Part shown: positions 1 through 64,000 of the stretch, piece after piece
Position numbering within the stretch: the stretch's first letter is position 1
Layout of the letters: every line of letters starts with the position of its first letter
Origin: a bacterium
GTDB lineage: Bacteria; Patescibacteriota; Gracilibacteria; UBA4473
NCBI GenBank assembly: GCA_009995455.1
Contig: JAACPJ010000003.1
Span: 1-64,000 of the forward strand
Direction of reading: 5' to 3'
DNA: 64,000 bases
The notes under the pieces: generated by a model
The model's input: the letters and a program-made list of their open reading frames with translations, nothing else
Database searches by the model: none
What the model was told of the DNA's origin: nothing
Made by a program: the position numbers and the translations under genes

Positions 1-2
1 CC

Positions 3-1395
3 TCAAGAGAAATGCTCGAAACTGAAAAATTTGATCTGGAAGCAGAGCTAGATACTTTACGAGCGGCAGGTGATACGGCCAATGCAACTCGAGTGCAAGA
101 ACGTTTGGATGTTGTGAATAGGCAAATCGACCAAGCGATTATCGACACTGGATTAGTATTGGGTTTAGTGACGGCTTCGCGAACGGAGCTAGAAACTGAT
201 AAAACAAATTTAGAAGCAGATTTAAGAGGTTTTCGAGCGGCGGGTGATACAGCTAACGCTACCCGAGCTCAAGAACAATTAGACTTAGTTAATGCACGAA
301 TTGATCAAGCGATTATTGATACGGGCGTAGTATTAGATGCTGTGACGGCTTCGCGAACGGCGCTAGAAACCGAAAAAACACAACTTGAAGCCGATTTAAC
401 CGCTTTAAGAGCGGCGGGCAATACCGCTAATGCTACCAGAGCGCAAGAACGTTTGGATGTTGTAAATGGGCAAATTGAACAAGCAATCATTGATACGGAT
501 TTGGTATTAGATTCAGTGACGACTTCACGACAGTTAATTGAAACACAAAAAACAGATCTTGAAGCCGAGGTAGAAGCCTTACGCGCATCAGGTGACACCG
601 CCAATGCTAATCGAGCCCAAGAACAATTAGACTTGGTAAATGCTCGAATTGATCAAGCGGTTTTAGATACTGGATTAATATTAGAATCAGTGGCAGCTTC
701 CAGAGAATTACTGGAAACAGAAAAAACTGACCTTAGGGCAGAAATTGAAACTTTAAAATCTGCAGGTAACACGGCAAATGCCAAACGAGCACAAGATCGA
801 TTAGAAGCGGTAAATTCGCAAATTGAAGCGGCGCAAGAATCTACGCTCCAAATTAAAGAGAGCCTTGATTTATCTAGAGAATCTCTAGCACAAGAAAAAA
901 TTAATTTGAAAGCCGACTTAGAATTGGCTAGATCAACTGGTGATCAAGCCAATCAGGCTCGACTTGAAGCACGAGCCATTGAAGTTAATGATTCAATTGT
1001 TCAGGCAAACGAAGCGACGGTAGCGTTATTATCTGAGATTGAACAAATGCGTTTAGATCTTGAAGCCGAACAAGCTGATCAATTAAAAGTTCTGGCGGAT
1101 GCCAAAGCGGCTGGAAGTTCAGAAAACACGGCTCGAGCTCAAGCTCGTTTGACAGAAGTGAATGCTCAATTAGCCGCTGCAAAAGCCGCGCAAGCCGAAA
1201 CTCAAACGAGTATTGACGCACAAAGAACAGCTTTAGAACAAAGTAAAGAAGATTTATATAAAGAATACGCGGAAGCTAAAGCAGCTGGAAATGAAGCAAA
1301 TGTAGCACGAGTTAAAGCTCAAATCATTGAAACAGAAGAAATGCTGGCTTCATTGAGCTCAAAATCTTCAGAAGAATATTACGCTGAACAAAGAG
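3..1395 (+). repeat. Tandem 174-bp coding repeats, about eight units
   Basis: Units start at 3, 177, 351, 525, 699, 873, 1047 and 1221, each exactly 174 bp (58 codons) apart. Units 1-5 are closely similar in protein and partly in DNA. Units 6-8 keep the period and the heptad pattern but have diverged. The array probably continues left of the window. The constant period implies growth by in-frame duplication, with older units at the C-terminal side. Confidence 0.85.
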
Positions 1396-3566
1396 CTAAA
1401 TACGAAGCTCGTAAAACCAGTGTTGAATTAGTCATTTCAGAACTAGAAAAAGCGGAAAAATCTGGTAAAACGGTAGATCAATTTACGGCAGCATTACAAA
1501 CCCAGGCAGATACCGCGAATCCTAATTCAGATGAATTTAAATCGGCTGCAGGGGCTTTAGAGCAACAAGCTTTAATCAACCGAGCGGAATTTCTTGGAGA
1601 ACAAATTGATAGCCTTGAAGCATTAGCTAAAAATCCAACCGAACTACCGCCTTTAGGGGTTGATAGACAAAGCAATGAAACGTTAGAACAACGTTTAGAT
1701 CGAATTGAAAACCAAGCAGAACGAGCTTCAATTGAAGCCGCTCAAAGGCAAAACGCGGCTTCTCAAATTGCTGCAGCCAAACAAGCTCAACAAATAGAAT
1801 TATTACGACGTTTAGAATCTGAATTAGCGGCGGAAAATGATCAAGGTCGGCGAACAGTTTTGAGTGCAAGAATAGGCGTACTAGAGAAAGAAATTGCCCA
1901 ATTAGAGCAAATAAAAAATCCAAATGAAGTGTTAAGCAGTGCTGATATTGCGAAGCGTGTTGCCGAACTTACGGCGGCTGCAGCTACCACTAATGACATA
2001 GTTATTACAGAACAACAGGCGTTTATTGCCACTCGTTTAGCTGAACTTCAAGTGGAAATTGATCTAGCGGCTGATCCTCGTGTGAAAGCGGATCTTGAAG
2101 CTCAGAAAAAAAGACTTGAAGCGAATTTAAACCAAACCGGAATTCTGACCGATTACGAAGCCCAATTAAAAGCGAGTCAAAAAGCTTTAAATGAAAGATT
2201 AGCGACTGATTTGAATACAACGGCTGAATTGTTGGTACAAACACAATTGAATTCAGTTGAAACTAAGCTTGGCAACTTAGAGAAGTTAAGTGCCGCTCAA
2301 GCCGAATTAAATTCTTTGCAAGTCTCTGAAGTTAATGACCCAGACGGTCAAGCGGTGGCGTTCCTAAAAACAGAAAAAGAAGCCTTGGAGTTAGAATTGA
2401 GAGAGCTTAAAGCTAATAAATCTCGAACTAGCGATGCGATTGAAATTAAATCTTTAGAGCAGCGTGAAGCGGAAGTCGTTAAATTACTTTCTGAATTTCC
2501 AGATACAAATGTCGAACAAGCTTCGATTGATTCGTTGAGAGTCATTGAGGCTATTGAATACTTAAAACACTATCGATTTGTAGAATCAAATGCTTTATCG
2601 CTTGGAGTTGAAGATGAAAAACCAGCAAAGCTAGCGCTAATTGATAGCCAAATAAAACTTCTAACGAGTTTAAATAGTTTTGGTTACACACCTCAAACCC
2701 GTTTATCAAACATGTTAATTGATTTAGAAAGAAGAGAAGGTGAACTGCTGACTTTGTTCCGAGAATCAGATGGTGCTAAAGCGACAGAAATTAAAGAACG
2801 TTTAGTGGTAATCGCGGAAGCAATGGATCAAATAAATGGTTTAGAGCAGTACCAAATCAATAAAAATGATACGGTTTTCAAAGCCACGCAAAAACTTGAA
2901 GTTGCTATTGAATCTGCTTCGGCTGCTTATTTAGAAGCTAAAACCGAAACAGCTCGAATTGTCGCCTTGCAAACTTTAAATGATATGAGAGTGAGTGAGA
3001 GATGGTTGAATCGATTCTATAACGCTGATAAGCGTGATACCACTATTGCCGAGTTAGAGAATGATTTAAGAGCTAAAATTACCAGTGGTGGTGGCGGGAA
3101 CGCGGTAAATGACTTAGTGGCTATGCAATCGATTAAGGCAAATTTAGACCTAGCCATTGCGGCTCGAGTGGAGTCGGATTTTGAGAATTTTAAATTAAAC
3201 TTACAAAAACAAGCGGCACAAGTTAGTGACCCAGTTGAAAAAGCGGCAATCGAGTCTCGAATTAAATCTTTAAATTATGAAGACCTCGTCGACGATATTA
3301 CTTTGGCTAAAGCACAGATGTTTGAAGAAATGTTAGCTGATATGCGCATCAAAGTAGATACGAATTTATTCCTCTACGCTGATGTGCCATTAACTCAATA
3401 CGCAGAACCTTTGCTCTTTGAATGGGACTTAGGTGATGGAGAAAAACGCTTTGGTCAAAACATCAGTCATGAATATTACGAGCCAGGATTTTACCGAGTG
3501 GTAATGACTATGTTTGATGGCGTGACTTCACAACAAGACTTATTTACTATTAAAGTGAGCGAGTAA
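3..3566 (+). CDS. Coiled-coil repeat protein with C-terminal PKD domain (5' truncated)
   Basis: The reading frame is open to the window's left edge, and the residues before the first ATG (base 12) fit the repeat phase (SRE before MLETEK), so the true start lies outside. The first eight units are 58-residue repeats of the form SRxxLETxKxxLEADxxxLRAAGDTANATRAQ. They are rich in Ala, Glu, Gln and Leu and should form a long alpha-helical coiled coil. Less regular helical sequence follows to about residue 1110. The last 70 residues look like a PKD domain (FEWDLGDGE, then EPGFYRVVMTMFDG). The following gene is also PKD-rich and starts 20 bp downstream, so an operon is likely. I infer an extended stalk displayed at the cell surface. 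No signal peptide can be judged because the N-terminus is missing. Function unknown. Confidence 0.8.
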   Translation, partial: SREMLETEKFDLEAELDTLRAAGDTANATRVQERLDVVNRQIDQAIIDTGLVLGLVTASRTELETDKTNLEADLRGFRAAGDTANATRAQEQLDLVNARIDQAIIDTGVVLDAVTASRTALETEKTQLEADLTALRAAGNTANATRAQERLDVVNGQIEQAIIDTDLVLDSVTTSRQLIETQKTDLEAEVEALRASGDTANANRAQEQLDLVNARIDQAVLDTGLILESVAASRELLETEKTDLRAEIETLKSAGNTANAKRAQDRLEAVNSQIEAAQESTLQIKESLDLSRESLAQEKINLKADLELARSTGDQANQARLEARAIEVNDSIVQANEATVALLSEIEQMRLDLEAEQADQLKVLADAKAAGSSENTARAQARLTEVNAQLAAAKAAQAETQTSIDAQRTALEQSKEDLYKEYAEAKAAGNEANVARVKAQIIETEEMLASLSSKSSEEYYAEQRAKYEARKTSVELVISELEKAEKSGKTVDQFTAALQTQADTANPNSDEFKSAAGALEQQALINRAEFLGEQIDSLEALAKNPTELPPLGVDRQSNETLEQRLDRIENQAERASIEAAQRQNAASQIAAAKQAQQIELLRRLESELAAENDQGRRTVLSARIGVLEKEIAQLEQIKNPNEVLSSADIAKRVAELTAAAATTNDIVITEQQAFIATRLAELQVEIDLAADPRVKADLEAQKKRLEANLNQTGILTDYEAQLKASQKALNERLATDLNTTAELLVQTQLNSVETKLGNLEKLSAAQAELNSLQVSEVNDPDGQAVAFLKTEKEALELELRELKANKSRTSDAIEIKSLEQREAEVVKLLSEFPDTNVEQASIDSLRVIEAIEYLKHYRFVESNALSLGVEDEKPAKLALIDSQIKLLTSLNSFGYTPQTRLSNMLIDLERREGELLTLFRESDGAKATEIKERLVVIAEAMDQINGLEQYQINKNDTVFKATQKLEVAIESASAAYLEAKTETARIVALQTLNDMRVSERWLNRFYNADKRDTTIAELENDLRAKITSGGGGNAVNDLVAMQSIKANLDLAIAARVESDFENFKLNLQKQAAQVSDPVEKAAIESRIKSLNYEDLVDDITLAKAQMFEEMLADMRIKVDTNLFLYADVPLTQYAEPLLFEWDLGDGEKRFGQNISHEYYEPGFYRVVMTMFDGVTSQQDLFTIKVSE

Positions 3567-3586
3567 ATAGATACCAAAAATACAAA

Positions 3587-5896
3587 ATGAATACGGAAGA
3601 AAACCAAAATCTAAATAACCAAGTGCCTGGCCAAACACCAGCCCCACAAACTGGTGTTCCAGAAATGCCAGAAGTGACGGCTGCGCCGGTAGAAAATACG
3701 CCGGAGGTTAACCCGATGCCGACACCGGCACCTTTGCCAACAGAACCGCCAGTCCCAACACCCCCGCCAACTTTGGCGCCGGCTTATGTTGAGCCACAAG
3801 TGCTAGGCCCCTTATCCGAACCAACTCAAACGGTTGAACAAACTGAGTCTGCTGGTGGTGGTGGAACTTCACAGTGGTTTTTATATAGTTTTTTAATTAC
3901 TGGAGGGGTTTTGGTGTTTACGTTTTACGGGGCTTTATTATGGGCTTTATGGACTGGAAACGCCGCTAATCCCTTATTTGAAACACTTGGTATAGAAGCC
4001 AGTGGTCTAAAGAACTTACTGTTAACTCTTACCAATATTATTTTTGGAGCGTTGGCGTTAACGTTCTTAATTACGACGCTGGTTTATATTTTTAGATGGT
4101 CTCTTTCTAAATCAACCGACAGTAATAGAGGTTCTTTGCTGACTCGTTTTGTAGTTTTTTTAACTCTGTTTATGGCTTCTATCGGAAGCTGGTTTTTCCT
4201 TTATTATCTTATCGATCAAGTTTCTGGCGCTACTAAAACGGCAGTAGATAACTCTCTCATTACAACTAATCCAGAAAACGTTATTGGTTTAAGTTCACCG
4301 GTTACCGTTGAATTTGATATCGGTACCAAAATGTTTGAAAGAATTCCACAGCAAGTGGTTCGACAAATTAACTGGGACTTTGATGGCGATGGTAAATATG
4401 ATGCTTCTGGCCCGAATGTTACCTACCGGTTTTTAGACCGAGGCGATAACAATGGGCGTTTCCCGGTTACCGCAGAAGTCTTTTATTTTTCAACGCTTGA
4501 AAACCAAGAAGTTTCTTTCAAATCGGTTCGTGAAGTAATTGTGGCCAATGAAAATGTGAACGCGAAAATTATTGCGGCGCCAGAAAGTGGGCCTTTCCCA
4601 TTAGAAGTTGAATTTAATGCAGCGGAATCAAAAGATCCAGATGGAGAAGTGATTATGTATGAATGGGATTTAGATGGTGATGGTACTTTCGAGGTTCGAC
4701 AAGAAAATCCGATTATTACCGAAACTTTTATGAAAGTGGGTGAATATAAAGTGAAACTGCGAGTTACAGGGCAAAATAACGATACCGATGTCGTTGAAAA
4801 AATTATCACGGTTAAAACGCCTGAGAGTGATTTAAAAGCCGTCATTACCAGTGCCGATGCTTTAGAGGGGTATGCGCCGCTTAAAATTTCATTTGATGCG
4901 TCACAGTCATTTGTAAAAGAAGGCGTTATTACTCAATATGAATGGTTTATTGAAGGTGAAGATGAACCAGTTTTAGGTCGCAAACTACAACGTATTTTTA
5001 GAACGCCCGGTTCTTATAACGTCAGTTTAACAGTGCAAAACGATTTAGGGGAAAGACAGCGTGTGGAACGAAAGATAACCGTACTTGAAGATAACGTCAC
5101 CGCAAAAGTGGAAGTAAGAACGACTCCAGAAACGCCGACTAATAGTATTTTGAAAGGCGTGGTTCCATTTGAAGTGACTTTCGACGCTTCAAATTCTCGA
5201 ATTAAAGAACCCCTTGAATGGAATTGGGATTTTGACAACGATGGAATTGTGGATGAGTTTGGTGAAGCGGTGAAGCACGTGTTTCGAAAAGTGGGAACGT
5301 ATGAAGTTCAACTGACTATTTTAGATTCAGATCAAGTTGAAAGCCGAGCAGTGATTCCTGTACAGGTTGATAAAGCGGGAGTAACGGCTGATTTAACGGC
5401 TCAACCTTTTGCGGGTCCAGCCCCGTTAAAAGTTAAATTTGATGGTTCAGGTTCAAGTACCGACGAAGGTGAAATTGTGAATTATATCTGGGAATTTCCA
5501 GGTAGAGAGCCGATTAACTACGGAGCTCAAATTGAATACGAATTTAAACAGATTGGGAACTATATTGTTAAGATGTCGATTCTGACTTCTAAAGGTCAAA
5601 CGGCGAGTGATGAAATTATTGTGTCGGCTCGGGCGCCTATTGTTAGTGCAGACTTTAAACTGGTACCAACCAGCGGCACGGCGCCGATGCTCGTTCAAGC
5701 CACCCCAAGTATTTCAAAAGGTATTATTCTTGAGTATGAATGGGATTGGGGCGATAACACTCGTAAAGAAAAACTATTTGCTCCAGATCCTGTGCAACAT
5801 ACTTATCGTGAAGCGGGTGAGTACGACGTGGTGCTTCGGATGACTGACCAAAGCGGAATTGTTTCCGAGAAAAAAAGAACAATCCAAATTAAATAA
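3587..5896 (+). CDS. Membrane protein with six PKD-type domains
   Basis: 769 residues. Residues 1-95 are rich in Pro, Thr and Glu and low in structure. Three hydrophobic segments follow at about 103-126, 146-171 and 183-210. The rest is six tandem Ig-like PKD modules; the clearest show NWDFDGDGKYD, YEWDLDGDG, WNWDFDNDG and YEWDWGDN followed by a VGxYxVxLxV strand. The acidic DxDGDG loops could bind calcium. The modules probably face outward, anchored by the helices. It lies 20 bp behind another PKD-bearing gene and is followed by a terminator, so it is the likely end of that operon. There is no Shine-Dalgarno before the ATG. PKD domains usually mediate protein or carbohydrate contacts; the target here is unknown. 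Confidence 0.85.
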   Translation: MNTEENQNLNNQVPGQTPAPQTGVPEMPEVTAAPVENTPEVNPMPTPAPLPTEPPVPTPPPTLAPAYVEPQVLGPLSEPTQTVEQTESAGGGGTSQWFLYSFLITGGVLVFTFYGALLWALWTGNAANPLFETLGIEASGLKNLLLTLTNIIFGALALTFLITTLVYIFRWSLSKSTDSNRGSLLTRFVVFLTLFMASIGSWFFLYYLIDQVSGATKTAVDNSLITTNPENVIGLSSPVTVEFDIGTKMFERIPQQVVRQINWDFDGDGKYDASGPNVTYRFLDRGDNNGRFPVTAEVFYFSTLENQEVSFKSVREVIVANENVNAKIIAAPESGPFPLEVEFNAAESKDPDGEVIMYEWDLDGDGTFEVRQENPIITETFMKVGEYKVKLRVTGQNNDTDVVEKIITVKTPESDLKAVITSADALEGYAPLKISFDASQSFVKEGVITQYEWFIEGEDEPVLGRKLQRIFRTPGSYNVSLTVQNDLGERQRVERKITVLEDNVTAKVEVRTTPETPTNSILKGVVPFEVTFDASNSRIKEPLEWNWDFDNDGIVDEFGEAVKHVFRKVGTYEVQLTILDSDQVESRAVIPVQVDKAGVTADLTAQPFAGPAPLKVKFDGSGSSTDEGEIVNYIWEFPGREPINYGAQIEYEFKQIGNYIVKMSILTSKGQTASDEIIVSARAPIVSADFKLVPTSGTAPMLVQATPSISKGIILEYEWDWGDNTRKEKLFAPDPVQHTYREAGEYDVVLRMTDQSGIVSEKKRTIQIK

Positions 5897-5920
5897 ATTA
5901 AACTTTATTTCTACGCTCTT

Positions 5921-5950
5921 AAAAGCTTCCTAACGTGGAGGCTTTTATTA
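5921..5950 (+). terminator. Rho-independent terminator
   Basis: AAAAGCTTCC and GGAGGCTTTT form a 10-bp stem with one wobble pair around the loop TAACGT, followed by TTATT. It closes the PKD operon. Confidence 0.7.
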
Positions 5951-5974
5951 AGTTATTGGCTTTGAATAATTTAT

Positions 5975-6002
5975 TTGTTCTTTAGCCTTTAAGCATTAAA
6001 AT
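5975..6002 (+). promoter_or_regulatory. Promoter for the vWA/SLH gene, predicted leaderless
   Basis: TTGTTC (5975-5980), a 16-nt spacer, then TAAAAT (5997-6002). The GTG start is at 6009, only 7 nt after the -10 box, so transcription should begin at or next to the start codon. Confidence 0.55.
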
Positions 6003-6008
6003 TGTAGT

Positions 6009-8450
6009 GTGAAGAAATTTGTACTCGGTTTAACGTTTTTTTTTCCCGCATCAGCTTGGGCTTTTGTGGCTTCTGATGAAGCGTTAATTCGTACAAACCA
6101 AACAGTTCTAGTACAAAGTTATGAAAACCAAGCTGATATTACCGTAACGCAAACTTTGTTAAATCCGACAAATGAAACCATTTCTTTTGATTTTGTTCTG
6201 CCCACATCTGACTTATTAGAAATACCGACTTTTTACTTAAACGCTGAGGGCAAGTCGGCTCAACCCCTTAAACGAGAAGCGGCGGCAGATGTCGTTTTTG
6301 ATTTGGCTAAAACCTTTAATACACCTCGTTGGTTAGGGGCTCTTGATGCGAATTATTCAATGTGGTGGCTGGTAGAAAATCTAGAAATAGCGCCGAGTCA
6401 ATCGGTTACTTTTAAATACCAATACTCGCGGCCTTTAGCTTTTTTTGAAGATTTTTATATCGGAAATGTATGGCTGGCTGATGGCCGAGAAACTCAGAAT
6501 TTAAAAATAAATTTAGTAAGAGCTGGGGCGCCCAAATTTTGGTGGGCCAATCAAGGGACATGGCAACAAGAAAAAACGGCTGAAACTTGGGCTCAGCAAT
6601 GGCAAACTCAAAATGTGACGCTGTATGAAAACCTCAGTTTTTTTGCGTCAGATACTTCTGAACCCAACTTGAGCTATAAATATTTAGATCAAAGTTATCA
6701 GGCTAATTTTAAAGTTTTAAATCAAAACGAAATCAACCGGGTCGTTATTGTTCTTGATACTTCGGGTTCGGTTTATGGAGTGCGTTTTGAAAGACTCAGA
6801 GCGGCGTTTAAAACCTTGCTAGAAATAATTCCCGAGACAACGCAATTAAAATTAGCTTTAGTTGATGACGAGGTCGAGTGGCAAAGTGATGAATGGCAGA
6901 CTAATAGTCGAGACTTTCAAAGAGACGTTTTAGCGTTGGTTGATGGCGCCGAAGCCCAAGGAAAAACTAATTGGGAAGCTGTTATATCTTCTTTAAACTT
7001 GGTGGCTAACAGCAGTGATGAAAGGTACGGACTCGTTTGGCTGGGGGATTTCTCGGATATTGCTTCACCAATGTTAAACCGATTGGCAAACGCTGGGTGG
7101 CGAACGATTATGATTGATTTCTGGCAGTCAGAATCAAGCTATTTAACCCGTTGGTGGCAGCGGTATAATGGTCAATATGTGCCGTTATTTAATAGTGGGT
7201 TTGAACTGGTAGAAGCGGATAATATCACGAAAGCTTGGAATAAATTAAGACAGCAATGGCCGCAAGACCAAAGTCTAGGCCAGCGTTTTGGGGATTGGTT
7301 TGCCCCTAAAAACTTGTTAAGTCAAACCAATCAAGCCGAACTAGGACAACTTCCACTTGAGGATTCTCAGGCTAATGCCGCTGATTTTTTACCGCGCTGG
7401 TGGGCCGCTCTTAAAGTGGCGGATTATTTAAGACAGCATGAAGGGTTACCCTTAAATGAGCTTCAAATTCAAGCTATATTATCAATTTCCCATGTATTTG
7501 GGCTCACCGTTTTTGAGCTTGATGGAAATGCTGCCCCGAGGGAACTAGAAGAAATTTTATCGGCTATTGATACCAATAAATTATGGGATGAAATATTGCG
7601 CTTAGAAAAGTTGAGCGTGATTAATCCTTCCGCCTTATATTGGAAAGCGAAACCATTTTATTTGGTAGAAAACACTTGGAGACCTTTTGATTGGGAAACC
7701 TTTAATGCCCGACCAGAAAGACCGACTTTAAAGCTCTGGTCGGCGGCGCATAAGAATTTGTTTATGAAGTATTCAAGTTTGCTCTCAAAGCCGATGAGTT
7801 TTGGTTCTAGTGTTGGCTTTTGTGCGGCTCAGCGTTGTGCCGCGGTAAACGCTGAGACCGGTCGTTCAGAAATTGAAAGAACTGATACTCTTCTTTGGGC
7901 TCCTATAAATCAAAATCACTGGGCGAATGCTTATTGGGAAGAACTGGTTTGGGATGGAGTCCTTCTCGGTGAGACTTATGACCCAGCGGCTTGGTCTAAG
8001 GAAGTCACTCGGGGGCAGTTTTTAGTGTGGCTCCAGAGTTACTACGCACCGGAGGCTTCGCTGCCAGAGTTCGATGAAAACACATTCAGTGATTTAAGCG
8101 CAGACCAAACAGGGGCTCTTGAAGCTCTGTGGTTTAACGATCAAGGTTTGTTTAAAGGTTATGGTGATGGAACAGCCCGGCTTGATGATCCATTAAAACG
8201 AATAGAGGGTTTAAAAATGCTGATGCAGGCTTACGGTCTCGATACTCGTGATGTGCTGGGTAATTTTGACGATGTGATGCCTTTCAGTGATTTAATTGGT
8301 TGGACGCAACCATGGGGTTATGAGGCTTATATTAGAGGCCTTGTAAAAGGTTATGAGGATAAAACCTTTCGTCCTTTTCAGGCTTTGACCAAAGCCGAGA
8401 CTTTTAAGTTGCTAATTGAAGCCGAGCGACTCTTAAAATTTAATGAGTAG
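6009..8450 (+). CDS. Secreted VIT/vWA-domain protein with C-terminal SLH repeats
   Basis: 813 residues from a GTG start that follows a -10 box by 7 nt. A signal peptide ends at about residue 18 (SAWA then FVAS). Residues 20-200 resemble the beta-rich N-terminal part of VIT/inter-alpha-trypsin-type proteins. A von Willebrand A domain follows at about 240-400, with a MIDAS-like DTSGS. The C-terminal 130 residues carry S-layer homology signatures (GYGDGTARLDDPLKRIEGLKM; GYEDKTFRPFQALTKAETFKL), which in other bacteria bind cell-wall polymers. It is unusually rich in Trp. A wall-anchored adhesion or metal-dependent binding role is likely. It follows two PKD surface genes after a terminator, so it is its own transcript. 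The VIT assignment is weaker than the vWA and SLH calls. Confidence 0.8.
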   Translation: MKKFVLGLTFFFPASAWAFVASDEALIRTNQTVLVQSYENQADITVTQTLLNPTNETISFDFVLPTSDLLEIPTFYLNAEGKSAQPLKREAAADVVFDLAKTFNTPRWLGALDANYSMWWLVENLEIAPSQSVTFKYQYSRPLAFFEDFYIGNVWLADGRETQNLKINLVRAGAPKFWWANQGTWQQEKTAETWAQQWQTQNVTLYENLSFFASDTSEPNLSYKYLDQSYQANFKVLNQNEINRVVIVLDTSGSVYGVRFERLRAAFKTLLEIIPETTQLKLALVDDEVEWQSDEWQTNSRDFQRDVLALVDGAEAQGKTNWEAVISSLNLVANSSDERYGLVWLGDFSDIASPMLNRLANAGWRTIMIDFWQSESSYLTRWWQRYNGQYVPLFNSGFELVEADNITKAWNKLRQQWPQDQSLGQRFGDWFAPKNLLSQTNQAELGQLPLEDSQANAADFLPRWWAALKVADYLRQHEGLPLNELQIQAILSISHVFGLTVFELDGNAAPRELEEILSAIDTNKLWDEILRLEKLSVINPSALYWKAKPFYLVENTWRPFDWETFNARPERPTLKLWSAAHKNLFMKYSSLLSKPMSFGSSVGFCAAQRCAAVNAETGRSEIERTDTLLWAPINQNHWANAYWEELVWDGVLLGETYDPAAWSKEVTRGQFLVWLQSYYAPEASLPEFDENTFSDLSADQTGALEALWFNDQGLFKGYGDGTARLDDPLKRIEGLKMLMQAYGLDTRDVLGNFDDVMPFSDLIGWTQPWGYEAYIRGLVKGYEDKTFRPFQALTKAETFKLLIEAERLLKFNE

Positions 8451-8501
8451 AGGCTGTTGTTCAAGTTACGCTGTTTTATAGGAATTAAGTTTTAGTTACC
8501 C

Positions 8502-8507
8502 TAAAAT
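8502..8507 (+). promoter_or_regulatory. -10 element for the Crp/Fnr-family gene
   Basis: TAAAAT ends 8 nt before the ATG at 8515, so a leaderless or nearly leaderless mRNA is predicted. I see no convincing -35 box at the usual 16-17 nt distance. Confidence 0.4.
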
Positions 8508-8514
8508 ACGAACG

Positions 8515-9168
8515 ATGGATAACACGGTTTTTTGTTTACGGAACTTAAATGTACTTGAGGGTCTTTCTCCAATGGAGAGGCTTAAGTCGGCTCCACAGAT
8601 GAAAGATGAAGTCTTTCAAACGGGCAGCACTATTTATGAAGCGGGTGAAGAAGTTCCTTTTGTTTATGTGCTCACAACGGGCGGAGAAGTAGAGCTTATC
8701 CGAGAAGAGAACGGTAAAACCGTTGTTATTGAGACCTTGTTTTCTGGTGACTTGTTTGGTGATTTTGGTTTAGGAATTCCAGTGAATCATTCGGCTAGAG
8801 TCAGTAAAACGGTTTCGGTTTGTAAAACGCCAAAGCAGGATTTCTTAGATTTAGTTCGTTCTCATCCAGAGATGATTTTTCAGCTCATGCAGGTAATGGC
8901 GAAGCGAACGCACGATTATGAAGAAAAAATCGCCCAACTCTCACGTCCTGCTAAAGATCAACTTCTAGCTGAGCTAAGAAGTCTTCAATACAAAAATAAT
9001 CACAGTTTAGTCGGCCGAATCTTTAACATTCCATTTCGTATTTCTCATCAAAAACTGTCTGATAAAACGGGCCTTAATCGAGTTACGGTTACCAAGCTAA
9101 TGGGGGAGTTAAGACGGGATAATTTGATTGATGTCGATGAAGCGACTGGCACTATTAAGGTGCAGTAA
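8515..9168 (+). CDS. Crp/Fnr-family transcription regulator
   Basis: 217 residues, the normal length. Residues 25-125 form a cyclic-nucleotide-binding-type beta roll (GGEVELI, GDLFGDFGLG). A long dimer helix follows, then a winged helix at about 150-217 (ISHQKLSDKTGLNRVTVTKLMGELRRDNLI), the Crp-type HTH. The phosphate-binding cassette is altered: FGD replaces the usual FGE, and the Arg-Ser/Thr-Ala that contacts cAMP is not in place (HSARVS instead). cAMP binding is therefore doubtful. There is no Cys cluster for an FNR-type iron-sulfur centre. The ligand and targets cannot be read from the sequence. It converges on secY across a shared terminator. Confidence 0.85.
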   Translation: MDNTVFCLRNLNVLEGLSPMERLKSAPQMKDEVFQTGSTIYEAGEEVPFVYVLTTGGEVELIREENGKTVVIETLFSGDLFGDFGLGIPVNHSARVSKTVSVCKTPKQDFLDLVRSHPEMIFQLMQVMAKRTHDYEEKIAQLSRPAKDQLLAELRSLQYKNNHSLVGRIFNIPFRISHQKLSDKTGLNRVTVTKLMGELRRDNLIDVDEATGTIKVQ

Positions 9169-9183
9169 GACTCACTAACGTAA

Positions 9184-9217
9184 AAAAAAAGCGCCTCATT
9201 TATGAGACGCTTTTTTT
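9184..9217. terminator. Bidirectional terminator between crp-like gene and secY
   Basis: AGCGCCTCA and TGAGACGCT form a nearly perfect stem around TTTA. It is flanked by an A run on the left and a T run on the right, so it can stop transcription from both sides. Confidence 0.85.
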
Positions 9218-9236
9218 ATGACTGAGATTTTAGAAT

Positions 9237-10526
9237 CTACAATTTATCGTAATCGTGCATCACTAGGTGAGCATTGATTCGTCGAATCAAGTCTAGGACC
9301 ACAGAAACCACGATGATAATACCCGCTCCAGATACAAACAAGGCTACAGAAGTTCCTCCGCCTAAGAATTGTTGGAAAAGCAATGGTAAGATGGCTACAG
9401 ATGCTAGGAATAGCGCTCCCCAGAAACAAAGACGATTCATAATCCCTTCAAGGAGGTTTTCTGTTTCAGTTCCTGGTCGGTAACCGGGAACAAAACCACT
9501 TCTTTTTTGAATGTTTTCAGCCATCTTTTTTGGATCAAAAACAATTGAAACGTAAAAGAAAGTGAAGCCGTAAATCAAGAAGAAGTAGATGACGTTGTAA
9601 ACAAGCGTTGGGCTGGCTGGGTTTAGATTTGCTCCAATCCAATCAGTGATAGGCGTAAATTGAGGATTCCCCGCAATCACTTGTGCCATGATAGATGGGA
9701 AAGAAATAATTGAGATCGCGAAGATAATCGGGATCATTCCGGCTTGATTGATTTTTAGTGGCAGGAACGAGCGTTGTTGTTGGGCCGATTGCTTAGAGGC
9801 GTAAACAACCGGCACTTTTCGGTCGGCTTCAAGCACATAAACCACAAAGATAGTAAGGGCTGCTGTAGCGGCGGCTAGAAGTAAAATGACTGGTAAAGAC
9901 GCTGATTGAAAGGCGCCTGCAATTTGATTTGGTACCACGGATACAATCCCGGCAAAAATAAGCAGTGAAATACCGTTTCCAATTCCTTTTTCTGAAATAA
10001 GTTCTCCAATCCAAACCAGTAACATTGTACCAGCCGTAACAGTTAGCATCATTGGCAACATGATGGTGAAATCTGTTGTATCAACGATTTGAGTTGGTGA
10101 AAATCGGTTGATTAAAACCATCATTCCGTAACTTTGAGCAAACGCTAGAGGAACCGCTAATCGACGAGTGTATTGGTTGATTTTTTGTTGTCCGGCTTCG
10201 CCTTCTTTCTTTAGGTTTTCCAGTCGAGGTACAATCACTCCCAGCAATTGCATAATGATTGAGGCATTGATGTATGGAGTTAAACCCATTAACACAATTG
10301 AGAAGTTTTCCATGGCTCCACCCGTTAGGAGTGAGAAAACACCAAGGGCGCTTTCACCTTGTTGGTCAATCAAGCTTTTAATACCCGTTACATCGGCTCC
10401 AGGAATGGTGATGTGGGCTAGAACTCTGAATACCACAAGCATGGCTATGGTAAAGATAATTTTATCTCTGAGGGTTTTGGTTCTAAAAATATGCTGCAGC
10501 GTGTTCATTAATTGGTTCATAGCCAT
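9237..10526 (-). CDS. secY: Preprotein translocase subunit SecY
   Basis: 429 residues, typical for bacterial SecY. About ten hydrophobic helices are visible, with the conserved early segment RDKIIFTIAMLVVFR, then the ITIPGAD loop, GITPY-like MGLTPYINASIIMQL, and a C-terminal region ending at NAHLVMHDYDKL. It forms the SecYEG protein-conducting channel of the inner membrane; secG is at 39376. The start has one of the few clear Shine-Dalgarno motifs in the window: GGAGG, 10 nt before the ATG. Unlike most bacteria, where secY sits in the spc ribosomal operon next to rplO and adk, here it stands alone between two regulator genes. Confidence 0.97.
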   Translation of the reverse strand: MAMNQLMNTLQHIFRTKTLRDKIIFTIAMLVVFRVLAHITIPGADVTGIKSLIDQQGESALGVFSLLTGGAMENFSIVLMGLTPYINASIIMQLLGVIVPRLENLKKEGEAGQQKINQYTRRLAVPLAFAQSYGMMVLINRFSPTQIVDTTDFTIMLPMMLTVTAGTMLLVWIGELISEKGIGNGISLLIFAGIVSVVPNQIAGAFQSASLPVILLLAAATAALTIFVVYVLEADRKVPVVYASKQSAQQQRSFLPLKINQAGMIPIIFAISIISFPSIMAQVIAGNPQFTPITDWIGANLNPASPTLVYNVIYFFLIYGFTFFYVSIVFDPKKMAENIQKRSGFVPGYRPGTETENLLEGIMNRLCFWGALFLASVAILPLLFQQFLGGGTSVALFVSGAGIIIVVSVVLDLIRRINAHLVMHDYDKL

Positions 10527-10543
10527 AGTTTAAATTCCTCCGC

Positions 10544-10571
10544 ACTATAGATATTTTGTTAAGCGCCGCAA
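10544..10571 (-). promoter_or_regulatory. secY promoter
   Basis: On the minus strand: TTGCGG (10571-10566), a 16-nt spacer, then TATAGT (10549-10544). The predicted transcript begins at about 10537-10538, so its leader would be little more than GGAGG plus ten bases. Confidence 0.6.
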
Positions 10572-10700
10572 ATGATTTTCCTACCTGTCAAATCTTATAA
10601 ATTTTTGCTTTATTAAGTTTTTATTAAGAAGTTATATTTTAGCTCTTTCTTTTTTATTAAAAATACACTAGCCTGAATTTTGTCTATTAACTTATTTGAA

Positions 10701-11375
10701 ATGCGTGTACTCATTGCTGAAGACCATTCCGGGATGCGAGATATTTTAAAAATCTATTTAACCAGGCTGAAATTTATAGTGGATGAAGCTTTAAATGGGC
10801 AACAGGCTTTCGAAATGGCACAGCAAAATAAATATGATGCGATGTTACTTGATATTCGTTTGCCACAGAAAAGTGGTTTTGAAGTTATTACGGCACTTCG
10901 GTGTCTGCGTAATCAGTTGCCAATTTTAGTAATCTCGGCTCAAGGAGCGGTTGAAGACCGAGTTAAGGCCTTAAACTTAGGAGCTGATGATTATTTAGTA
11001 AAGGATATTTCTCTTCCTGAACTTGGGGCTCGCTTAAATCGTTTAATTCGCCGAGCCGATGGTGGCAGTAAGAATTTGCTTTTCTGTAATAACCTAACCC
11101 TCAACATGGCCGATATGACCGTTCGACGCCAGTCAAAGCCGGTAAATTTAACTAAAAAGGAGTTTATTCTGCTTTCTGAGTTACTGAGAAAAAAAAATAA
11201 AGTTGTTACCATTGAAGATTTAATGGAAGCCGCTTGGGGAGAAGGTGGAGACGGAGTTTTATCTAATAAATTGAATGTTCATATGCGATCGTTAAGGCAA
11301 AAGGTAGATACTGGTTCGCAAAAAGCGCTTATTAAAACCGTGCGGGGTTTTGGGTACAAGATTACCGATCGTTGA
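10701..11375 (+). CDS. OmpR/PhoB-type response regulator (orphan)
   Basis: I choose the ATG at 10701 (MRVLIAEDH, the usual receiver start) over an in-frame TTG at 10680, which adds seven residues. The receiver domain is at residues 1-120, with acidic pocket AEDH, phospho-acceptor Asp51 (LLDIRLP) and Lys101. The residue after Lys101 is Asp instead of the near-invariant cis-Pro. A winged-helix domain follows at about 130-224 (LTKKEFILLSELL, then NVHMRSLRQKV and TVRGFGYKI). No histidine kinase gene is adjacent or anywhere in the window. Ends with TGA. It divides an intergenic region with secY and is followed by the tRNA-Ala unit. Confidence 0.92.
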   Translation: MRVLIAEDHSGMRDILKIYLTRLKFIVDEALNGQQAFEMAQQNKYDAMLLDIRLPQKSGFEVITALRCLRNQLPILVISAQGAVEDRVKALNLGADDYLVKDISLPELGARLNRLIRRADGGSKNLLFCNNLTLNMADMTVRRQSKPVNLTKKEFILLSELLRKKNKVVTIEDLMEAAWGEGGDGVLSNKLNVHMRSLRQKVDTGSQKALIKTVRGFGYKITDR

Positions 11376-11402
11376 GTTTTGTTTCTCTTAATTCTTAATC
11401 GC

Positions 11403-11430
11403 TTGCATACCCTGCCAAACTTGGTAGTCT
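11403..11430 (+). promoter_or_regulatory. Possible tRNA-Ala promoter
   Basis: TTGCAT (11403-11408), a 16-nt spacer, then TAGTCT (11425-11430). The -10 match is weak (3 of 6), but the -35 and spacing match other promoters here. Predicted start is about 5 nt before the tRNA. Confidence 0.4.
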
Positions 11431-11441
11431 TGGCGGCGGTC

Positions 11442-11518
11442 GGGGCATTAGCTCAGCTGGCTAGAGCACTTGCATGGCATGCAAGGGGTCATCGGTTCGA
11501 ATCCGATATGCTCCACCA
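11442..11518 (+). tRNA. tRNA-Ala (anticodon GGC)
   Basis: 77 nt cloverleaf. The acceptor GGGGCAT pairs with ATGCTCC (one G-T pair). D stem GCTC/GAGC. The anticodon stem CTTGC/GCAAG is perfect, with loop ATGGCAT giving anticodon GGC. The T arm ATCGG-TTCGAAT-CCGAT is complete. The CCA end is encoded. Confidence 0.96.
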
Positions 11519-11547
11519 CCTCGTCGTTCGAAACTCCGCTCACTCTT

Positions 11548-11568
11548 AAATCGCTTGGGCGATTTTTT
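11548..11568 (+). terminator. Terminator after tRNA-Ala
   Basis: AAATCGC-TTGG-GCGATTT is a perfect 7-bp stem followed by further T residues. Confidence 0.75.
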
Positions 11569-11598
11569 CGTGACACTTTGTTTCAAACTCCACTTTTT

Positions 11599-11636
11599 AA
11601 AAACCCCTAGGCCTCCCGCCTTCGTGGGGATTTTTT
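11599..11636 (+). terminator. Second terminator-like hairpin before ruvA
   Basis: AAAAACCCC pairs with GGGGATTTT (one mismatch) around an 18-nt GC-rich loop, followed by a T run. Together with the hairpin at 11548 it fills the space between the tRNA and ruvA, where I see no gene. Confidence 0.55.
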
Positions 11637-11685
11637 GAATTAAAGATAAACAGCTTTTAAAAAATACTTTATAGTTCCTCTGCAC

Positions 11686-12243
11686 ATGATTGGATACATT
11701 CAAGGCGTCGTCAAAGCGGTTAATGCCAAACAAATACTGGTTTTAACTTCCTCGGGAGTGGGTTACAGTGTTTTTCCGGCTGGAAGTTTATTGGCGGAAA
11801 CGAAGCTGGGAGAAAAACTGGAATTTTTTACGCATTTAATAGTTCGCGAACAAGAATTAACTTTATATGGATTTGCCACCCAGACAGAACAAACTTTCTT
11901 TGAGAAAATTATTACGGTTTCAGGCGTTGGCCCAAAAATGGGCCTCCAAATTTTAAGCCAACCCCTAAATGAATGGTTAGCGGCGGTTGAGTCTGGTGAA
12001 GTCGATTACATTACTAGAACGCCTGGAATTGGGAAAAAAATGGCGCAAAAAATCATTTTAGAGTTAAAAGGAAAACTAGATTTATCTGCGGGGGCGGCGA
12101 TTGCTAGTTCTTCACAACGAGAAGCCGTAGAAGCCTTAAAAAGCCTTGGATATGATCAAGGAACAGTTAATGCGGTCTTAGCGCAGGCGCCAGAAGGGGC
12201 TGATACTGAAGCGCTGGTTAAATTTTTCTTAAGCCACGCTTAG
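11686..12243 (+). CDS. ruvA: Holliday junction branch migration protein RuvA
   Basis: 185 residues. The N-terminal OB fold starts MIGYIQGVVKAVNAKQILV. Two helix-hairpin-helix motifs follow (ITVSGVGPKMGLQIL and RTPGIGKKMAQKIILELKGKL). The C-terminal three-helix domain (EAVEALKSLGYDQGTVNAVL) is the one that contacts RuvB. RuvA tetramers hold four-way junctions during recombination and repair. A TATAGT box (11670-11675) ends 11 nt before the ATG, giving a leader of about 4 nt. The 3' end shares four bases with the converging tsaB-like gene. ruvX is elsewhere in the window (41421); ruvB and ruvC are not seen. Confidence 0.96.
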   Translation: MIGYIQGVVKAVNAKQILVLTSSGVGYSVFPAGSLLAETKLGEKLEFFTHLIVREQELTLYGFATQTEQTFFEKIITVSGVGPKMGLQILSQPLNEWLAAVESGEVDYITRTPGIGKKMAQKIILELKGKLDLSAGAAIASSSQREAVEALKSLGYDQGTVNAVLAQAPEGADTEALVKFFLSHA

Positions 12244-12824
12244 TTTTGTACGGCTGGGTATTCATAATCTGGCACAAATATTTTTTCCGGGGTTGTGTTT
12301 GCTAGTGTTTTTAAAATAGATTGCACGGGGCCAAAAGGATCTACCTCTAGGCGATTTTCAAACTGGCTCGCTTTTATTTCTGGCAGCCATGAAGTTATTA
12401 CTGGAGAAGTTTTGTCTAATGCTGAATTCTCAAGCTGTGTGGCCTTTAGTTCTTGGTTTTTAATGGTAAAAACACGTTTACTAAACGAATTGAGTAGAAA
12501 TTTTTGGTCGGCTTTGTTTTCCTCTTTCAAAAAATCTTGAATCACTTTATCGGCCCGAGCTTGATGAATCGGAATTCCATATTTAAAAGAAAGGCTATTG
12601 AGAATAGCGCCACCGGCTCTTAAAGAAGCGAAGCTTCCTGGGCCGCTGACTCCACCAATAAAAGTGAAGTTAGATTCTGGTGTTAGGTGCCGCTGTAAAA
12701 AATCCCAAATACGTTTTCCATCTTCTTTAGGCACTATCCATTGTTCGCTAAAAAGCAATTGATCGGTTTCATCAAACAAAGCGCAAAAATGTGGATCAAA
12801 GCTCGTGTTAAGGACAAATTTCAT
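12240..12824 (-). CDS. tsaB: TsaB-like tRNA threonylcarbamoyladenosine biosynthesis protein
   Basis: 194 residues. The family signature appears as GGVSGPGSFASLRAG, close to the GPGSFTGLR of TsaB/YeaZ, within the first 75 residues of an ASKHA-type fold (N-terminal LNTSF, DETDQLLFSEQW). The C-terminal half is divergent, ending in an aromatic PDYEYPAV segment. TsaB is the non-catalytic partner of TsaD in making t6A37 on ANN-decoding tRNAs. TsaD, TsaE and TsaC are not in the window. Its stop overlaps the ruvA stop by four bases. Family assignment is good for the N-terminal half and weak beyond it. Confidence 0.75.
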   Translation of the reverse strand: MKFVLNTSFDPHFCALFDETDQLLFSEQWIVPKEDGKRIWDFLQRHLTPESNFTFIGGVSGPGSFASLRAGGAILNSLSFKYGIPIHQARADKVIQDFLKEENKADQKFLLNSFSKRVFTIKNQELKATQLENSALDKTSPVITSWLPEIKASQFENRLEVDPFGPVQSILKTLANTTPEKIFVPDYEYPAVQN

Positions 12825-12873
12825 GGTTCAGTCCATAGCCTAACTAAAACTTAATGACTTATAAAGTTAAAGT

Positions 12874-13635
12874 TTAAAGCTCTTTTGTGAGTCCGTCTTG
12901 GTTAAAATAGGTGCGGTAAAACTCAACGGTTTCTTGCATTTTTTGCAGCGTCACCGCTTCATTCCCTTCTTGCAGTGATCTGCCACTAACCTTAACGGTG
13001 AAATTAGAGCTGTAACCGAGTTTCGCTAATTTAGTCAGAAAACTTTCCACTGGTAATACCCCTCGATCAGGCAAACTGTATGGCGTTCTGCGGTATACAT
13101 TTGATAGGTAAATATGTTTCATGCTTCCTTTCAGAATCGTAATCGCCTGCATAATATCATTATTGCCTAAGGCCAAAGCCGTTAAGTCTAAACACACTAA
13201 CCCATTGTTTTTTAAAGCATCTAAATTGTTAGAACGTCTTTTAGGAATCACGCCCATAATTGATTCATGCGGTAAATTTCTAAAACAAAGTCGGTGTTGA
13301 TATTTTTTAGCGAGCTTCGGGGCAATTTCTTTGAGCCAGCGTTGGTATTTAAAAGCAAATGGGCCGGCTGTGTGCAGGTTCAAAGTGCAATTAGTAAATT
13401 CTCGAACCGTCCCTTGGAAAACTTTAATTAGGCTTTCATCTTTACTTTCGTTTAGTGAAAAAGCCTTGATTGGCATATTAAAACGTGTTTCAAGTATTTT
13501 TAAATATTCCGGGTTATGGGTGTCCACGTTTTGGTTAATCCCAATTTCCATACCATCAAAACCAGCTTCTTTAGCGAGTTCAAAGATACGTTCCAAGCCG
13601 TGATGTGGTAAGTTGTCTGAATGAAAAAGAAGCAT
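12874..13635 (-). CDS. Xylose isomerase-like TIM-barrel protein (sugar phosphate isomerase/AP endonuclease family 2 fold)
   Basis: 253 residues. The pattern fits the AP endonuclease 2/sugar isomerase superfamily: LAKEAGFDGMEIGI near the start, LNLHTAGPF in the middle, LVCLDLTALALG and MKHIYLSNV later, and a C-terminal FTVKVSGRSL. The Glu and His residues that bind metal in true isomerases are only partly present (His93 in LNLHTA, Asp near 150), so the substrate cannot be named. It is on the same strand as the tsaB-like gene, 49 bp upstream of it, and may be cotranscribed. It could also be a catalytically changed relative. Confidence 0.6.
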   Translation of the reverse strand: MLLFHSDNLPHHGLERIFELAKEAGFDGMEIGINQNVDTHNPEYLKILETRFNMPIKAFSLNESKDESLIKVFQGTVREFTNCTLNLHTAGPFAFKYQRWLKEIAPKLAKKYQHRLCFRNLPHESIMGVIPKRRSNNLDALKNNGLVCLDLTALALGNNDIMQAITILKGSMKHIYLSNVYRRTPYSLPDRGVLPVESFLTKLAKLGYSSNFTVKVSGRSLQEGNEAVTLQKMQETVEFYRTYFNQDGLTKEL

Positions 13636-13779
13636 ATTTAGATTTGTTTTCCCTGTATTATAGCTTATTTAAGGCTTTTTTTCAACCTATTAGTCAGGGT
13701 TATTTTACTCTGCAATCAATATGAAGTTTAGCTGAAGAACGTGTCTTGCTCGAAATGATAAAAACTTAAAAGTTCAGTC

Positions 13780-15303
13780 ATGATTTCACGACTCAAAAGC
13801 TTAAGCCTCATTGGTTTGGAGGGGCACATTGTTGATATAGAAACGGTGATTCACCGTGGGCTGCCTTCATTTACAATTGTGGGTTTGGGAGATGCGTCAA
13901 TTCAAGAATCACGCGAGCGTGTTCGCGCTGCTTTAAAGCAATCGGGGTTTGAGTTCCCACGGGGTAAAATTGCGCTTAATTTAGCACCGGCAAATTTGCG
14001 TAAACAAGGGGCTCGTTTTGATTTAGCGATTGCTCTCGGTATTTTAGAAGCGCATCGTCAAATTACGATTCCAAAAATTTATCAAGAAGCTCTATTACTC
14101 GGTGAACTAAGTTTTAACGGGGATTTACGGCCCGTAATTGGCATCTTGCCTTCGGTGCATGCCGCTAGCTTGCAGGGTTTTAAGACGATAATTTTACCGA
14201 AACAGAATTCGGCAGAAGCGGCTTTGATTGAAGGGGTAAACATTCTAGGGGTAGAAAATTTAAAAGAACTTTGTGAGTTTTTTAGTACGGGAAATGGAAT
14301 TGAGAAACAGCACTTTGAACCTTTTTTAGCTCCAGTTGAGACAAACGTGCCCCCTTATGATTTTCAGTATATAAAAGGAAATAGCTTAGCGAAGCGGGGC
14401 TTGGAAATCGCTGCGGCGGGGGGACATAATTTGCTGATGAATGGGCCACCTGGTTCGGGGAAGACAATGCTCGCTCGGGCTTATAGCACGATTTTGCCCG
14501 ATTTAACCTTTGATGAAAGCTTGGATATTACCAAGGTTCATTCGATAGCTGGGATTCTCGATCCATCTGAACCAGTACTGAGAAAAAGACCCTTTCGGGC
14601 CGTACATCATACCGCTTCTGGTGTGGCGATTGTTGGAGGTGGGAATCCGCCGCGTCCAGGGGAAATATCACTCGCCCACCGAGGTGTTTTATTTTTAGAT
14701 GAATTTGCAGAGTTTTCAGCTAAAACTTTAGAAGTCCTGCGGCAGCCACTCGAAGATGGAGAAATTAGAATTTCGCGGGCGGCAGGTTCGGTCTCTTATC
14801 CCGCTCAGTTTAGTTTGGTGGCGGCGATGAATCCGTGTCCGTGTGGATTTTATCAAGATACGAAGAAAGATTGCACTTGTGCTCCATTTGCGGTGCAGCG
14901 TTATCGGCAAAAAATTTCTGGACCAATTTTAGATCGGATTGATGTTCATTTAAACGTGCCGCGTGTAGAAGTGGCTGACTTAACGAAGGAAATTTTAAGC
15001 GAAAACTCTGCCCGTGTGAGAGCTCGGGTTCAGGCGGCGCGAAAGTTTCAGCTCAATCGCTTTAAAAAGCAAAACGTTATTTGTAATGCCGATATGAATT
15101 CGGCTCAAGTACAAAAGTTCTGCGCTTTAGACGAAGCGGGTCAAACCCTTTTAAACCAAGTGGTTGAAAAAATGCAGCTTAGTGGGAGGGCCTATTATCG
15201 AACTCTAAAACTAGCACGAACGATTGCCGACCTAGAGGCGAGTGATTATATTAAATCGCATCATATTGCTGAAGCGGTGCAGTATCGTAGTGTAACGCCT
15301 TAG
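13780..15303 (+). CDS. comM: YifB/ComM-family Mg-chelatase-like AAA ATPase
   Basis: 507 residues, the usual size. The N-terminal S5/Lon-protease-like fold (IDIETVIHRGLPSFTIVGLGD) is followed by an AAA+ core with Walker A GPPGSGKTM at about residue 224 and Walker B LFLDEFAEF, a zinc-type Cys cluster (NPCPCGFYQDTKKDCTC), and a C-terminal helical domain (SGRAYYRTLKLARTIADLE). ComM is a hexameric helicase that promotes branch migration during natural transformation. That fits a lineage that takes up DNA, but its role here is inferred from the family. The 3' end overlaps gmk by four bases, convergent. Confidence 0.93.
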   Translation: MISRLKSLSLIGLEGHIVDIETVIHRGLPSFTIVGLGDASIQESRERVRAALKQSGFEFPRGKIALNLAPANLRKQGARFDLAIALGILEAHRQITIPKIYQEALLLGELSFNGDLRPVIGILPSVHAASLQGFKTIILPKQNSAEAALIEGVNILGVENLKELCEFFSTGNGIEKQHFEPFLAPVETNVPPYDFQYIKGNSLAKRGLEIAAAGGHNLLMNGPPGSGKTMLARAYSTILPDLTFDESLDITKVHSIAGILDPSEPVLRKRPFRAVHHTASGVAIVGGGNPPRPGEISLAHRGVLFLDEFAEFSAKTLEVLRQPLEDGEIRISRAAGSVSYPAQFSLVAAMNPCPCGFYQDTKKDCTCAPFAVQRYRQKISGPILDRIDVHLNVPRVEVADLTKEILSENSARVRARVQAARKFQLNRFKKQNVICNADMNSAQVQKFCALDEAGQTLLNQVVEKMQLSGRAYYRTLKLARTIADLEASDYIKSHHIAEAVQYRSVTP

Positions 15304-15920
15304 TCACTTTGCTCTTGTCTAATAATGGCTTCCGCGTCGTTAAACAATTTTTCTAAATTTCCGTCTTCTGAAAAAATTTGGTAGTCGTAAATATCGGCTA
15401 GCTCGAGTTCTTTTTCCATCGAGTTAACGCGTTTGGCTAACTCTTCTTCGGTAATTGGGGCGCGTTCTTTAATACGGCGCACTAAAGTGTCTAGGTCTTC
15501 AGCTGGGCGAAGAAATATCGATACAAAATCATTTCGGTCTAAACGTTCCCGAGCTTGAGAAAACCCCTGCACGTCAAACTCTCGAATTACGGTTTTACCT
15601 TCGGCGATAGGTTCTAAAATTTCGGCTTTAAGGGTTCCATAATAGGTATCACCATGCACATGGGCGTATTCTAAGAAATCGCCTTTTTTAATACGGGCTT
15701 CAAACTCTTCTTTTGTAATAAAAAAATAAGTTTCGCCATCGATTTCGCCTGGGCGAGGTGCACGCGTGGTGCAGCTTGGTGGGAAGATCCAATCAGTTTT
15801 GGTTTCTCTCAAATAATTAATTAGCGTGCCTTTACCGACCCCAGACGGCCCAGAAAAGAAAAATATCTTGCCACGGGCGGAGGGAGTTTTTGTCATAAAA
15901 TTTTTAAACCAATTAAACAT
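15300..15920 (-). CDS. gmk: Guanylate kinase
   Basis: 206 residues. P-loop FSGPSGVGKGTLI near residue 25; GMP-binding motifs SCTTRAPRPGEIDGETYFF and GDFLEYAHVHGDTYYGT; lid region RRIKERAPITEEELAKR. It phosphorylates GMP/dGMP with ATP to give GDP/dGDP. The first 17 residues (MFNWFKNFMTKTPSARG) extend beyond a typical gmk; an internal Met9 is an alternative start. The start codon directly abuts the ftsH stop with no gap, so gmk is almost certainly translated from the ftsH transcript. Confidence 0.95.
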   Translation of the reverse strand: MFNWFKNFMTKTPSARGKIFFFSGPSGVGKGTLINYLRETKTDWIFPPSCTTRAPRPGEIDGETYFFITKEEFEARIKKGDFLEYAHVHGDTYYGTLKAEILEPIAEGKTVIREFDVQGFSQARERLDRNDFVSIFLRPAEDLDTLVRRIKERAPITEEELAKRVNSMEKELELADIYDYQIFSEDGNLEKLFNDAEAIIRQEQSD

Positions 15921-17744
15921 TTACTTCTTTGCTTCTGGAAAATAAGCCGCAAATTCTTCGCCGGTCATGTTTTCTTTTTTCAGTAAGTCTTCTGAAATAG
16001 TGGCCAGAAGTTTTTCGTGTTCCTTTAAGATTTTTTCACATCGGTCTTCAGCGTCATCAATGAGCCCGCGAACTTCTTCATCAATGAGTCTGGCTGTTTC
16101 TTCGGAATGTGGTTTGGCTTCATATTCTTTAGAAATAAAGTTTACCGGCCCGACTTTATCGCTGGCCATACCAAAGCGCATTACCATGTTGCGAGCGATG
16201 TTTGAAATGCGTTCTAAATCATTACTAGCGCCGGTAGTGAGTTCGTTATCACCAAAGACTAATCTTTCGGCAATTCGTCCTCCATGCAGACTTACCATTT
16301 CATCCATTAAACGAGATTTCGTTTTACTATAAACATCTTCGTTTGGTAAAAACCAAGTTAAACCAAGCGCTCGTCCTCGAGAGACAATTGAAATTTTATG
16401 AACCGGATCGTGGTCTTTACAAAAGTGTCCGGCAATCGCGTGACCCACTTCGTGATAAGCGGTCATTCGTCGTTCTTTTTCCGTGAATTTACGACTTTTT
16501 CGTTCTGGCCCCATGGCCACTTTTTCAACTGATTGGAGTAAATCTTCTTGGGTGATTTGTTTATTTCGATTTTTGACCATCCGAATCGCGGCTTCGTTCA
16601 TAACATTTTCCAGTTCGGCTCCACTAAAGCCAACGGTTTTGCTAGCCACCTCTTTTAGTTTGGTTTTTTCATCAAGCGTTTTGTTCTTGGCGTGAACGGC
16701 CAATATTTTTTCTCGTGCCGCCATGTCAGGTAGATCAATGTGAACTTGTCGGTCAAACCGTCCTGGGCGCAGCAACGCCTTATCAAGAATATCTGGCCGA
16801 TTGGTGGCCGCTACGATAATAACGGTGGTACCGGCTTCAAAACCATCCATCTCGGTTAAAATTTGGTTGAGGGTTTGTTCACGTTCGTCGTGTCCGCCAC
16901 CTGGGCCAGCGCCCCGTTGTTTTCCGATCGCGTCAATTTCATCAATAAAAATAATGGCTGGAGAGTTTCGTTTTGCGGTTTTAAATAGGTCTCGTACTCG
17001 ACTAGCACCAACCCCGACAAACATTTCCACAAACTCTGAACCAGAAACCGAAAAGAATGGTACATTGGCCTCACCAGCAATGGCACGAGCCATTAAAGTT
17101 TTCCCGGTTCCCGGAGGACCAACCAGTAAAATCCCTTTAGGAATTTTAGCGCCGGCTTTTTCGTATTTTTTCGGATTCTTTAAAAAATCAACCAATTCAA
17201 AGACATCTTCTTTGGCTTCTTCAGCTCCAGCAACGTCTTCGAATTTCGTGCGGTGCTTTGTTTTATCGTAAATTTTAGCGCGTGATTTTCCGAAACCAAA
17301 AGGGCCACTTTCGCCGCCCATGCTGCCAGATTTTCGCACAAAAAATAAAATTAATGCGATCAGTAAAATTAAAGGGGCGAACCCCAGTAAGAAGTTCATC
17401 CAAATTTTACTGCCTGAGGTATCAACCACCGACACCTGAGTATTTTCGTTCCCAGTAAAACCAAGGTCGGCCAAATTAGAGCTTGGCTCTTTAATTGAAG
17501 TATAAGTTTCGCCATCGTTTCCTACAGCGGTTAATTTTTGATCTTTAATCTCGATTTTCTCTAGCTCGTTGTTTTCATATTTTTGTTGCAACTGACTAAT
17601 GGGAATTGGCTCATTTTTCTTTAACGCTGTTTCAATTTCACCCTGCATAAATAAAGCCGCAGTGGCTCCGAGAAGTGCAATGATAATTAGATAATTAAAA
17701 GGGTTGTTTTTGTTGGGCAGGTTCTTTGGCGCAATTTTTTTCAT
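15921..17744 (-). CDS. ftsH: ATP-dependent zinc metalloprotease FtsH
   Basis: 607 residues. Two membrane segments (about 17-34 and 113-136) flank an extracytoplasmic domain. The AAA+ module has Walker A GPPGTGKT near residue 208, Walker [12 protein letters not shown], pore residues [11 protein letters not shown] and second-region-of-homology residues RPGRFDRQ. The peptidase M41 active site HEVGH is near residue 432, with the distal metal ligand in the LTTGASND region. It degrades membrane and regulatory proteins and forms a membrane hexamer. The short C-terminal tail lacks extra domains. It leads a two-gene unit with gmk. Confidence 0.97.
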
Positions 17745-17768
17745 ATATAATGGGCTTTAAGCCTCGCG

Positions 17769-17796
17769 ATTGTAGGAAAAACATCCCCAAGAGCAA
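17769..17796 (-). promoter_or_regulatory. ftsH promoter
   Basis: Minus strand TTGCTC (17796-17791), 16-nt spacer, TACAAT (17774-17769). The predicted leader of about 17-18 nt holds the perfect palindrome GGCTTTAAGCC (17753-17763), a possible hairpin next to the start codon. Confidence 0.55.
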
Positions 17797-17835
17797 GCCG
17801 CTCTAAGGGATATATGTGTCGATTGGAATAGTCGT

Positions 17836-18345
17836 TTATAACTTGCCTTGGTCTTTTAGCTTTGCTCGCTCTTTGTGGCTTAAATAGTCGACAAACATTT
17901 TGCCAATTAGGTGGTCATATTCGTGTAAAAAAATACGGGCATCCCATTTATCAAACTTCTTTTCGCACCAATTTCCATTTATGTTTTGCCACTTAACTTT
18001 AACTTTGGCCGGTCTCGTAACGCGTCCATAGGCGCCGGGCAAACTCAAACAACCTTCTTCATAGTTCGTAGTCGCTTCTGATGCCTCCAGTATTTCGGGG
18101 TTCATCATAACGACAATTTTGGGGTCTTTTTTGGTGTTTACATTAAGGGTTACAATAATGATTTGTTCGGTGATGCCTACCTGTGGCGCCGCTAAGCCGA
18201 TGCCAGTAACGTCTTGTCCGTCTGGATTTAGCATGGTGGCGACCATTAAATCGACGGTGTCGGCCAGTTTCTCATCAAAATTAACAACCGGTTTGGCCGG
18301 TGTTCTTAAAATTTTGTTGTCTTCTCCCGTTAAAATAGTCAGCAT
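17836..18345 (-). CDS. def: Peptide deformylase
   Basis: 169 residues with all three family motifs: GIGLAAPQVG, EGCLSLPG (metal-binding Cys) and HEYDHL (HExxH-type metal ligands and catalytic Glu). It removes the formyl group from nascent N-terminal Met. The N-terminal part starts MLTILTGEDNKILRTPAKPV, in register with known deformylases, which supports the ATG chosen. It is a single-gene unit divergent from the ferredoxin gene. No methionyl-tRNA formyltransferase is seen next to it, unlike the common def-fmt pair. Confidence 0.97.
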   Translation of the reverse strand: MLTILTGEDNKILRTPAKPVVNFDEKLADTVDLMVATMLNPDGQDVTGIGLAAPQVGITEQIIIVTLNVNTKKDPKIVVMMNPEILEASEATTNYEEGCLSLPGAYGRVTRPAKVKVKWQNINGNWCEKKFDKWDARIFLHEYDHLIGKMFVDYLSHKERAKLKDQGKL

Positions 18346-18367
18346 TTAAGTTCTTTAAATCGTGTTA

Positions 18368-18395
18368 TTGATAACGAAATTACCAAAGTTCGCAA
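18368..18395 (-). promoter_or_regulatory. Possible def promoter
   Basis: Minus strand TTGCGA (18395-18390), 16-nt spacer, TATCAA (18373-18368). The -10 match is moderate, but spacing and the TTGC start fit the window's other promoters. Confidence 0.4.
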
Positions 18396-18461
18396 GGTTT
18401 CAGAGTTGCTCTTTGGTTTCTTTTTTCTTATGTTGAAACTGAATTAATTACTGTAAATAAA

Positions 18462-18764
18462 ATGGCAAAAGTAACGGTTAAAGATCCGGCGGGAAACGTA
18501 ATGGCACAATTTGAAGCGAACGCAGAAGAATCGTTAGGCACTCAAGCGCAAGAAGCAGGGGCACCGATTCCATTCTCTTGCGGTGTTGGGGCGTGCAGAA
18601 CTTGTGTTTGTAAAGTCGAAAAAGGTATGGAGTTTATTGATCGTGAAGCGGTTGGTCCAATGCATATAATGGTGGAAGATGATGAAAACTTAACTTGTGT
18701 TTCGGGTATTAAGCCGGGCACTCCAGCTGACGCTGAAATTGTAGTAATGGCCGAGAACCTATAA
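18462..18764 (+). CDS. 2Fe-2S ferredoxin (plant/bacterial type)
   Basis: 100 residues. The cluster ligands are in the CxxxxCxxC...C arrangement: SCGVGACRTCVC, and a fourth Cys in NLTCVSG about 35 residues later. It carries single electrons for an unidentified oxidoreductase. No reductase or Isc/Suf gene lies next to it. The sequence around GPMHIMVEDDENLTC is a little longer than in the shortest ferredoxins. No Shine-Dalgarno is present; the start is preceded by an A-rich tract. Confidence 0.93.
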   Translation: MAKVTVKDPAGNVMAQFEANAEESLGTQAQEAGAPIPFSCGVGACRTCVCKVEKGMEFIDREAVGPMHIMVEDDENLTCVSGIKPGTPADAEIVVMAENL

Positions 18765-18770
18765 CTTGGT

Positions 18771-18798
18771 TTGACAGCTACTTACTTTTATCTACTAT
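18771..18798 (+). promoter_or_regulatory. Strong promoter for rpmG
   Basis: Consensus TTGACA (18771-18776), a 16-nt spacer, and TACTAT (18793-18798). Predicted start is about 18805, giving a leader of about 50 nt. Confidence 0.7.
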
Positions 18799-18806
18799 CG
18801 CGCGGC

Positions 18807-18830
18807 TTAGTCTCGCATTGCGAGGCCTAA
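18807..18830 (+). promoter_or_regulatory. Hairpin in the rpmG leader
   Basis: TTAG-CTCGCA-T-TGCGAG-CTAA can fold as a 10-bp stem with a small internal loop and a tight turn. It occupies the leader between the predicted start and the rpmG ATG. It is not followed by a T run (AATAAAAC follows), so it is more likely a control or stability element than a terminator. Confidence 0.45.
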
Positions 18831-18854
18831 TAAAACTTTTTAAACGCTTTAAAC

Positions 18855-19067
18855 ATGGCACGTCCTAGTCGAAAAAAACGAGCATTCTTCGCCCTTTACT
18901 GTACTGAATGTATGGAAAAGGAAGGAAAACGAGTTGAGAATTACAAAATTATGTTGAATCCAACTAATACGAACCCAAAAGAATTTACGGCCAATAAATA
19001 TTGTCCACGTTTGCGAAAACACACGATTCACAAGGCTCGACAAATTTCCCGAAGTCAAAACAAGTAG
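18855..19067 (+). CDS. rpmG: Large ribosomal subunit protein bL33
   Basis: 70 residues. Conserved core LYCTEC, then NKYCPRLRKHTIHKA, matches bL33. In zinc-binding bL33 there are two CxxC pairs. Here the second pair is C-P-R-L, so one of four Cys is missing and zinc binding is doubtful. A Lys/Arg-rich N-terminal extension (MARPSRKKRAF) and a slightly long middle region set it apart from the typical 50-55 residue protein. It is driven by the best-matching promoter in the window and ends in a hairpin terminator. Confidence 0.9.
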   Translation: MARPSRKKRAFFALYCTECMEKEGKRVENYKIMLNPTNTNPKEFTANKYCPRLRKHTIHKARQISRSQNK

Positions 19068-19091
19068 TTTATCTACTCGCTCTTAAAAATT

Positions 19092-19130
19092 AAAATCTCA
19101 GGCTCAATAAAGAGGATGAGATTTTTTTAT
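19092..19130 (+). terminator. Terminator after rpmG
   Basis: AAAATCTCA pairs with TGAGATTTT across a 16-nt loop, followed by a T run. Confidence 0.7.
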
Positions 19131-19160
19131 TTTTCAATTGTGTGGTTATAATGGCGGTAA

Positions 19161-20372
19161 ATGAAAAATATAATCAAAAATGTTGGCAGTAAAATTAAGG
19201 AATTAAATGATATTCGCTCTGAATATTTAAAAAAACAGCATAAAACTAAAACCCCCAAGGTTAAATCTGCGGTTAAGAATACCGATGCTCAGGTTTTAAA
19301 ACTTGAAATTGCAACCAGTACGGTGGTTAAGGTTTTGCTGATTGTTTTTTTGTTTGGATTTTTGCAACAAATGCTCGCGGAACTGCGAACGATTATAATC
19401 ATTGCGGCTTTTTCTTTCTTTTTGGCAGTTGGTTTAGCCCCTTTTGTCGCTAAGTTAGAGTCTCATAAAGTGCCACGACCGCTCGCAATTTTGCTTTTGT
19501 ATATTGTTTTTTTGGGCGCTATTGGACTGGTGTTTGCCAAAGTTTTACCGATTATTGCCGAACAATTACTCTCTATTTCATATGATTTAAGATCGTTAAT
19601 TCTTAATGGTAAAATTGAGGAGTATCCTTGGTTACTTCAGACGTTAGAAGATTTGAATTTTGATCCGGCGGAATTACAGCGATTAGTAGCCCAAAACATT
19701 ACGGCTTTAGCTAACAACTTGCAGGGCATTGCTGGTTCTACGCTTGGGGTTTTAATGGGTGTTTTTCAGGGCTTCTTTAATATGATTTTTGCGCTGGTAC
19801 TGATGTTCTTTATTTTACTAGAACGAGAAAAAATTGGAGACTTTAGCTTGCTACTTTTTCCGGCAAAAAACCGTGATTATATCGAGAATAAATTTGTCAG
19901 CATTCAGCACAAAATGGCCGAATGGTTTAAAGGGCAATTTATTTTAATGGTCTGCATGGGGTCGTTTATGTACGTCGGAATGAAAATTTTTGAATACTTC
20001 TTTGGTATGAAATATGCGTTTACGATTGGTTTGCTAGCAGGAGTGATGGAATTATTTCCTTATATCGGTGTTTTGTTGACCGGGCTTCTTTGTTTAGTTG
20101 TGGCGATTAATATTAGTTGGATTTTAGCGATTGCTGTTTTGGTTTGGATTGGCTTAGCTCAGTTTTTAGAAGGTAACTTTTTAGTGCCAGTCGTTATGGA
20201 GAAAGTCGTCGGACTTTCTTCGGTGGTGGTAATGCTGGCGGTTTCAACAGGAGGAATTTTAGGAGCCGCATTTGGCGGCGTTCCACTGGCAATTTTAGGG
20301 ATGATCTTTGCGGTGCCCGTTTCGGCCTCAGTAGCAATTTTTGTTGAAGAATACGTTAAACGCGAGTCGTAA
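19161..20372 (+). CDS. AI-2E/PerM-family membrane transporter
   Basis: 403 residues with about seven to eight hydrophobic helices. Family features are paired N-terminal helices (IIIIAAFSFFLAVGLAPFV), a hydrophilic stretch of about 60 residues with EQLLSISYDLRSLI, and a conserved C-terminal block (GVMELFPYIGVLLTG, then EGNFLVPVVMEKVVGLSSVVVML and GVPLAILGMIFAVPVSA). Family members export small molecules or Na+ for H+; the substrate cannot be told. A Lys-rich N-terminal tail of about 45 residues precedes the first helix. TATAAT ends 9 nt before the ATG. The 3' end overlaps prmC by 17 bp, convergent. Confidence 0.9.
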   Translation: MKNIIKNVGSKIKELNDIRSEYLKKQHKTKTPKVKSAVKNTDAQVLKLEIATSTVVKVLLIVFLFGFLQQMLAELRTIIIIAAFSFFLAVGLAPFVAKLESHKVPRPLAILLLYIVFLGAIGLVFAKVLPIIAEQLLSISYDLRSLILNGKIEEYPWLLQTLEDLNFDPAELQRLVAQNITALANNLQGIAGSTLGVLMGVFQGFFNMIFALVLMFFILLEREKIGDFSLLLFPAKNRDYIENKFVSIQHKMAEWFKGQFILMVCMGSFMYVGMKIFEYFFGMKYAFTIGLLAGVMELFPYIGVLLTGLLCLVVAINISWILAIAVLVWIGLAQFLEGNFLVPVVMEKVVGLSSVVVMLAVSTGGILGAAFGGVPLAILGMIFAVPVSASVAIFVEEYVKRES

Positions 20373-21174
20373 TTTTGGCGAAAAATATTTGGTCATCAAC
20401 ACCGGTTTTAAACTCAACTTGGTAATCGTTAAAAATAGTTTCAATATCTTTCGTTTGGCTGGGCAAAAACTCGAGCCACAATTGATTAAAGGTAATCGTT
20501 TTGGATTTAATTTGTGCGGCGAGTGACCGAATATGATCTAGTCCATCATCACCTGAAAAAATGGCGGTCTTTGGTTCCTGGCTTACTTCTGCTGTTACGG
20601 TTAATTCTTTTGGGACGTATGGCAAATTGGCGACTATCAAATCAATATGTGTGTTAGTGTTTAAAGCACTCAGCATATCACTTAACTGAAAGTTAATCAT
20701 TATCTGGTTAAGCGTCGCATTATTTTGGGCTGTTTGTAACGCTAGGCTTGATATATCGAGGGCTGTGACGTTCGCTTGGGGCCAATTTTTTGCTAGGTAA
20801 ATAGCTATACAACCACTGCCGGTTCCTAGGTCTAAAATGTTTTTTGGGGCTTTTGTTTGGGCCTCGGTTACGTGTAAACACAAAATTTCTGTTTCATCTC
20901 GAGGGATAAGTGTGTGTTTGTTTACTTTTAAATTTAAGCCATTCCATTCAACTTCGCCCGTAATATAGGCCACGGGTTTGTGTAGGGCGCGCTGGCTAGT
21001 CCACCATTTGTATTTTAGGCTTTGGGTGAAAGTTAGTGTGTGGTCATCGTGAGCTCTTAACCAGGTTCGGTTTTTATTCAGTAATGTGGCTAAAAGTACT
21101 TCCGCTTCAAGTGGAGGGTTTTCTAAATGTACTAATTTTTTAGTAGCGACTTTTAAAGCTTGATGAATGTTCAT
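20356..21174 (-). CDS. prmC: Release factor glutamine methyltransferase PrmC
   Basis: I place the start at the ATG at 21174 (MNIHQALKV, 272 residues), where alignment to the family begins. A Met five residues upstream at 21189 is also possible. The much longer open frame runs back through the rpsU terminator and is not real coding. The SAM-binding fold has NILDLGTGSGCIAIYLA, and the substrate motif NLPYVP marks methylation of the GGQ glutamine of release factors. RF1 (prfA), its substrate, is at 43772 rather than adjacent. The N-terminal helical domain (HLENPPLEAEVLLATLL) is intact. Confidence 0.93.
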   Translation of the reverse strand: MNIHQALKVATKKLVHLENPPLEAEVLLATLLNKNRTWLRAHDDHTLTFTQSLKYKWWTSQRALHKPVAYITGEVEWNGLNLKVNKHTLIPRDETEILCLHVTEAQTKAPKNILDLGTGSGCIAIYLAKNWPQANVTALDISSLALQTAQNNATLNQIMINFQLSDMLSALNTNTHIDLIVANLPYVPKELTVTAEVSQEPKTAIFSGDDGLDHIRSLAAQIKSKTITFNQLWLEFLPSQTKDIETIFNDYQVEFKTGVDDQIFFAKITTRV

Positions 21175-21292
21175 GTCGAAAACAACCATAGCCGAAACAC
21201 AACTGATGTCATTCCTGGGAGGGGCGGAATCTACGTTTTTATAATTTATCTTCTGCTTTTTGAAAAAAACAGTAAATCGAATGTAAGAAATT

Positions 21293-21322
21293 AAAAAAAG
21301 ACCGAACATTTGCTCGGTCTTT
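21293..21322 (-). terminator. rpsU terminator
   Basis: AAAGACCGA and TCGGTCTTT form a perfect 9-bp stem; on the minus strand a run of T follows. It separates rpsU from prmC. Confidence 0.85.
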
Positions 21323-21346
21323 AATATATGTATTTGATTGAATGAT

Positions 21347-21556
21347 TTATCCAACAAACATTTTTTTCTTGTTGGCTGTTCGATATTTTTCTCGTGAAAC
21401 GGCAGAAGCTCGTTCTTTTCGAGTACTTGGTTTTCCTTCGAAGTATCTTAATTTTCGGAACTTTTGAATGAGTCGTGTTCCTTTTACATGGCCACTGAAA
21501 CGCTTTAATAAACGTTCTCCAGATTCACCGTCTCGTTTTGTAACTTTAATAGTCAT
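21347..21556 (-). CDS. rpsU: Small ribosomal subunit protein bS21
   Basis: 69 residues, strongly basic. It shows the bS21 pattern: MTIKVTKRDGESGERLLKRF, then a middle segment LIQKFRKLRYFEGKPSTRKERASAV and a basic tail. bS21 sits near the 3' end of 16S rRNA and affects access to the anti-Shine-Dalgarno. No Shine-Dalgarno precedes the ATG. It is closed by a perfect hairpin terminator, so it is probably a single-gene transcript. Confidence 0.88.
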   Translation of the reverse strand: MTIKVTKRDGESGERLLKRFSGHVKGTRLIQKFRKLRYFEGKPSTRKERASAVSREKYRTANKKKMFVG

Positions 21557-21636
21557 AGAAAAAATTTAACTTTTACGTGCCCAAATTAGGTCTGAACGCC
21601 TTTTTGTCAAAAGATTTTATAGTTGTAGAACAAAAA

Positions 21637-21664
21637 GTGACAAAGGTCTTAAAGTGCTTACTAT
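21637..21664 (+). promoter_or_regulatory. ychF promoter, predicted leaderless
   Basis: GTGACA (21637-21642), 16-nt spacer, TACTAT (21659-21664). The ATG at 21672 is 8 nt after the -10 box. This supports 21672 over the upstream in-frame GTG at 21654, which would lie inside the promoter. Confidence 0.6.
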
Positions 21665-21671
21665 CGCGACG

Positions 21672-22766
21672 ATGAATTTAAAAATAGGTATTGTCGGCTT
21701 ACCAAACGTAGGAAAATCTACTCTCTTTAATGCGCTGACAAAGTCAGCGAAAGCCGAAGCGGCTAACTTTCCGTTTTGTACCATTGAACCAAATGTCGGA
21801 TTAGTCGCGGTTCCAGATAAGCGTCTTGGGAAATTAGCTGAAATTGTGAAGCCAGCAAAAGTTCAGCATTCAATTGTTGAGTTTGTTGATATCGCTGGTT
21901 TAGTAGAAGGTGCGAGTAAAGGGGAAGGACTGGGAAATAAATTCTTGAGTCACATTCGAGAATGTAACGCCATTGCGCACGTTTTGCGTGATTTTGAAAA
22001 TGATGATATTCACCACGTTTCTGGCAAGGTAGACCCAGGACAAGATTTTGGGGTTATTTTGACAGAGCTTATTTTAGCTGATTTAGAATCGGTCGATCGT
22101 CAAATTGAGCGCGTGAGCCGAAAAGGGAAAACGGGCGATAAAGAAGCGAAGCTCGATTTAGATTTATTAATGCGATTTAAAGCGGCATTAGAAAGTGAAA
22201 AGCTGGCAAATACAGTTGAATTAACCGAGGAAGAAGCCCTGAGAGCTCGATTGTTTCAACTCTTAACCAGTAAAAAGTTTTTAATTGTGGCTAATACTTC
22301 AGAAGAAAAATTTGCCGATTTTGATGCAGAGGCCTTTGCCAAAAAGGTTAATGCGCCAGAAGGGGTGCCAGTTGTGCCGATTTGCGCTCAGATTGAAGCC
22401 GAGCTGGCCTCGCTGACGGATGAAGAAGCGCATGAATTTTTAGAATCAATTGGGGCTAAGAATTCTGGTTTAGAAAATTTGATTCAAGCGTGTTTTTCTT
22501 TGCTGGGTTTGCAGAGTTATTTTACTGCCGGGGTGACTGAAGTGCGCGCCTGGACCATTCGTGTCGGCGATACGGCTCCAAAAGCAGCGGGGGCGATTCA
22601 TACCGATTTTGAAAAAGGGTTTATTAAAGCGGACGTAATTGCGTATGAAGATTTTGTTTCTGCTGGTGGAGAAGCGGCGGCTAAAGAAAAAGGTAAAATG
22701 CGATTAGAAGGTAAAACTTACGTTGTGAAAGATGGGGATGTGATGCACTTTAAATTCAATAATTAG
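21672..22766 (+). CDS. ychF: Redox-regulated ATPase/GTPase YchF (OLA1 family)
   Basis: 364 residues from the ATG at 21672. P-loop GLPNVGKST at residues 8-16; G3 DIAGLVEGASKGEGLGNKFL; the family's altered G4 region (LIVANTSEEK instead of NKxD), which makes YchF prefer ATP; and the C-terminal TGS-like domain (FTAGVTEVRAWTIR, HTDFEKGFIKADVI). It is a universal ribosome-associated P-loop protein. It stands alone after the divergent rpsU. Confidence 0.96.
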   Translation: MNLKIGIVGLPNVGKSTLFNALTKSAKAEAANFPFCTIEPNVGLVAVPDKRLGKLAEIVKPAKVQHSIVEFVDIAGLVEGASKGEGLGNKFLSHIRECNAIAHVLRDFENDDIHHVSGKVDPGQDFGVILTELILADLESVDRQIERVSRKGKTGDKEAKLDLDLLMRFKAALESEKLANTVELTEEEALRARLFQLLTSKKFLIVANTSEEKFADFDAEAFAKKVNAPEGVPVVPICAQIEAELASLTDEEAHEFLESIGAKNSGLENLIQACFSLLGLQSYFTAGVTEVRAWTIRVGDTAPKAAGAIHTDFEKGFIKADVIAYEDFVSAGGEAAAKEKGKMRLEGKTYVVKDGDVMHFKFNN

Positions 22767-22813
22767 TTTTTAGCGCAAAAACACGATTTATGGTGTTCGT
22801 ATAGTCAATAAAC

Positions 22814-22842
22814 TTGCGGACACTTTTTGTGTTCAATAGTAT
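22814..22842 (+). promoter_or_regulatory. Promoter for the small unknown gene at 22867
   Basis: TTGCGG (22814-22819), a 17-nt spacer, TAGTAT (22837-22842); predicted leader about 18 nt. Confidence 0.4.
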
Positions 22843-22866
22843 TTTGGTTAACTTAACTTTTTTATT

Positions 22867-23109
22867 ATGGCATTAGATGATCAGCGGCATTGGTTGGTTG
22901 AAAATAGCGATACAAGCCTAGCCGCCGCGATAGAGGCGACACAAAAATTATGGGAGCGGGCACAGGTTCCTGAGCCAGTGTCTCATTTAACAGATTCAAT
23001 GTTAGCGGCGATTGAAAAGGCTATGGCTATTTCCAAAACTGGAGATGAGACATCATTGCCAATAACGTCGACAGGAGTAGGACGCGAGTTTTTTATGCCG
23101 GGCTGTTAA
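22867..23109 (+). CDS. Hypothetical protein, 80 residues
   Basis: I do not recognise it. It starts MALDDQRHWLVENSDTSLAA and looks mostly helical (AAIEATQKLWERAQ, MLAAIEKAMAI), with a Cys at the penultimate position of MPGC. No signal peptide or membrane segment. It has its own promoter-like sequence, normal base composition for the window, and ends in a four-base TTAA overlap with the converging unknown gene. The tidy overlap and the promoter support its being a real gene. Confidence 0.6.
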   Translation: MALDDQRHWLVENSDTSLAAAIEATQKLWERAQVPEPVSHLTDSMLAAIEKAMAISKTGDETSLPITSTGVGREFFMPGC

Positions 23110-24011
23110 AGTTCAATGCCAAAGAGTTTAGCTAGTTGTTTGATTTGTTCCGCTCCTGGAGCCGCATTTTTGGCTTCTTCAATTTCAAGGTCAGGTCTTT
23201 TTTCGGCTAAATCTTCAAGCGTATGTGCACGGCCTCCTAAGCCTAAAACTGGTCGAGCTCCATTTCGAAGGCCGCTAGCGCCACCCCTACTTGCCATATA
23301 GGTGTTTGATCGCCAAGGTAGCCCTTCTATGCTAGTTATGTTTTGCATCACACTGGCATGTGTTTGCTCTAGTTGCCACCAGTATCCAAGGGCTCTTTTG
23401 TAGCCAATTCTTGCCCCCATCCCGCTTAAAAAATTGCCTTTAGCGTTTCTGCCGCTAGGCGTTTCAGCCCAAAACCAAGGGTGTGACTTTTTTAACTCTT
23501 TCGTGTCTTGGCTATCAACTGAGTCTGGTTTTATCGCCCATTGCGTTGAACCATCAGCGAGTGTTAACGAATCAATCATTTCGACGGTGCCAATATCACT
23601 AACCATGCTATCTAGTCCGTCAGAAATGAGTTTCTGTTTATCGGTAATTTGGTCTGGAAATTCCGCCCCAGTTGAGTGCGTGTAACCGGGTTCAAGCGTG
23701 AGGATGTGTCGTCTACTACCAAGAGCAATTTGATGGTCTTCAGTTTCTTGTCTGAAAAGGGGCTCATCGACTTGTAGAAATGATCGTTGTCCCATTAGGT
23801 GGTTTATACGGTTGGCAAAATAGCTTAAATGCTTCAATAAAGCTGGGTTTTCGCCAGCGCTTAAGACCGAAAATCCATTCATGCTTATAGCAGAGGCAAT
23901 AGCGTTTAATTCGTCTGCACTCGTTGATTTATTTCTCAGCGCGGTGTCGGCCGCTTGGATAAGTTCAATGCTTTTGCGAGCGGTTTTAGAAATGTCAGGA
24001 ACTTTATTCAT
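23106..24011 (-). CDS. Hypothetical protein, 301 residues
   Basis: No recognised domain. The N-terminal 75 residues look helical. The middle is mixed, with HILTLEPGYTHSTGAEFPDQ and HPWFWAETPSGRNAKGNF, rich in aromatic residues. A Gly/Arg-rich stretch follows (MASRGGASGLRNGARPVLGLGGRAHT), then an acidic helical tail. No signal peptide or membrane helix, so probably cytoplasmic. The promoter is well formed and the mRNA is predicted leaderless. It faces the 80-residue gene tail to tail. Confidence 0.7.
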   Translation of the reverse strand: MNKVPDISKTARKSIELIQAADTALRNKSTSADELNAIASAISMNGFSVLSAGENPALLKHLSYFANRINHLMGQRSFLQVDEPLFRQETEDHQIALGSRRHILTLEPGYTHSTGAEFPDQITDKQKLISDGLDSMVSDIGTVEMIDSLTLADGSTQWAIKPDSVDSQDTKELKKSHPWFWAETPSGRNAKGNFLSGMGARIGYKRALGYWWQLEQTHASVMQNITSIEGLPWRSNTYMASRGGASGLRNGARPVLGLGGRAHTLEDLAEKRPDLEIEEAKNAAPGAEQIKQLAKLFGIEL

Positions 24012-24018
24012 CTATGAT

Positions 24019-24046
24019 TTTATAAAACATTTTCAGTTTAATGCAA
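24019..24046 (-). promoter_or_regulatory. Promoter for the 301-residue unknown gene, predicted leaderless
   Basis: Minus strand TTGCAT (24046-24041), 16-nt spacer, TATAAA (24024-24019); the ATG begins 8 nt later at 24011. Confidence 0.6.
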
Positions 24047-24059
24047 GTTTTGGGGTGTA

Positions 24060-24130
24060 GGAAAAGAGACCGTTATCTAATAGATACGCGGTCTCAAAAA
24101 AGTGGTTAACAGTCAAACAGTCTCTTTTCC
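24060..24130. repeat. Nested, mutually exclusive inverted repeats
   Basis: An outer perfect 11-bp repeat, GGAAAAGAGAC (24060-24070) and GTCTCTTTTCC (24120-24130), encloses an inner 7-bp stem GAGACCG (24066-24072) and CGGTCTC (24089-24095), itself holding TATCT/AGATA. Both stems use the same GAGAC, so only one can form at a time. Read on the minus strand, the inner hairpin is followed by TTTTCC and looks like a terminator, although no native gene lies upstream of it. Confidence 0.65.
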
Positions 24131-24141
24131 CTAGATTCGGA

Positions 24142-24163
24142 GGGGGCGCTTCACAGCGCCCCC
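24142..24163 (-). terminator. GC-rich hairpin after the foreign gene
   Basis: GGGGGCGCT-TCAC-AGCGCCCCC, a perfect 9-bp stem with a 4-nt loop, 8 bp past the stop codon. No T run follows on the minus strand. Such hairpins are common after genes in high-GC proteobacteria. Confidence 0.6.
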
Positions 24164-24171
24164 AGTTCTTG

Positions 24172-24657
24172 TCAGCTCGACGACGCGCCATTGGAACCCA
24201 TTGCGGTCCAGGGCGTGTCGGCGGTGGTCAGCGCGGCCAGCAGATCGATCGTGGTCTGGTCAGCGGCGTCAGGAACGGGCAGGTCAGTCAGCGCGGCTTC
24301 GGTCACGAACAGCGGATCACCGACACCGGCAGGAAGCTGTTGCGAGGTCTCGGTCGCGAGGATCACGGCGCCATTGTTGATCAGCACGCCCGGGTTGAAG
24401 TCTTCGCCATCGGCCGGCCGCATCTCGTCGTTCATCGCCATGATCGCGCCATCTTCGGAGCCGACCCAGGTATCGCCCACAGAGCTTGCCAGAACCACGG
24501 TTTGCGGAAGCATGGTCGAAACATCGGCCGCCATCGTCATCGGATTCGCCGCGGTCATGCCAGCGCAATCGGCCATCGCGGTCGTCGACATGAAGGCCAT
24601 TGTGGTCATCGCCAAAGCGGTTGCACCAAGTGCGGTCGTCATTTTCGTACGTGTCAT
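24172..24657 (-). CDS. Secreted protein of unknown function in the GC-rich island
   Basis: 161 residues. The signal peptide is clear: Lys/Arg-containing start, a hydrophobic core with several Met (ALGATALAMTTMAFM), and a cut site after TAMA at about residue 29. The mature part is acidic and small-residue rich (VGDTWVGSEDGAIMAMNDEMRPADGEDF, then PAGVGDPLFVTEAALTDLPVPDAADQ) and ends in Ser. I do not recognise the family. Codons prefer G or C in third position, unlike every neighbour. It resembles periplasmic proteins of high-GC alphaproteobacteria in style; that is an impression, not a match. Overlapping plus-strand frames are antisense shadows. Confidence 0.7.
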   Translation of the reverse strand: MTRTKMTTALGATALAMTTMAFMSTTAMADCAGMTAANPMTMAADVSTMLPQTVVLASSVGDTWVGSEDGAIMAMNDEMRPADGEDFNPGVLINNGAVILATETSQQLPAGVGDPLFVTEAALTDLPVPDAADQTTIDLLAALTTADTPWTAMGSNGASSS

Positions 24658-24720
24658 TTTCTTCGTCTTTCCGTCCCTGTTGGGACTTTCTGCAGAAATG
24701 AGCTTGGTAGTCTAGTTTCC

Positions 24721-25081
24721 TGGTTCAGCTCTTAGCCAGGACAGTAAAGTTCTTTTCAAAAACACTACTGCCTTAGCTAAGGTTGACTCAAAAAATTAAA
24801 TTAAAAAACATAAAAATTTAGGAATCTTATTTTATCTCTGGAGTTTTTAAAAACTCAACGGAAATAAAAATAAAGTCTGTATTGGACTGTCAAAGATCAC
24901 TAAATTTCTGTTTCGACTGAAGATAAAATTAATTATTTCAGCAATGCGAAAAGCATGAAATCTAACTAGTAGGTTAAAGTTTTTGTTCAGTCTGTCAAAA
25001 AATAATTGCCCTAGTTGGCTGAGTATTGTTTTTTGTAAATAATTCTTGCTTGAATGTTTTATTAAAATACGATGTTTTTTG
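24721..25081. other. AT-rich intergenic stretch
   Basis: About 360 bp with no gene I can support on either strand. CCTGG (24720-24724) and CCAGG (24737-24741) form an imperfect hairpin at the island's edge. TAAAAT at 25063-25068 is a likely -10 box for the next gene. I see no -35 box at the usual distance. Confidence 0.5.
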
Positions 25082-25873
25082 ATGAATATAATGAATCAAT
25101 CGGAATCTAGAGAAAAAGATAATGAAGCTTTGGTAGCTCAAATTCAAGAAAAATTATTTTCACTTGCGGCCATTGCAGATAATGAAAGAGCTTTGAATGA
25201 TGCTTGGGTTGAAATTCATGCTTTATTAAAACAACTTTTTAGAAACAAGATATCAGTTGTTCAAGCGGGTATTATTTTAGAAGCCGCTTTAGATTGTGAT
25301 TACCCGCCAACACAGCATCAATTGGCTGTGGGTGAATACTTAGCGGCTGTTGAAGCGGTTGTAAATGGGCAGAAGGTAACGATTGATCCACGTAAACCAG
25401 GAACGATAAATGTAAAACCTGAGCATGAAGGTCATGTGACCGAATTTGAATCTTTGATGTTATCGACTAAGAAAAAATTTTTATTTAGTGCTCTAAAAAA
25501 GAAAATCAAACAAATGAAACTAGAGCAAGAAATTAAAGGAGATGATATCGTTCGGGTTCTTCACGCTCTTTGTGATGCCGAAGAGAATGGTAGTGATGCT
25601 CTTGTTAGCAGATTGATTCAAGAAGTTTATGAATTATCAACCGAAGGCGGCAGACAGGCTATTCGTGGTTATATTCAAGATCAATATGATGGTTTGAATC
25701 TACGAGGAATTTTAAAAAAAGCTCTAGCAAACTACCAATTTGAAGGTAAATACCCTTTTTGGTGGTTGCAAGAAAATCATGCTACTGGAGAAGCTGGAAA
25801 AGCGGCTAAAGCTTCAGCGGTCAGACATGCCCCAGATAAGGTTGGCGACCGTATATTGAGAAAGGGACGTTAA
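25082..25873 (+). CDS. Hypothetical helical protein, 263 residues
   Basis: I start it at the ATG at 25082 (MNIMNQSES), 14 nt after a -10-like TAAAAT; a Met at 25091 and an upstream TTG at 25046 are alternatives. No known domain. It is largely helical and charged, for example LVAQIQEKLFSLAAIADNERALND, then KFLFSALKKKIKQMKLEQEIKG and VSRLIQEVYELS. The C-terminus has a Trp-rich KYPFWWLQENHAT followed by a basic tail. No signal peptide or membrane helix. The stop shares TTAA with the ilvE stop. It lies next to the foreign island but has the native composition. Confidence 0.65.
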   Translation: MNIMNQSESREKDNEALVAQIQEKLFSLAAIADNERALNDAWVEIHALLKQLFRNKISVVQAGIILEAALDCDYPPTQHQLAVGEYLAAVEAVVNGQKVTIDPRKPGTINVKPEHEGHVTEFESLMLSTKKKFLFSALKKKIKQMKLEQEIKGDDIVRVLHALCDAEENGSDALVSRLIQEVYELSTEGGRQAIRGYIQDQYDGLNLRGILKKALANYQFEGKYPFWWLQENHATGEAGKAAKASAVRHAPDKVGDRILRKGR

Positions 25874-26769
25874 ACGTAGCTCAACCAATCGTTATACTTT
25901 TCAACTCTCCCTTCGACAACGTCGGCGTAGAGTTGTTTTAGTTGCCCAGAAATTTCGTTGGCTTGAGTACCAATTTGATTGCCATCAATTGACTTTAGAA
26001 TCGTGACTTCGGCGGCTGTTCCCGTAAAAAAAGCTTCATCGGCATTTAACAAATCTGCTGGAGTTAAAGTTTTTTGAATGGTTTTAATCCCCAATTCTTT
26101 TTCGGAAAGCTCCATGATAGTAGCCCGAGTAATACCGTTTAGAATCGTTCCTAATTCTGGAGTAAACATCTCGCCATCTTTAATAATAAATAAATTTTCA
26201 CCAGGCCCTTCGGCTAAATTGCCTTTGTAATCGAGTAACAAAGCTTCTTGGTAATTGTTATTATGCGCCCATTGAGACGACATAATCGAGTTTACGTAAT
26301 GACCGTTGATTTTAGCATCGGCTTGCAACGACTTTGGGTGAATTCGAATCCAGGGTGAAGTTCCAACGGTAATCGGGTCATCTGATAAATATTTCCCCCA
26401 GGCCCAGGCGGCGATGAAAACATCAATATCGGCGCCGTGTGGATTTAATCCCATTTTGCCTTCGCCAAAACAAGCGACAGGGCGAATGTAACCTGATTCT
26501 AAATTATTGGCTTTAAGCAGCTCTAAGGTCGCTTGGCAGAGATCCTGAACGCTGTGTGGCATTTTAATTTCTAGCACGCTGCCTGAGTATTGCAGGCGTT
26601 CCATGTGTTCTTTTAATCTAAACACGGCCGTGCCGCGTTCGGTTTTATAGCAACGAATGCCTTCAAAAACCCCGCTTCCATAATGAAGAGCGTGATTAAT
26701 TAATGAAGTCTTCGCGTCTTCACTTTTAATCAATTGACCGTTACGCCAGACATGAGCTCCGAAATCCAT
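25870..26769 (-). CDS. ilvE: Branched-chain amino acid aminotransferase
   Basis: 299 residues, fold type IV PLP enzyme. Visible signatures are HALHYGSGVFEGIRCY near the start; KINGHYVNS, with the Lys that should form the PLP Schiff base; LLDYKGNLAEGPGENLFII; and the TILNGITRATIMEL and FFTGTAAEVTILKSIDG phosphate-binding segments. It moves amino groups between Val/Leu/Ile and 2-oxoglutarate. No other branched-chain genes are here, so it may serve salvage or degradation. Glutamate dehydrogenase (63208) could recycle its glutamate. D-amino-acid aminotransferase is a less likely alternative. Confidence 0.92.
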   Translation of the reverse strand: MDFGAHVWRNGQLIKSEDAKTSLINHALHYGSGVFEGIRCYKTERGTAVFRLKEHMERLQYSGSVLEIKMPHSVQDLCQATLELLKANNLESGYIRPVACFGEGKMGLNPHGADIDVFIAAWAWGKYLSDDPITVGTSPWIRIHPKSLQADAKINGHYVNSIMSSQWAHNNNYQEALLLDYKGNLAEGPGENLFIIKDGEMFTPELGTILNGITRATIMELSEKELGIKTIQKTLTPADLLNADEAFFTGTAAEVTILKSIDGNQIGTQANEISGQLKQLYADVVEGRVEKYNDWLSYV

Positions 26770-26790
26770 GGAAATAAAACTTAATAAAGC

Positions 26791-26822
26791 AAAAAAAGGT
26801 TACCCAAGTTGTGCGTCTTGGG
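26791..26822 (-). terminator. Terminator upstream of ilvE
   Basis: On the minus strand CCCAAG-ACGCACAA-CTTGGG, then TAACC and seven T. It ends the transcript of the small membrane protein gene, so ilvE must have its own promoter. Confidence 0.8.
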
Positions 26823-26835
26823 CAATGTTTGAAAT

Positions 26836-27183
26836 TTAATTAGCGACTCGAGGATCTTGGCCTTGTTGCGCAGTAAAGCGGTTTGGCACCACCACAAAAC
26901 GTTGGTTGTCTTTAACTACTAACTGTTCTTTCTGGCTGGTTTTGTACACAAACTCTTGAGTTTGGGCTTTGGCAATGGCGGCGTCTAATTTTTCGTGTTT
27001 GTCAGCGAGTTGTGTTCTAAGCGTTAGTTCTTTGGTTAAAACATACCCAGACATTGAAAGGTGATTCATTACAAATAATTGGGCCACAAACAGTGTTAAC
27101 GCCAAACTAAACATCAGCCCAAACAACATTTGTTGTGTGCGGCGAGCTAGTAAACTCAATCTATAACGCTTTGGTATGAGCAT
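26836..27183 (-). CDS. Small single-pass membrane protein, FtsL/DivIC-like layout
   Basis: 115 residues. A basic N-terminus (KRYRLSLLARRTQQ) precedes one membrane helix at about residues 20-41, then a heptad-like stretch (LTKELTLRTQLADKHEKLDAAIAKAQ), and a short C-terminal tail containing RFVVVPNRF. The type II layout with an outer coiled coil is that of divisome proteins FtsL and DivIC, but those families have little sequence identity and no mraW or ftsI lies beside it. A -10-like TAAAAT is 10 nt before the start. Treat the division role as a guess. Confidence 0.55.
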   Translation of the reverse strand: MLIPKRYRLSLLARRTQQMLFGLMFSLALTLFVAQLFVMNHLSMSGYVLTKELTLRTQLADKHEKLDAAIAKAQTQEFVYKTSQKEQLVVKDNQRFVVVPNRFTAQQGQDPRVAN

Positions 27184-27301
27184 GTCTTAAATATTTTAGA
27201 CACTAAAAAACAAAAACCCAAGCCTTTTTTGTGTAAAATTTGTGCAAACGTCACAAAAGCTATTTCCCCACGTTTATCTAGTTTTAGCAACTAAACATGA
27301 C

Positions 27302-27329
27302 TTGCAACTGAACACATTTTTTGTATAGT
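27302..27329 (+). promoter_or_regulatory. clpC promoter
   Basis: TTGCAA (27302-27307), 16-nt spacer, TATAGT (27324-27329); predicted start near 27336, leader about 20 nt. Confidence 0.6.
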
Positions 27330-27331
27330 CG

Positions 27332-27345
27332 GATGATAGATCATC
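27332..27345 (+). promoter_or_regulatory. Palindrome at the clpC transcription start
   Basis: GATGAT-AG-ATCATC, a perfect 6+6 inverted repeat right after the -10 box and covering the predicted start. The position suits a repressor operator. It is not a CIRCE or CtsR element as I know them. Confidence 0.4.
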
Positions 27346-27355
27346 AATCTAATTC

Positions 27356-30013
27356 ATGAGCCAAAATTCACACTTCGATTCGTTTACGCACTTTGCCAAA
27401 AATACAATTATCCTTGCCCAGGAAGAGATGAAGAAACTCGATGAGTCTCAAATTCAAACTCAACACCTGCTTTTGGGGATTTTAAGACAGCCTAAATCTT
27501 TAGGCGGTTCGATTTTGCGGAACTTTGGCGTGAACTATGAGAATGCGTACAGATTAGCCGAAGAACTTAAAAATCCTGTGAGTGAAGAAAGTGAAAGCGA
27601 AGCTACCGAAAATATTCTGTCTACCTTTGGACAAAGGGCGATCGAAACGGCGGCCCAAACGGCTTTGGATTTTGGTCACTCAATGGTTGATTCAGAACAT
27701 ATTTTGTACGCGCTTCTTAAGCAAACCAACAGCGGCGCGAATCATATTCTAGAAGCGCTTATGGTTCGTCCTGCGCATTTAAGTGAATATTTAGAAAATT
27801 TATTTAGACAGGCAAATACCCAACCACCTGAAACAACCTCAACGCCTGGCGCGCCAAATTTAGCGGCCCCAAATGCGGCTCAAATTGATAACTTTTTGAA
27901 TGGTTTACAAGGCGTGCTTGCTGGTTTATTTGTAGAACGTGGAGGTGCTGGCGGACAAATGCCGATTGCGGGCAGCGACTTAGATCAAGATGAAATGGAA
28001 GATCAAATGCAAGATCGTCGACAAGATTCAACGGGCAAAAAAAAATTAGCCCTTGATTACTTTTGTACGGATTACACCGACGCGGCTTTTGCCGGCAAAT
28101 TAGAATCTATCATTGGTCGCCAAAAAGAAATTGACCGAATGGTGCAAATTTTGTGCCGAAAAACGAAAAATAACCCCGTACTGCTTGGAGATCCAGGGGT
28201 TGGGAAAACCGCTATTGTTGAAGGTTTAGCGCAACGTATTGCCGAAGGCCAAGTGCCAGATAGTTTGCTTGATAAACGCGTGCTTTCACTTTCTATGGCA
28301 AACCTAGTGGCTGGAACCAAATACCGAGGAGAATTTGAAGAAAGACTTAAAAGAATTATTGATGAGGCGACGGATTCTGAAAATGAAGTCATTTTGTTTA
28401 TCGATGAACTTCACACGATTATTGGCGCGGGGAGTGCAGAGGGAACGCTTGATGCCGCTAATATTTTAAAACCCGCTTTATCACGTGGTTTGATTCAAGT
28501 CATTGGGGCGACTACGCATGATGAATTTAAGAAATACATTGAAAAAGATGCCGCTTTGACGCGTCGATTCCAAGGTGTTGAAGTGCCAGAACCAAGTTTA
28601 GAGCAAGCGATTGAAATTTTGCGAGGCGTTAAGCCACATTACGAAAAATACCACAGTGTAAAAATTTCAGATGAAGCCGTGCAAATGGCTGTGAATTTAT
28701 CGGCTCGTTATATTACGGAACGATTTTTGCCCGATAAAGCGTTTGATATTTTAGATGAAGCCTGTGCTTCTAAATCAATTATGAACCGAAAAAACGGGAA
28801 AGAAGTTCGTGATTTACGAAAGAAAATTTCTGATATTCAAAAGAAAAAAGAAAACGCAGTGGTGAATCAAAACTATCAAAAAGCGAATGATTTACACCAA
28901 GAACAACAAGAAGTTGAAGCGGCTATTTTGAAATTGAAACAACAAAAAGTTGATCCGAAAAAAATCCAAACGGTTGATATTCCAACGGTGGCCAAAGTGA
29001 TTCACCAAATGACTGGAATTCCAACTTCGGCATTAGTGAGCTCTGAATGGGGTGCTTTACGAACTCTTGAGAAAGATTTATCGGCTCATATTTTAGGGCA
29101 AGATGAAGCCATTGAAACGGTGACTAAGGCGATTCGTCGTTCTCGGGTTGGACTCAGTAATCCAAAACGTCCGCTCGGTGCCTTTATGCTGATGGGGCCA
29201 ACGGGTGTGGGGAAAACAGAGTTAGTGAAACAATTGGCCAAGCAAATTTATCACGATGATAAAGCGCTGATTAAAATTGATATGTCTGAGTTTTCATCAG
29301 GCCATACAAGTTCAAGATTGGTTGGTTCTACAGCCGGTTATGTGGGGCATGAAGACGGTGGAGAATTAACCGAAAAGGTCCGTAAAAAGCCTTACAGCAT
29401 TGTATTGTTTGATGAAATTGAGAAAGCCCATAAAGAAGTGCATAACATGCTGTTACAAATTTTAGACGAAGGCGTGCTAACCGACGGAAAAGGTCGACAA
29501 GTGAATTTCAAAAACACGATTTTGATTATGACTTCAAACATTGGAGCGAAACAGTTCCAAAAGGAAGCCAACAGCATTGGATTTGCTGAAACCGAGAAGA
29601 CTTTAGCTATGCATGAACATGATTTCGACTTAGTAAAAACGGAAGTTTTGAAAGAGTTAAAAAAGAAGTTTAGTCCTGAGTTTGTAAATCGTTTAGATGG
29701 AACGGTCGTCTTTAGACCGCTTAATAAAAACCATATTAAAGCCATCATCAAAATGCAGGTAGCCGAGTTTTCAGACCGATTAAAAACAAAAGATATAGCG
29801 CTAAAAATTGGGGGATCAACTTTAAATGCACTGGCTAAAGCGGCTTACAAACCGGAGTTTGGGGCGCGAGAAGTACGACGAGTGGTGCAAGATCAATTGG
29901 AAAATCCGTTGGTTGAAGGACTGGTAAATGGCACTTTGAAAGAAGGTACTACTTACCAAGTAGGACACGACGCTAAAAATAATATTTGTACCTTCAAGGC
30001 GATTAAAAAGTAA
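27356..30013 (+). CDS. clpC: ClpC-type AAA+ unfoldase of the Clp protease
   Basis: 885 residues. Two N-terminal Clp repeats (about 8-150) are followed by an unusual 85-residue linker, low-complexity and acidic (about 150-235). D1 has Walker A GDPGVGKTA near 277 and a UVR-like helical insert (NYQKANDLHQEQQEVE) near 505. D2 has Walker A GPTGVGKTE near 611, and the loop NSIGFAE near 740 carries the IGF-type tripeptide that docks on ClpP, so this is a protease partner rather than a ClpB disaggregase. ClpP itself is not in the window. The 3' end overlaps the converging unknown gene by 11 bp. Confidence 0.95.
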   Translation: MSQNSHFDSFTHFAKNTIILAQEEMKKLDESQIQTQHLLLGILRQPKSLGGSILRNFGVNYENAYRLAEELKNPVSEESESEATENILSTFGQRAIETAAQTALDFGHSMVDSEHILYALLKQTNSGANHILEALMVRPAHLSEYLENLFRQANTQPPETTSTPGAPNLAAPNAAQIDNFLNGLQGVLAGLFVERGGAGGQMPIAGSDLDQDEMEDQMQDRRQDSTGKKKLALDYFCTDYTDAAFAGKLESIIGRQKEIDRMVQILCRKTKNNPVLLGDPGVGKTAIVEGLAQRIAEGQVPDSLLDKRVLSLSMANLVAGTKYRGEFEERLKRIIDEATDSENEVILFIDELHTIIGAGSAEGTLDAANILKPALSRGLIQVIGATTHDEFKKYIEKDAALTRRFQGVEVPEPSLEQAIEILRGVKPHYEKYHSVKISDEAVQMAVNLSARYITERFLPDKAFDILDEACASKSIMNRKNGKEVRDLRKKISDIQKKKENAVVNQNYQKANDLHQEQQEVEAAILKLKQQKVDPKKIQTVDIPTVAKVIHQMTGIPTSALVSSEWGALRTLEKDLSAHILGQDEAIETVTKAIRRSRVGLSNPKRPLGAFMLMGPTGVGKTELVKQLAKQIYHDDKALIKIDMSEFSSGHTSSRLVGSTAGYVGHEDGGELTEKVRKKPYSIVLFDEIEKAHKEVHNMLLQILDEGVLTDGKGRQVNFKNTILIMTSNIGAKQFQKEANSIGFAETEKTLAMHEHDFDLVKTEVLKELKKKFSPEFVNRLDGTVVFRPLNKNHIKAIIKMQVAEFSDRLKTKDIALKIGGSTLNALAKAAYKPEFGAREVRRVVQDQLENPLVEGLVNGTLKEGTTYQVGHDAKNNICTFKAIKK

Positions 30014-30797
30014 TCGTGTTTCGAACGGCTAAACGGACACTGTCTTGAGCTTCACCAATAAGTTGGCGAAGCTCTTTAGTTTCAGCTTCGGCAATAGCCT
30101 CGTACAGCTTTTTAACTTTATCGGTTCTAATATTGGAACCATAAAGCAGTACGGTGCCTAGAAAAAATTCAGCGTACTTGCCTTCAAGCTGAGCCACAGC
30201 ACGACTAAGAGCCTCTATATTATTGTTGATGCCCGTTTTAAAAAAGGCATGACAGAAATCTTTAACTCTATCAAAGGCTTTTTCTGAGCCTTTATAGGCT
30301 AATTCAATGTCTTCAACGAGACTTGGAACGGTGGCTTCAGATAATTCATGAACTCGGTTTGCCGTTTCACTTGAGATTCTTTTTTGTCTGCCTTCAAGTG
30401 TCCAAGAGCCTGGATAAAATCGTCTAAGTGGTCGCTTTGTGCTAAAGCCCTCATCGGCTGAATTTGGTCCCCTAATTATCATTTCTGGCCCGAATTGATC
30501 GGCGCTTAGGTAATTCAAGAATTCTGCGACTAAGCCAGATTTAGCGTCTTCTGCGTAAAGCATAATGAGGCCAATTAAACGCAGTCGTTCTTTAGGATTT
30601 AAGCTTTCTGAAACACGGGCTAATGTATTAGCGGTTTCCTGATTATTACTCGCTTCGTGTAAATGTTGTATAAATTGTCTTAATTCAATTTTAAGATGAT
30701 CATTATCATTATTTAGAAGGGCTCTGATATTGGCTATTGCAATGTCGGTTGCGCTTTCTAAAACTTCGATGGAACCATGAACTTCTTTGGAAGACAT
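30003..30797 (-). CDS. Hypothetical helical protein, 264 residues
   Basis: The open frame extends further upstream, but I start at the ATG at 30797 (MSSKEVHGS), since the upstream part is basic, unlike the rest, and overlaps the next gene's promoter. No known domain. It is mainly helical: AIANIRALLNNDNDHLKIELRQFI, then LARVSESLNPKERLRLIGLIMLYAEDAKS, and a long C-terminal helical half. A central PLRRFYPGSWTLEGRQKRI stands out. No signal peptide or membrane segment. It is divergent from the VirD4-like gene and might share its control region. Confidence 0.6.
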   Translation of the reverse strand: MSSKEVHGSIEVLESATDIAIANIRALLNNDNDHLKIELRQFIQHLHEASNNQETANTLARVSESLNPKERLRLIGLIMLYAEDAKSGLVAEFLNYLSADQFGPEMIIRGPNSADEGFSTKRPLRRFYPGSWTLEGRQKRISSETANRVHELSEATVPSLVEDIELAYKGSEKAFDRVKDFCHAFFKTGINNNIEALSRAVAQLEGKYAEFFLGTVLLYGSNIRTDKVKKLYEAIAEAETKELRQLIGEAQDSVRLAVRNTITF

Positions 30798-30893
30798 TTC
30801 TTTCTTGGGTTTATTTATTGTAATTATATACTTTTTATAAAACTTATCCAGCCTTCTCGCGTAATTTGGTAATTTTATTAAACTCCTTTTGTA

Positions 30894-30902
30894 TGCTATA
30901 AT
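30894..30902 (+). promoter_or_regulatory. Extended -10 promoter of the VirD4-like gene, predicted leaderless
   Basis: TG-C-TATAAT is a perfect extended -10 element, ending 8 nt before the ATG at 30910. No -35 box is evident, as expected for the extended type. Confidence 0.6.
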
Positions 30903-30909
30903 AGACCGA

Positions 30910-33360
30910 ATGGACTTTGTATTTTTGCTTAAATTGGGGGTAACGGTCGCGATTCTTGTCGCGGTTGGATTGGTGTACCTGGCGTTCTTGCGTAAAAAAA
31001 ATAATTCAAACCGAAGTTTAGATTTTATTTTTCTAAGCGTCACGATTCCAAAAAAAGATTCGAAAGATGATTTTGAGCGAGATCGTGATCAGACTTCCGA
31101 GATTCGAAAAGTGGTAAGTGTGGGCGAAGATTTACTCGCCTCACTGCAAGGAATTTATTCTTCCGATCTAGGTCGATGGTGGAAAGGCCAAGACTTTTTG
31201 TCTTTGGAATACATTGCGGTTGATGGGCAGATTCATTTTTACGTGGGGTGTCCGCGCGATATTAAAGACTTAGTCGAAAAACAAATTACTTCGTTTTATT
31301 CAGAGGCAATTGTGGATGAAACCGATGCGCCTCAAGTTTTTAAAGATAAAACACAACAAGCGGCGGTTCATTTATCGGGGAGCAGCGAGTTTGCGTATCC
31401 TTTCAAAGGTTACACAAAATTTGAAAATACCGATCCGATTAACAATGTGCTTAATGCGCTTTCTCAAGCCTCAGATGAACAAGGAAATTCTGCAATTATT
31501 CAATTTATGGTACGGCCCGCCACTTCAAACTGGCAGAGTAAGGTGCGGGCGCAAGCTAAAGATTTAGGGAGCGGAAAAACAAAAATTGCTTGGTGGAACC
31601 CATTGGTGCTATTGGGTGGATTTTTTTCGGTGATGTTTCGAGGCGCTTCAGATGAAAAATCTGGGGATGACGGAAAAGACAGTAACGAGTCGCAAGAAAT
31701 GACCAAAGCGATGGAAGAGAAATCTGAAAAATTTGGGTTTGAAACGATTATCCGTTGTGCGACTTCTAGTACCGATGCCCGAATGGCTAAAACGAATTTA
31801 ACCAATATTGTGACTTCATTTGCGCAATACGGAACGCCGACACTTAATAATTTTAAAACCACCAAACATACTTCGCCGCGTCGACTGATTCGTAATATTG
31901 TTTGGCGCAGTTTTGACGCGCCTTTAGCCAGACATAATAAACTACTGTTATCTACCGAAGAACTCGCGAGCTTGTTTCATTTTCCGCATATTAAATACAA
32001 TAACGTTCCTTCGGTGAAATGGCAGAATTATAAAATCGTACAAGCTCCAAACAATATTCCCAAAGAAGGTTTGTTGCTCGGTCATAACACTTATCGAGGT
32101 CGTACAGTGCCGATTTACATGAAGCGGGACGATCGTTTTCGTCATTTTTACGTGATCGGGCAAACGGGAACGGGGAAGTCGTCGATTTTTCAAACCATGA
32201 TTCGGCAAGATATGCAGAATGGAGATGGTTTATGTGTGGTAGATCCGCATGGTTCGCTGGTAGAAGATTTGCTACCGTTTGTGCCAAAAGAACGGGTAGA
32301 TGATGTAATTATTTTTGATCCGTCCGATTTAGAACGCCCGATGGGTCTTAATTTGTTGGAAGCTGAAACTGAAGAAGAACGAGATATGGTAGCCATGGAT
32401 GCCATGAATATGATGATCAAACTGTTTGATGAAGAAACCTTTGGACCGCGAATTCAAGATTACTTTAGAAATGGGGTTCTGACGTTAATGGCTGATCCGA
32501 ATGGTGGCGCGATTACTGATATTATGCGTTTATTTACCGATGACGCGTTTCAACGCACCAAAGTGAAACATCTTACCAATCCAGTTGTAAAAAGCTTCTG
32601 GACGAACCAAATGGCCAAAACAGGGGCTCGTGAGAAACAAGAGATCATTCCTTACTTTGCGGCCAAGTTTGGTCAGTTTTATACCAATGGGATGATTCGG
32701 AATATTATTGGGCAAACTAAGTCTTCGTTTAATTTTTCGGACGTAATGGACAGTAAAAAGATTCTGTTTATGAATCTTTCCAAAGGGATGACCGGGGATT
32801 TTAATTCAAAGCTTTTGGGGCTTATTATTGTCTCTAAAATTCAAACGGCCGCTTTACGAAGGCAGAAACAAACTAAAGGGGCTCGAACTGATTTCTTTTT
32901 ATATATCGATGAGTTCCAGAATTATGTTACCGACTCAATCGAATCGATTCTCTCTGAGGCGCGTAAATATCGTTTAAGTTTAAATGTGGCGCATCAGTAT
33001 ATGTCGCAAATCGATACGTCTGGGCAAAAGAAAGGCGTGAATTTAAAAGACGCTATTTTGGGGAATGTGGGAACCATGATGTGTTATAAAATTGGCGCGC
33101 AAGATGCAGAGGTTATGGCCAAAGAAATGGCGCCTACTTTTACCGACCAAGATTTAGTAAACGTGGATAAATATAAAGCCGTGATGAAGCTTTCAATTGA
33201 TACCCAGCCTTCAAAACCTTTTTCTATTACACCAGCGAATCCTTACTTAGAAGCCGGAAACCCTGATATGGCGACGGCTTTAAAACAAATTTCACGTTTA
33301 ACCCATGGTCGTAGTAAAAAATTTGTAGAGAAAGAAATATTTGCCCGACTCGATGTTTAA
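30910..33360 (+). CDS. VirD4/TraD-like membrane-anchored ATPase (type IV secretion coupling type)
   Basis: 816 residues from the ATG at 30910; an upstream in-frame start at 30889 lies in the promoter. One membrane helix at residues 3-26, then a domain of about 370 residues (FYVGCPRDIKDLVEKQI; FRGASDEKSGDDGKDS linker). The RecA-like motor has Walker A GQTGTGKSS near 416, VVDPHGSLVEDLL, and Walker B FLYIDEFQNY near 665, followed by ALRRQK and LSEARKYRLSLNVAHQYMSQ. Such proteins pump DNA or protein in conjugation systems. Stand-alone versions recur in CPR genomes. No relaxase, VirB4 or pilin is in the window. It is followed by a terminator and a small membrane-protein gene. Confidence 0.85.
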   Translation: MDFVFLLKLGVTVAILVAVGLVYLAFLRKKNNSNRSLDFIFLSVTIPKKDSKDDFERDRDQTSEIRKVVSVGEDLLASLQGIYSSDLGRWWKGQDFLSLEYIAVDGQIHFYVGCPRDIKDLVEKQITSFYSEAIVDETDAPQVFKDKTQQAAVHLSGSSEFAYPFKGYTKFENTDPINNVLNALSQASDEQGNSAIIQFMVRPATSNWQSKVRAQAKDLGSGKTKIAWWNPLVLLGGFFSVMFRGASDEKSGDDGKDSNESQEMTKAMEEKSEKFGFETIIRCATSSTDARMAKTNLTNIVTSFAQYGTPTLNNFKTTKHTSPRRLIRNIVWRSFDAPLARHNKLLLSTEELASLFHFPHIKYNNVPSVKWQNYKIVQAPNNIPKEGLLLGHNTYRGRTVPIYMKRDDRFRHFYVIGQTGTGKSSIFQTMIRQDMQNGDGLCVVDPHGSLVEDLLPFVPKERVDDVIIFDPSDLERPMGLNLLEAETEEERDMVAMDAMNMMIKLFDEETFGPRIQDYFRNGVLTLMADPNGGAITDIMRLFTDDAFQRTKVKHLTNPVVKSFWTNQMAKTGAREKQEIIPYFAAKFGQFYTNGMIRNIIGQTKSSFNFSDVMDSKKILFMNLSKGMTGDFNSKLLGLIIVSKIQTAALRRQKQTKGARTDFFLYIDEFQNYVTDSIESILSEARKYRLSLNVAHQYMSQIDTSGQKKGVNLKDAILGNVGTMMCYKIGAQDAEVMAKEMAPTFTDQDLVNVDKYKAVMKLSIDTQPSKPFSITPANPYLEAGNPDMATALKQISRLTHGRSKKFVEKEIFARLDV

Positions 33361-33393
33361 AAAAACGAACTTTGCCACGCAAAGTTCGTTTTT
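33361..33393. terminator. Bidirectional terminator after the VirD4-like gene
   Basis: AACGAACTTTG-CCACG-CAAAGTTCGTT is a perfect 11-bp stem flanked by A and T runs. It begins right at the stop codon. Confidence 0.9.
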
Positions 33394-33417
33394 AAATTAT
33401 AGGCTTATTTAAGCGGT

Positions 33418-33870
33418 TTAGTTTTCACCAACGCCTACGAAACCAATAATAATATAAGCAATAAAAATAAAGGCGACGACGCCAATAAGCGCTGGGATTA
33501 ACCAACGTTTTTGCTTTTGGTCCATTTTATCGAAAAAGTCATTGAGTAGCATGTTGCCTGTTACGGCTTGAACGATCATTAGTGTTCCCAGTAAGATTGA
33601 GATTAACATCCCAAAAGCGGCCGTTAAGGCAGCGATAATGATCAAAGATCCTAAAATAAAATTCAGTTGTCGCTGTGAAGAAAGGGAGATAAAACTGTCT
33701 TCCATGTTGTGCAACTTAGTTTGCGCTTGTTCGCTTACATGGTGGAACTTTGATTCTTTTTCTTCGGGTTTAATGTTGTCATTTGGGTCATTAAATACCG
33801 GTTCCTTGGCAGTTGGCGGTGGGGTGACATTCGGAGCCGGAGCTGGAGTATTGGGGATTTGAGTAGACAT
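33418..33870 (-). CDS. Hypothetical membrane protein, 150 residues
   Basis: Residues 1-40 are Pro- and acid-rich (TPAPAPNVTPPPTAKEP), then a polar stretch, two hydrophobic segments at about 69-107 (IIIAALTAAFGMLISILLG) and a final helix at about 122-146. Family not recognised. The Pro-rich N-terminus plus helices is a small-scale version of the PKD protein at 3587. It converges on the VirD4-like gene; a functional tie is possible but unproven. Confidence 0.65.
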   Translation of the reverse strand: MSTQIPNTPAPAPNVTPPPTAKEPVFNDPNDNIKPEEKESKFHHVSEQAQTKLHNMEDSFISLSSQRQLNFILGSLIIIAALTAAFGMLISILLGTLMIVQAVTGNMLLNDFFDKMDQKQKRWLIPALIGVVAFIFIAYIIIGFVGVGEN

Positions 33871-33921
33871 TTGCGTCGTCTTTTATAAAAAAGTCATGTT
33901 TTATTCTACTCCCCAAATATT

Positions 33922-34899
33922 GTGAGCGCAACGGTTTTCCCAGATTGGATTAAAGACGCCACCCAGCCTTTGTTGGTTTTGGCGCCGATGGCCGGTTACA
34001 CCGAGAGTCCTTTTCGTCGTTTGATTAAAGAAATTGAACCATCGACCATTTTGGTGTCAGAACTTATTTCAGCCGAAGCACTCCGGCGTGGAAGTGAGAA
34101 AACACGCCACATGATTGAGTTTGTACCAGAAGAATTAAATTATTATGGAGTGCAGTTATTTGGCAGTGAAGCGGAAGCCTTTATTGATAGCGCAAAAATT
34201 TTAGAACAAATGGGTATCGATTTTATTGATCTGAACCTTGGTTGCCCTTCGCCAAAGGTGGTGGGATCTGGGCATGGTTCCGCTTTGCTGCAAAATCCAG
34301 AAGCCACGGCGGCGATGATTAAAGCGTTGGTAAAATCAACTTCCCTGCCGGTAACGGTAAAAATGAGACTTGGGTTTTATGATGACGTGAATTTGATTGA
34401 GACGGCCAAAAGATTTGAAGATGCGGGAATTTCTTGGTTGGCCATTCATGGACGAACGACTAAACAAAAATTCAGTGGTAATGCCGATTGGAGCAAAATT
34501 TATGAGGTAAAAGAGAACCTATCGATTCCGGTGATTGGGAACGGCGATATTACCTCTGCCATGATTGCTAAAAACCGTTTACAGAACTTAGATGGAGTGA
34601 TGATTGGTCGGGCTAGTTGGCGTAATCCGTGGATTTTTAAACAAACCCGAGAGATTTTTAATGGGCTTGAACCTTCGAAAAAACCGAGTCTAGCAGAACA
34701 AATAGAATTCTTTCGTCGGCACGCTGATTTAGCGACTGAATATAAAAGTGAAAAATGGGCCATGATTGAGCTGAGAAAACACTTCGCGCATTTCTGTCGT
34801 GGCTTCCGGGGGGCCTCAATTTTTCGCGATCGATTGATTAGACTCGAAACCCGGGCTGAGATGGAAGTAGTTTTTAAAGAGATTTTGGAAACGGTTTGA
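33922..34899 (+). CDS. dus: tRNA-dihydrouridine synthase
   Basis: 325 residues from a GTG start. The FMN-binding TIM barrel shows LAPMAGYTESPFRRL, then YYGVQLFGSE, the active-site DLNLGCPSPKVVGSGHGSAL (catalytic Cys), KMRLGF, AIHGRTTKQKFSG, VIGNGDI and MIGRASWRNPWIF. It reduces uridines in the tRNA D loop. The subgroup (DusB-like) cannot be fixed from sequence alone. Ends with TGA, with a palindromic repeat 2 bp downstream. Confidence 0.95.
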   Translation: MSATVFPDWIKDATQPLLVLAPMAGYTESPFRRLIKEIEPSTILVSELISAEALRRGSEKTRHMIEFVPEELNYYGVQLFGSEAEAFIDSAKILEQMGIDFIDLNLGCPSPKVVGSGHGSALLQNPEATAAMIKALVKSTSLPVTVKMRLGFYDDVNLIETAKRFEDAGISWLAIHGRTTKQKFSGNADWSKIYEVKENLSIPVIGNGDITSAMIAKNRLQNLDGVMIGRASWRNPWIFKQTREIFNGLEPSKKPSLAEQIEFFRRHADLATEYKSEKWAMIELRKHFAHFCRGFRGASIFRDRLIRLETRAEMEVVFKEILETV

Positions 34900-34901
34900 T
34901 T

Positions 34902-34970
34902 CCCCCTTGTTAAAGGGGGCTAGGGGGATTTATTTGGACATAATCTCCCAAACCCTCTTTGACAAGAGGG
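34902..34970. repeat. Dispersed palindromic repeat, copy A (intergenic)
   Basis: CCCCCTTGTTAAAGGGGG (34902-34919), GGGGGATTTA (34923-34932), TCTCCC (34944-34949) and CCCTCTTTGACAAGAGGG (34953-34970). Two outer hairpins plus a complementary centre give a cruciform-like unit. The same unit occurs at 38254-38327. Confidence 0.85.
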
Positions 34971-35096
34971 CTTATAAGGAAGTCTTAATTTACAAAAAAA
35001 ATTAGGAAGATTTCTCCGCTCTATTTTAGCTTTGCTTTAAAAAAATAATCGGAATTTCAATTCAAAATCTTTTCAAGGGGATCAAAATGCAGAGGT

Positions 35097-36164
35097 CTAT
35101 AACTCAAACACCTGAATTTTGCCACTAAAGCCATGAAAGTGTTCTTTATGTGTCGTGCTAAAAAAAACTTGGCTGCCAGCACATAAGTGCTCTAAATGCC
35201 TTTGGCGGGTGTCATCGAGTTCCGAGAACACATCATCAAGTAACAAGATGGGTGCCGTATTGGTAATTTCTTTCAGTAGCTTTTTTTGAGCCGCCAGTAA
35301 GGCCAGTAAAACCGATCGTTCTTCTCCACGTGATGCGGTCGCATTAATCGGTCGTTCACGAAGATTAAAAGTCCAGTCATCACGACCCGGGGCAATAAAG
35401 TTTTTTTGAGCGGCTATTTCACGGTTTTGGTTTACTTCCAGCCATTGTTTAAGTGAATCATAAGTGTACTCCACTTTGACGGCTTGCATGATTCCTAAAT
35501 TTACGGGTTCTTGTTTTTGGCTAATTTCGTTCAGCTCTTGTTGCAGACTTTCTTTGAGTGATTCGATTAATTTGAGCTTTTCTGCGTGCAAAGCGGGCAT
35601 AGTTTGGCACAAAATTTCATTCCAGGGTTTAAGCTGGTCAGCGGTTTGGGTTCCAAAAAGCTCTGATTGTCTTAAGATTCTGGTTTTGTGCTTATGGGCT
35701 TTGGTGGCTTTCAGTAAATTTTCTCGATAACTAGGCGAAACCTGAATCAAAAACCGATCAAAAAACTGAGTGCGATTCGCTTTAGGTCCACTAAACAAAT
35801 AAATGAATTCTGGGCAAAAAAGGAGCGTGGGTAGTTGCCCGAAAAAACGGTTTCGGGTCGTCGGTTTTTCGTTTCTAATAAACTGTCGTTTGCGCGGTTC
35901 TATGTAAACTTCCAGCCAATCACTCTTACTCGTTTTTCCTTTTATGTGGGCCGAAAAGCTGTCGGCTGCGGCTTCTTGGTAAATTAAGTCTGAAGCGTTT
36001 TGTTCGCGCCAGCTTTTTCCCACACTCAGCACGCTTATGGCTTCAAGTACGTTGGTTTTTCCTTGTCCATTAGCGCCACAAAAAACCACTTGGTGAGCGG
36101 TGAAATTCCAGGTTTTTGTTGGGTAATTTCTAAAGTCTTGGACTTGAAGTTGCTGTAGTTGCAT
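35097..36164 (-). CDS. recF: DNA replication and repair protein RecF
   Basis: 355 residues from the ATG at 36164 (MQLQQLQVQDFRNY); an ATG ten residues upstream is less family-like. SMC-type ATPase: Walker A GANGQGKTN near residue 32, ABC signature SRGEERSVLLAL, Walker B ILLLDDVFSELD, then a conserved His in FFSTTHKEHF. It loads RecA at single-strand gaps. RecF usually sits with dnaA and dnaN near the origin. Here it is instead divergent from lysS with no such partners, so this is not evidence for an origin. Confidence 0.95.
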   Translation of the reverse strand: MQLQQLQVQDFRNYPTKTWNFTAHQVVFCGANGQGKTNVLEAISVLSVGKSWREQNASDLIYQEAAADSFSAHIKGKTSKSDWLEVYIEPRKRQFIRNEKPTTRNRFFGQLPTLLFCPEFIYLFSGPKANRTQFFDRFLIQVSPSYRENLLKATKAHKHKTRILRQSELFGTQTADQLKPWNEILCQTMPALHAEKLKLIESLKESLQQELNEISQKQEPVNLGIMQAVKVEYTYDSLKQWLEVNQNREIAAQKNFIAPGRDDWTFNLRERPINATASRGEERSVLLALLAAQKKLLKEITNTAPILLLDDVFSELDDTRQRHLEHLCAGSQVFFSTTHKEHFHGFSGKIQVFEL

Positions 36165-36260
36165 CGACAGCGATTGTACTCGACTTGATTTCAAGCGCGA
36201 GTCGAGCTTGTGAAATATCTGGCAATTGGTACGCTTTAAGCCGTTAAAACCTTTTTATTT

Positions 36261-38912
36261 ATGAGTGAAGAAAACCACCTTATTGCGGACCGAAAACAAA
36301 AAATTGCCGATTGGAAATCTTTAGGTTACGCGCCTTATGCAAAAGATTTTGATCGAACTCATACTGCGGCTCAGGCGACGCAATACTGTGAAAATAATCA
36401 GCTTCGCGAGGCGAGTGAAATTATGACAGATTTAACAGAACCTTTAACCGAGCATTTAGAAGATTCTGGTAAAGAACTTAAGTCTGTGGCAGGTCGAATT
36501 GTGGCGATGCGAGAAATGGGGAAGCTGGCCTTTTTAAGTATTCGAGACGTAAGTGGTGATTTTCAAATTTGCTTAGCGAAAGATTTACTGGGGGATAATT
36601 ATAAGGCTTTGCTGAAGGCCTTAGATTTAGGTGATTTTGCTGGTTTTAAGGGGGAATGTTTTAAAACTAAGCATGGAGAACCAACGCTGATGGCAATCCA
36701 AGTTACTCCACTTTCTAAATCATTACGTCCGTTGCCCGAAAAATGGCATGGTTTAAGTGATAAAGAGGCTTGTTACCGAGAACGAAATTTAGATCTAATT
36801 TCTAACAAAGACACTTTTGAACGTTTTAAAACCCGTTCTAAGGTGGTTAAAGAAGTGCGAAATTTTTATGAAGCGCGTGATTTTATGGAAGTAGAAACCT
36901 CTATTCTCAGCGCTCAGGCGGGAGGGGCGATGGCCAAGACTTTTATGACGCATCATAATGCCCTAGACCATAATTTTCATTTGCGGATTGCTTTGGAGCT
37001 ACCGCTTAAAATTGTTTGTTCAGGGGGGATTGAACGGGTGTTTGAAATTGGGAAGTGTTTTCGAAACGAGGGGACTGATCCTTCTCACTTGCAAGAATTC
37101 ACCATGCTTGAATGGTACGCGGCTTATGTTTCTTTTGAGCAAAATTTAGAATGGAACGAAACTATGTTGCGTGAGATTGCTCAGAATGTTTTTGGGAAAA
37201 CAAATTTTACCGTAAAAGATAAATTTGATACCGAACACGAAATTGATTTTGCAAAACCCTTTGCGAAACGAAAGTTTGCTGACTTACTCAAAGAATACGC
37301 TGACTTTGACATGTTTACGGCAACCGATGATGAAGTTCGAGCCAAAGCGACTGAAGTTGGAGTCGATCAAGTTGAAGGCGTTGGAAGAGCCAATTTGCTG
37401 GATGATATTTATAAAAAAACCGCTCGACCGTTGCTGATTCAACCGACCTTTGTGCTCGATTACCCAGAAGATTTAAAGCCTTTAGCCGCGCCAAATGGTG
37501 ATGGAACGGCCAGTTGTTTTCAGGTTTTAATTGCGGGTTGGGAAGTGATTAATGCTTATGGAGAACTAATCGACCCACAAATTCAGAGAGCTTTGCTTGA
37601 AAAACAAGCGGGCTTTAAAGCCGGTGGTGATGATGAAGCGATGGAAGTAGACGAAGTGTTTTTAAAAGCCATGGAACACGGGTTTCCCCCAATGGCCGGA
37701 CAAGGAATGGGAATCGATCGAATTGTCAGTCTATTAACCGGTCAAGATAACCTTCGTGATGTAGTGTTATTTCCGACATTAAAGCCAGACCCATCCTTCG
37801 CAAAAGCTTCGAAGGGTAAGAGTAAAGAAACTATGTTGGCAACGGCCATTATTAATACTGATTTAGTCGAAGAAGATTGGCAGGCTTTAAATTCTGTAGG
37901 GCATTTGTGTGCGGCTTTTGGCGCGCGTGAAGGTGATCATTTGTTTTTTCAAGATGAGATTACGACTAAAGATGGGAATGCGATTAAGCTTAATACAACA
38001 CAAGCCATTATGATTAAGTCTTCGAATGATAATCAAGCGTTGATTGAGTTGGCTCAGTTGGCTAAATTGAAAGGTTTGCAAGTAGCCGAGTTTACACGTG
38101 AAATGCTAGAAACTTCGGATGATCGGAATGTAGCGAACTTAACGGCTGGCAAAGACTTAAATGAAATTGATTTTTATGGCGTGTTAGTTTTTGGTAAAAA
38201 ATCAACGGTCGAACAAATGACGGCTAAATTTGAATTACTGAAAAGTTTAGCATCCCCTTGTCAAAGGGGAACAAAAGGGGATTTAACTGAGAAAAAAAAA
38301 TCTCCCCAGCCCTCTTTGACAAGAGGGAGTTTAAACGAAAGCCATATTACTCGTGATCAAGCTTGGAGCTTAGTGAAAGAAAAATGTGATTGGGCTTTGC
38401 AGCGCCATTTAGCGCACGTGGCGGCCAGTATGGAAGCTTTAGCGATTGATCTGGGGCATGAGGATCAAAAGGACACGTGGTATATCACTGGACTTTTACA
38501 TGACATTGATTGGAATCAAACCATTAATGATCCAGAATTACACTGCGCTCAGCCCACTATGGATTATCTCGCCGCGCATGGCGTAAGCCAAGAAATTAGA
38601 GACGCTATTCAAGCTCATTGCCAAGATGTGCACGGAGTTCCGGCTGATACGGATTTAAAAAGAGCTTTACTCGCGGTCGACGAACTGAGTGGTTTCGCGG
38701 TAGCTGTGGCTCTTTTGCGTCCTACTAAAATGGATGGCATGACGCCTAAATCAATCGTGAAAAAAATTAAAGATAAAGGGTTTGCGGCCGCAGTAGATCG
38801 TCAGCACATGAAGTTTTGTGAAGATTTTTTCAACAAGCCGGTGTCTGAATTTTTACAAATTTTAATTCCTGCTTGGGAAGCGATTGCCGCTGACTGGGAA
38901 CTTAAAGCTTAA
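36261..38912 (+). CDS. lysS: Lysyl-tRNA synthetase fused to DUF2000 and HD domains
   Basis: 883 residues; bacterial LysRS is usually about 500. Residues 1-510 are class II LysRS: OB-fold (SVAGRIVAMREMGKLAFLSIRD), motif 2 FEIGKCFRNEGTDPSHLQEFTMLEWY, motif 3 GMGIDRIVSLL. A short palindrome-derived linker (PSFAKASKG, about 512) leads to a DUF2000-like domain at about 520-660 (TAIINTDLVEEDWQALNSVGHL, then FYGVLVFG). Next comes a repeat-derived segment at about 664-690, then an HD-type domain at about 700-883 (HLAHVAASMEAL, ITGLLHDIDW, AIQAHC). The frame is open throughout. Either a real fusion or polar read-through of formerly separate genes. Whether the product is cut is unknown. Confidence 0.9.
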   Translation: MSEENHLIADRKQKIADWKSLGYAPYAKDFDRTHTAAQATQYCENNQLREASEIMTDLTEPLTEHLEDSGKELKSVAGRIVAMREMGKLAFLSIRDVSGDFQICLAKDLLGDNYKALLKALDLGDFAGFKGECFKTKHGEPTLMAIQVTPLSKSLRPLPEKWHGLSDKEACYRERNLDLISNKDTFERFKTRSKVVKEVRNFYEARDFMEVETSILSAQAGGAMAKTFMTHHNALDHNFHLRIALELPLKIVCSGGIERVFEIGKCFRNEGTDPSHLQEFTMLEWYAAYVSFEQNLEWNETMLREIAQNVFGKTNFTVKDKFDTEHEIDFAKPFAKRKFADLLKEYADFDMFTATDDEVRAKATEVGVDQVEGVGRANLLDDIYKKTARPLLIQPTFVLDYPEDLKPLAAPNGDGTASCFQVLIAGWEVINAYGELIDPQIQRALLEKQAGFKAGGDDEAMEVDEVFLKAMEHGFPPMAGQGMGIDRIVSLLTGQDNLRDVVLFPTLKPDPSFAKASKGKSKETMLATAIINTDLVEEDWQALNSVGHLCAAFGAREGDHLFFQDEITTKDGNAIKLNTTQAIMIKSSNDNQALIELAQLAKLKGLQVAEFTREMLETSDDRNVANLTAGKDLNEIDFYGVLVFGKKSTVEQMTAKFELLKSLASPCQRGTKGDLTEKKKSPQPSLTRGSLNESHITRDQAWSLVKEKCDWALQRHLAHVAASMEALAIDLGHEDQKDTWYITGLLHDIDWNQTINDPELHCAQPTMDYLAAHGVSQEIRDAIQAHCQDVHGVPADTDLKRALLAVDELSGFAVAVALLRPTKMDGMTPKSIVKKIKDKGFAAAVDRQHMKFCEDFFNKPVSEFLQILIPAWEAIAADWELKA
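37795..37815. repeat. Short palindrome at the LysRS/DUF2000 junction
   Basis: CCTTCG-CAAAAGCTT-CGAAGG. It is translated in frame as PSFAKASKG. I recall this kind of translated palindrome from other CPR proteins, but cannot check that here. Confidence 0.55.
38254..38327. repeat. Dispersed palindromic repeat, copy B (inside the lysS fusion)
   Basis: CCCCTTGTCAAAGGGG (38254-38269), AAGGGGATTTAA (38275-38286), TCTCCCC (38301-38307) and CCCTCTTTGACAAGAGGG (38310-38327). Same order and direction as copy A; the last 18-base block is identical. It keeps the reading frame between the DUF2000 and HD domains. Confidence 0.85.
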
Positions 38913-38926
38913 CATAAACGTTTAAA

Positions 38927-39304
38927 ATGGGATTTTTATTCAGACTGGTTTTTCACATTCTTATTTCAGCCGCTATATTGTGGGTGATTGATATGTATAT
39001 CTTTTCTGATAGCTTTGCGATTACGGGGGAAGGCTTTGGTAAGTACGCTTTAGTGGCTTTTTTATTCGGAATATTAAACATAACCGTCAAGCCAATTTTA
39101 AAACTGTTCTTATTGCCGGTTCAAATTATTACTTTGGGGTTAGTTGGGTTGCTGGTTAATGGTATTTTGCTGGCTATCATTGCTTTTCTGCTTAATTCAG
39201 TCGGAATTGGTGATACGACAATTTTTGTGGAATCTTGGATTACTTATATATGGGTTGGTATCGTTATTAGCCTCGCTAACATGGTAGTTCATTGGTTCAC
39301 TTAA
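38927..39304 (+). CDS. Phage-holin-4-2/YvlD-type membrane protein
   Basis: 125 residues, four hydrophobic helices. Family features are the N-terminal LFRLVFHILISAAILWVIDMYI, central FGILNITVKPILKLFLLPVQIITLGLVGLLVNG, and a C-terminal helix pair. Despite the family name it is a common chromosomal protein of unknown role, not evidence for a phage. It begins 14 bp after the lysS fusion and is probably cotranscribed with it. Confidence 0.85.
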   Translation: MGFLFRLVFHILISAAILWVIDMYIFSDSFAITGEGFGKYALVAFLFGILNITVKPILKLFLLPVQIITLGLVGLLVNGILLAIIAFLLNSVGIGDTTIFVESWITYIWVGIVISLANMVVHWFT

Positions 39305-39312
39305 ACTCTTTC

Positions 39313-39340
39313 TTGCATTGTGCCTTGGGGTTACTAGAAT
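39313..39340 (+). promoter_or_regulatory. secG promoter
   Basis: TTGCAT (39313-39318), 16-nt spacer, TAGAAT (39335-39340); predicted leader about 29 nt with no Shine-Dalgarno. Confidence 0.55.
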
Positions 39341-39375
39341 CTGCCTGTTAAAAATTAAGTTTAACTTTAAAAAAC

Positions 39376-39600
39376 ATGTTTCAAATATTCTTCACGATCG
39401 TATCAGTTTTACTCGTTGTCGTTATTTTACTGCAACAAAAAAGTTCAGCCCTTGGCTCTATGATGGGTGCTGATAGCGGCGACGAAATGGTACAAACTCG
39501 AAGAGGTGCTGATAAAGTGCTTCACTATGCAACTGTAGCTTTAGCGGTTGCATTTGCAGGCGGTGGTTTAGCGGTCATGATGTGGCCTGAATTTCTTTAA
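39376..39600 (+). CDS. secG: Preprotein translocase subunit SecG
   Basis: 74 residues. Two membrane helices with the typical loop: VSVLLVVVILLQQKSSALGSMMGADSGDEMVQTRRGADKVL followed by AVAFAGGGLAVMMW. It is the accessory subunit of SecYEG and supports SecA-driven export, including the many signal-peptide proteins encoded in this window. It heads a unit with the solute-binding protein, ruvX and perhaps further genes, with gaps of 8-12 bp. Confidence 0.93.
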   Translation: MFQIFFTIVSVLLVVVILLQQKSSALGSMMGADSGDEMVQTRRGADKVLHYATVALAVAFAGGGLAVMMWPEFL

Positions 39601-39612
39601 AATTCTTTTTTA

Positions 39613-41412
39613 ATGCGTCGCTGGCGATTTCATCGTAAGCCTTTGCAAATTCGTCGAAGGTGGCGTTACGTCTTTATCCTTACGGCTCTTACCCTGGCAG
39701 TTTTGACTGGGGTTCAGTGGCGTTTATTTTTTCTTGATAACTCTAAAGAAGTTCCTGATTATGGTGGTATTTATACCGAAGCCACAGTGGGAACGGTAAT
39801 TAATTTGAATCCATTAGCGGATAATAATTCTTTTTTCGATAGGGATATTCAGCAATTACTTTTTGCAGGTTTATTGCGCTATAACCCGACAACGAAAGAA
39901 TTTGAAGATGATCTAGCTACTTTAAGTGTGGTTGATCCTGGGGAAGAATATGAACTGACCTTAAAGGAAGACATCTATTTTTCAAATGGAGATCCGGTAG
40001 ATATTTCAGATGTTATTTTTACTTATGAAACGTTGCTGAAAAACCCTAATTTTGGGAATGAGAATTTAAGGCTGGCCTTCTCTTATGTTGAAATCAACAT
40101 CGTAGACGCTCGAACGGTAAGCTTTAAGTTGCCAGAGCAGAATATGATTTTCCCCAGTTTATTAACTTTGCCGATCTTGCCTCAAGCACCATTTGCTCAG
40201 GCTTTAGTTGAAGAAGTTTTAGATCCTGATTTTCCATATAATAAAAAACCTTATGGAGCGGGGTCCTACCGACTTAAAAACGTAATTCCTGAAGATCGTG
40301 GCTTTTATCGAGTTTTTCTGGAGGCCAATCCTCATTACCACCGAGGAAAGCCTTACGTCGATCAAATGGTTTTGTATGCATACCGATCCTATGAACAGTT
40401 AATTTATAGCCATAGTTGGCCCACGCTTTTTACACGAATTCCGTGGAACAATTTGTCGGATTTTGAGGCGCAACTTTATAATGAGTATGTTCGGTATAAC
40501 TATAGTCTTCCGCGCTATGTAGGCGTATTTTTTAACCTCGATAAGCCCGTGGTCAAAAATGTGGCGGTAAGACAGGCCTTTGAAAAAGCATTGCCGGTTA
40601 AAAGCATTATCGAATCGGGTTGGACCGAGCAGCGTACGGCGTTCTTTCAAAGTGGTGTTGTATCCTATTTTGATCCACTTGATTACGCAGAGGGGCGCAT
40701 TTTACTGCGTGATGCGGGCTTGCCTTATGACAGTCTTCGCGAAGTGCGAACCATCGGCAACAATGGCGCACCCGCACGCTTCAAAATGATTACCTCAACG
40801 GTACCACCAGTTTACTCGCGTTTTGCTCAAAAAATTAAAAATACTTGGGAGCAAGAATTACTGATTGAAATTGATCTTGATATTTTATCACCGGCTAAAT
40901 TTCAAGTGGCTTTAAAAGATAGAGATTATGATATGGTTCTTTTCGGACAAAATTTTACCGATAATTTTGATACTTTATCTGGCTGGCATTCATCACAAAG
41001 TGGCGCTTTGAATTTATCTAACTTAACTCGAGAAGATATTGATTTCTTAATTGATGAGATTCGTTTCTCAGGCGCTAAAAGTGATTACCAAGTGTTGCAG
41101 GATGAATTGGATAAATTGAATCCAGCCCTTATTTTTGCTACGCCTGAGTATGGGTTGCTCGTCGATAGGGGGCTTAAAGGATTTAATGACAACTGGGGAA
41201 GTATCCGAAGTTTGGCGCATCGTTTTTACAATAGTCATTTATGGCATTTCGATACGAAGCTGGACTGGGATTTACCAGAGGATAGATCTAAAATAATGGC
41301 TTTTTTAGCTTGGTGGTGGAATGGAAATGAGAATCCACAGCCGATAGTCGAAACGCTTTCACCACCAGACGAAACGCTTGATGTGGAAGTTGAAAATTCT
41401 GAAGAAAATTAA
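39613..41412 (+). CDS. Family 5 (Opp/Dpp-type) solute-binding protein, membrane anchored
   Basis: 599 residues. A very basic N-terminus (RRWRFHRKPLQIRRRWR) precedes a membrane helix at about 19-36, so it is probably tethered rather than a lipoprotein; there is no lipobox Cys. The SBP_bac_5 fold follows: INLNPLADNNSFFDRDIQQLLFAGLL, LKEDIYFSNGDPVDISDVIFTYE, YGAGSYRLKN and later VAVRQAFEKALPVKSII. The family binds peptides or other solutes for ABC import. No permease or ATPase gene is nearby. The Asp/Glu-rich tail (ETLDVEVENSEEN) is unusual. Confidence 0.88.
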   Translation: MRRWRFHRKPLQIRRRWRYVFILTALTLAVLTGVQWRLFFLDNSKEVPDYGGIYTEATVGTVINLNPLADNNSFFDRDIQQLLFAGLLRYNPTTKEFEDDLATLSVVDPGEEYELTLKEDIYFSNGDPVDISDVIFTYETLLKNPNFGNENLRLAFSYVEINIVDARTVSFKLPEQNMIFPSLLTLPILPQAPFAQALVEEVLDPDFPYNKKPYGAGSYRLKNVIPEDRGFYRVFLEANPHYHRGKPYVDQMVLYAYRSYEQLIYSHSWPTLFTRIPWNNLSDFEAQLYNEYVRYNYSLPRYVGVFFNLDKPVVKNVAVRQAFEKALPVKSIIESGWTEQRTAFFQSGVVSYFDPLDYAEGRILLRDAGLPYDSLREVRTIGNNGAPARFKMITSTVPPVYSRFAQKIKNTWEQELLIEIDLDILSPAKFQVALKDRDYDMVLFGQNFTDNFDTLSGWHSSQSGALNLSNLTREDIDFLIDEIRFSGAKSDYQVLQDELDKLNPALIFATPEYGLLVDRGLKGFNDNWGSIRSLAHRFYNSHLWHFDTKLDWDLPEDRSKIMAFLAWWWNGNENPQPIVETLSPPDETLDVEVENSEEN

Positions 41413-41420
41413 AAAATTCT

Positions 41421-41879
41421 ATGGCTAAAAAAATATCTGCTAAAGCCCTTTTTGATTTAAGTGTTCGACATGAACATCATAAAAGTGATAAAAGCCTCTC
41501 TAAAGAAGCGATCTTAGCTTTGGATTATGGCGAAAAATTTTGTGGCTTTGCAATAGCTCCAGACGGCCAAACGGTATTGCCTGCAGCCGTTGTTAGAAGA
41601 GCTGAACTTGAGAGTGCTTTAGAAAGTTTGGTCACGACTTACGCTGTTAAACGTTTAGTTATTGGCTTACCTCTGAGCTCCGACGGAAGTGAAAATCATA
41701 TTTGCAGCCAAATTCAAACTTTAGCACAGCGCCTTAGAAAAGTGTTTGTGAATATCAAAATAGAACTGGTGAATGAGCGGTTTTCTAGCCAAACAGTATT
41801 GAGTCCAGATAACGATCGGATCGACGACTTAGCGGCCATGCAAATATTAGAATACTACATTGCTGGTGCTAAAAGCTAG
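41421..41879 (+). CDS. ruvX: Holliday junction resolvase RuvX/YqgF
   Basis: 152 residues. RNase H-like fold with ILALDYGEKFCGFAI (catalytic Asp), LVIGLPLSSDGSE, ELVNERFSSQTV (catalytic Glu region) and DDLAAMQILEYY (C-terminal Asp). A Lys-rich extension of about 28 residues precedes the domain. Family members resolve junctions or process pre-16S rRNA. It is 8 bp after the solute-binding protein gene. Confidence 0.88.
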   Translation: MAKKISAKALFDLSVRHEHHKSDKSLSKEAILALDYGEKFCGFAIAPDGQTVLPAAVVRRAELESALESLVTTYAVKRLVIGLPLSSDGSENHICSQIQTLAQRLRKVFVNIKIELVNERFSSQTVLSPDNDRIDDLAAMQILEYYIAGAKS

Positions 41880-41903
41880 ACACTTAGGAATCAGGGCTAT
41901 AAT
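41877..41903 (+). promoter_or_regulatory. Promoter of the sigma factor gene, predicted leaderless
   Basis: TAGACA (41877-41882) begins inside the ruvX stop codon, then a 15-nt spacer and TATAAT (41898-41903). The ATG at 41912 is 9 nt further. Confidence 0.5.
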
Positions 41904-41911
41904 GAAAAGGA

Positions 41912-42493
41912 ATGAAGTCTGAGGAATATTCACCCGCTGATATTGAAGCACTAGTTTTGAAGGCCCAGAATGGCGACCAAGACAGCTTTGCGACGCTTTT
42001 TGATGTCTGGTTTGATCGTGTTTACCGATACACCGCTTATCGAGTAGATGCGGCTGAATGTGAAGATATTGTCAGTGAAATTTTTTTGAAATTGGTTCAG
42101 TATTTGCCTCAGTATAAATCTCGTTCTGGGATTGGGTTTGGGGCGTGGTTATTTCGAATGGCGCATAACACGATTATTGACTGGTATCGGAAAAAGAAAG
42201 CTTTGCTGGGCAGTGACATTGAAACCGATGAGGAAGACTTTTTTTCTAAAGTGGTCGATGAGCAACCACTTCCAAACCAACAAGTTAATAGTTTATATGA
42301 CTACGAAAGAGTTTATAGGTTTTTAAAAAAACTTAAGCCCGATCACCGTGAAGTGTTAGAACTTAAGTTTTTAGAGGGTTTCAATAATAAAGAAATTTCG
42401 GCAATTACTGGGAAGTCAGAGGGTAATATTAGAATTACTCAACTGAGAGCCTTAAAAGAAATGCGTGAATTTATGAAAGACGATGAAGCCTAA
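41912..42493 (+). CDS. ECF-type sigma-70 family RNA polymerase sigma factor
   Basis: 193 residues. Region 2 at about 20-95: FATLFDVWFDRVYRYTAYRV, then CEDIVSEIFLKLVQYL and FGAWLFRMAHNTIIDWYRKKK. Region 4 at about 130-185: LKKLKPDHREVLELKFLEGFNNKEISAITGKSEGNIRI. A 40-residue acidic link (ETDEEDFFSKVVDEQ) joins them. No anti-sigma factor gene is adjacent, so its control is not visible. It may direct a subset of genes such as the surface loci; that is speculation. Four-base stop overlap with the DAHP synthase gene. Confidence 0.92.
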   Translation: MKSEEYSPADIEALVLKAQNGDQDSFATLFDVWFDRVYRYTAYRVDAAECEDIVSEIFLKLVQYLPQYKSRSGIGFGAWLFRMAHNTIIDWYRKKKALLGSDIETDEEDFFSKVVDEQPLPNQQVNSLYDYERVYRFLKKLKPDHREVLELKFLEGFNNKEISAITGKSEGNIRITQLRALKEMREFMKDDEA

Positions 42494-43533
42494 AGAGTCT
42501 CGGCTAAATCTTCGAGCATTTGTTTCGTCTCTTCAATGCCTAAACAGCCATCGGTAATTGATTGACCATAATTAAGCTCGTTAGGGCTATTAAACGCAGT
42601 CGCATCTTGTTTACCGCTTTTAATAAAGCTTTCAGCCATAAAACCTTTAATTGAATTAGCAATTTCTGGGTTGTCCTTCATAGATTTTAAAACTTGGGCT
42701 AAAACCTGTGGTTGAAGATCTGGATCTTTCTTGCCCGTTTGAGTATTTAGCGAATTGTCATGACTTAAATCAACGATAATACTTGGATTTTTAATGTTTT
42801 TATCGGCGAGTTTTTGAGTGGCTGTTATAAGGGTTTCTAGATCATGATTGGGGAATCCACCGCCGCCTCGTAAAATTAGATGAGCGTACGGATTTCCGTC
42901 GGTTTTTATTTGTTGGCCGTGAAATGCAAAAACGTGTGAGTATTGAGCGGCAATCACTGAATTTACAGCAATGTTAAGGTCTCCAGAGGTCGGGTTTTTT
43001 AGTCCTACTGGATGTTCAATCATAGAAGCAAAGATCCGGTGTTCTTGATCTTCTGCAGATCGTGCCCCAATGGCTATCCAGCTTAGTAAATCTACGTAGT
43101 AACTATCGTTATGAGTAAACAGCGCTTCATCGGCCAAGGCGTAGCCCATTTCAACCGCTTTAATCATCATTTCTCGGCAGTAGTAGGTCCCCGTTTCTAG
43201 ATCCGGTTCCTCAAAAGGATTTGGTTGATTGATGGGTCCTAACCAACCCACCGTTGTACGTGGCTTTTGTAAATAGGTTCGCATCACAATTTTAATTTTA
43301 TGACTGACTTTTTCAGCCGTTGGTTTCAGTTGAGCTGCGTAATCTAGCACGGCATCTTCAGGCCAAGCGCTACAAGGCCCAATAATCATAATTTTACGGT
43401 TATCATCACCTCTTAGGATGGCTTTGATTTCTTCTTGATCCTTTTTCACTTGAGCTTGAAGTTCTGGTGATAGAGGTAGTTTGCTGAGTACAACCGCCGC
43501 GCGCGGAAGTTCTTTTTGTACTTGGAAAGACAT
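42490..43533 (-). CDS. aroG: 3-deoxy-7-phosphoheptulonate (DAHP) synthase, class I AroG type
   Basis: 347 residues. Class I motifs: IMIIGPCSAWPEDAVLDYA, VMRTYLQKPRTTVGWLGPI, DEALFTHNDSYYVDLLSWIAIGARS, SMIEHPVGLKNPTSGD, LRGGGGFPNHD, IIVDLSHDNSL and FMAESFIKSGKQD. It joins phosphoenolpyruvate and erythrose-4-phosphate as the first step to aromatic amino acids. No other shikimate genes are in the window. It could also act in a partial pathway. Confidence 0.94.
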   Translation of the reverse strand: MSFQVQKELPRAAVVLSKLPLSPELQAQVKKDQEEIKAILRGDDNRKIMIIGPCSAWPEDAVLDYAAQLKPTAEKVSHKIKIVMRTYLQKPRTTVGWLGPINQPNPFEEPDLETGTYYCREMMIKAVEMGYALADEALFTHNDSYYVDLLSWIAIGARSAEDQEHRIFASMIEHPVGLKNPTSGDLNIAVNSVIAAQYSHVFAFHGQQIKTDGNPYAHLILRGGGGFPNHDLETLITATQKLADKNIKNPSIIVDLSHDNSLNTQTGKKDPDLQPQVLAQVLKSMKDNPEIANSIKGFMAESFIKSGKQDATAFNSPNELNYGQSITDGCLGIEETKQMLEDLAETL

Positions 43534-43738
43534 ATGGAATTGAGTTAATAATAAAAAAACCGACTTATGATTTAAGCCAGCTGAACTTGAAGGATTTTTA
43601 TTTTTTGGCTCCTTTAGTTCTGCTCGCTTGCGCGAAACCAGAAATAAAAGAAATCAAAAGCAAAAATTTTCATCTACGCTTGGCATGATAAAGCGGCTTT
43701 ATAACTCTGTCAAATTATGTGACTTAAGCGGGGCCTTA

Positions 43739-43766
43739 TTGCCACTCCCTTAAAAATTATTACTAT
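43739..43766 (+). promoter_or_regulatory. prfA promoter, predicted leaderless
   Basis: TTGCCA (43739-43744), 16-nt spacer, TACTAT (43761-43766). The tandem ATGATG at 43772-43777 lies 6 nt after the -10 box. The 200 bp upstream of it, back to the DAHP synthase gene, holds no gene I can see. Confidence 0.6.
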
Positions 43767-43771
43767 CGGCG

Positions 43772-44845
43772 ATGATGATAGATAAAGCTCGATTAGTTCT
43801 GAAAGATTTTGCAGCCTTAGAAGCTTCTTTAGCCGATCCTGAAGTTTTTAGTGATCAAAAAAATTACGTAGCCCTTTCGCAAAAAAGAAAAGTGTTTGAG
43901 CCTAAAGTGGCGGCAGCCAAAACTTATCTGAAATTTTGGACTCAAAAGCAAGATGCCGAAAGCCTGCTAGCGAGTGAAAAAGACCCTGAGATGCTGGAGA
44001 TGGCTAAAATGGAGCTGGATGAAGCTAAGGTTGCTTTGCCAGATTCTGAAGAGGCTTTGAAAGTGGCTTTGATTCCACGTGATCCGAATGATGATAAAAA
44101 TTGTATTGTTGAAATACGAGCCGGTGTTGGAGGTGATGAAGCTGCTTTATTTGCGGAAGAGGTGATGCGCATGATTTTGCGATTTGCTGAGACGAATGGT
44201 TTTGCATCTGAAATTATGTCAGATTCTATGAACGAAGGTGGGGGACTTAAAGAATCAATTTTTAGAATTGAAGGTTTTGGCGCTTACGGGAAATTCAAAT
44301 TTGAATCAGGTGTTCACCGGGTACAAAGAATCCCAGTAACCGAATCACAAGGAAGAGTTCATACTTCCGCTATTTCAGTCGTGGTTTTACCCGAAGTTGA
44401 AGAATCGGAAGTCGATTTAAACTTAGCGGATGTTCGCGTTGATGTATTTAGAAGTAGTGGAGCCGGTGGGCAATCAGTTAATACGACTGATTCCGCTATT
44501 CGTTTAACCCATGAGCCTACGGGCTTGATCGTGACGTGTCAGGATGAAAAGTCTCAGCATAAGAACAAAGAGAAAGCGTTTAAGGTGCTCAGAGCTCGTT
44601 TACATGCCCTAGAAGAAGAGAAAAAGCAAAAAGAGTTGGGTGAGCAGCGTCTAGCTCAAATCGGCTCTGGAGATCGTTCTGATAAGATTAGAACCTATAA
44701 TTTCCCGCAAGATCGCGTTACGGATCACAGAATTAGCCAAAGTTTTTCAAATTTACCTGGAATTTTAGATGGTAATTTAGAGAAAGTCGTGGAAGCTTTA
44801 GCGATGGAAGAAGAGAAGTGGTTGCTTGAGAAAAGCCAAGGTTAG
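43772..44845 (+). CDS. prfA: Peptide chain release factor 1
   Basis: 357 residues. The tripeptide region reads [15 protein letters not shown] (PxT type, which reads UAA/UAG) rather than the SPF of RF2. The catalytic GGQ is in [26 protein letters not shown]-terminal helices ([14 protein letters not shown]) and the C-terminal segment are complete. The start is one of two adjacent ATGs. UGA is used as a stop in this window, so RF2 must be encoded elsewhere. PrmC, which modifies the GGQ, is at 20356. Confidence 0.97.
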
Positions 44846-44876
44846 TCGTTAATTTAAATATTACGATTTATCACTT

Positions 44877-44907
44877 AAAAAAATCCCCGCCATGCGGGGA
44901 TTTTTAT
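44877..44907. terminator. Bidirectional terminator between prfA and the giant surface gene
   Basis: AAATCCCCGC-CAT-GCGGGGATTT, a perfect 10-bp stem with A and T runs on its two sides. Confidence 0.9.
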
Positions 44908-44909
44908 TT

Positions 44910-47900
44910 TTATCTGATTCCTACGATTCCATCAGCGATGAACCCTGGTGGTGGATTTTCTCTGAGTCTTGGATCGACCCGGATTACAAACGATTTAGTG
45001 TTTTTGTAACATCCGCTTTCCCCTGGGATATTAGAACATAGGTTTGCATTTGTGTGGGCGCCTGTAATTAGATCATAAGTTGGAGCGTAGCGTCGAATGT
45101 AATTAAAGTCATACATCTGTGCTCGTAATTGACGTTCAGCTACTGGGTAGCTGTCTAGGTCACCCCAAGGACCTTCTGGGGGAGCTTTATCGGCTTTCCC
45201 AATGGTGTTTTTACTGAGGATATTCCCACTTAAGATTAACTGACGTCCTAATTGATTCCCATTGGCGTCGAAGCCATTAACGATATCCCAGTCATTATTA
45301 GGATTACTATCGGTCCCATCGTTAATTCGTCCTCCACCAGCCCCTGCATCAATCCAAACATTACTGACAAGGGAACCATCAGTAAACAATGTTCCTACGA
45401 TGTGGCGAACATTTCTATAAACTGTTAGTTGTCCACGACGTGATAGGTTATCTAAATTGTCGATGTTATCATTTAGGACAATTAGCCCCAACGAATCGTC
45501 GGTGTTTTGATAAGCCATATCCCCGATCATATTTACACTCGCATTCATAATTACAAAGGTGTGTTTCCCTGAAACTTGTGCTGGATTACTTAAGGTTCCA
45601 ACATTTCCACCTCTTCTTAACCCAATTCGGAAATACACTCGGTTTTCATCACCCGTAATTCGTCCGTCTTCATTTAAGTCACCGTTTAGATAGGTTACCC
45701 CACCATCCGGTAAATTATCGACATATATATCCCACCGTGGGTAAAGATTGCCTTGATGAGTCAGATTGTTCTGAACAATAATTGGTTGGTTTGCTGTATT
45801 TCTAGGAATAGCGGCCCCATTAGCATTACTCGCTTGTTTTCCACGAGTCAGTTCATATGCATTTCGAGTAATTTCTTCTCGTACATCCGTCGCCACGGTA
45901 CTAGTACCTAAGACAATACTATCATCATCGGTTGAATCACAAGAACCATCGGCACAAGATATTTCATCGGCAATAATTTGCCCCTCAATTGCGGCTCCAG
46001 GTTGTTCTTCTGCTGCTGGCGGGCAAGCGAAATCGTAAGGCCCACAACTATCGGTTATGTCGTCATCGGTAATCGTTCCTGTAGCTGTGTCATCTAAATT
46101 TCTAACAAAGCTGGCATCTGAACTAGCACTAATACGCAGATTGAAGAATTCACTGTTTTCTACTTCGATGTCATCAGTGGTTTCAATTGAAAAATTTCTT
46201 TGACTGCTGCCAGCAGGGATTCTAACCGTTGCTCCTGATCCGAACTCAGCACTACTAGCTGAATCAGGATTTCCAGGAATAACTTCTGTTACAATAGTGA
46301 AATCAATTCCGCCATCTGGCGCCACCACGCTTTCACCAAGTGAATTTTGAAGGGCAACAGTGAATTCAATTGATTCTCCTTCTATGGCACTGGCATCGTT
46401 TATTACTACGTCTGGTTTTACGGTTACGGCATCATTGTCGTAAATAAGACCCGTGGCCGTGTCTGTAGTATTACTAAGGAAACCAGAATCAAGGCCTGCG
46501 TAATTCATTATGAGTTCTTCGGTTGGTTCAATGAGAGTATCATTGATTGTATTAACCACGGCTCTTCCCGCTCCTTCCCCTGCAAGAATAGAAACGGTTG
46601 CCACCGTCGGCGTGAAATCAATATTTGGGTCGGCTCCGTCTGAACCTGATCGGCTTCCTTGAAATCTTATAACGGTATCATCGTTAGGATTTGTTTTCGA
46701 TAACTTAACCACAAAATTAAGAGGACTCCCTTCCGTAGCGCTGCTGTTATCGATAATCATTTCAGGACTTGTTTCAACGACGGGGTCATTATCAATAATT
46801 GTGGCAACCGCCGGCACCGCGCCTTGGTTTTGGTATGAACCATCAGTACGAATGCTCAATCTTTCAGCTCGGGCAATTAATCCACTTGGGCTTGAATCTA
46901 CATATTCAAGTCTGAAATTTTCATTTCCTTCTGCAATTGCATCTTGAATAGTTTGAATCGTGAGGACGCCAGCAGCATTTGGTCGTTTTGATTTTCTTGG
47001 AATGGTAACACTAAAGTTTCCACCATTAAAATCTAAGCCACTTTTAGCTCCACCATCAATGGTTCTAAAGTTTAGAGTAACGGCTTGGTTACACAGCGTT
47101 CGATCGAGTTTAATATCAAACTTAGCGGGAGAACCTTCCATAACCTCTAAATCAACCATCTGAACTCTAGCGCCAGATTCAGTACAAATCACTTCGTCGT
47201 CATCTTGAATTAAACCTTCTGTTTCAGTGGTATTCCGAATGTTAGGAGCGTTTGAGGCAATAGAGAGATTAAAGTTTTCTTGTCTATTTTCTGGTGCTTG
47301 TGCAAAAGCAGGGTTTGTCTCTCTTGTGTTGTCGTTATTAAGGGCAACTCCAATTGAAGCGGTTGTTGAGCCTTCACCTTTCCCAGGGACTAAATTTAGG
47401 GTTATTAGACCGGATCGGTAATCGATGCCTGGAACATTAAAGTTTGTGCCGCCAAGAGCCACAATATCTTCTGGGTCGATGGTTAGCGTCATCCCTGATT
47501 CTAAGATTGTATTTCGGTCTATAGGGGCGCCTTTATCATATAAATTAACGGTGAATTCGATTAACCCGGCTTCGTCATTTTCCATGACTACCTCAGGGTT
47601 TTCGATTACTACATCTAATTTTTGGTAATTTAGAATTGAAGCTTCACCTTTGTTGTTATCACCACCAGCTTTAATATCGCCGACTACACTGCTGACTAAA
47701 ACTTCAAATTTTTCAATATCTTCGTTCTCGTCATCTAGCACTAGGCTACAACTAACCGTTTCGGATTCCATTTGACCATCAGCGAATATCACCTTCATGT
47801 CAGCTGGACAAGCGTAGTCTGAGCTTGTTGTTGAGCCTACATTTTGTGGAGTTAGATTCACTACTAAATTCCCCTGAGCCGGATGATCTAATGCTACTGT

Positions 47901-50900
47901 AAAGCTCGCTAACCCACCCTCTATTCCACTAGTGCCATCAATGAAGATACTTGGTAAAGGGTCAGTGGTATTGTCCTCATCAGTGATAGTTCCTTCTGCG
48001 GTGTCACTTGTATTTCCTAATGTGTGACCACTTTCAACTCGCACAAAACTAACCTCAAATTTTTCTGGATTCTCAACATCAGCATTATTCACCAATCGAA
48101 TAGGCTCTAACATTGCCGTCTGATCGCCCACATTGAAAGTCGCTTTATATTCACCTGGAATATAATCACTATTTGGAGCTGCGGTTAATGGGGTAGGAGT
48201 ATAAGTTACAATTAATGGTTGATTAGCGGCATCGAAATGAGGGTACTCTAAGCTCACTTTGAAGCTTATGCTTCCATCAGCGGCGTTGTTACAACCATTA
48301 CTTTCACAGGCAATGGCATCGTCAATATAGATGTTTGTGCCGCCATCTGGTATATCATTGTCGTTAATGTAACCAAGTCCTTCACCCGTAGTTGTCAGAA
48401 GCGCATTTCCAGGATTTACGTTTTTAAATTTAACTCGGAAAGATTCTTGGTCTTCTGATACGTTGTCATCGTAAATTGTTACTGGAGTTGATTTTCCAGA
48501 ATTAGACCCTTGTGGAATAACGACTACTAAATCTCCTCGAGAGTAATCACCTGTGCCATTTCCGCCACTAGCGGTTACGTCTTCCGTTTCAAGTCGAATG
48601 GTAATGTCACTCCCACTTTCATTTGGGTGATCAAGGATTACATCAAATTGCATCGTGTCGTTAGGTGTTTTTTCAACACCATATTCAGTACTAATACTGG
48701 CAATACTTGGTTTTGGAACGCTGGTTGCATCTTGAATAGTAACATTAGCAATATCGCTATAATTACCAATTTTACCTTGTTGTACGCTTACAATTCTCAC
48801 TCCAAAAGATTCATCATCTTCAACTTCGTCATCTGCAATTGTGCTAATTCCATCCGCCAAAGGCACGGTCACATTTTTAACTCCAGCAGGAATCGTGACA
48901 TCAAAGATTCTATTTTGGTAATCTAAACCAGCAATGGCTTGATTGCTGCCAAAATCAAAAGTTTCAAGTCTTAGGGTAACAATTTCATTATCAGCTCTTC
49001 CCGATTGATTGTTTTCTCCCATCACAACGGTGATTTGTGCTCGGTCTCCTTCTCTTACCACTGTATTTAGTAAGTAAGCATTTGGTTCAATATCGTTGTC
49101 TTCAATAGTACATTCTGAAATTGATTCAATTTGTGATAACTCGCCGCCTTCCGCAGAAGTAATTTCAATAGTGAATTTTTCATTTCCTTCTAAAAGATCA
49201 TCTTCATTGGTTTGTATTGGAATTAAAACACCGTCTTGTCCGGCAGGAATGACGGCATTTAAATTGTTGGCTTGGTAATCAGTGCCTTTTGAAGCAGAAT
49301 CTCCAGTAGCTCCTAATTGGGCTGTGATTTGAATGTTTTCACTCACTGGGCGGTTAAGCTTAATGTTAATCCGACAAATACCACCTTCGGTTACGATCCC
49401 ATCGTCAATAATTATACCGTTATCCGTGTCTAAAATTGTACCGGTTCCAGTATCTGTATAGATTTTTAGAGCCCCTGCCGGTTCAAATGTATCAACGCTG
49501 AGGGTAAACGTTTCGGTCTCCTCAATTTCTATATCATCGGCAACACTTATAGAGTAAGTTCCACTTACGCTTCCTTCTGGGATAACTAGGAAAGTAGCTG
49601 GGTTAAAAACGTAATCAGAACCGATAGTTGTTGTAATATCGGTGGCTTTAAAATAAATTCTGATATCTGATTTTGCTTGATCAGATAATCTTACATCAAA
49701 ACTTAAAGTTCCGGGTTCATTTGTGGTCGCATTTGAAATAGTCACTTCTAAATCTTGCGGTGGTTGAGGATCTTCAAAACAATCGTCTGCATCAGGGCAA
49801 GCCCCTGCAGGTAACCCCGGTAGGGTGATATTACGACCGCCAGCGGTATATTTCACCACTGGAATATATAATGAGGCGGCACTATTTTGACCAGATAGAA
49901 TTGATTTAGAATTTACGGTAGTTGTTGCTGGTGCTGGTTTTCCAGCATTTCCTGTAGATTCAATATAGGCCGTATTAACACCACTAAAATTAAAATTTAT
50001 ACCAGGTTTTGCCATATTCACGTTGTTGAATTCATAGCTGTCGCCAATAAATCCAGTAACTCCAATGCTAAAAGCTGTTGGCAGTAATTTACTTGAATCA
50101 GTGCCGGCATCGACATAAATATCAAATGGTTTTGCTACAGGAGGTTTCCAATCAGCGTTATTAAAGCTGCCCATGTTTCCTTTTACTTTAGCATTAATCC
50201 AGGGTTTAAATTGAATTTTAATGTCTAAAGTTTCGGTATTGGCTGGGTTAACGGGCGTTCCTCGTGGACCAATATTTGGGAACTCAAGTATCAAAGGTAA
50301 TTCAGCTCCACTTTGAAAATCATATCCTAAAGCGTACTCAGGATCTGGCAGATATGGTCGCACATCTAAGGTTGGAAGAAGGCTTTTAATTTGAACTGTT
50401 TTTTGACTCGCACTGTTTGGAGTCCAAGTTAGCTGATGTTTATTTCCGACAACGGACCCACCATTAAATCGGATACCATTTTGGTAATCAGCTCCAAGGG
50501 ATGCTACCAAATCGTAAGAACCATTAATATTTTGGTCACGAACACTCATTTTCAGGTTTTCATCTCCTTTAATAACATTCCCAAAGCGATCTAGTTGAGG
50601 CAGTACAATATTACAAGTTTCAACGCCATCTGCAAAAGGGACGTTTGCGGCGGTGTTACAGTTAGTGCTTATATTTACTTCAAGCTTAGCCGGTAAAATT
50701 TGAATGTATCCGTTAAATACGGCTGTGTTGCCGGCCTTGTCGAAAACTTTTAGCTTCACTTTATATAAACCAGCCTTTGTAAAAATTGGGGCCGTTTCGT
50801 CACTGAATTTGAAAGAGTTTAAATCCCAAACATAGTTACTCCCTGCAGTTGGAGTTGTGCTTGGTGGAAAGAATTTTTCGGTTTTTGCTGCACCACCATT

Positions 50901-53156
50901 TATTCTTTCAATCTCTAGATGAGTAATGCGGTCAACATCGAAGTCACCTGTAATAGCTGTAGTTTGATCTTCAACCATTTGAGCGAGTTGAGATTTCATG
51001 GTTAATATCGCTGTTTCTTGGCTAATAATTTGGTTTGCTAGTGAATCTCTATTGGCTTCAATGCCCGCTAACTGTGATGAAATTGATTGAACCGCGGTAC
51101 TTAACTGCCTAATACTTGCTTCTTCAGCGCTAATTAGAGCGTCTATTTCATTGCTCGTTTCAATTGCCCCAATACCATAAAGACTATGTGCGAGAGATCC
51201 TGGAGTAGCCGAATCGGCTAAATCTCGAACCAAGGCTCCAATTACATTATCGGCATTACTAAGGTTTTGAGTAACTTGTGAAATTTTATTACTATCGAAG
51301 GTATCAGTGCCGGCATTGAATGATTGTAGGTAAGAACGACTATTACTTAAAGCTGAATTGGCATTAGCAATTTTAGTGAGCGTATCTTGTTGGTCTGCAG
51401 CGTGTACCGAAGCGGAGGTTTGGGTTGAAAGTAATAGCGCTAGCAGATTGGAATTCGGGCTTAACTCCTCAAGTTTTTGAGATAAAGTTAGTAAATTATT
51501 AGATTCATAAGCGGCTTTGATTTCTTGGTACTCTGTATTTAATTGTTCGATATAGTTATTGATATTATTCAAATCTTGTACCCAGTTTGGAACTACTAAA
51601 GAGTAATTTTTTGTTTTATCTAGCTGCCATTGATTATAGTAGCTGTTGAAGCTATTATTTACATTTGTAATATCAATTTCATCTCCAGTTTCTGAAATAG
51701 TGGCTCGACCTAAAAGACGAGGCAATCCTTCAGTATATTCATCAATTTTATTATTAATGGCGTTTTCTCCTAAGGCATTCACGGTACTTCGATAATTACT
51801 GATTTGGTTTACCCCATCAAATTTTGCTCTTGAAAGTAGGTCTTTTATGTCTCGAATAAAATTACTTGAGATACTACTAGATTCTAGTTGAGATAGTCCT
51901 GGAGAAAGGCTTACTAGGGCCTGCATAAAAAAGTTACTATTGTTATTCACTTCACTTGAAATTTTATGCATCAGATTATTAATAATCACATGCCGTTGCA
52001 ACGAGGCTATATCGGTTAATATTCGACTTCTATTTAAGATAATATCGGCTTCAAATGTTTGTAGGTTCCCTCTTAAATTAACTAAATAGTTTTCGGCATT
52101 AGCAATGTCGTAACGTAATTGATCAATGGCAGAGGTTGAAGTTAAAGGTTCCCAGTTGACTCCAGACATTCCAGAATCGGTTGTAGGATTAACATCTCTA
52201 ATATCTACGTGCATGTTTAATACTCCTGCGTCGGCACGATAGGTGTTTGGATTATTAATATTGGTTCGTAAGTTTTCTTTTGGCAAGGCTAAGCCAGCGT
52301 GCTCAACCTGAAGATTTTGAATCAGCGGAGACTCTTTATCTATTTTTGCCGTTGGTGTCTGACATACTGGGAAATTTGGAATATTGTTTCTATTCTGAGC
52401 CTTGTCATAGAGTAAAAAATCTTGAATGCTTCCGTTATTGCTGATTTCTACATCATCAGTGAACTTACAGCCAGCCATTTGGGATAAGGGTCTCGTTTTA
52501 TTTGCTACTTGTCCGCTTTGTTCCCGCAAACAATCATCTAAATCTTCTTTGTAATAGTGTTTAGGGCTTCCATCAGCATTAACACAAGCTCCAGTTGTGT
52601 AGTTTTTTTCAACGTAAAGTATATTTTTGATCCTAATTTGGTCTCGACACAAACTAGGACTGTTATCGGGGAAACTAATAATATTATTAGCCCATTCACC
52701 ATTTAATCCAACCGGCCAAGGGTTAATTAAATTATTTTTTGAGTAATAGTCATTATTGTTGTTGTATTGTGCTTCTGTTGGAGCTGGCGGACATTTTGGT
52801 GGTGTTAAATCATGTCTAATGAGCTCGGAATTTTGTTCTCCATTACGAGTTACAGTAAAGTTCCATACCCCTTCTGTTTTAGGACCATCAGCATCAATTG
52901 TTGGAACGGTGGTTGTAATTACCGTTGACCCTCCTGTATTTTGCTGGCTTTGAACGGTAGGGGCTACGCTACTAAAATTTGTGGTTGGTGAACTGACATC
53001 CTCAGCCTTAATGTTTACATTATCGGTTGTCTCCGAATTTGTATTGGTACTAATGTTTACATTAATATTAGTATTAACCGCTGCATGGCCTACATACGGA
53101 AAAACGAGCCCAATGATGAGACTCGTTGAAATAGATTTTTTGAATGATGGCAGCAT
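44910..53156 (-). CDS. Giant secreted protein with ten Calx-beta-like modules
   Basis: 2748 residues. A signal peptide ends near residue 26 (YVGHAAVN). Asn/Thr-rich region to about 330; coiled-coil-rich part at about 340-745 (LRYDIANAENYLVNLRGNLQTFEADI; EASIRQLSTAVQSISSQLAG). A PKD/Ig-like module lies at about 765-835 (FTKAGLYKVKLKVFDKAGN). Ten tandem Calx-beta-like modules span about 1130-2365, each with a calcium-type DDxxxExxExFxL block and ending GxIxDxD. The C-terminal domain of about 300 residues has GLIVLNDNI, VGTLFTDGSL, YDFNYIRRY and a PPPGF tail. There is no membrane anchor or LPxTG. It is the last gene of a four-gene surface unit, 4 bp after the previous one. Probably an adhesin. 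Confidence 0.85.
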   Translation of the reverse strand: MLPSFKKSISTSLIIGLVFPYVGHAAVNTNINVNISTNTNSETTDNVNIKAEDVSSPTTNFSSVAPTVQSQQNTGGSTVITTTVPTIDADGPKTEGVWNFTVTRNGEQNSELIRHDLTPPKCPPAPTEAQYNNNNDYYSKNNLINPWPVGLNGEWANNIISFPDNSPSLCRDQIRIKNILYVEKNYTTGACVNADGSPKHYYKEDLDDCLREQSGQVANKTRPLSQMAGCKFTDDVEISNNGSIQDFLLYDKAQNRNNIPNFPVCQTPTAKIDKESPLIQNLQVEHAGLALPKENLRTNINNPNTYRADAGVLNMHVDIRDVNPTTDSGMSGVNWEPLTSTSAIDQLRYDIANAENYLVNLRGNLQTFEADIILNRSRILTDIASLQRHVIINNLMHKISSEVNNNSNFFMQALVSLSPGLSQLESSSISSNFIRDIKDLLSRAKFDGVNQISNYRSTVNALGENAINNKIDEYTEGLPRLLGRATISETGDEIDITNVNNSFNSYYNQWQLDKTKNYSLVVPNWVQDLNNINNYIEQLNTEYQEIKAAYESNNLLTLSQKLEELSPNSNLLALLLSTQTSASVHAADQQDTLTKIANANSALSNSRSYLQSFNAGTDTFDSNKISQVTQNLSNADNVIGALVRDLADSATPGSLAHSLYGIGAIETSNEIDALISAEEASIRQLSTAVQSISSQLAGIEANRDSLANQIISQETAILTMKSQLAQMVEDQTTAITGDFDVDRITHLEIERINGGAAKTEKFFPPSTTPTAGSNYVWDLNSFKFSDETAPIFTKAGLYKVKLKVFDKAGNTAVFNGYIQILPAKLEVNISTNCNTAANVPFADGVETCNIVLPQLDRFGNVIKGDENLKMSVRDQNINGSYDLVASLGADYQNGIRFNGGSVVGNKHQLTWTPNSASQKTVQIKSLLPTLDVRPYLPDPEYALGYDFQSGAELPLILEFPNIGPRGTPVNPANTETLDIKIQFKPWINAKVKGNMGSFNNADWKPPVAKPFDIYVDAGTDSSKLLPTAFSIGVTGFIGDSYEFNNVNMAKPGINFNFSGVNTAYIESTGNAGKPAPATTTVNSKSILSGQNSAASLYIPVVKYTAGGRNITLPGLPAGACPDADDCFEDPQPPQDLEVTISNATTNEPGTLSFDVRLSDQAKSDIRIYFKATDITTTIGSDYVFNPATFLVIPEGSVSGTYSISVADDIEIEETETFTLSVDTFEPAGALKIYTDTGTGTILDTDNGIIIDDGIVTEGGICRINIKLNRPVSENIQITAQLGATGDSASKGTDYQANNLNAVIPAGQDGVLIPIQTNEDDLLEGNEKFTIEITSAEGGELSQIESISECTIEDNDIEPNAYLLNTVVREGDRAQITVVMGENNQSGRADNEIVTLRLETFDFGSNQAIAGLDYQNRIFDVTIPAGVKNVTVPLADGISTIADDEVEDDESFGVRIVSVQQGKIGNYSDIANVTIQDATSVPKPSIASISTEYGVEKTPNDTMQFDVILDHPNESGSDITIRLETEDVTASGGNGTGDYSRGDLVVVIPQGSNSGKSTPVTIYDDNVSEDQESFRVKFKNVNPGNALLTTTGEGLGYINDNDIPDGGTNIYIDDAIACESNGCNNAADGSISFKVSLEYPHFDAANQPLIVTYTPTPLTAAPNSDYIPGEYKATFNVGDQTAMLEPIRLVNNADVENPEKFEVSFVRVESGHTLGNTSDTAEGTITDEDNTTDPLPSIFIDGTSGIEGGLASFTVALDHPAQGNLVVNLTPQNVGSTTSSDYACPADMKVIFADGQMESETVSCSLVLDDENEDIEKFEVLVSSVVGDIKAGGDNNKGEASILNYQKLDVVIENPEVVMENDEAGLIEFTVNLYDKGAPIDRNTILESGMTLTIDPEDIVALGGTNFNVPGIDYRSGLITLNLVPGKGEGSTTASIGVALNNDNTRETNPAFAQAPENRQENFNLSIASNAPNIRNTTETEGLIQDDDEVICTESGARVQMVDLEVMEGSPAKFDIKLDRTLCNQAVTLNFRTIDGGAKSGLDFNGGNFSVTIPRKSKRPNAAGVLTIQTIQDAIAEGNENFRLEYVDSSPSGLIARAERLSIRTDGSYQNQGAVPAVATIIDNDPVVETSPEMIIDNSSATEGSPLNFVVKLSKTNPNDDTVIRFQGSRSGSDGADPNIDFTPTVATVSILAGEGAGRAVVNTINDTLIEPTEELIMNYAGLDSGFLSNTTDTATGLIYDNDAVTVKPDVVINDASAIEGESIEFTVALQNSLGESVVAPDGGIDFTIVTEVIPGNPDSASSAEFGSGATVRIPAGSSQRNFSIETTDDIEVENSEFFNLRISASSDASFVRNLDDTATGTITDDDITDSCGPYDFACPPAAEEQPGAAIEGQIIADEISCADGSCDSTDDDSIVLGTSTVATDVREEITRNAYELTRGKQASNANGAAIPRNTANQPIIVQNNLTHQGNLYPRWDIYVDNLPDGGVTYLNGDLNEDGRITGDENRVYFRIGLRRGGNVGTLSNPAQVSGKHTFVIMNASVNMIGDMAYQNTDDSLGLIVLNDNIDNLDNLSRRGQLTVYRNVRHIVGTLFTDGSLVSNVWIDAGAGGGRINDGTDSNPNNDWDIVNGFDANGNQLGRQLILSGNILSKNTIGKADKAPPEGPWGDLDSYPVAERQLRAQMYDFNYIRRYAPTYDLITGAHTNANLCSNIPGESGCYKNTKSFVIRVDPRLRENPPPGFIADGIVGIR

Positions 53157-53160
53157 GAGT

Positions 53161-54108
53161 TTAAAAATTAGATTTTTTGTTAGTGTGTTTAAGCCTTCGA
53201 AAAGCTAGATATCCAAATAAAATTGCAATAAGCATTAGAATTACCGATATAGTCCAGTAGTAAGCTTTTTCATTAACCTGAGGGATATAGTTTTCATTTG
53301 GTTCGTTCTTTGTATCCTCTTTAATTTGAATCGAATCGTCGTAAATACTGCTTCCAAGTTGCTTGATTTTTTCATCGTCAAAAACGGCGACTTCACTTCC
53401 TATTTCAAAATAGGTTTCGAAATCTTCAACCACAGCTCTTGTCTCTTCTTGATAAGTCTCTTCATCAATACGCCCATATTCTTTTTGGTTTTTTAGTTTT
53501 AAAAAAGCAACTTTAGCTTCTTTGTACTCATTTTCGGCTTGAACCAACGTCGCCAATTTTATAGCGTATTCATCTTCTATTAACTGTAATTTATCACCAA
53601 TGTTACTTTGATTCGTATCATAAAGTGCGGCCATAGATTTTTGTTTTTCTTCCGCTAGCTTTTGGATTTCCCCTTCAAGGAAATTAGTATTTAAAATTGC
53701 AGTGACCCTTCTATCGGCCACCGGAATTACAGACTCTCCAAAAGATATGTCCATATATTCAATGTTTTCCGTCGTTAATTTTGATGGGTCATCTGCTTGA
53801 TTTAATATGTAACGTACATTTTCAATTTTTTCGTCCCAGGTGAGCGGTTGTTCTTTATAGTTTTTTTCGTAGGTCGATAGCTCTTCCTCTGGTCTATCTA
53901 AATTCATATATCTTTCGCCGAAGCCAGGCCAGATGGCTGCTTTCAACATTTCTCTTAGGTTTTCATCTTGCACTTGATCTATTTTATCGAGGACATCTGT
54001 GGTAACGCCAGGTGAAACCGCTAAACCCGCATAAGTTTGAATTGATATGAAGCAACCTATGACGGCTAAGGCTGTTTTTAAGAAAATTGAATTTTTGTAT
54101 TGGGACAT
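53161..54108 (-). CDS. Type I membrane protein with outer coiled coil, unknown function
   Basis: 315 residues. Signal peptide to about residue 27 (CFISIQTYAGLA), then an outer region with an N-terminal DVLDKIDQVQDENLREMLKAAIWPGFGERYM, a charged helical part (FLEGEIQKLAEEKQKSMAAL, then LVQAENEYKEAKVAFLKLKNQ), a membrane helix at about 283-303, and a basic tail KHTNKKSNF. The layout suits a membrane anchor or partner for the secreted giant protein that follows. Family not recognised. No Shine-Dalgarno. Confidence 0.75.
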   Translation of the reverse strand: MSQYKNSIFLKTALAVIGCFISIQTYAGLAVSPGVTTDVLDKIDQVQDENLREMLKAAIWPGFGERYMNLDRPEEELSTYEKNYKEQPLTWDEKIENVRYILNQADDPSKLTTENIEYMDISFGESVIPVADRRVTAILNTNFLEGEIQKLAEEKQKSMAALYDTNQSNIGDKLQLIEDEYAIKLATLVQAENEYKEAKVAFLKLKNQKEYGRIDEETYQEETRAVVEDFETYFEIGSEVAVFDDEKIKQLGSSIYDDSIQIKEDTKNEPNENYIPQVNEKAYYWTISVILMLIAILFGYLAFRRLKHTNKKSNF

Positions 54109-54136
54109 TGAATGACTATCGTTAGTAAAATTTAAT

Positions 54137-56206
54137 TTATTTGGCTAATTGTGGTGTTGTTTCACTTGCTTTTGCGGCATTATTTTTATTTTTTACGAGT
54201 GCCGTTTGACCCAGTAATAAAGTGGCTGGCTCACCATACTGCATCATTTTTCGACCGATTAAATTTCCTTTTTCTTTTTCTCCCATTTGGAAGGCCACTT
54301 CATTTGCCCAAGCATTAACTAACGGAGCTACGATTGGATCTGCCCATTCGTTTTTTTCAAGCCAGGCCACAAATGGTGTCGCCCAGAACAGGTAACCAGC
54401 ATATAGGTCTGGGTTTACGCTTTTTCCGTACGCCTTTTCAAATTCATAAAGTTCGTCAGAGAGAAGCCCTTTTTGATTGTAATGTGTACATATTACAGTC
54501 CCTGATGTAGGCTCTGGCGCTGGCGGCGGATTAACTGCTAGAGGCTCTACATCCTTGAAACAAGAGAACCATCGTCCCCAGTTTGGATCAACATTGGACC
54601 ATTGAATGCTGGTAAAGCCTGTTGGGCACGAAACCTGTGGATTTGAGGTTTCACAATTGATACCACCCGAGTTTTGTGCCATTTTTAGGCCACACATTGA
54701 GCCTGATGGAACTGTAAGATTATTATTGTTATTGTCTTTGAAACAGGAATACCAATCACCCCCATTATCCCCCATTTGGGCAAATCTTTTGGATGAGTAT
54801 CCAGTCGGGCACGTTGTTTGAGGGTCAGAGCCGGCACAAGGAACCATCCGAGCGGTATCACCTGTCATTTTCATTCCACACCATAAACCTTGCTCAACTG
54901 GGTTGGTGCTAATTGCAGCTGTGTTTGTTTTCACACAAGTAAACCAATCGTTTGATCCGATTCTTGCAAAATTACTTTTAGTGTATCCTGCAGGACACGA
55001 CGTTTTCGGGTTTAAGCCCTGACAATTCCTTTGGGCATTTGTTTGATTCGAAATGCTAAATCCACAAAAATTTCCTTTTACCACATTGGCATTTGCGGCG
55101 CCTCCGCTAGCCCCGCCACCGATACCTAGGCCAGAGGCAATTACTTTATTGTAAAAAGCCCGTCTCATCTCTAAAAATGTTTCACTAGCGTTCAGCGCAT
55201 CACGCATGGCTTCGTTAAACATTTCAGAAGTTCTAAAAGTGTTTAAAAAAGAGTTTCCATTATCGTAATTAATGCTGATAGCATTGAACCGCATTAAATT
55301 TTTACTTTCATCTGCCCTGGTTGTAATGGTGTAATCAATTTCTGCTTTGCGGAACTTACCACCTCCAACCACAGCGGTTTTAGCATTTGATTGAGACATT
55401 TTCGTGCCTCCATAATTCACCCATGACAAACTTTGTCCTTGGTAATCGTAATCCTTAAGTTTATAAGGATTGTAAGGCGTCATCTTGACCAGTTCACAAC
55501 TTAAAAAGGCTCCCCCACGTGCAGGGCTTAAATGGTGTGTGTAAATTAAATACTGTCTCATGTCTTTTACAGGCCGCCCAGTTGGGTAATAGCCATCTGC
55601 CCCTGGATTTGCAGCTCTGCTTGGATAAGAAAAATCTAATTCACTCTCTTTACCAAAAGACACATATTTAGAATCTAAGTAATAACCGTCAATTTTTTGC
55701 CGGTTATGTTTGTTATCCAACGTGCTAGCACTTAATTGCCCGGCAAAATATTTTTGTATGTCTTGTGATGTGCTAGAGCCGTTTTTAGACATCCAGTGGT
55801 CTATATTCGTTTTAGTGCCATTGTTATAAATAATAGAAGCCGTATTGTTACGGTTTGATTTGTGAACCGTTGGAGTGTATTTATATCGAGTTGGCACCTC
55901 GTTCATTTTATCAGGGTAGGACACTATATCTGTTTCAAAATAGGGAACGGCTTTGCTGAATGTATTTAAAAAATCAGCATAGGTAGCCACTGAAAATCTT
56001 CCTGATTTGTACTCGTTGTTTTTGCCATTAACTTTATTAACGCTCGCTAAATCTAAGGTATTGAAAGATGGATTGGTGCTAGCCGCTAAAACTAATTGTG
56101 CGAAACATTGTTCTTCTGGGCTGGTTGCAGCCACGGTAGAACCAAATGGAATTAAATTAAATAATAAAACCCCTGTCAGAATGGATGATATTGAACCTCT
56201 TTTCAT
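54137..56206 (-). CDS. Secreted protein with three Cys-rich repeats, unknown function
   Basis: 689 residues. Signal peptide ends near residue 26 (STVAATS). Residues 30-370 form a large unrecognised domain with many Tyr and Asn. Three repeats of about 55-60 residues follow (about 376-555), each with CG-F/M/L, then C, SCP/TCP-x-GY and W-F/Y-x-C-F/V-K, four Cys each, likely two disulfides per repeat. A Pro-rich link leads to a C-terminal domain of about 110 residues (ICTHYNQKGLLSDELYEFEKAYG, then WATPFVAWLEKN). It lies in the surface unit between the small protein and the type I membrane protein. Disulfides imply an oxidising envelope. Confidence 0.75.
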   Translation of the reverse strand: MKRGSISSILTGVLLFNLIPFGSTVAATSPEEQCFAQLVLAASTNPSFNTLDLASVNKVNGKNNEYKSGRFSVATYADFLNTFSKAVPYFETDIVSYPDKMNEVPTRYKYTPTVHKSNRNNTASIIYNNGTKTNIDHWMSKNGSSTSQDIQKYFAGQLSASTLDNKHNRQKIDGYYLDSKYVSFGKESELDFSYPSRAANPGADGYYPTGRPVKDMRQYLIYTHHLSPARGGAFLSCELVKMTPYNPYKLKDYDYQGQSLSWVNYGGTKMSQSNAKTAVVGGGKFRKAEIDYTITTRADESKNLMRFNAISINYDNGNSFLNTFRTSEMFNEAMRDALNASETFLEMRRAFYNKVIASGLGIGGGASGGAANANVVKGNFCGFSISNQTNAQRNCQGLNPKTSCPAGYTKSNFARIGSNDWFTCVKTNTAAISTNPVEQGLWCGMKMTGDTARMVPCAGSDPQTTCPTGYSSKRFAQMGDNGGDWYSCFKDNNNNNLTVPSGSMCGLKMAQNSGGINCETSNPQVSCPTGFTSIQWSNVDPNWGRWFSCFKDVEPLAVNPPPAPEPTSGTVICTHYNQKGLLSDELYEFEKAYGKSVNPDLYAGYLFWATPFVAWLEKNEWADPIVAPLVNAWANEVAFQMGEKEKGNLIGRKMMQYGEPATLLLGQTALVKNKNNAAKASETTPQLAK

Positions 56207-56227
56207 TGATTATATATAAGTATTTTT

Positions 56228-56524
56228 TTAGTGACCGTCCCCATCTCCGTCTCCATCATTTGGAATTGAGACTTGAACCTGTGAACCAGAAAAATTGATA
56301 TCAAAATTTGGGTTGTTTGGTCCTGACCAGCCAGACCATTCTGGGTCAGATGGTGATGGATTTTGTAGATTGATGGTAATAGCGGCTTTGGCGATTTTAG
56401 AGCTTAAGCTGTTACTCGATCGGCAAAAGGCTTCGCCTCCACAAATCCACATATCAATAGCCAAAACAAACAATCCGAGTGAGGCCAAAATGTAAACGGC
56501 GGTGATTACTTGGTCTTTTTTCAT
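56228..56524 (-). CDS. Small membrane-anchored protein, first gene of the surface unit
   Basis: 98 residues. An N-terminal membrane helix at about 7-27 (AVYILASLGLFVLAIDMWIC) after MKKDQ, two Cys soon after it, then a polar Ser/Pro/Asn-rich outer part and a tail of repeated Gly-Asp (NDGDGDGDGH) that might bind calcium. The short basic start plus helix is reminiscent of pilin-like or anchor peptides, but there is no prepilin cleavage motif. A TATAAT box lies 9 nt upstream. Confidence 0.65.
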   Translation of the reverse strand: MKKDQVITAVYILASLGLFVLAIDMWICGGEAFCRSSNSLSSKIAKAAITINLQNPSPSDPEWSGWSGPNNPNFDINFSGSQVQVSIPNDGDGDGDGH

Positions 56525-56532
56525 GACAATAA

Positions 56533-56538
56533 ATTATA
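56533..56538 (-). promoter_or_regulatory. -10 element of the four-gene surface unit
   Basis: Minus strand TATAAT (56538-56533), 9 nt before the ATG; no clear -35 box. This could mean activator or alternative sigma control. Confidence 0.45.
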
Positions 56539-56599
56539 CTTATAAATATATTTAATATCATTTTAGGGTACGATTTGTGGTTTTGTAAAACAAAAGTAA

Positions 56600-56627
56600 T
56601 TGCGGCGCTCTATAAACATTTTATAAT
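56600..56627 (+). promoter_or_regulatory. Promoter of the RnfD-like gene, predicted leaderless
   Basis: TTGCGG (56600-56605), 16-nt spacer, TATAAT (56622-56627). The ATG at 56634 is 7 nt after it. Same -35 hexamer as secY. Confidence 0.6.
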
Positions 56628-56633
56628 GCACAT

Positions 56634-57626
56634 ATGAACTCTAAATTTGTACAAAAAATCAAAGCGAAATATAACTCTATTGCAAAAACCGTTTCATTGC
56701 AGTTGCTACAAACAATTGCTATCGGTTCCTTCCTTTTGTTTGGGGGCGTGTTTTTAGGATTTATAAACATTGCTTGGTGGCAAGTAATTATGGTTTTAAC
56801 GGTTGTGGCTGGACTCGACTATTATCTGCGGAAAACCATTGATGATAAGCATGGATTTCCTTTTTCAGCGATTAACTCGGGTATTGGAATTTGTTTGTTT
56901 TTAAGAACTGAATGGTGGCCAATACTATTTTTTGCGGCTTTGGTGGCTATTGCTTCAAAATATCTACTAAGGTCTGGTAATAAACATTTTTTTAATCCCT
57001 CCTATACCGCCATATTTTTAATGATTTGTTTGTTTGGAAATGAAGCTTACGTTAATCATTTTCAGTGGGGGTTTGATTGGATCATCCTTTTGCCAATTTT
57101 GTTGATGGGTGTTTTTGTAACCTTTAGGGCAGGTTTATGGGATTCAGTTTTAGCTTTTTGGGGTACGTTGCTGATTTGTTTAAATCTTTTTGTGGATTAT
57201 ACGAGTGAAGATTTTGTGTGGCTCTTTTTAACGGGGAGTTTTTTGATTATGTCTTTTCACGGCTTTACCGATCCGGCGACCATGCCAAAGATGCGACGTT
57301 ACAGACTGTTATTTGCAGCCCAAATTGCCATTTTGTTTTTTATCTGTCGCCAAGTAATTAATGAAGGCTATAGTTTTTTTGCGGCTTATTTTTTAGTGAA
57401 TTTGTTTGAAGTGGGTTTATGGAATTTGGAAGGTAAAAAATGGAGAGGGTATGATTTAAGACTTATAGTCCAGATCGGCCTTACGCTTTTGCTGCTACTC
57501 ATACTCGTTGTAATGAGTTTGATGTACTATTTTGATACCAACGGGCTCTGGCCAAGATTACTAACGAATCGTTGTGTGAAATTATTCTGTCAGTGGGGCA
57601 TGAAGGAGTCGTGGGAACTTGATTAA
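56634..57626 (+). CDS. NqrB/RnfD-type integral membrane protein (stand-alone)
   Basis: 330 residues, about nine hydrophobic helices. Family traits: SKYLLRSGNKHFFNPSYTAI (the KHxFNPS signature), FRAGLWDSVLAFWGTLL, and HGFTDPATMPKMRRYR (the TDPxTxP motif). In Rnf/Nqr complexes this subunit carries covalent flavin and helps move Na+ or H+. The flavin-linking SGAT-type Thr of true RnfD is not evident, and no other rnf/nqr gene is nearby. It may be a related flavin or vitamin-linked membrane protein rather than part of a pump. Confidence 0.7.
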   Translation: MNSKFVQKIKAKYNSIAKTVSLQLLQTIAIGSFLLFGGVFLGFINIAWWQVIMVLTVVAGLDYYLRKTIDDKHGFPFSAINSGIGICLFLRTEWWPILFFAALVAIASKYLLRSGNKHFFNPSYTAIFLMICLFGNEAYVNHFQWGFDWIILLPILLMGVFVTFRAGLWDSVLAFWGTLLICLNLFVDYTSEDFVWLFLTGSFLIMSFHGFTDPATMPKMRRYRLLFAAQIAILFFICRQVINEGYSFFAAYFLVNLFEVGLWNLEGKKWRGYDLRLIVQIGLTLLLLLILVVMSLMYYFDTNGLWPRLLTNRCVKLFCQWGMKESWELD

Positions 57627-57638
57627 AATTCTTATAAT

Positions 57639-57666
57639 TTGACCCATTGAGTTTTTGTCTTAGAAT
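57639..57666 (+). promoter_or_regulatory. tRNA-Met promoter
   Basis: TTGACC (57639-57644), 16-nt spacer, TAGAAT (57661-57666); start predicted about 32 nt before the mature tRNA. Confidence 0.6.
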
Positions 57667-57704
57667 CGGCCGGCTTTTAGTGTGTATTCTGAAAGCCGTT
57701 AAAT

Positions 57705-57781
57705 GGCTCGGTAGCTCAGCTGGTTAGAGCGTCGGATTCATAACCCGGAGGTCGGCGGTTCAAGTCCGCCTCGAGCCACCA
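57705..57781 (+). tRNA. tRNA-Met (anticodon CAT), elongator type
   Basis: 77 nt. Acceptor GGCTCGG pairs with TCGAGCC; D stem GCTC/GAGC; anticodon stem TCGGA/CCCGG with loop TTCATAA; T arm GGCGG-TTCAAGT-CCGCC; CCA encoded. The 1-72 pair is G-C, so it is not the initiator. The anticodon stem has an A31-C39 mismatch and a T27-G43 wobble. CAT could also be a lysidine-modified tRNA-Ile; the overall sequence is more like elongator Met. Confidence 0.92.
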
Positions 57782-57793
57782 TTTGTTCTAAAG

Positions 57794-57819
57794 ACTTAAT
57801 TTAAAAATTAAGTTTTTTT
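57794..57819 (+). terminator. Terminator after tRNA-Met
   Basis: ACTTAATT-TAAA-AATTAAGT, perfect 8-bp stem, followed by a run of seven T. Confidence 0.8.
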
Positions 57820-57878
57820 GAAATATAAATTCTTCAAATAGCGTATCATTAAGGTCTATTATCTCTCTATAAATTCTT

Positions 57879-58988
57879 ATGACTCAAAAAACACTTTCGG
57901 TATTAATGTTGCTCATAGTTTCTAGTGTCGTGTGTTCTGTTACTTTTGCCCAAACGGGCACTTTGAGAGAGCGATTTCAAGCACAAAGACTTTCATCCGA
58001 CGTCTCAGATCAAACGAGCATTAAGGCTCGTTTTGCTGATCGTTTAAATTCAGCTAATAAAACGCAAGATAGATCTTCTGGAGAATTTTTATCTAACAGA
58101 AATGCTAATGCTGAAAGCTTGATTATTAGTAATTCGGAAAAAGTTGTTTTTCAAAGTGAAGGTATAGAAAGAGTTTATTATGTTTATCGCCCTGAATCTT
58201 TTAGAGCTGATGAAAAATTACCGGTTTTAATGCTTTTGCATGGAGGGAAAGGGAATGCTTCTGTAATGGCTCAAACCGTAGATCTTTATGAAGAAGCCAA
58301 CCAGTATGGGTTTATAGCGGTGTACCCTGAATCAAATGCGGTTGAATGGAACGATGGACGTTCTTCAACCGAAACTGGTGTTAGTGATGTGGTTTATTTG
58401 GAAGCAGTGGCAAATCAACTGGTAGATCAGTGGGGCGCTGCAGCTAATGAAATTTATGTGGCTGGTATTTCAAGTGGAGGCAATATGACACAAAAATTAG
58501 CCTGTATTTCTAGTAATGTATTTGCTGGGTTTGGGGTTATAGCTTCAAATATGGCCGAAAATTTACTCAATCAATGCGAGACTCCTCAGACATTAAAGCC
58601 GATGCTGCTTTTTTACGGAACCGAGGACCCGTTAATGACATTTGATGGGGAAGAAAGCGAAAGTCCTTTGGCTTCTATGGCGAAAGGTTATGGTGAAGAA
58701 AATCGCCTGTCGGCGCCAGAATCAATGGCTTTTTGGGCTCGTAAAAAGTCCTGCACTTCGGTAAAAGCTACTTTGCTGCCAGATATTGCGGATGATGGAA
58801 CCAGAGTGGCGCAATTAGATTTTATTGGATGCCAAACCCCTTTAAGAGGTTTTGTGGTTATTGGTGGAGGACATAATTGGCCGGGAGGTAAAAATTCAAA
58901 TGCGGTCATTGAAAAATTAGTCGGAAAAACGACCCAAGATATTTCCGCAAATCAGATAATGTTTGATTACTTTGGCTTAGCTCGTTAA
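57879..58988 (+). CDS. Secreted PHB-depolymerase/LpqC-type esterase
   Basis: 369 residues. Signal peptide ends near residue 24 (VTFAQTG). Residues 25-95 are a basic and polar linker. The alpha/beta-hydrolase has LPVLMLLHGGKGN (oxyanion region), nucleophile elbow GISSGGNM near residue 197, a likely acidic residue in FYGTEDPLM, and His in IGGGHNWPGG near the end. It is placed with the poly(3-hydroxybutyrate) depolymerase-like and feruloyl esterase-like secreted hydrolases; the substrate is not known. It overlaps tatD by 12 bp, convergent. Confidence 0.87.
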   Translation: MTQKTLSVLMLLIVSSVVCSVTFAQTGTLRERFQAQRLSSDVSDQTSIKARFADRLNSANKTQDRSSGEFLSNRNANAESLIISNSEKVVFQSEGIERVYYVYRPESFRADEKLPVLMLLHGGKGNASVMAQTVDLYEEANQYGFIAVYPESNAVEWNDGRSSTETGVSDVVYLEAVANQLVDQWGAAANEIYVAGISSGGNMTQKLACISSNVFAGFGVIASNMAENLLNQCETPQTLKPMLLFYGTEDPLMTFDGEESESPLASMAKGYGEENRLSAPESMAFWARKKSCTSVKATLLPDIADDGTRVAQLDFIGCQTPLRGFVVIGGGHNWPGGKNSNAVIEKLVGKTTQDISANQIMFDYFGLAR

Positions 58989-59849
58989 GCCTGGAAAAGC
59001 CTGTTGAGCATTGCTATATAATTGGGCTTCTACGATCTCTCTTGGAAGCTCTTTAGTTTGGGTAATGGTTTCTATTATTTCTGGCAAAAAGCTTGGGTTA
59101 TTGAGTTTTGCTTTTTGCTTTCGTGCTTCATGTGGAATTAAAAAAGGGCTATCGGTTTCAGTTAGTAATTTTTCAAGGGTAATTTTTTTTAAAATTGCTC
59201 TTAAATCTTCTGATTTTGGATAGGTGAAAACGCCACCAACACCTAGGTATCCGCCTAGTTCTATAACCCTTTGGGCAGCTTCCAGATCTTCACTAAAACA
59301 GTGCCAGACAAAATTGATTTGTTTAAATTCTTCTGCGTGTTCTTCTAGGAACTTTAAGGTTTCGTTTCGGGCGCCACGACTATGAATGATGAGCGTTTTT
59401 TGATGTTTTAAACAGAGTTTTAAATGTTCTTTAAAGCAAATACTTTGTGATTGTAAAAGCGCTGAAGATTGCCTGTGGAATTGGTCGAAACCGGTTTCTC
59501 CAAAAGCTACCACCAAATCAGGAAATTGAGTCGCTAAATCATCAAGCCATTTGAAATAAAGTGTGCGATTATAGATTTGTGGTCGTAGTTCCGAATCTAA
59601 GCCTAAGTATTTATGGTGGTCCGCATTATAAACTCCCAGCTGATCAACATCGCATGGGTGCAAGCCCAAAGCCACTTTAAAAACGTTGTGCTTGGTGGCT
59701 AGGTTTAAAGCCGCTTGGCAGGATAGTTCGTCAATACCAATGAGTACCTGTTGCTCTACTCCGGCGTCTCGAGCGGCTTTTAAAATTTGATCAAAAGACG
59801 CTTTAAATCCAGGGAAATAAAGATGGTTATGGGTGTCAACGATGGTCAT
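58977..59849 (-). CDS. tatD: TatD-family metal-dependent DNase
   Basis: 290 residues. Motifs: VDTHNHLYFPGF (metal His), ALGLHPCDVD, VAFGETGFDQFHR (metal Glu), LIIHSRGARNETLKFL, FVWHCFSEDLE, YLGVGGVFTYPKSEDL and LLTETDSPFLIPH (catalytic Asp). The family acts as 3'-5' nuclease in DNA repair. It starts 2 bp after the glycosyltransferase stop, so the two are cotranscribed. Confidence 0.93.
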   Translation of the reverse strand: MTIVDTHNHLYFPGFKASFDQILKAARDAGVEQQVLIGIDELSCQAALNLATKHNVFKVALGLHPCDVDQLGVYNADHHKYLGLDSELRPQIYNRTLYFKWLDDLATQFPDLVVAFGETGFDQFHRQSSALLQSQSICFKEHLKLCLKHQKTLIIHSRGARNETLKFLEEHAEEFKQINFVWHCFSEDLEAAQRVIELGGYLGVGGVFTYPKSEDLRAILKKITLEKLLTETDSPFLIPHEARKQKAKLNNPSFLPEIIETITQTKELPREIVEAQLYSNAQQAFPGLTS

Positions 59850-59851
59850 AA

Positions 59852-60661
59852 TTATTTTATATCAGGTAGTTTTTCGCCTTTGTATTTCCAAAAATATTTA
59901 AGGGCAGAGCTGAGATGAATCCAAAAAGTTTTTTTCCGCCAGGCGTGCCACAGGTTGCCACCAGATAAGCGGTGTTCGCTATGAACAGCCGTTGCGGCAG
60001 GAATTAAAAGCACTCGAAGATTTAGTTTCCAGAGTCTTCGACACAAATCGGTGTCTTCTAGAAAGAGAAAAAAGCGAGGATCAAAGCCCTGCAGTAAATT
60101 TACAAAGGTATCTTTTTTAAGACACATGAAACTGCCTTGTACCCAATCTACGGGTTGTGGGCTTTGGCTTTCATACCATTTTTCTTCGGAGTCGTATGAC
60201 CAATTAAACTTGGTAGCGAGCCGTCTGCCAAACATAACCCAAGGCGTTGGGAAATGACGCGCGTTTTGCTGGGCGGTTCCATCGGGGTTTAATAATCTAG
60301 GGGCCACTAAACTAGCCCGAGTCTCGGTTTTAAGGGCTTCAATTAAAGGTTCTAAGCAGTTTTCGGTAAGGGTGATGTCGGGGTTAATGATGGCCATAAA
60401 CTCGCCTTGGGCAAACTTAATGCCTTCTCCATATCCACCACCAAAACCTAAATTTGTATCGAGCGCTATTACGTGAACTTCTGTGTCTTTAAACAGTGTT
60501 TTTAAATTTTCAACATCATTTTTAGGGGAAGCATTGTCGACCACAATAAACTCGTAATTAATATTCCCGGTGTATTTTTGAATCGACTCCCACAAATTTT
60601 TCACTTCAGCCGAGCCGCCGTAATTGATGGTTATGATTGATAAATCTGGAAGAGTCTTCAT
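59852..60661 (-). CDS. Family 2 glycosyltransferase (rhamnosyltransferase-like)
   Basis: 269 residues, GT-A fold. SIITINYGGSAEVKNLWESI at the start, FIVVDNASPKND, DTNLGFGGGYGEGIKFAQGEF, INPDI (DxD-type metal site), then VDWVQGSFMCLKKDTF and FFLFLEDTDLCRRLW, the WbbL-like pattern. It likely adds a sugar to an envelope polysaccharide from a nucleotide sugar. A pair of weak amphipathic helices near the C-terminus (HAWRKKTFWIHLSSALKYFWKY) may bind the membrane. It is divergent from prs across 49 bp. Confidence 0.9.
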   Translation of the reverse strand: MKTLPDLSIITINYGGSAEVKNLWESIQKYTGNINYEFIVVDNASPKNDVENLKTLFKDTEVHVIALDTNLGFGGGYGEGIKFAQGEFMAIINPDITLTENCLEPLIEALKTETRASLVAPRLLNPDGTAQQNARHFPTPWVMFGRRLATKFNWSYDSEEKWYESQSPQPVDWVQGSFMCLKKDTFVNLLQGFDPRFFLFLEDTDLCRRLWKLNLRVLLIPAATAVHSEHRLSGGNLWHAWRKKTFWIHLSSALKYFWKYKGEKLPDIK

Positions 60662-60710
60662 ATACCAAAGAGTTTACAAACTTGAGTCAATTTGGCAAAG
60701 TGTCGCACGA

Positions 60711-61646
60711 ATGATTCCCTATAAAATTTTTGCCGGCTCCAGTCACCCAATCCTTGCAAATGCAATCTGCCAAGGTTTAGAAAAAGAATTATCGCCCATC
60801 ACAATTAAGCAATTTGCCTGCGGAGAAACGTATGTGAAATTTGATGAAACTTTTCGAGGCCAAGATGTGTTTTTAGTGCAAACCTGCCGAACCGGTCATA
60901 TGAATGATGACTTAATGGAACTGTTTTTAATGATCGACGCAGCCAGACAAAGTTTTGCGCGCAATATACACGTAATTTTGCCTTACTTTGCTTACAGTCG
61001 CCAAGACAAAATTCATGAAGCTCGTGAGGGGATTTCGGCTAAACTGCTGGCGGATTTAATTGTTAAAGCAGGGGCTAATCACGTTATTACTTTGCATCTG
61101 CATTCAGATCAAACACAAGGTTTCTTTGATGTACCGGTTGATAATTTAAACCCAAGACGAATTTTTGTAGATTATTTTAAAGCGAAAAATTTGAAAGATG
61201 CGGTGATCGTTTCTCCAGATGCAGGTGGAGCTAAAATGGCCAAGAAATTTGCGGATGAATTAGGGGTTTCGATGTGTATTTTGCATAAGCAAAGACCAGA
61301 ACATAATGTATCAGAAGTTTCACATGTGATTGGTGATGTGGCCGGTAAAACGCCAATTATTGTAGACGACATGGTCGATACGGCGGGTTCTGTGGTAGCG
61401 GCTAAAGTAGCCCTGCTAGCGGCAGGAGCAAACGATGAAGTTTATTTGTGTGCGACCCACGCTATTTTTTCTGGCCCAGCTCGCGAACGATTAAGCGACG
61501 CTAGTTTTGCGGAGATTGTTTGTACCGATTCTTTGCCGGTTGAAAATCCTCCCACTAATTTTAAAGCGATTACTATGGCGCCATTATTCGCCGGAGTGGT
61601 ACAAAACGTCGCCGAACAAAAGAGTGTGAGTAAATTATATTTATAA
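60711..61646 (+). CDS. prs: Ribose-phosphate pyrophosphokinase
   Basis: 311 residues from the ATG at 60711 (MIPYKIFAGSSHPIL). A longer frame begins inside the divergent glycosyltransferase gene and is rejected. Motifs: FDETFRGQDVFLVQTCR, ILPYFAYSRQDKIHEAREGISAKLLADL, HLHSDQTQGFFDVPVDNL, VSPDAGGAKMAKKFAD and the PRPP loop PIIVDDMVDTAGS. It makes PRPP from ribose-5-phosphate and ATP for nucleotide and His/Trp synthesis. Confidence 0.96.
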   Translation: MIPYKIFAGSSHPILANAICQGLEKELSPITIKQFACGETYVKFDETFRGQDVFLVQTCRTGHMNDDLMELFLMIDAARQSFARNIHVILPYFAYSRQDKIHEAREGISAKLLADLIVKAGANHVITLHLHSDQTQGFFDVPVDNLNPRRIFVDYFKAKNLKDAVIVSPDAGGAKMAKKFADELGVSMCILHKQRPEHNVSEVSHVIGDVAGKTPIIVDDMVDTAGSVVAAKVALLAAGANDEVYLCATHAIFSGPARERLSDASFAEIVCTDSLPVENPPTNFKAITMAPLFAGVVQNVAEQKSVSKLYL

Positions 61647-61663
61647 TCTGAAGTCGCAAAATC

Positions 61664-61691
61664 TTGCTGAAATTGGATTTTTGCCTACAAA
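61664..61691 (+). promoter_or_regulatory. miaB promoter
   Basis: TTGCTG (61664-61669), 16-nt spacer, TACAAA (61686-61691); ATG 11 nt later, leader about 4 nt. Confidence 0.5.
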
Positions 61692-61701
61692 TTAACGTTG
61701 T

Positions 61702-63093
61702 ATGTCTACTTACGCCATTCGCACTTTTGGATGCCAAATGAACCACTCTGATTCAGAGCGGGTTTCGCAAGTCATGCAAAAAGCGGGTTTTAAGTTAACC
61801 GAGGAAGACTTAGCGGATTTGTTGATTGTAAACACGTGTTCAGTGAGGCAAAAAGCAGAAGACAAAGCTTATGGGTTTATGACCAAACATAAGCGCGCTA
61901 ACAAAAACGTTAAAATTGCCATTACCGGTTGTATGGTGCGACAAACGGGTGACCGAGAAAATTCTCGTGACCCGTTGTTTAGTTTTGATTCGATTGATAT
62001 TGCGTTTCGGATTGAAGACACCGCCAGAATGCCAAAACTTTTGGAGCGTCATTTTAGAGAACACGATTTTTCACAATTTGAAGAAGCGTTTGGTGATGGT
62101 TCAATTGAGAACTATTTCAATATTGTGCCTAAAGTAGAAAACAAAGCCCAGGTATTTGTGCCAATTATGCAGGGGTGCGATAAGTTTTGTACTTACTGTA
62201 TCGTGCCTTTCACACGGGGCCGAGAAATATCACGACCGCTAGAGGATGTGCTGGCCGAGTGTAAGGTGTTAGTGGAAGCGGGGGCGAAAGAAATTACTTT
62301 GCTTGGGCAAAACGTGAATTCTTATAAAGACGGTGAAAAAGGAGAGAAGTGTTTTGCAAAATTGCTTTTAGAAGTTGATAAGCTTCATGTGATGGGGCTG
62401 TCTCGGACTCGATTTACTTCAGCTCATCCACAAGATTTTACTGATGACGTCATTGATGCTTTAGCGCACATGAAAACCCGTTGTCCCTATATTCATTTGC
62501 CGGTTCAGCACGGGAGCAATCAAACGCTGCGAGCGATGAATCGAAATTACACGATTGATAAATATAACGATATTATCGCAAAAATTAGAACGGCGATGCC
62601 TGACACGACTTTAGCGACCGATATAATTGTTGGCTTTCCGGGTGAAACGGAGGAACAATTTCAAGAACTGTGTGATTTTGCTGACGAACTGAAACTTGAT
62701 TTTTCCTACACCGCTATTTTTTCACCTAGAAAGCACACTCCGGCCGCTCGGATGGAAAAAGAGTTTATTGATATGGAAGAAAAAAAATCAAGATTTCACC
62801 GGTTTGATGAGATTGTAAAAAAACATGCCTTTGCCCAGAGAGCGAAGTTTGTTGGTAAAGAAGTTGAAGTTTTGGTTGAAAAATCTGAAGTAGCAGAAAA
62901 TGGTCTGTATCGGAATGCGGGCCGAACTCGTGAATTTTTTGAAGTTTGGTTTTTAGCCGGTCGACCTTTAAAAGGTAAAGAGGTAATGGTGACTTTAGAT
63001 GAACAAAAAGGCTACGTGTTTAGCGGAACGATGCCGGAAGTTGAAGCACAAAAATATGCGGCACCAGCGTTATTAAAAGTTTTGGCGGTTTAA
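61702..63093 (+). CDS. miaB: tRNA-2-methylthio-N6-dimethylallyladenosine synthase MiaB
   Basis: 463 residues. The N-terminal auxiliary cluster Cys are in FGCQMN, NTCSVRQ and GCMVRQ. The radical SAM CxxxCxxC is in CDKFCTYCIVPFTRGRE. A C-terminal TRAM domain is at about 390-455. It adds a methylthio group to i6A37 of tRNAs that read UNN codons. A short insert ENSRDPLFSFDSIDIAFRIED replaces the usual segment between the third Cys and the radical SAM domain. MiaA is not in the window. Confidence 0.95.
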   Translation: MSTYAIRTFGCQMNHSDSERVSQVMQKAGFKLTEEDLADLLIVNTCSVRQKAEDKAYGFMTKHKRANKNVKIAITGCMVRQTGDRENSRDPLFSFDSIDIAFRIEDTARMPKLLERHFREHDFSQFEEAFGDGSIENYFNIVPKVENKAQVFVPIMQGCDKFCTYCIVPFTRGREISRPLEDVLAECKVLVEAGAKEITLLGQNVNSYKDGEKGEKCFAKLLLEVDKLHVMGLSRTRFTSAHPQDFTDDVIDALAHMKTRCPYIHLPVQHGSNQTLRAMNRNYTIDKYNDIIAKIRTAMPDTTLATDIIVGFPGETEEQFQELCDFADELKLDFSYTAIFSPRKHTPAARMEKEFIDMEEKKSRFHRFDEIVKKHAFAQRAKFVGKEVEVLVEKSEVAENGLYRNAGRTREFFEVWFLAGRPLKGKEVMVTLDEQKGYVFSGTMPEVEAQKYAAPALLKVLAV

Positions 63094-63142
63094 TGAATTT
63101 TGATTCTTAAGCTTAAAAAAATCATTTAATGTATTCTGCACA

Positions 63143-63165
63143 ACCAAGTCTGCTTGGTGATTTTT
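63143..63165 (+). terminator. Terminator after miaB
   Basis: ACCAAG-TCTG-CTTGGT, 6-bp stem, then GA and TTTTT. It overlaps the TTGACT (63164-63169) that may be the -35 box of the next gene. Confidence 0.6.
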
Positions 63166-63207
63166 GACTTTTGGGTAAATTTTAAATGTATCCTAATTAT
63201 TTTTTCT

Positions 63208-64000
63208 ATGGGCACTCCGTTCGATTATTTTCAGCAAAATTTTGGCTTAGCCGCAGACTGTTTAGGTTTAGAAGCAGCGACGCGCAAAAAACTGATGGAG
63301 CCAGAAAATATTTTTAAGAAAGAGATTGAGTTTAAAACCGATAGCGGTGAAACTAAAACGGTGTCAGCTTACCGAGTGCAAAATAATTCAGCGCGTGGGC
63401 CTTACAAAGGCGGAATTCGTTTTCATCCAGAAGCCAATGAAGCGGAAGTTAAAACTTTAGCCGCATTGATGAGCTTGAAGTGTGCGGTGGTTAATATTCC
63501 TTTAGGAGGCGGTAAAGGGGGCGTTGAAGTGAACCCAAAAAATCTTTCGCAAACAGAGTTAGAACGAGTCGCCAGAAGTTATATGCGGGCTTTGGCCGAA
63601 AATAACATTGTGGGACCAGAAAAAGATATTCCAGCCCCTGATGTTTACACGAATCCGCAAACCATGGCTTGGATGTTAGATGAATACGAGAAAGTTGTGG
63701 GACATAAGGCTCCAGGGGTTATTACCGGTAAACCAATCGCTTTGGGTGGCAGTTTGGGAAGGTCTTACGCGACGGCCCAGGGTGGTTTTTTTGTTTTAAG
63801 AGATTACTTAAAAGACCAAGGGAAAAAACTTTCTGAAACGACCGTGGCGGTTCAAGGTTTTGGGAATGCGGGCTCTTATTTTGCGAGTATTGCGAGTGAC
63901 GCGGGTATGAAGGTTGTGGCGGTTTCGGATTCTAGCGGTGGCGTGTTTTGTAATGGAGATCAGTGTGAGGTTCCAAAGTTAAAAGAATACAAAGAAGATT
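63208..64000 (+). CDS. gdhA: Glutamate dehydrogenase family protein (3' truncated by the window)
   Basis: 264 residues are visible from the ATG at 63208, and the frame is open to the right edge. Conserved parts: ARGPYKGGIRFHPEAN; LMSLKCAVVNIPLGGGKGGVEV with the catalytic-region Lys; PEKDIPAPDVYTNPQTMAWMLDEYE; KPIALGGSLGRSYATAQGGFF; and the NAD(P)-binding VAVQGFGNAGSYFA. It interconverts glutamate with 2-oxoglutarate and ammonia and could supply the ilvE aminotransferase. Leu/Phe dehydrogenase relatives are less likely given GGIRFHP and the domain order. Cofactor preference cannot be told from the visible part. Confidence 0.9.
   Translation, partial: MGTPFDYFQQNFGLAADCLGLEAATRKKLMEPENIFKKEIEFKTDSGETKTVSAYRVQNNSARGPYKGGIRFHPEANEAEVKTLAALMSLKCAVVNIPLGGGKGGVEVNPKNLSQTELERVARSYMRALAENNIVGPEKDIPAPDVYTNPQTMAWMLDEYEKVVGHKAPGVITGKPIALGGSLGRSYATAQGGFFVLRDYLKDQGKKLSETTVAVQGFGNAGSYFASIASDAGMKVVAVSDSSGGVFCNGDQCEVPKLKEYKED

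Follow-up and report, generated by a model that had tools for sequence, protein, structure and literature searches.

Little is known about how bacteria of the CPR hold and exploit other cells, and until now their giant surface proteins have been catalogued singly. A locus in the genome of a tiny uncultured Gracilibacteria cell (CPR; code 11; genome of 1.32 Mb, 93% complete) raises the question of which other proteins belong with such a giant and what they might do together. The locus lies within a 64,000-nucleotide stretch of DNA (the window), part of contig C11 (205,752 bp) of genome G000, and offers a conserved and well-delimited group of genes that includes an anchor, in which a natural fusion tells which parts belong together. 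The explanation preferred here, and considered moderately probable, is that the locus encodes an envelope-anchored giant adhesin or stalk module, docked on P315 and the N-terminal half of P689 (P689N) and most likely used to hold another cell.

Organization of the Locus

The set contains four ORFs on the minus strand, each with an ATG start and a TAA stop codon, which encode P98 (98 aa, positions 56228–56524), P689 (689 aa, 54137–56206), P315 (315 aa, 53161–54108), and a giant protein (2748 aa, 44910–53156), separated by intergenic gaps of 21, 28, and 4 bp, respectively. All four were found where an earlier note on this sequence had placed them, on one strand with gaps of 4–28 bp. Its claim of an N-terminal signal or membrane segment in every product is borne out by one N-terminal hydropathy peak in each, and an assignment as anchor, signal, type I, and signal, respectively, is right, because the hydropathy peaks fit it, P315 having both an N- and a C-terminal peak. 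The first three proteins had been described as matching no known family, and only the giant was indeed matched in Pfam (Calx-beta).

The neighbors of the locus are prfA and DAHP synthase at one end and an RnfD-like gene at the other, both in G000 and in G002, a genome of the same genus. A perfect terminator with a 12-bp stem (44879–44905) lies between the convergent prfA (plus strand) and giant (minus strand) genes. This stem, previously taken as the downstream boundary of the locus, is real but not exclusive to it, as its position is shared with prfA; because both genes converge on the stem, it is usable by either. At the opposite end, an AT-rich divergent intergenic region (56525–56633) separates the P98 and RnfD-like genes. 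The TATAAT box reported upstream of the locus is present but carries no evidential weight, and was rejected as evidence because the region holds about as many promoter-like matches (39) as chance alone would give (37.2). The promoters likely sit in 56525–56633, although matches to the consensus are no more frequent than by chance.

TGA is a rare stop in this code-11 genome (2 of the 41 complete larger ORFs in the window), and table 11 fits, because no in-frame TGA is needed. The rarity is possibly a trace of the route to TGA reassignment; the same class holds code-25 families.

P98 is a single-TM protein with an N-in/C-out orientation, judged by charge. Homologues were found at L012, L013, and L014 and at the code-25 loci L074–L079, where the small TM proteins have about 80–111 aa and a C-terminal SH. 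The C-terminal residue of the small protein is His in 10/10 genomes, with tails ending in xSH in the code-25 members and in GDGDGH or GGGEH in family f1, and the remaining tail is hardly conserved.

P689N and P315 as Halves of a Single Type I Membrane Protein

P689 is comprised of a signal peptide, an N-domain (residues 1–∼375), a region of three repeats of four Cys (residues 381–549; 54560–55066, minus strand), and an exchangeable C-terminal domain (residues 571–669; 54200–54496, minus strand). It is predicted to be secreted and belongs to no Pfam, NCBIfam, or PHROGs family. P315 has the arrangement of a type I protein, with a signal peptide, an ectodomain, a TM segment at residues ∼285–303, and a basic tail; its C terminus has no LPXTG and reached 14.7 bits against the sortase-type model NF053819 (cut-off 47).

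In G009, from another genus of the same family, the small protein is followed by a fusion of 696 aa and then by a giant of 1444 aa. The fusion joins a relative of the P689 N-half (28% identity, residues 31–375) to a relative of P315 (27%, residues 397–635). With a profile of the fusion, another six relatives were detected. They belong to families f14 and f21 of the class and read TGA as a sense codon (code 25); these fusions have 575–639 aa with a signal peptide and a C-terminal TM segment, except for one of 407 aa that is cut by the contig end. As the two are joined in G009 and in the code-25 relatives, P689N and P315 are the counterparts of the two halves of a single type I membrane protein, and the initial view of four independent new proteins does not hold.

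In the genus of the window, the ancestral fusion is split, and the Cys repeats and the C-terminal domain are lineage-specific additions to P689. The repeats are found in this genus only and are missing in G009 and in the code-25 fusion proteins, and in G002 the C-terminal domain of P689 is swapped for another sequence compared with G000. Relatives of the C-terminal domain are hypothetical proteins on Rhizobium and Vibrio plasmids (L130 and L131), whose genes lie a short way upstream of those for HlyD and a peptidase-domain ABC exporter; the domain is unnamed and occurs across phyla.

The code-25 fusions (L075–L079) also contain a hydrophobic stretch with an AxA-like end (e.g. FFLPQAHA) before the P315-like half, near the point at which the two genes are separate in the window and P315 starts with a signal peptide of its own. 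This stretch is possibly an internal cleavage site. The structure model of the fusion is poor (pLDDT 61, pTM 0.52), so no fold supports the dock, and its Foldseek matches were discarded because model confidence was too low. A PDB sequence search with the fusion gave coiled-coil noise only, and a 449-aa protein of G016 (L048) was rejected as a short fusion relative (hhalign probability <1%).

The Giant Protein and Its C-terminal Domain

The giant is exported, with an N-terminal signal peptide and, by hydropathy, no C-terminal TM segment. Its N-terminal core (residues 1–1030; 50067–53156, minus strand), which includes an Ig/PKD-like part at about residues 790–1003, is whole in G000, G002, and G009 only, and the Ig-like part and the C-terminal domain (CTD) recur in exported proteins of ∼700 aa and larger across the family; Ig/Big-like matches in paralogs were below cut-off. 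The Calx-beta array (about residues 1150–2370; 46047–49709, minus strand) was matched by Pfam in seven stretches (E 2.8e-40) and comprises about ten repeats by eye. It is found in G000 and G002 only, with the 1444-aa giant of G009 having no Calx-beta, and is a genus-specific insertion; because it is absent from other family members, the array is not the defining part.

The CTD (residues 2387–2748; 44913–45998, minus strand) has no relative in Pfam, NCBIfam, PHROGs, or the PDB by sequence searches. Its structure model, of fair quality (pLDDT 72.6, pTM 0.77), produced no Foldseek match at E ≤ 0.001, and several of the weak PDB matches were beta-helix proteins, which is a hint only. Of 341 class genomes, 200 contained the domain, frequently as multiple copies, whereas only weak matches turned up beyond the class, and this class-wide presence makes it a handle for finding such surface systems in Gracilibacteria. 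At the inspected loci, the genes ahead of a CTD gene often encode an anchored protein (by signal anchor, as a lipoprotein, or by a type I TM) and an exported protein rich in Cys, and some CTD genes of ∼700 aa stand alone. At L091, the gene immediately upstream of that for a different CTD protein codes for a type I protein with a P315-like domain, and neither the small protein nor the RnfD-like gene is present; because the pair recurs there, a P315-like protein plus a CTD protein is the smallest repeated unit.

A second type of partner was observed at L049 (5516–11136), L074 (2–4896), L081 (3460–8932), and L046 (7514–15715), where an N-anchored protein or lipoprotein of ∼510–560 aa and a protein that bears Cys (in many cases a small one with 6 of them) are followed by the CTD protein; at L074 both partner types are side by side. 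Cys-rich partners also adjoin CTD proteins of ∼770 aa at L052 (4184–7423) and L041 (2364–3023), the former with a thrombospondin type 1 match (PF19030, 27.4 bits) and the latter with repeats that look similar. In G014 (L046, 4932–12070), DAHP synthase, prfA, and a CTD giant are arranged as in the window, next to other partner genes; the place is kept and the surface cassette differs.

The same anatomy would fit a coat or self-cohesion function, in which the anchored protein would form a fibrous cell coat or a joint between sibling cells and have no partner specificity. Several copies of CTD proteins per genome are what coat parts would show, and the cells of Vampirococcus are set 20–50 nm apart by fibrous material, with giant proteins proposed as the cause of the fibrous surface (PMC8080830). 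However, the swap of the P689 C-terminal domain between close relatives and the varied partners of the CTD suit changing targets better, and a coat is regarded as rather unlikely.

An RnfD/UnbU-like Protein as a Fifth Member

The dedicated, exported, membrane-anchored, and conserved character of the set, as the earlier note had it, stands, but the boundary it drew left out a fifth gene. This gene (56634–57626, plus strand) is divergent from P98 and encodes a polytopic RnfD/UnbU-like protein of 330 aa; in five of the six code-25 relatives, a polytopic protein of ∼315 aa is encoded within the operon itself, immediately ahead of the small protein. An exported PHB-depolymerase-type esterase (57879–58988; PF10503, E 9e-11) adjoins the RnfD-like gene in G000 and likewise in G002, but is not a neighbor in G001.

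The RnfD-like protein scored 23.9 and 24.4 bits against PF03116 (cut-off 27.7) and 16.1 bits against TIGR01946 (cut-off 207), a distant sequence relationship to Rnf/Nqr subunit D that remains below the family cut-offs. RnfA/RnfE (PF02508) had no match in G000, with the same search matching 4 of 14 control genomes, and the two ApbE genes of the genome are both on contig C18, away from the locus, beside which no flavin transferase or FMN-binding protein was found. Because RnfA/E are lacking in the genome and the ApbE genes are elsewhere, the locus is not an Rnf complex, and a typical complex of this kind was rejected; the RnfD-like protein here accompanies surface proteins rather than Rnf subunits. 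Its C-terminal Cys pair, NxCx4C, is invariant, and the pattern is also found in UnbU. In the plasmid collection the closest protein is a stand-alone RnfD-like protein of Metabacillus (tblastn E 2e-12), and the Streptomyces enediyne UnbU was found with E values of 1e-4 to 6e-3 (tblastn; 25% identity over 58%). A scan of viral contigs for a phage origin of the RnfD-like protein was without match. A peroxiredoxin/redoxin gene lies directly upstream of the RnfD-like gene at L075 (6832–8266), at L078 (10317–11712), and on the Metabacillus plasmid (L132, 5234–6621), which is a weak hint of thiol redox chemistry.

Such chemistry would be the main function of the locus if it encoded a transmembrane redox or thiol module, with the RnfD-like protein passing reducing equivalents to exported Cys-bearing partners and the giant acting as substrate or scaffold rather than as adhesin. 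The neighboring peroxiredoxin/redoxin genes, the invariant Cys pair shared with UnbU, the Cys-rich nature of P689, and the presence of an RnfD-like gene in 10/10 fusion genomes are all in agreement with this, but the small protein has Cys in f1 only, the exported parts have no identified cofactor or active-site motif, the genome has no RnfA/E, and no flavin transferase or FMN-binding protein lies beside the locus, ApbE being on C18 only. A redox module is deemed improbable. The occurrence of a redox-family protein in an adhesin operon still counts against the adhesin module preferred here, which leaves it unexplained.

It is decidedly improbable that the set forms an uptake or predation machine, which would act where two cells touch as a channel or an injection or uptake device, the RnfD-like protein providing the membrane channel and the giant probing outside: a polytopic membrane protein and an anchored extracellular giant do occur in one set, and there are members of the wider group that feed on the cytoplasm of their hosts (PMC8080830), but no ATPase, pilin, secretin, or lytic domain was found in the set.

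Conservation and Co-occurrence across the Class

Profile searches for the fusion and for the RnfD-like subfamily covered 353 class genomes. The gene order, which the earlier note had proposed to seek in related genomes, recurs in others down to 25–30% protein identity, and for this reason the set is more than chance. G002 has the four genes in the same order between the same flanks, with the giant broken over two contigs, and the order of small protein, fusion, and CTD protein with an adjacent RnfD-like gene is found in families f1, f14, and f21. The module is patchy, the fusion (complete, split, or cut) being present in 10 of the 353 genomes and the RnfD-like subfamily in 12, with all 10 within the 12. 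By genus, all seven fusion genera fall within the eight RnfD-like genera of 208 (hypergeometric 2.7e-12, a value that ignores relatedness above genus). The small protein precedes P689N/P315 in 10/10 genomes, the CTD protein is directly downstream of P689N/P315 in 7 of 8 testable cases, and the RnfD-like gene is adjacent to the fusion set in 9/10 genomes. In G122 it is on another contig than the fusion and divergent in sequence, in G159 a polytopic gene lies between the fusion and the CTD protein, and two of the 12 genomes (G153 and G154) have an RnfD-like gene and no detectable fusion.

In the fusion tree, f1 is set apart from f14/f21 with full support, which is in line with an old and mostly vertical descent of the set. 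A phage origin is not supported, as PHROGs gave nothing for P689, P315, P98, or the CTD and tblastn on phages gave nothing for the C-terminal part of P689. On the earlier question of whether the genes occur independently in relatives, the set is kept together, but the CTD is class-wide and also found with other partners. That these are loose neighbors, surface genes co-located with no joint function, is very unlikely, since CTD proteins do occur with many other partners but order and co-occurrence are kept over three families and a genetic-code change, and P689N and P315 are naturally fused.

Proposed Assembly

The proposed assembly draws on features that were directly observed, namely the gene set, its export and anchor signals, the fusion, the co-occurrence, the pairing of P315 with the CTD protein, and the gain and swap of domains. 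All products would be exported by Sec, to judge from their signal segments. P315, or the P689N-P315 chain in relatives, would reside in the cytoplasmic membrane and act as a dock that holds the giant, a protein in which neither a membrane anchor nor a wall anchor is present. The giant is envisaged as a chain that is helical in its N-terminal region, then Ig-like, and that ends in a CTD resembling a solenoid, and in the window's genus about ten Calx-beta domains would lengthen it into a presumably Ca2+-stiffened stalk. The Cys repeats and exchangeable C-terminal domain of P689 presumably serve as a tip for variable contacts. Two further membrane subunits of the same assembly would be the small TM protein with its terminal His and the RnfD-like protein, which is taken to help with assembly or to give redox support. 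Most likely the module would serve to grip another cell, as proposed for the giant proteins of Vampirococcus, and the earlier suggestion that it attaches to a host or partner is plausible. Binding between a CTD protein and recombinant P315 or fusion is directly testable.

A more specific and tentative suggestion, itself rather doubtful, is that the UnbU/RnfD-like protein and the small invariant-His TM protein constitute a dedicated platform that assembles or redox-controls the docked giant adhesin, kept across the genetic-code change. If true, this would mean that a redox-family protein has been recruited into surface attachment.

Comparison with Known Systems

Giant surface proteins of the CPR are a known theme. 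The features of such proteins are found in this giant, which combines a length of 2748 aa with a signal peptide, a Calx-beta array, and Gracilibacteria relatives, and a repeat surface protein is known from a BD1-5 genome (PMC6851277). What appears to be new is the gene set and the CTD, together with an unexpected RnfD-like partner, and with a moderate chance that an RnfD-like platform adds more. In the literature searched, no paper on Patescibacteria and Calx-beta together was found, those on Gracilibacteria and Rnf concerned other subjects by title and abstract, and no description of the gene set or the CTD was found, which is not proof of absence.

In Vampirococcus lugosii, a related predator of the Absconditabacteria, giant membrane proteins were proposed to function in host attachment (PMC8080830). 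Like the giant described here, these are very large exported proteins of CPR relatives, in their case with PKD and adhesion-type domains. Unlike the operon of the window, they are described singly, by length and domain content, and the available portion of the account contains no operon with a small TM protein ending in His, a type I partner in split or fused form, an RnfD-like protein, or this CTD (PMC8080830).

Family searches of the set assigned it to no characterized secretion or pilus system, in agreement with the earlier note, and no type IV pilin, PilY1, or pilus assembly family was found in it. LapA/RTX-type adhesins share the long Calx-beta array in an exported protein, but the giant differs from them in having a Sec-type N-terminal signal and no retention module; the LapA-type family PF20579 reached 20.3 bits (cut-off 27), inside the Calx-beta region. 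The UnbU/UnbV pair of enediyne clusters likewise consists of a stand-alone RnfD-like protein with NxCx4C beside the gene of a large exported protein, but its partner there, within a polyketide gene cluster, is of the CRTAC1 family, with no CTD, fusion, or small TM protein. None of the four locus proteins had a CRTAC1/ASPIC-UnbV match in Pfam or NCBIfam. In Streptomyces, the UnbU gene directly adjoins a CRTAC1 gene.
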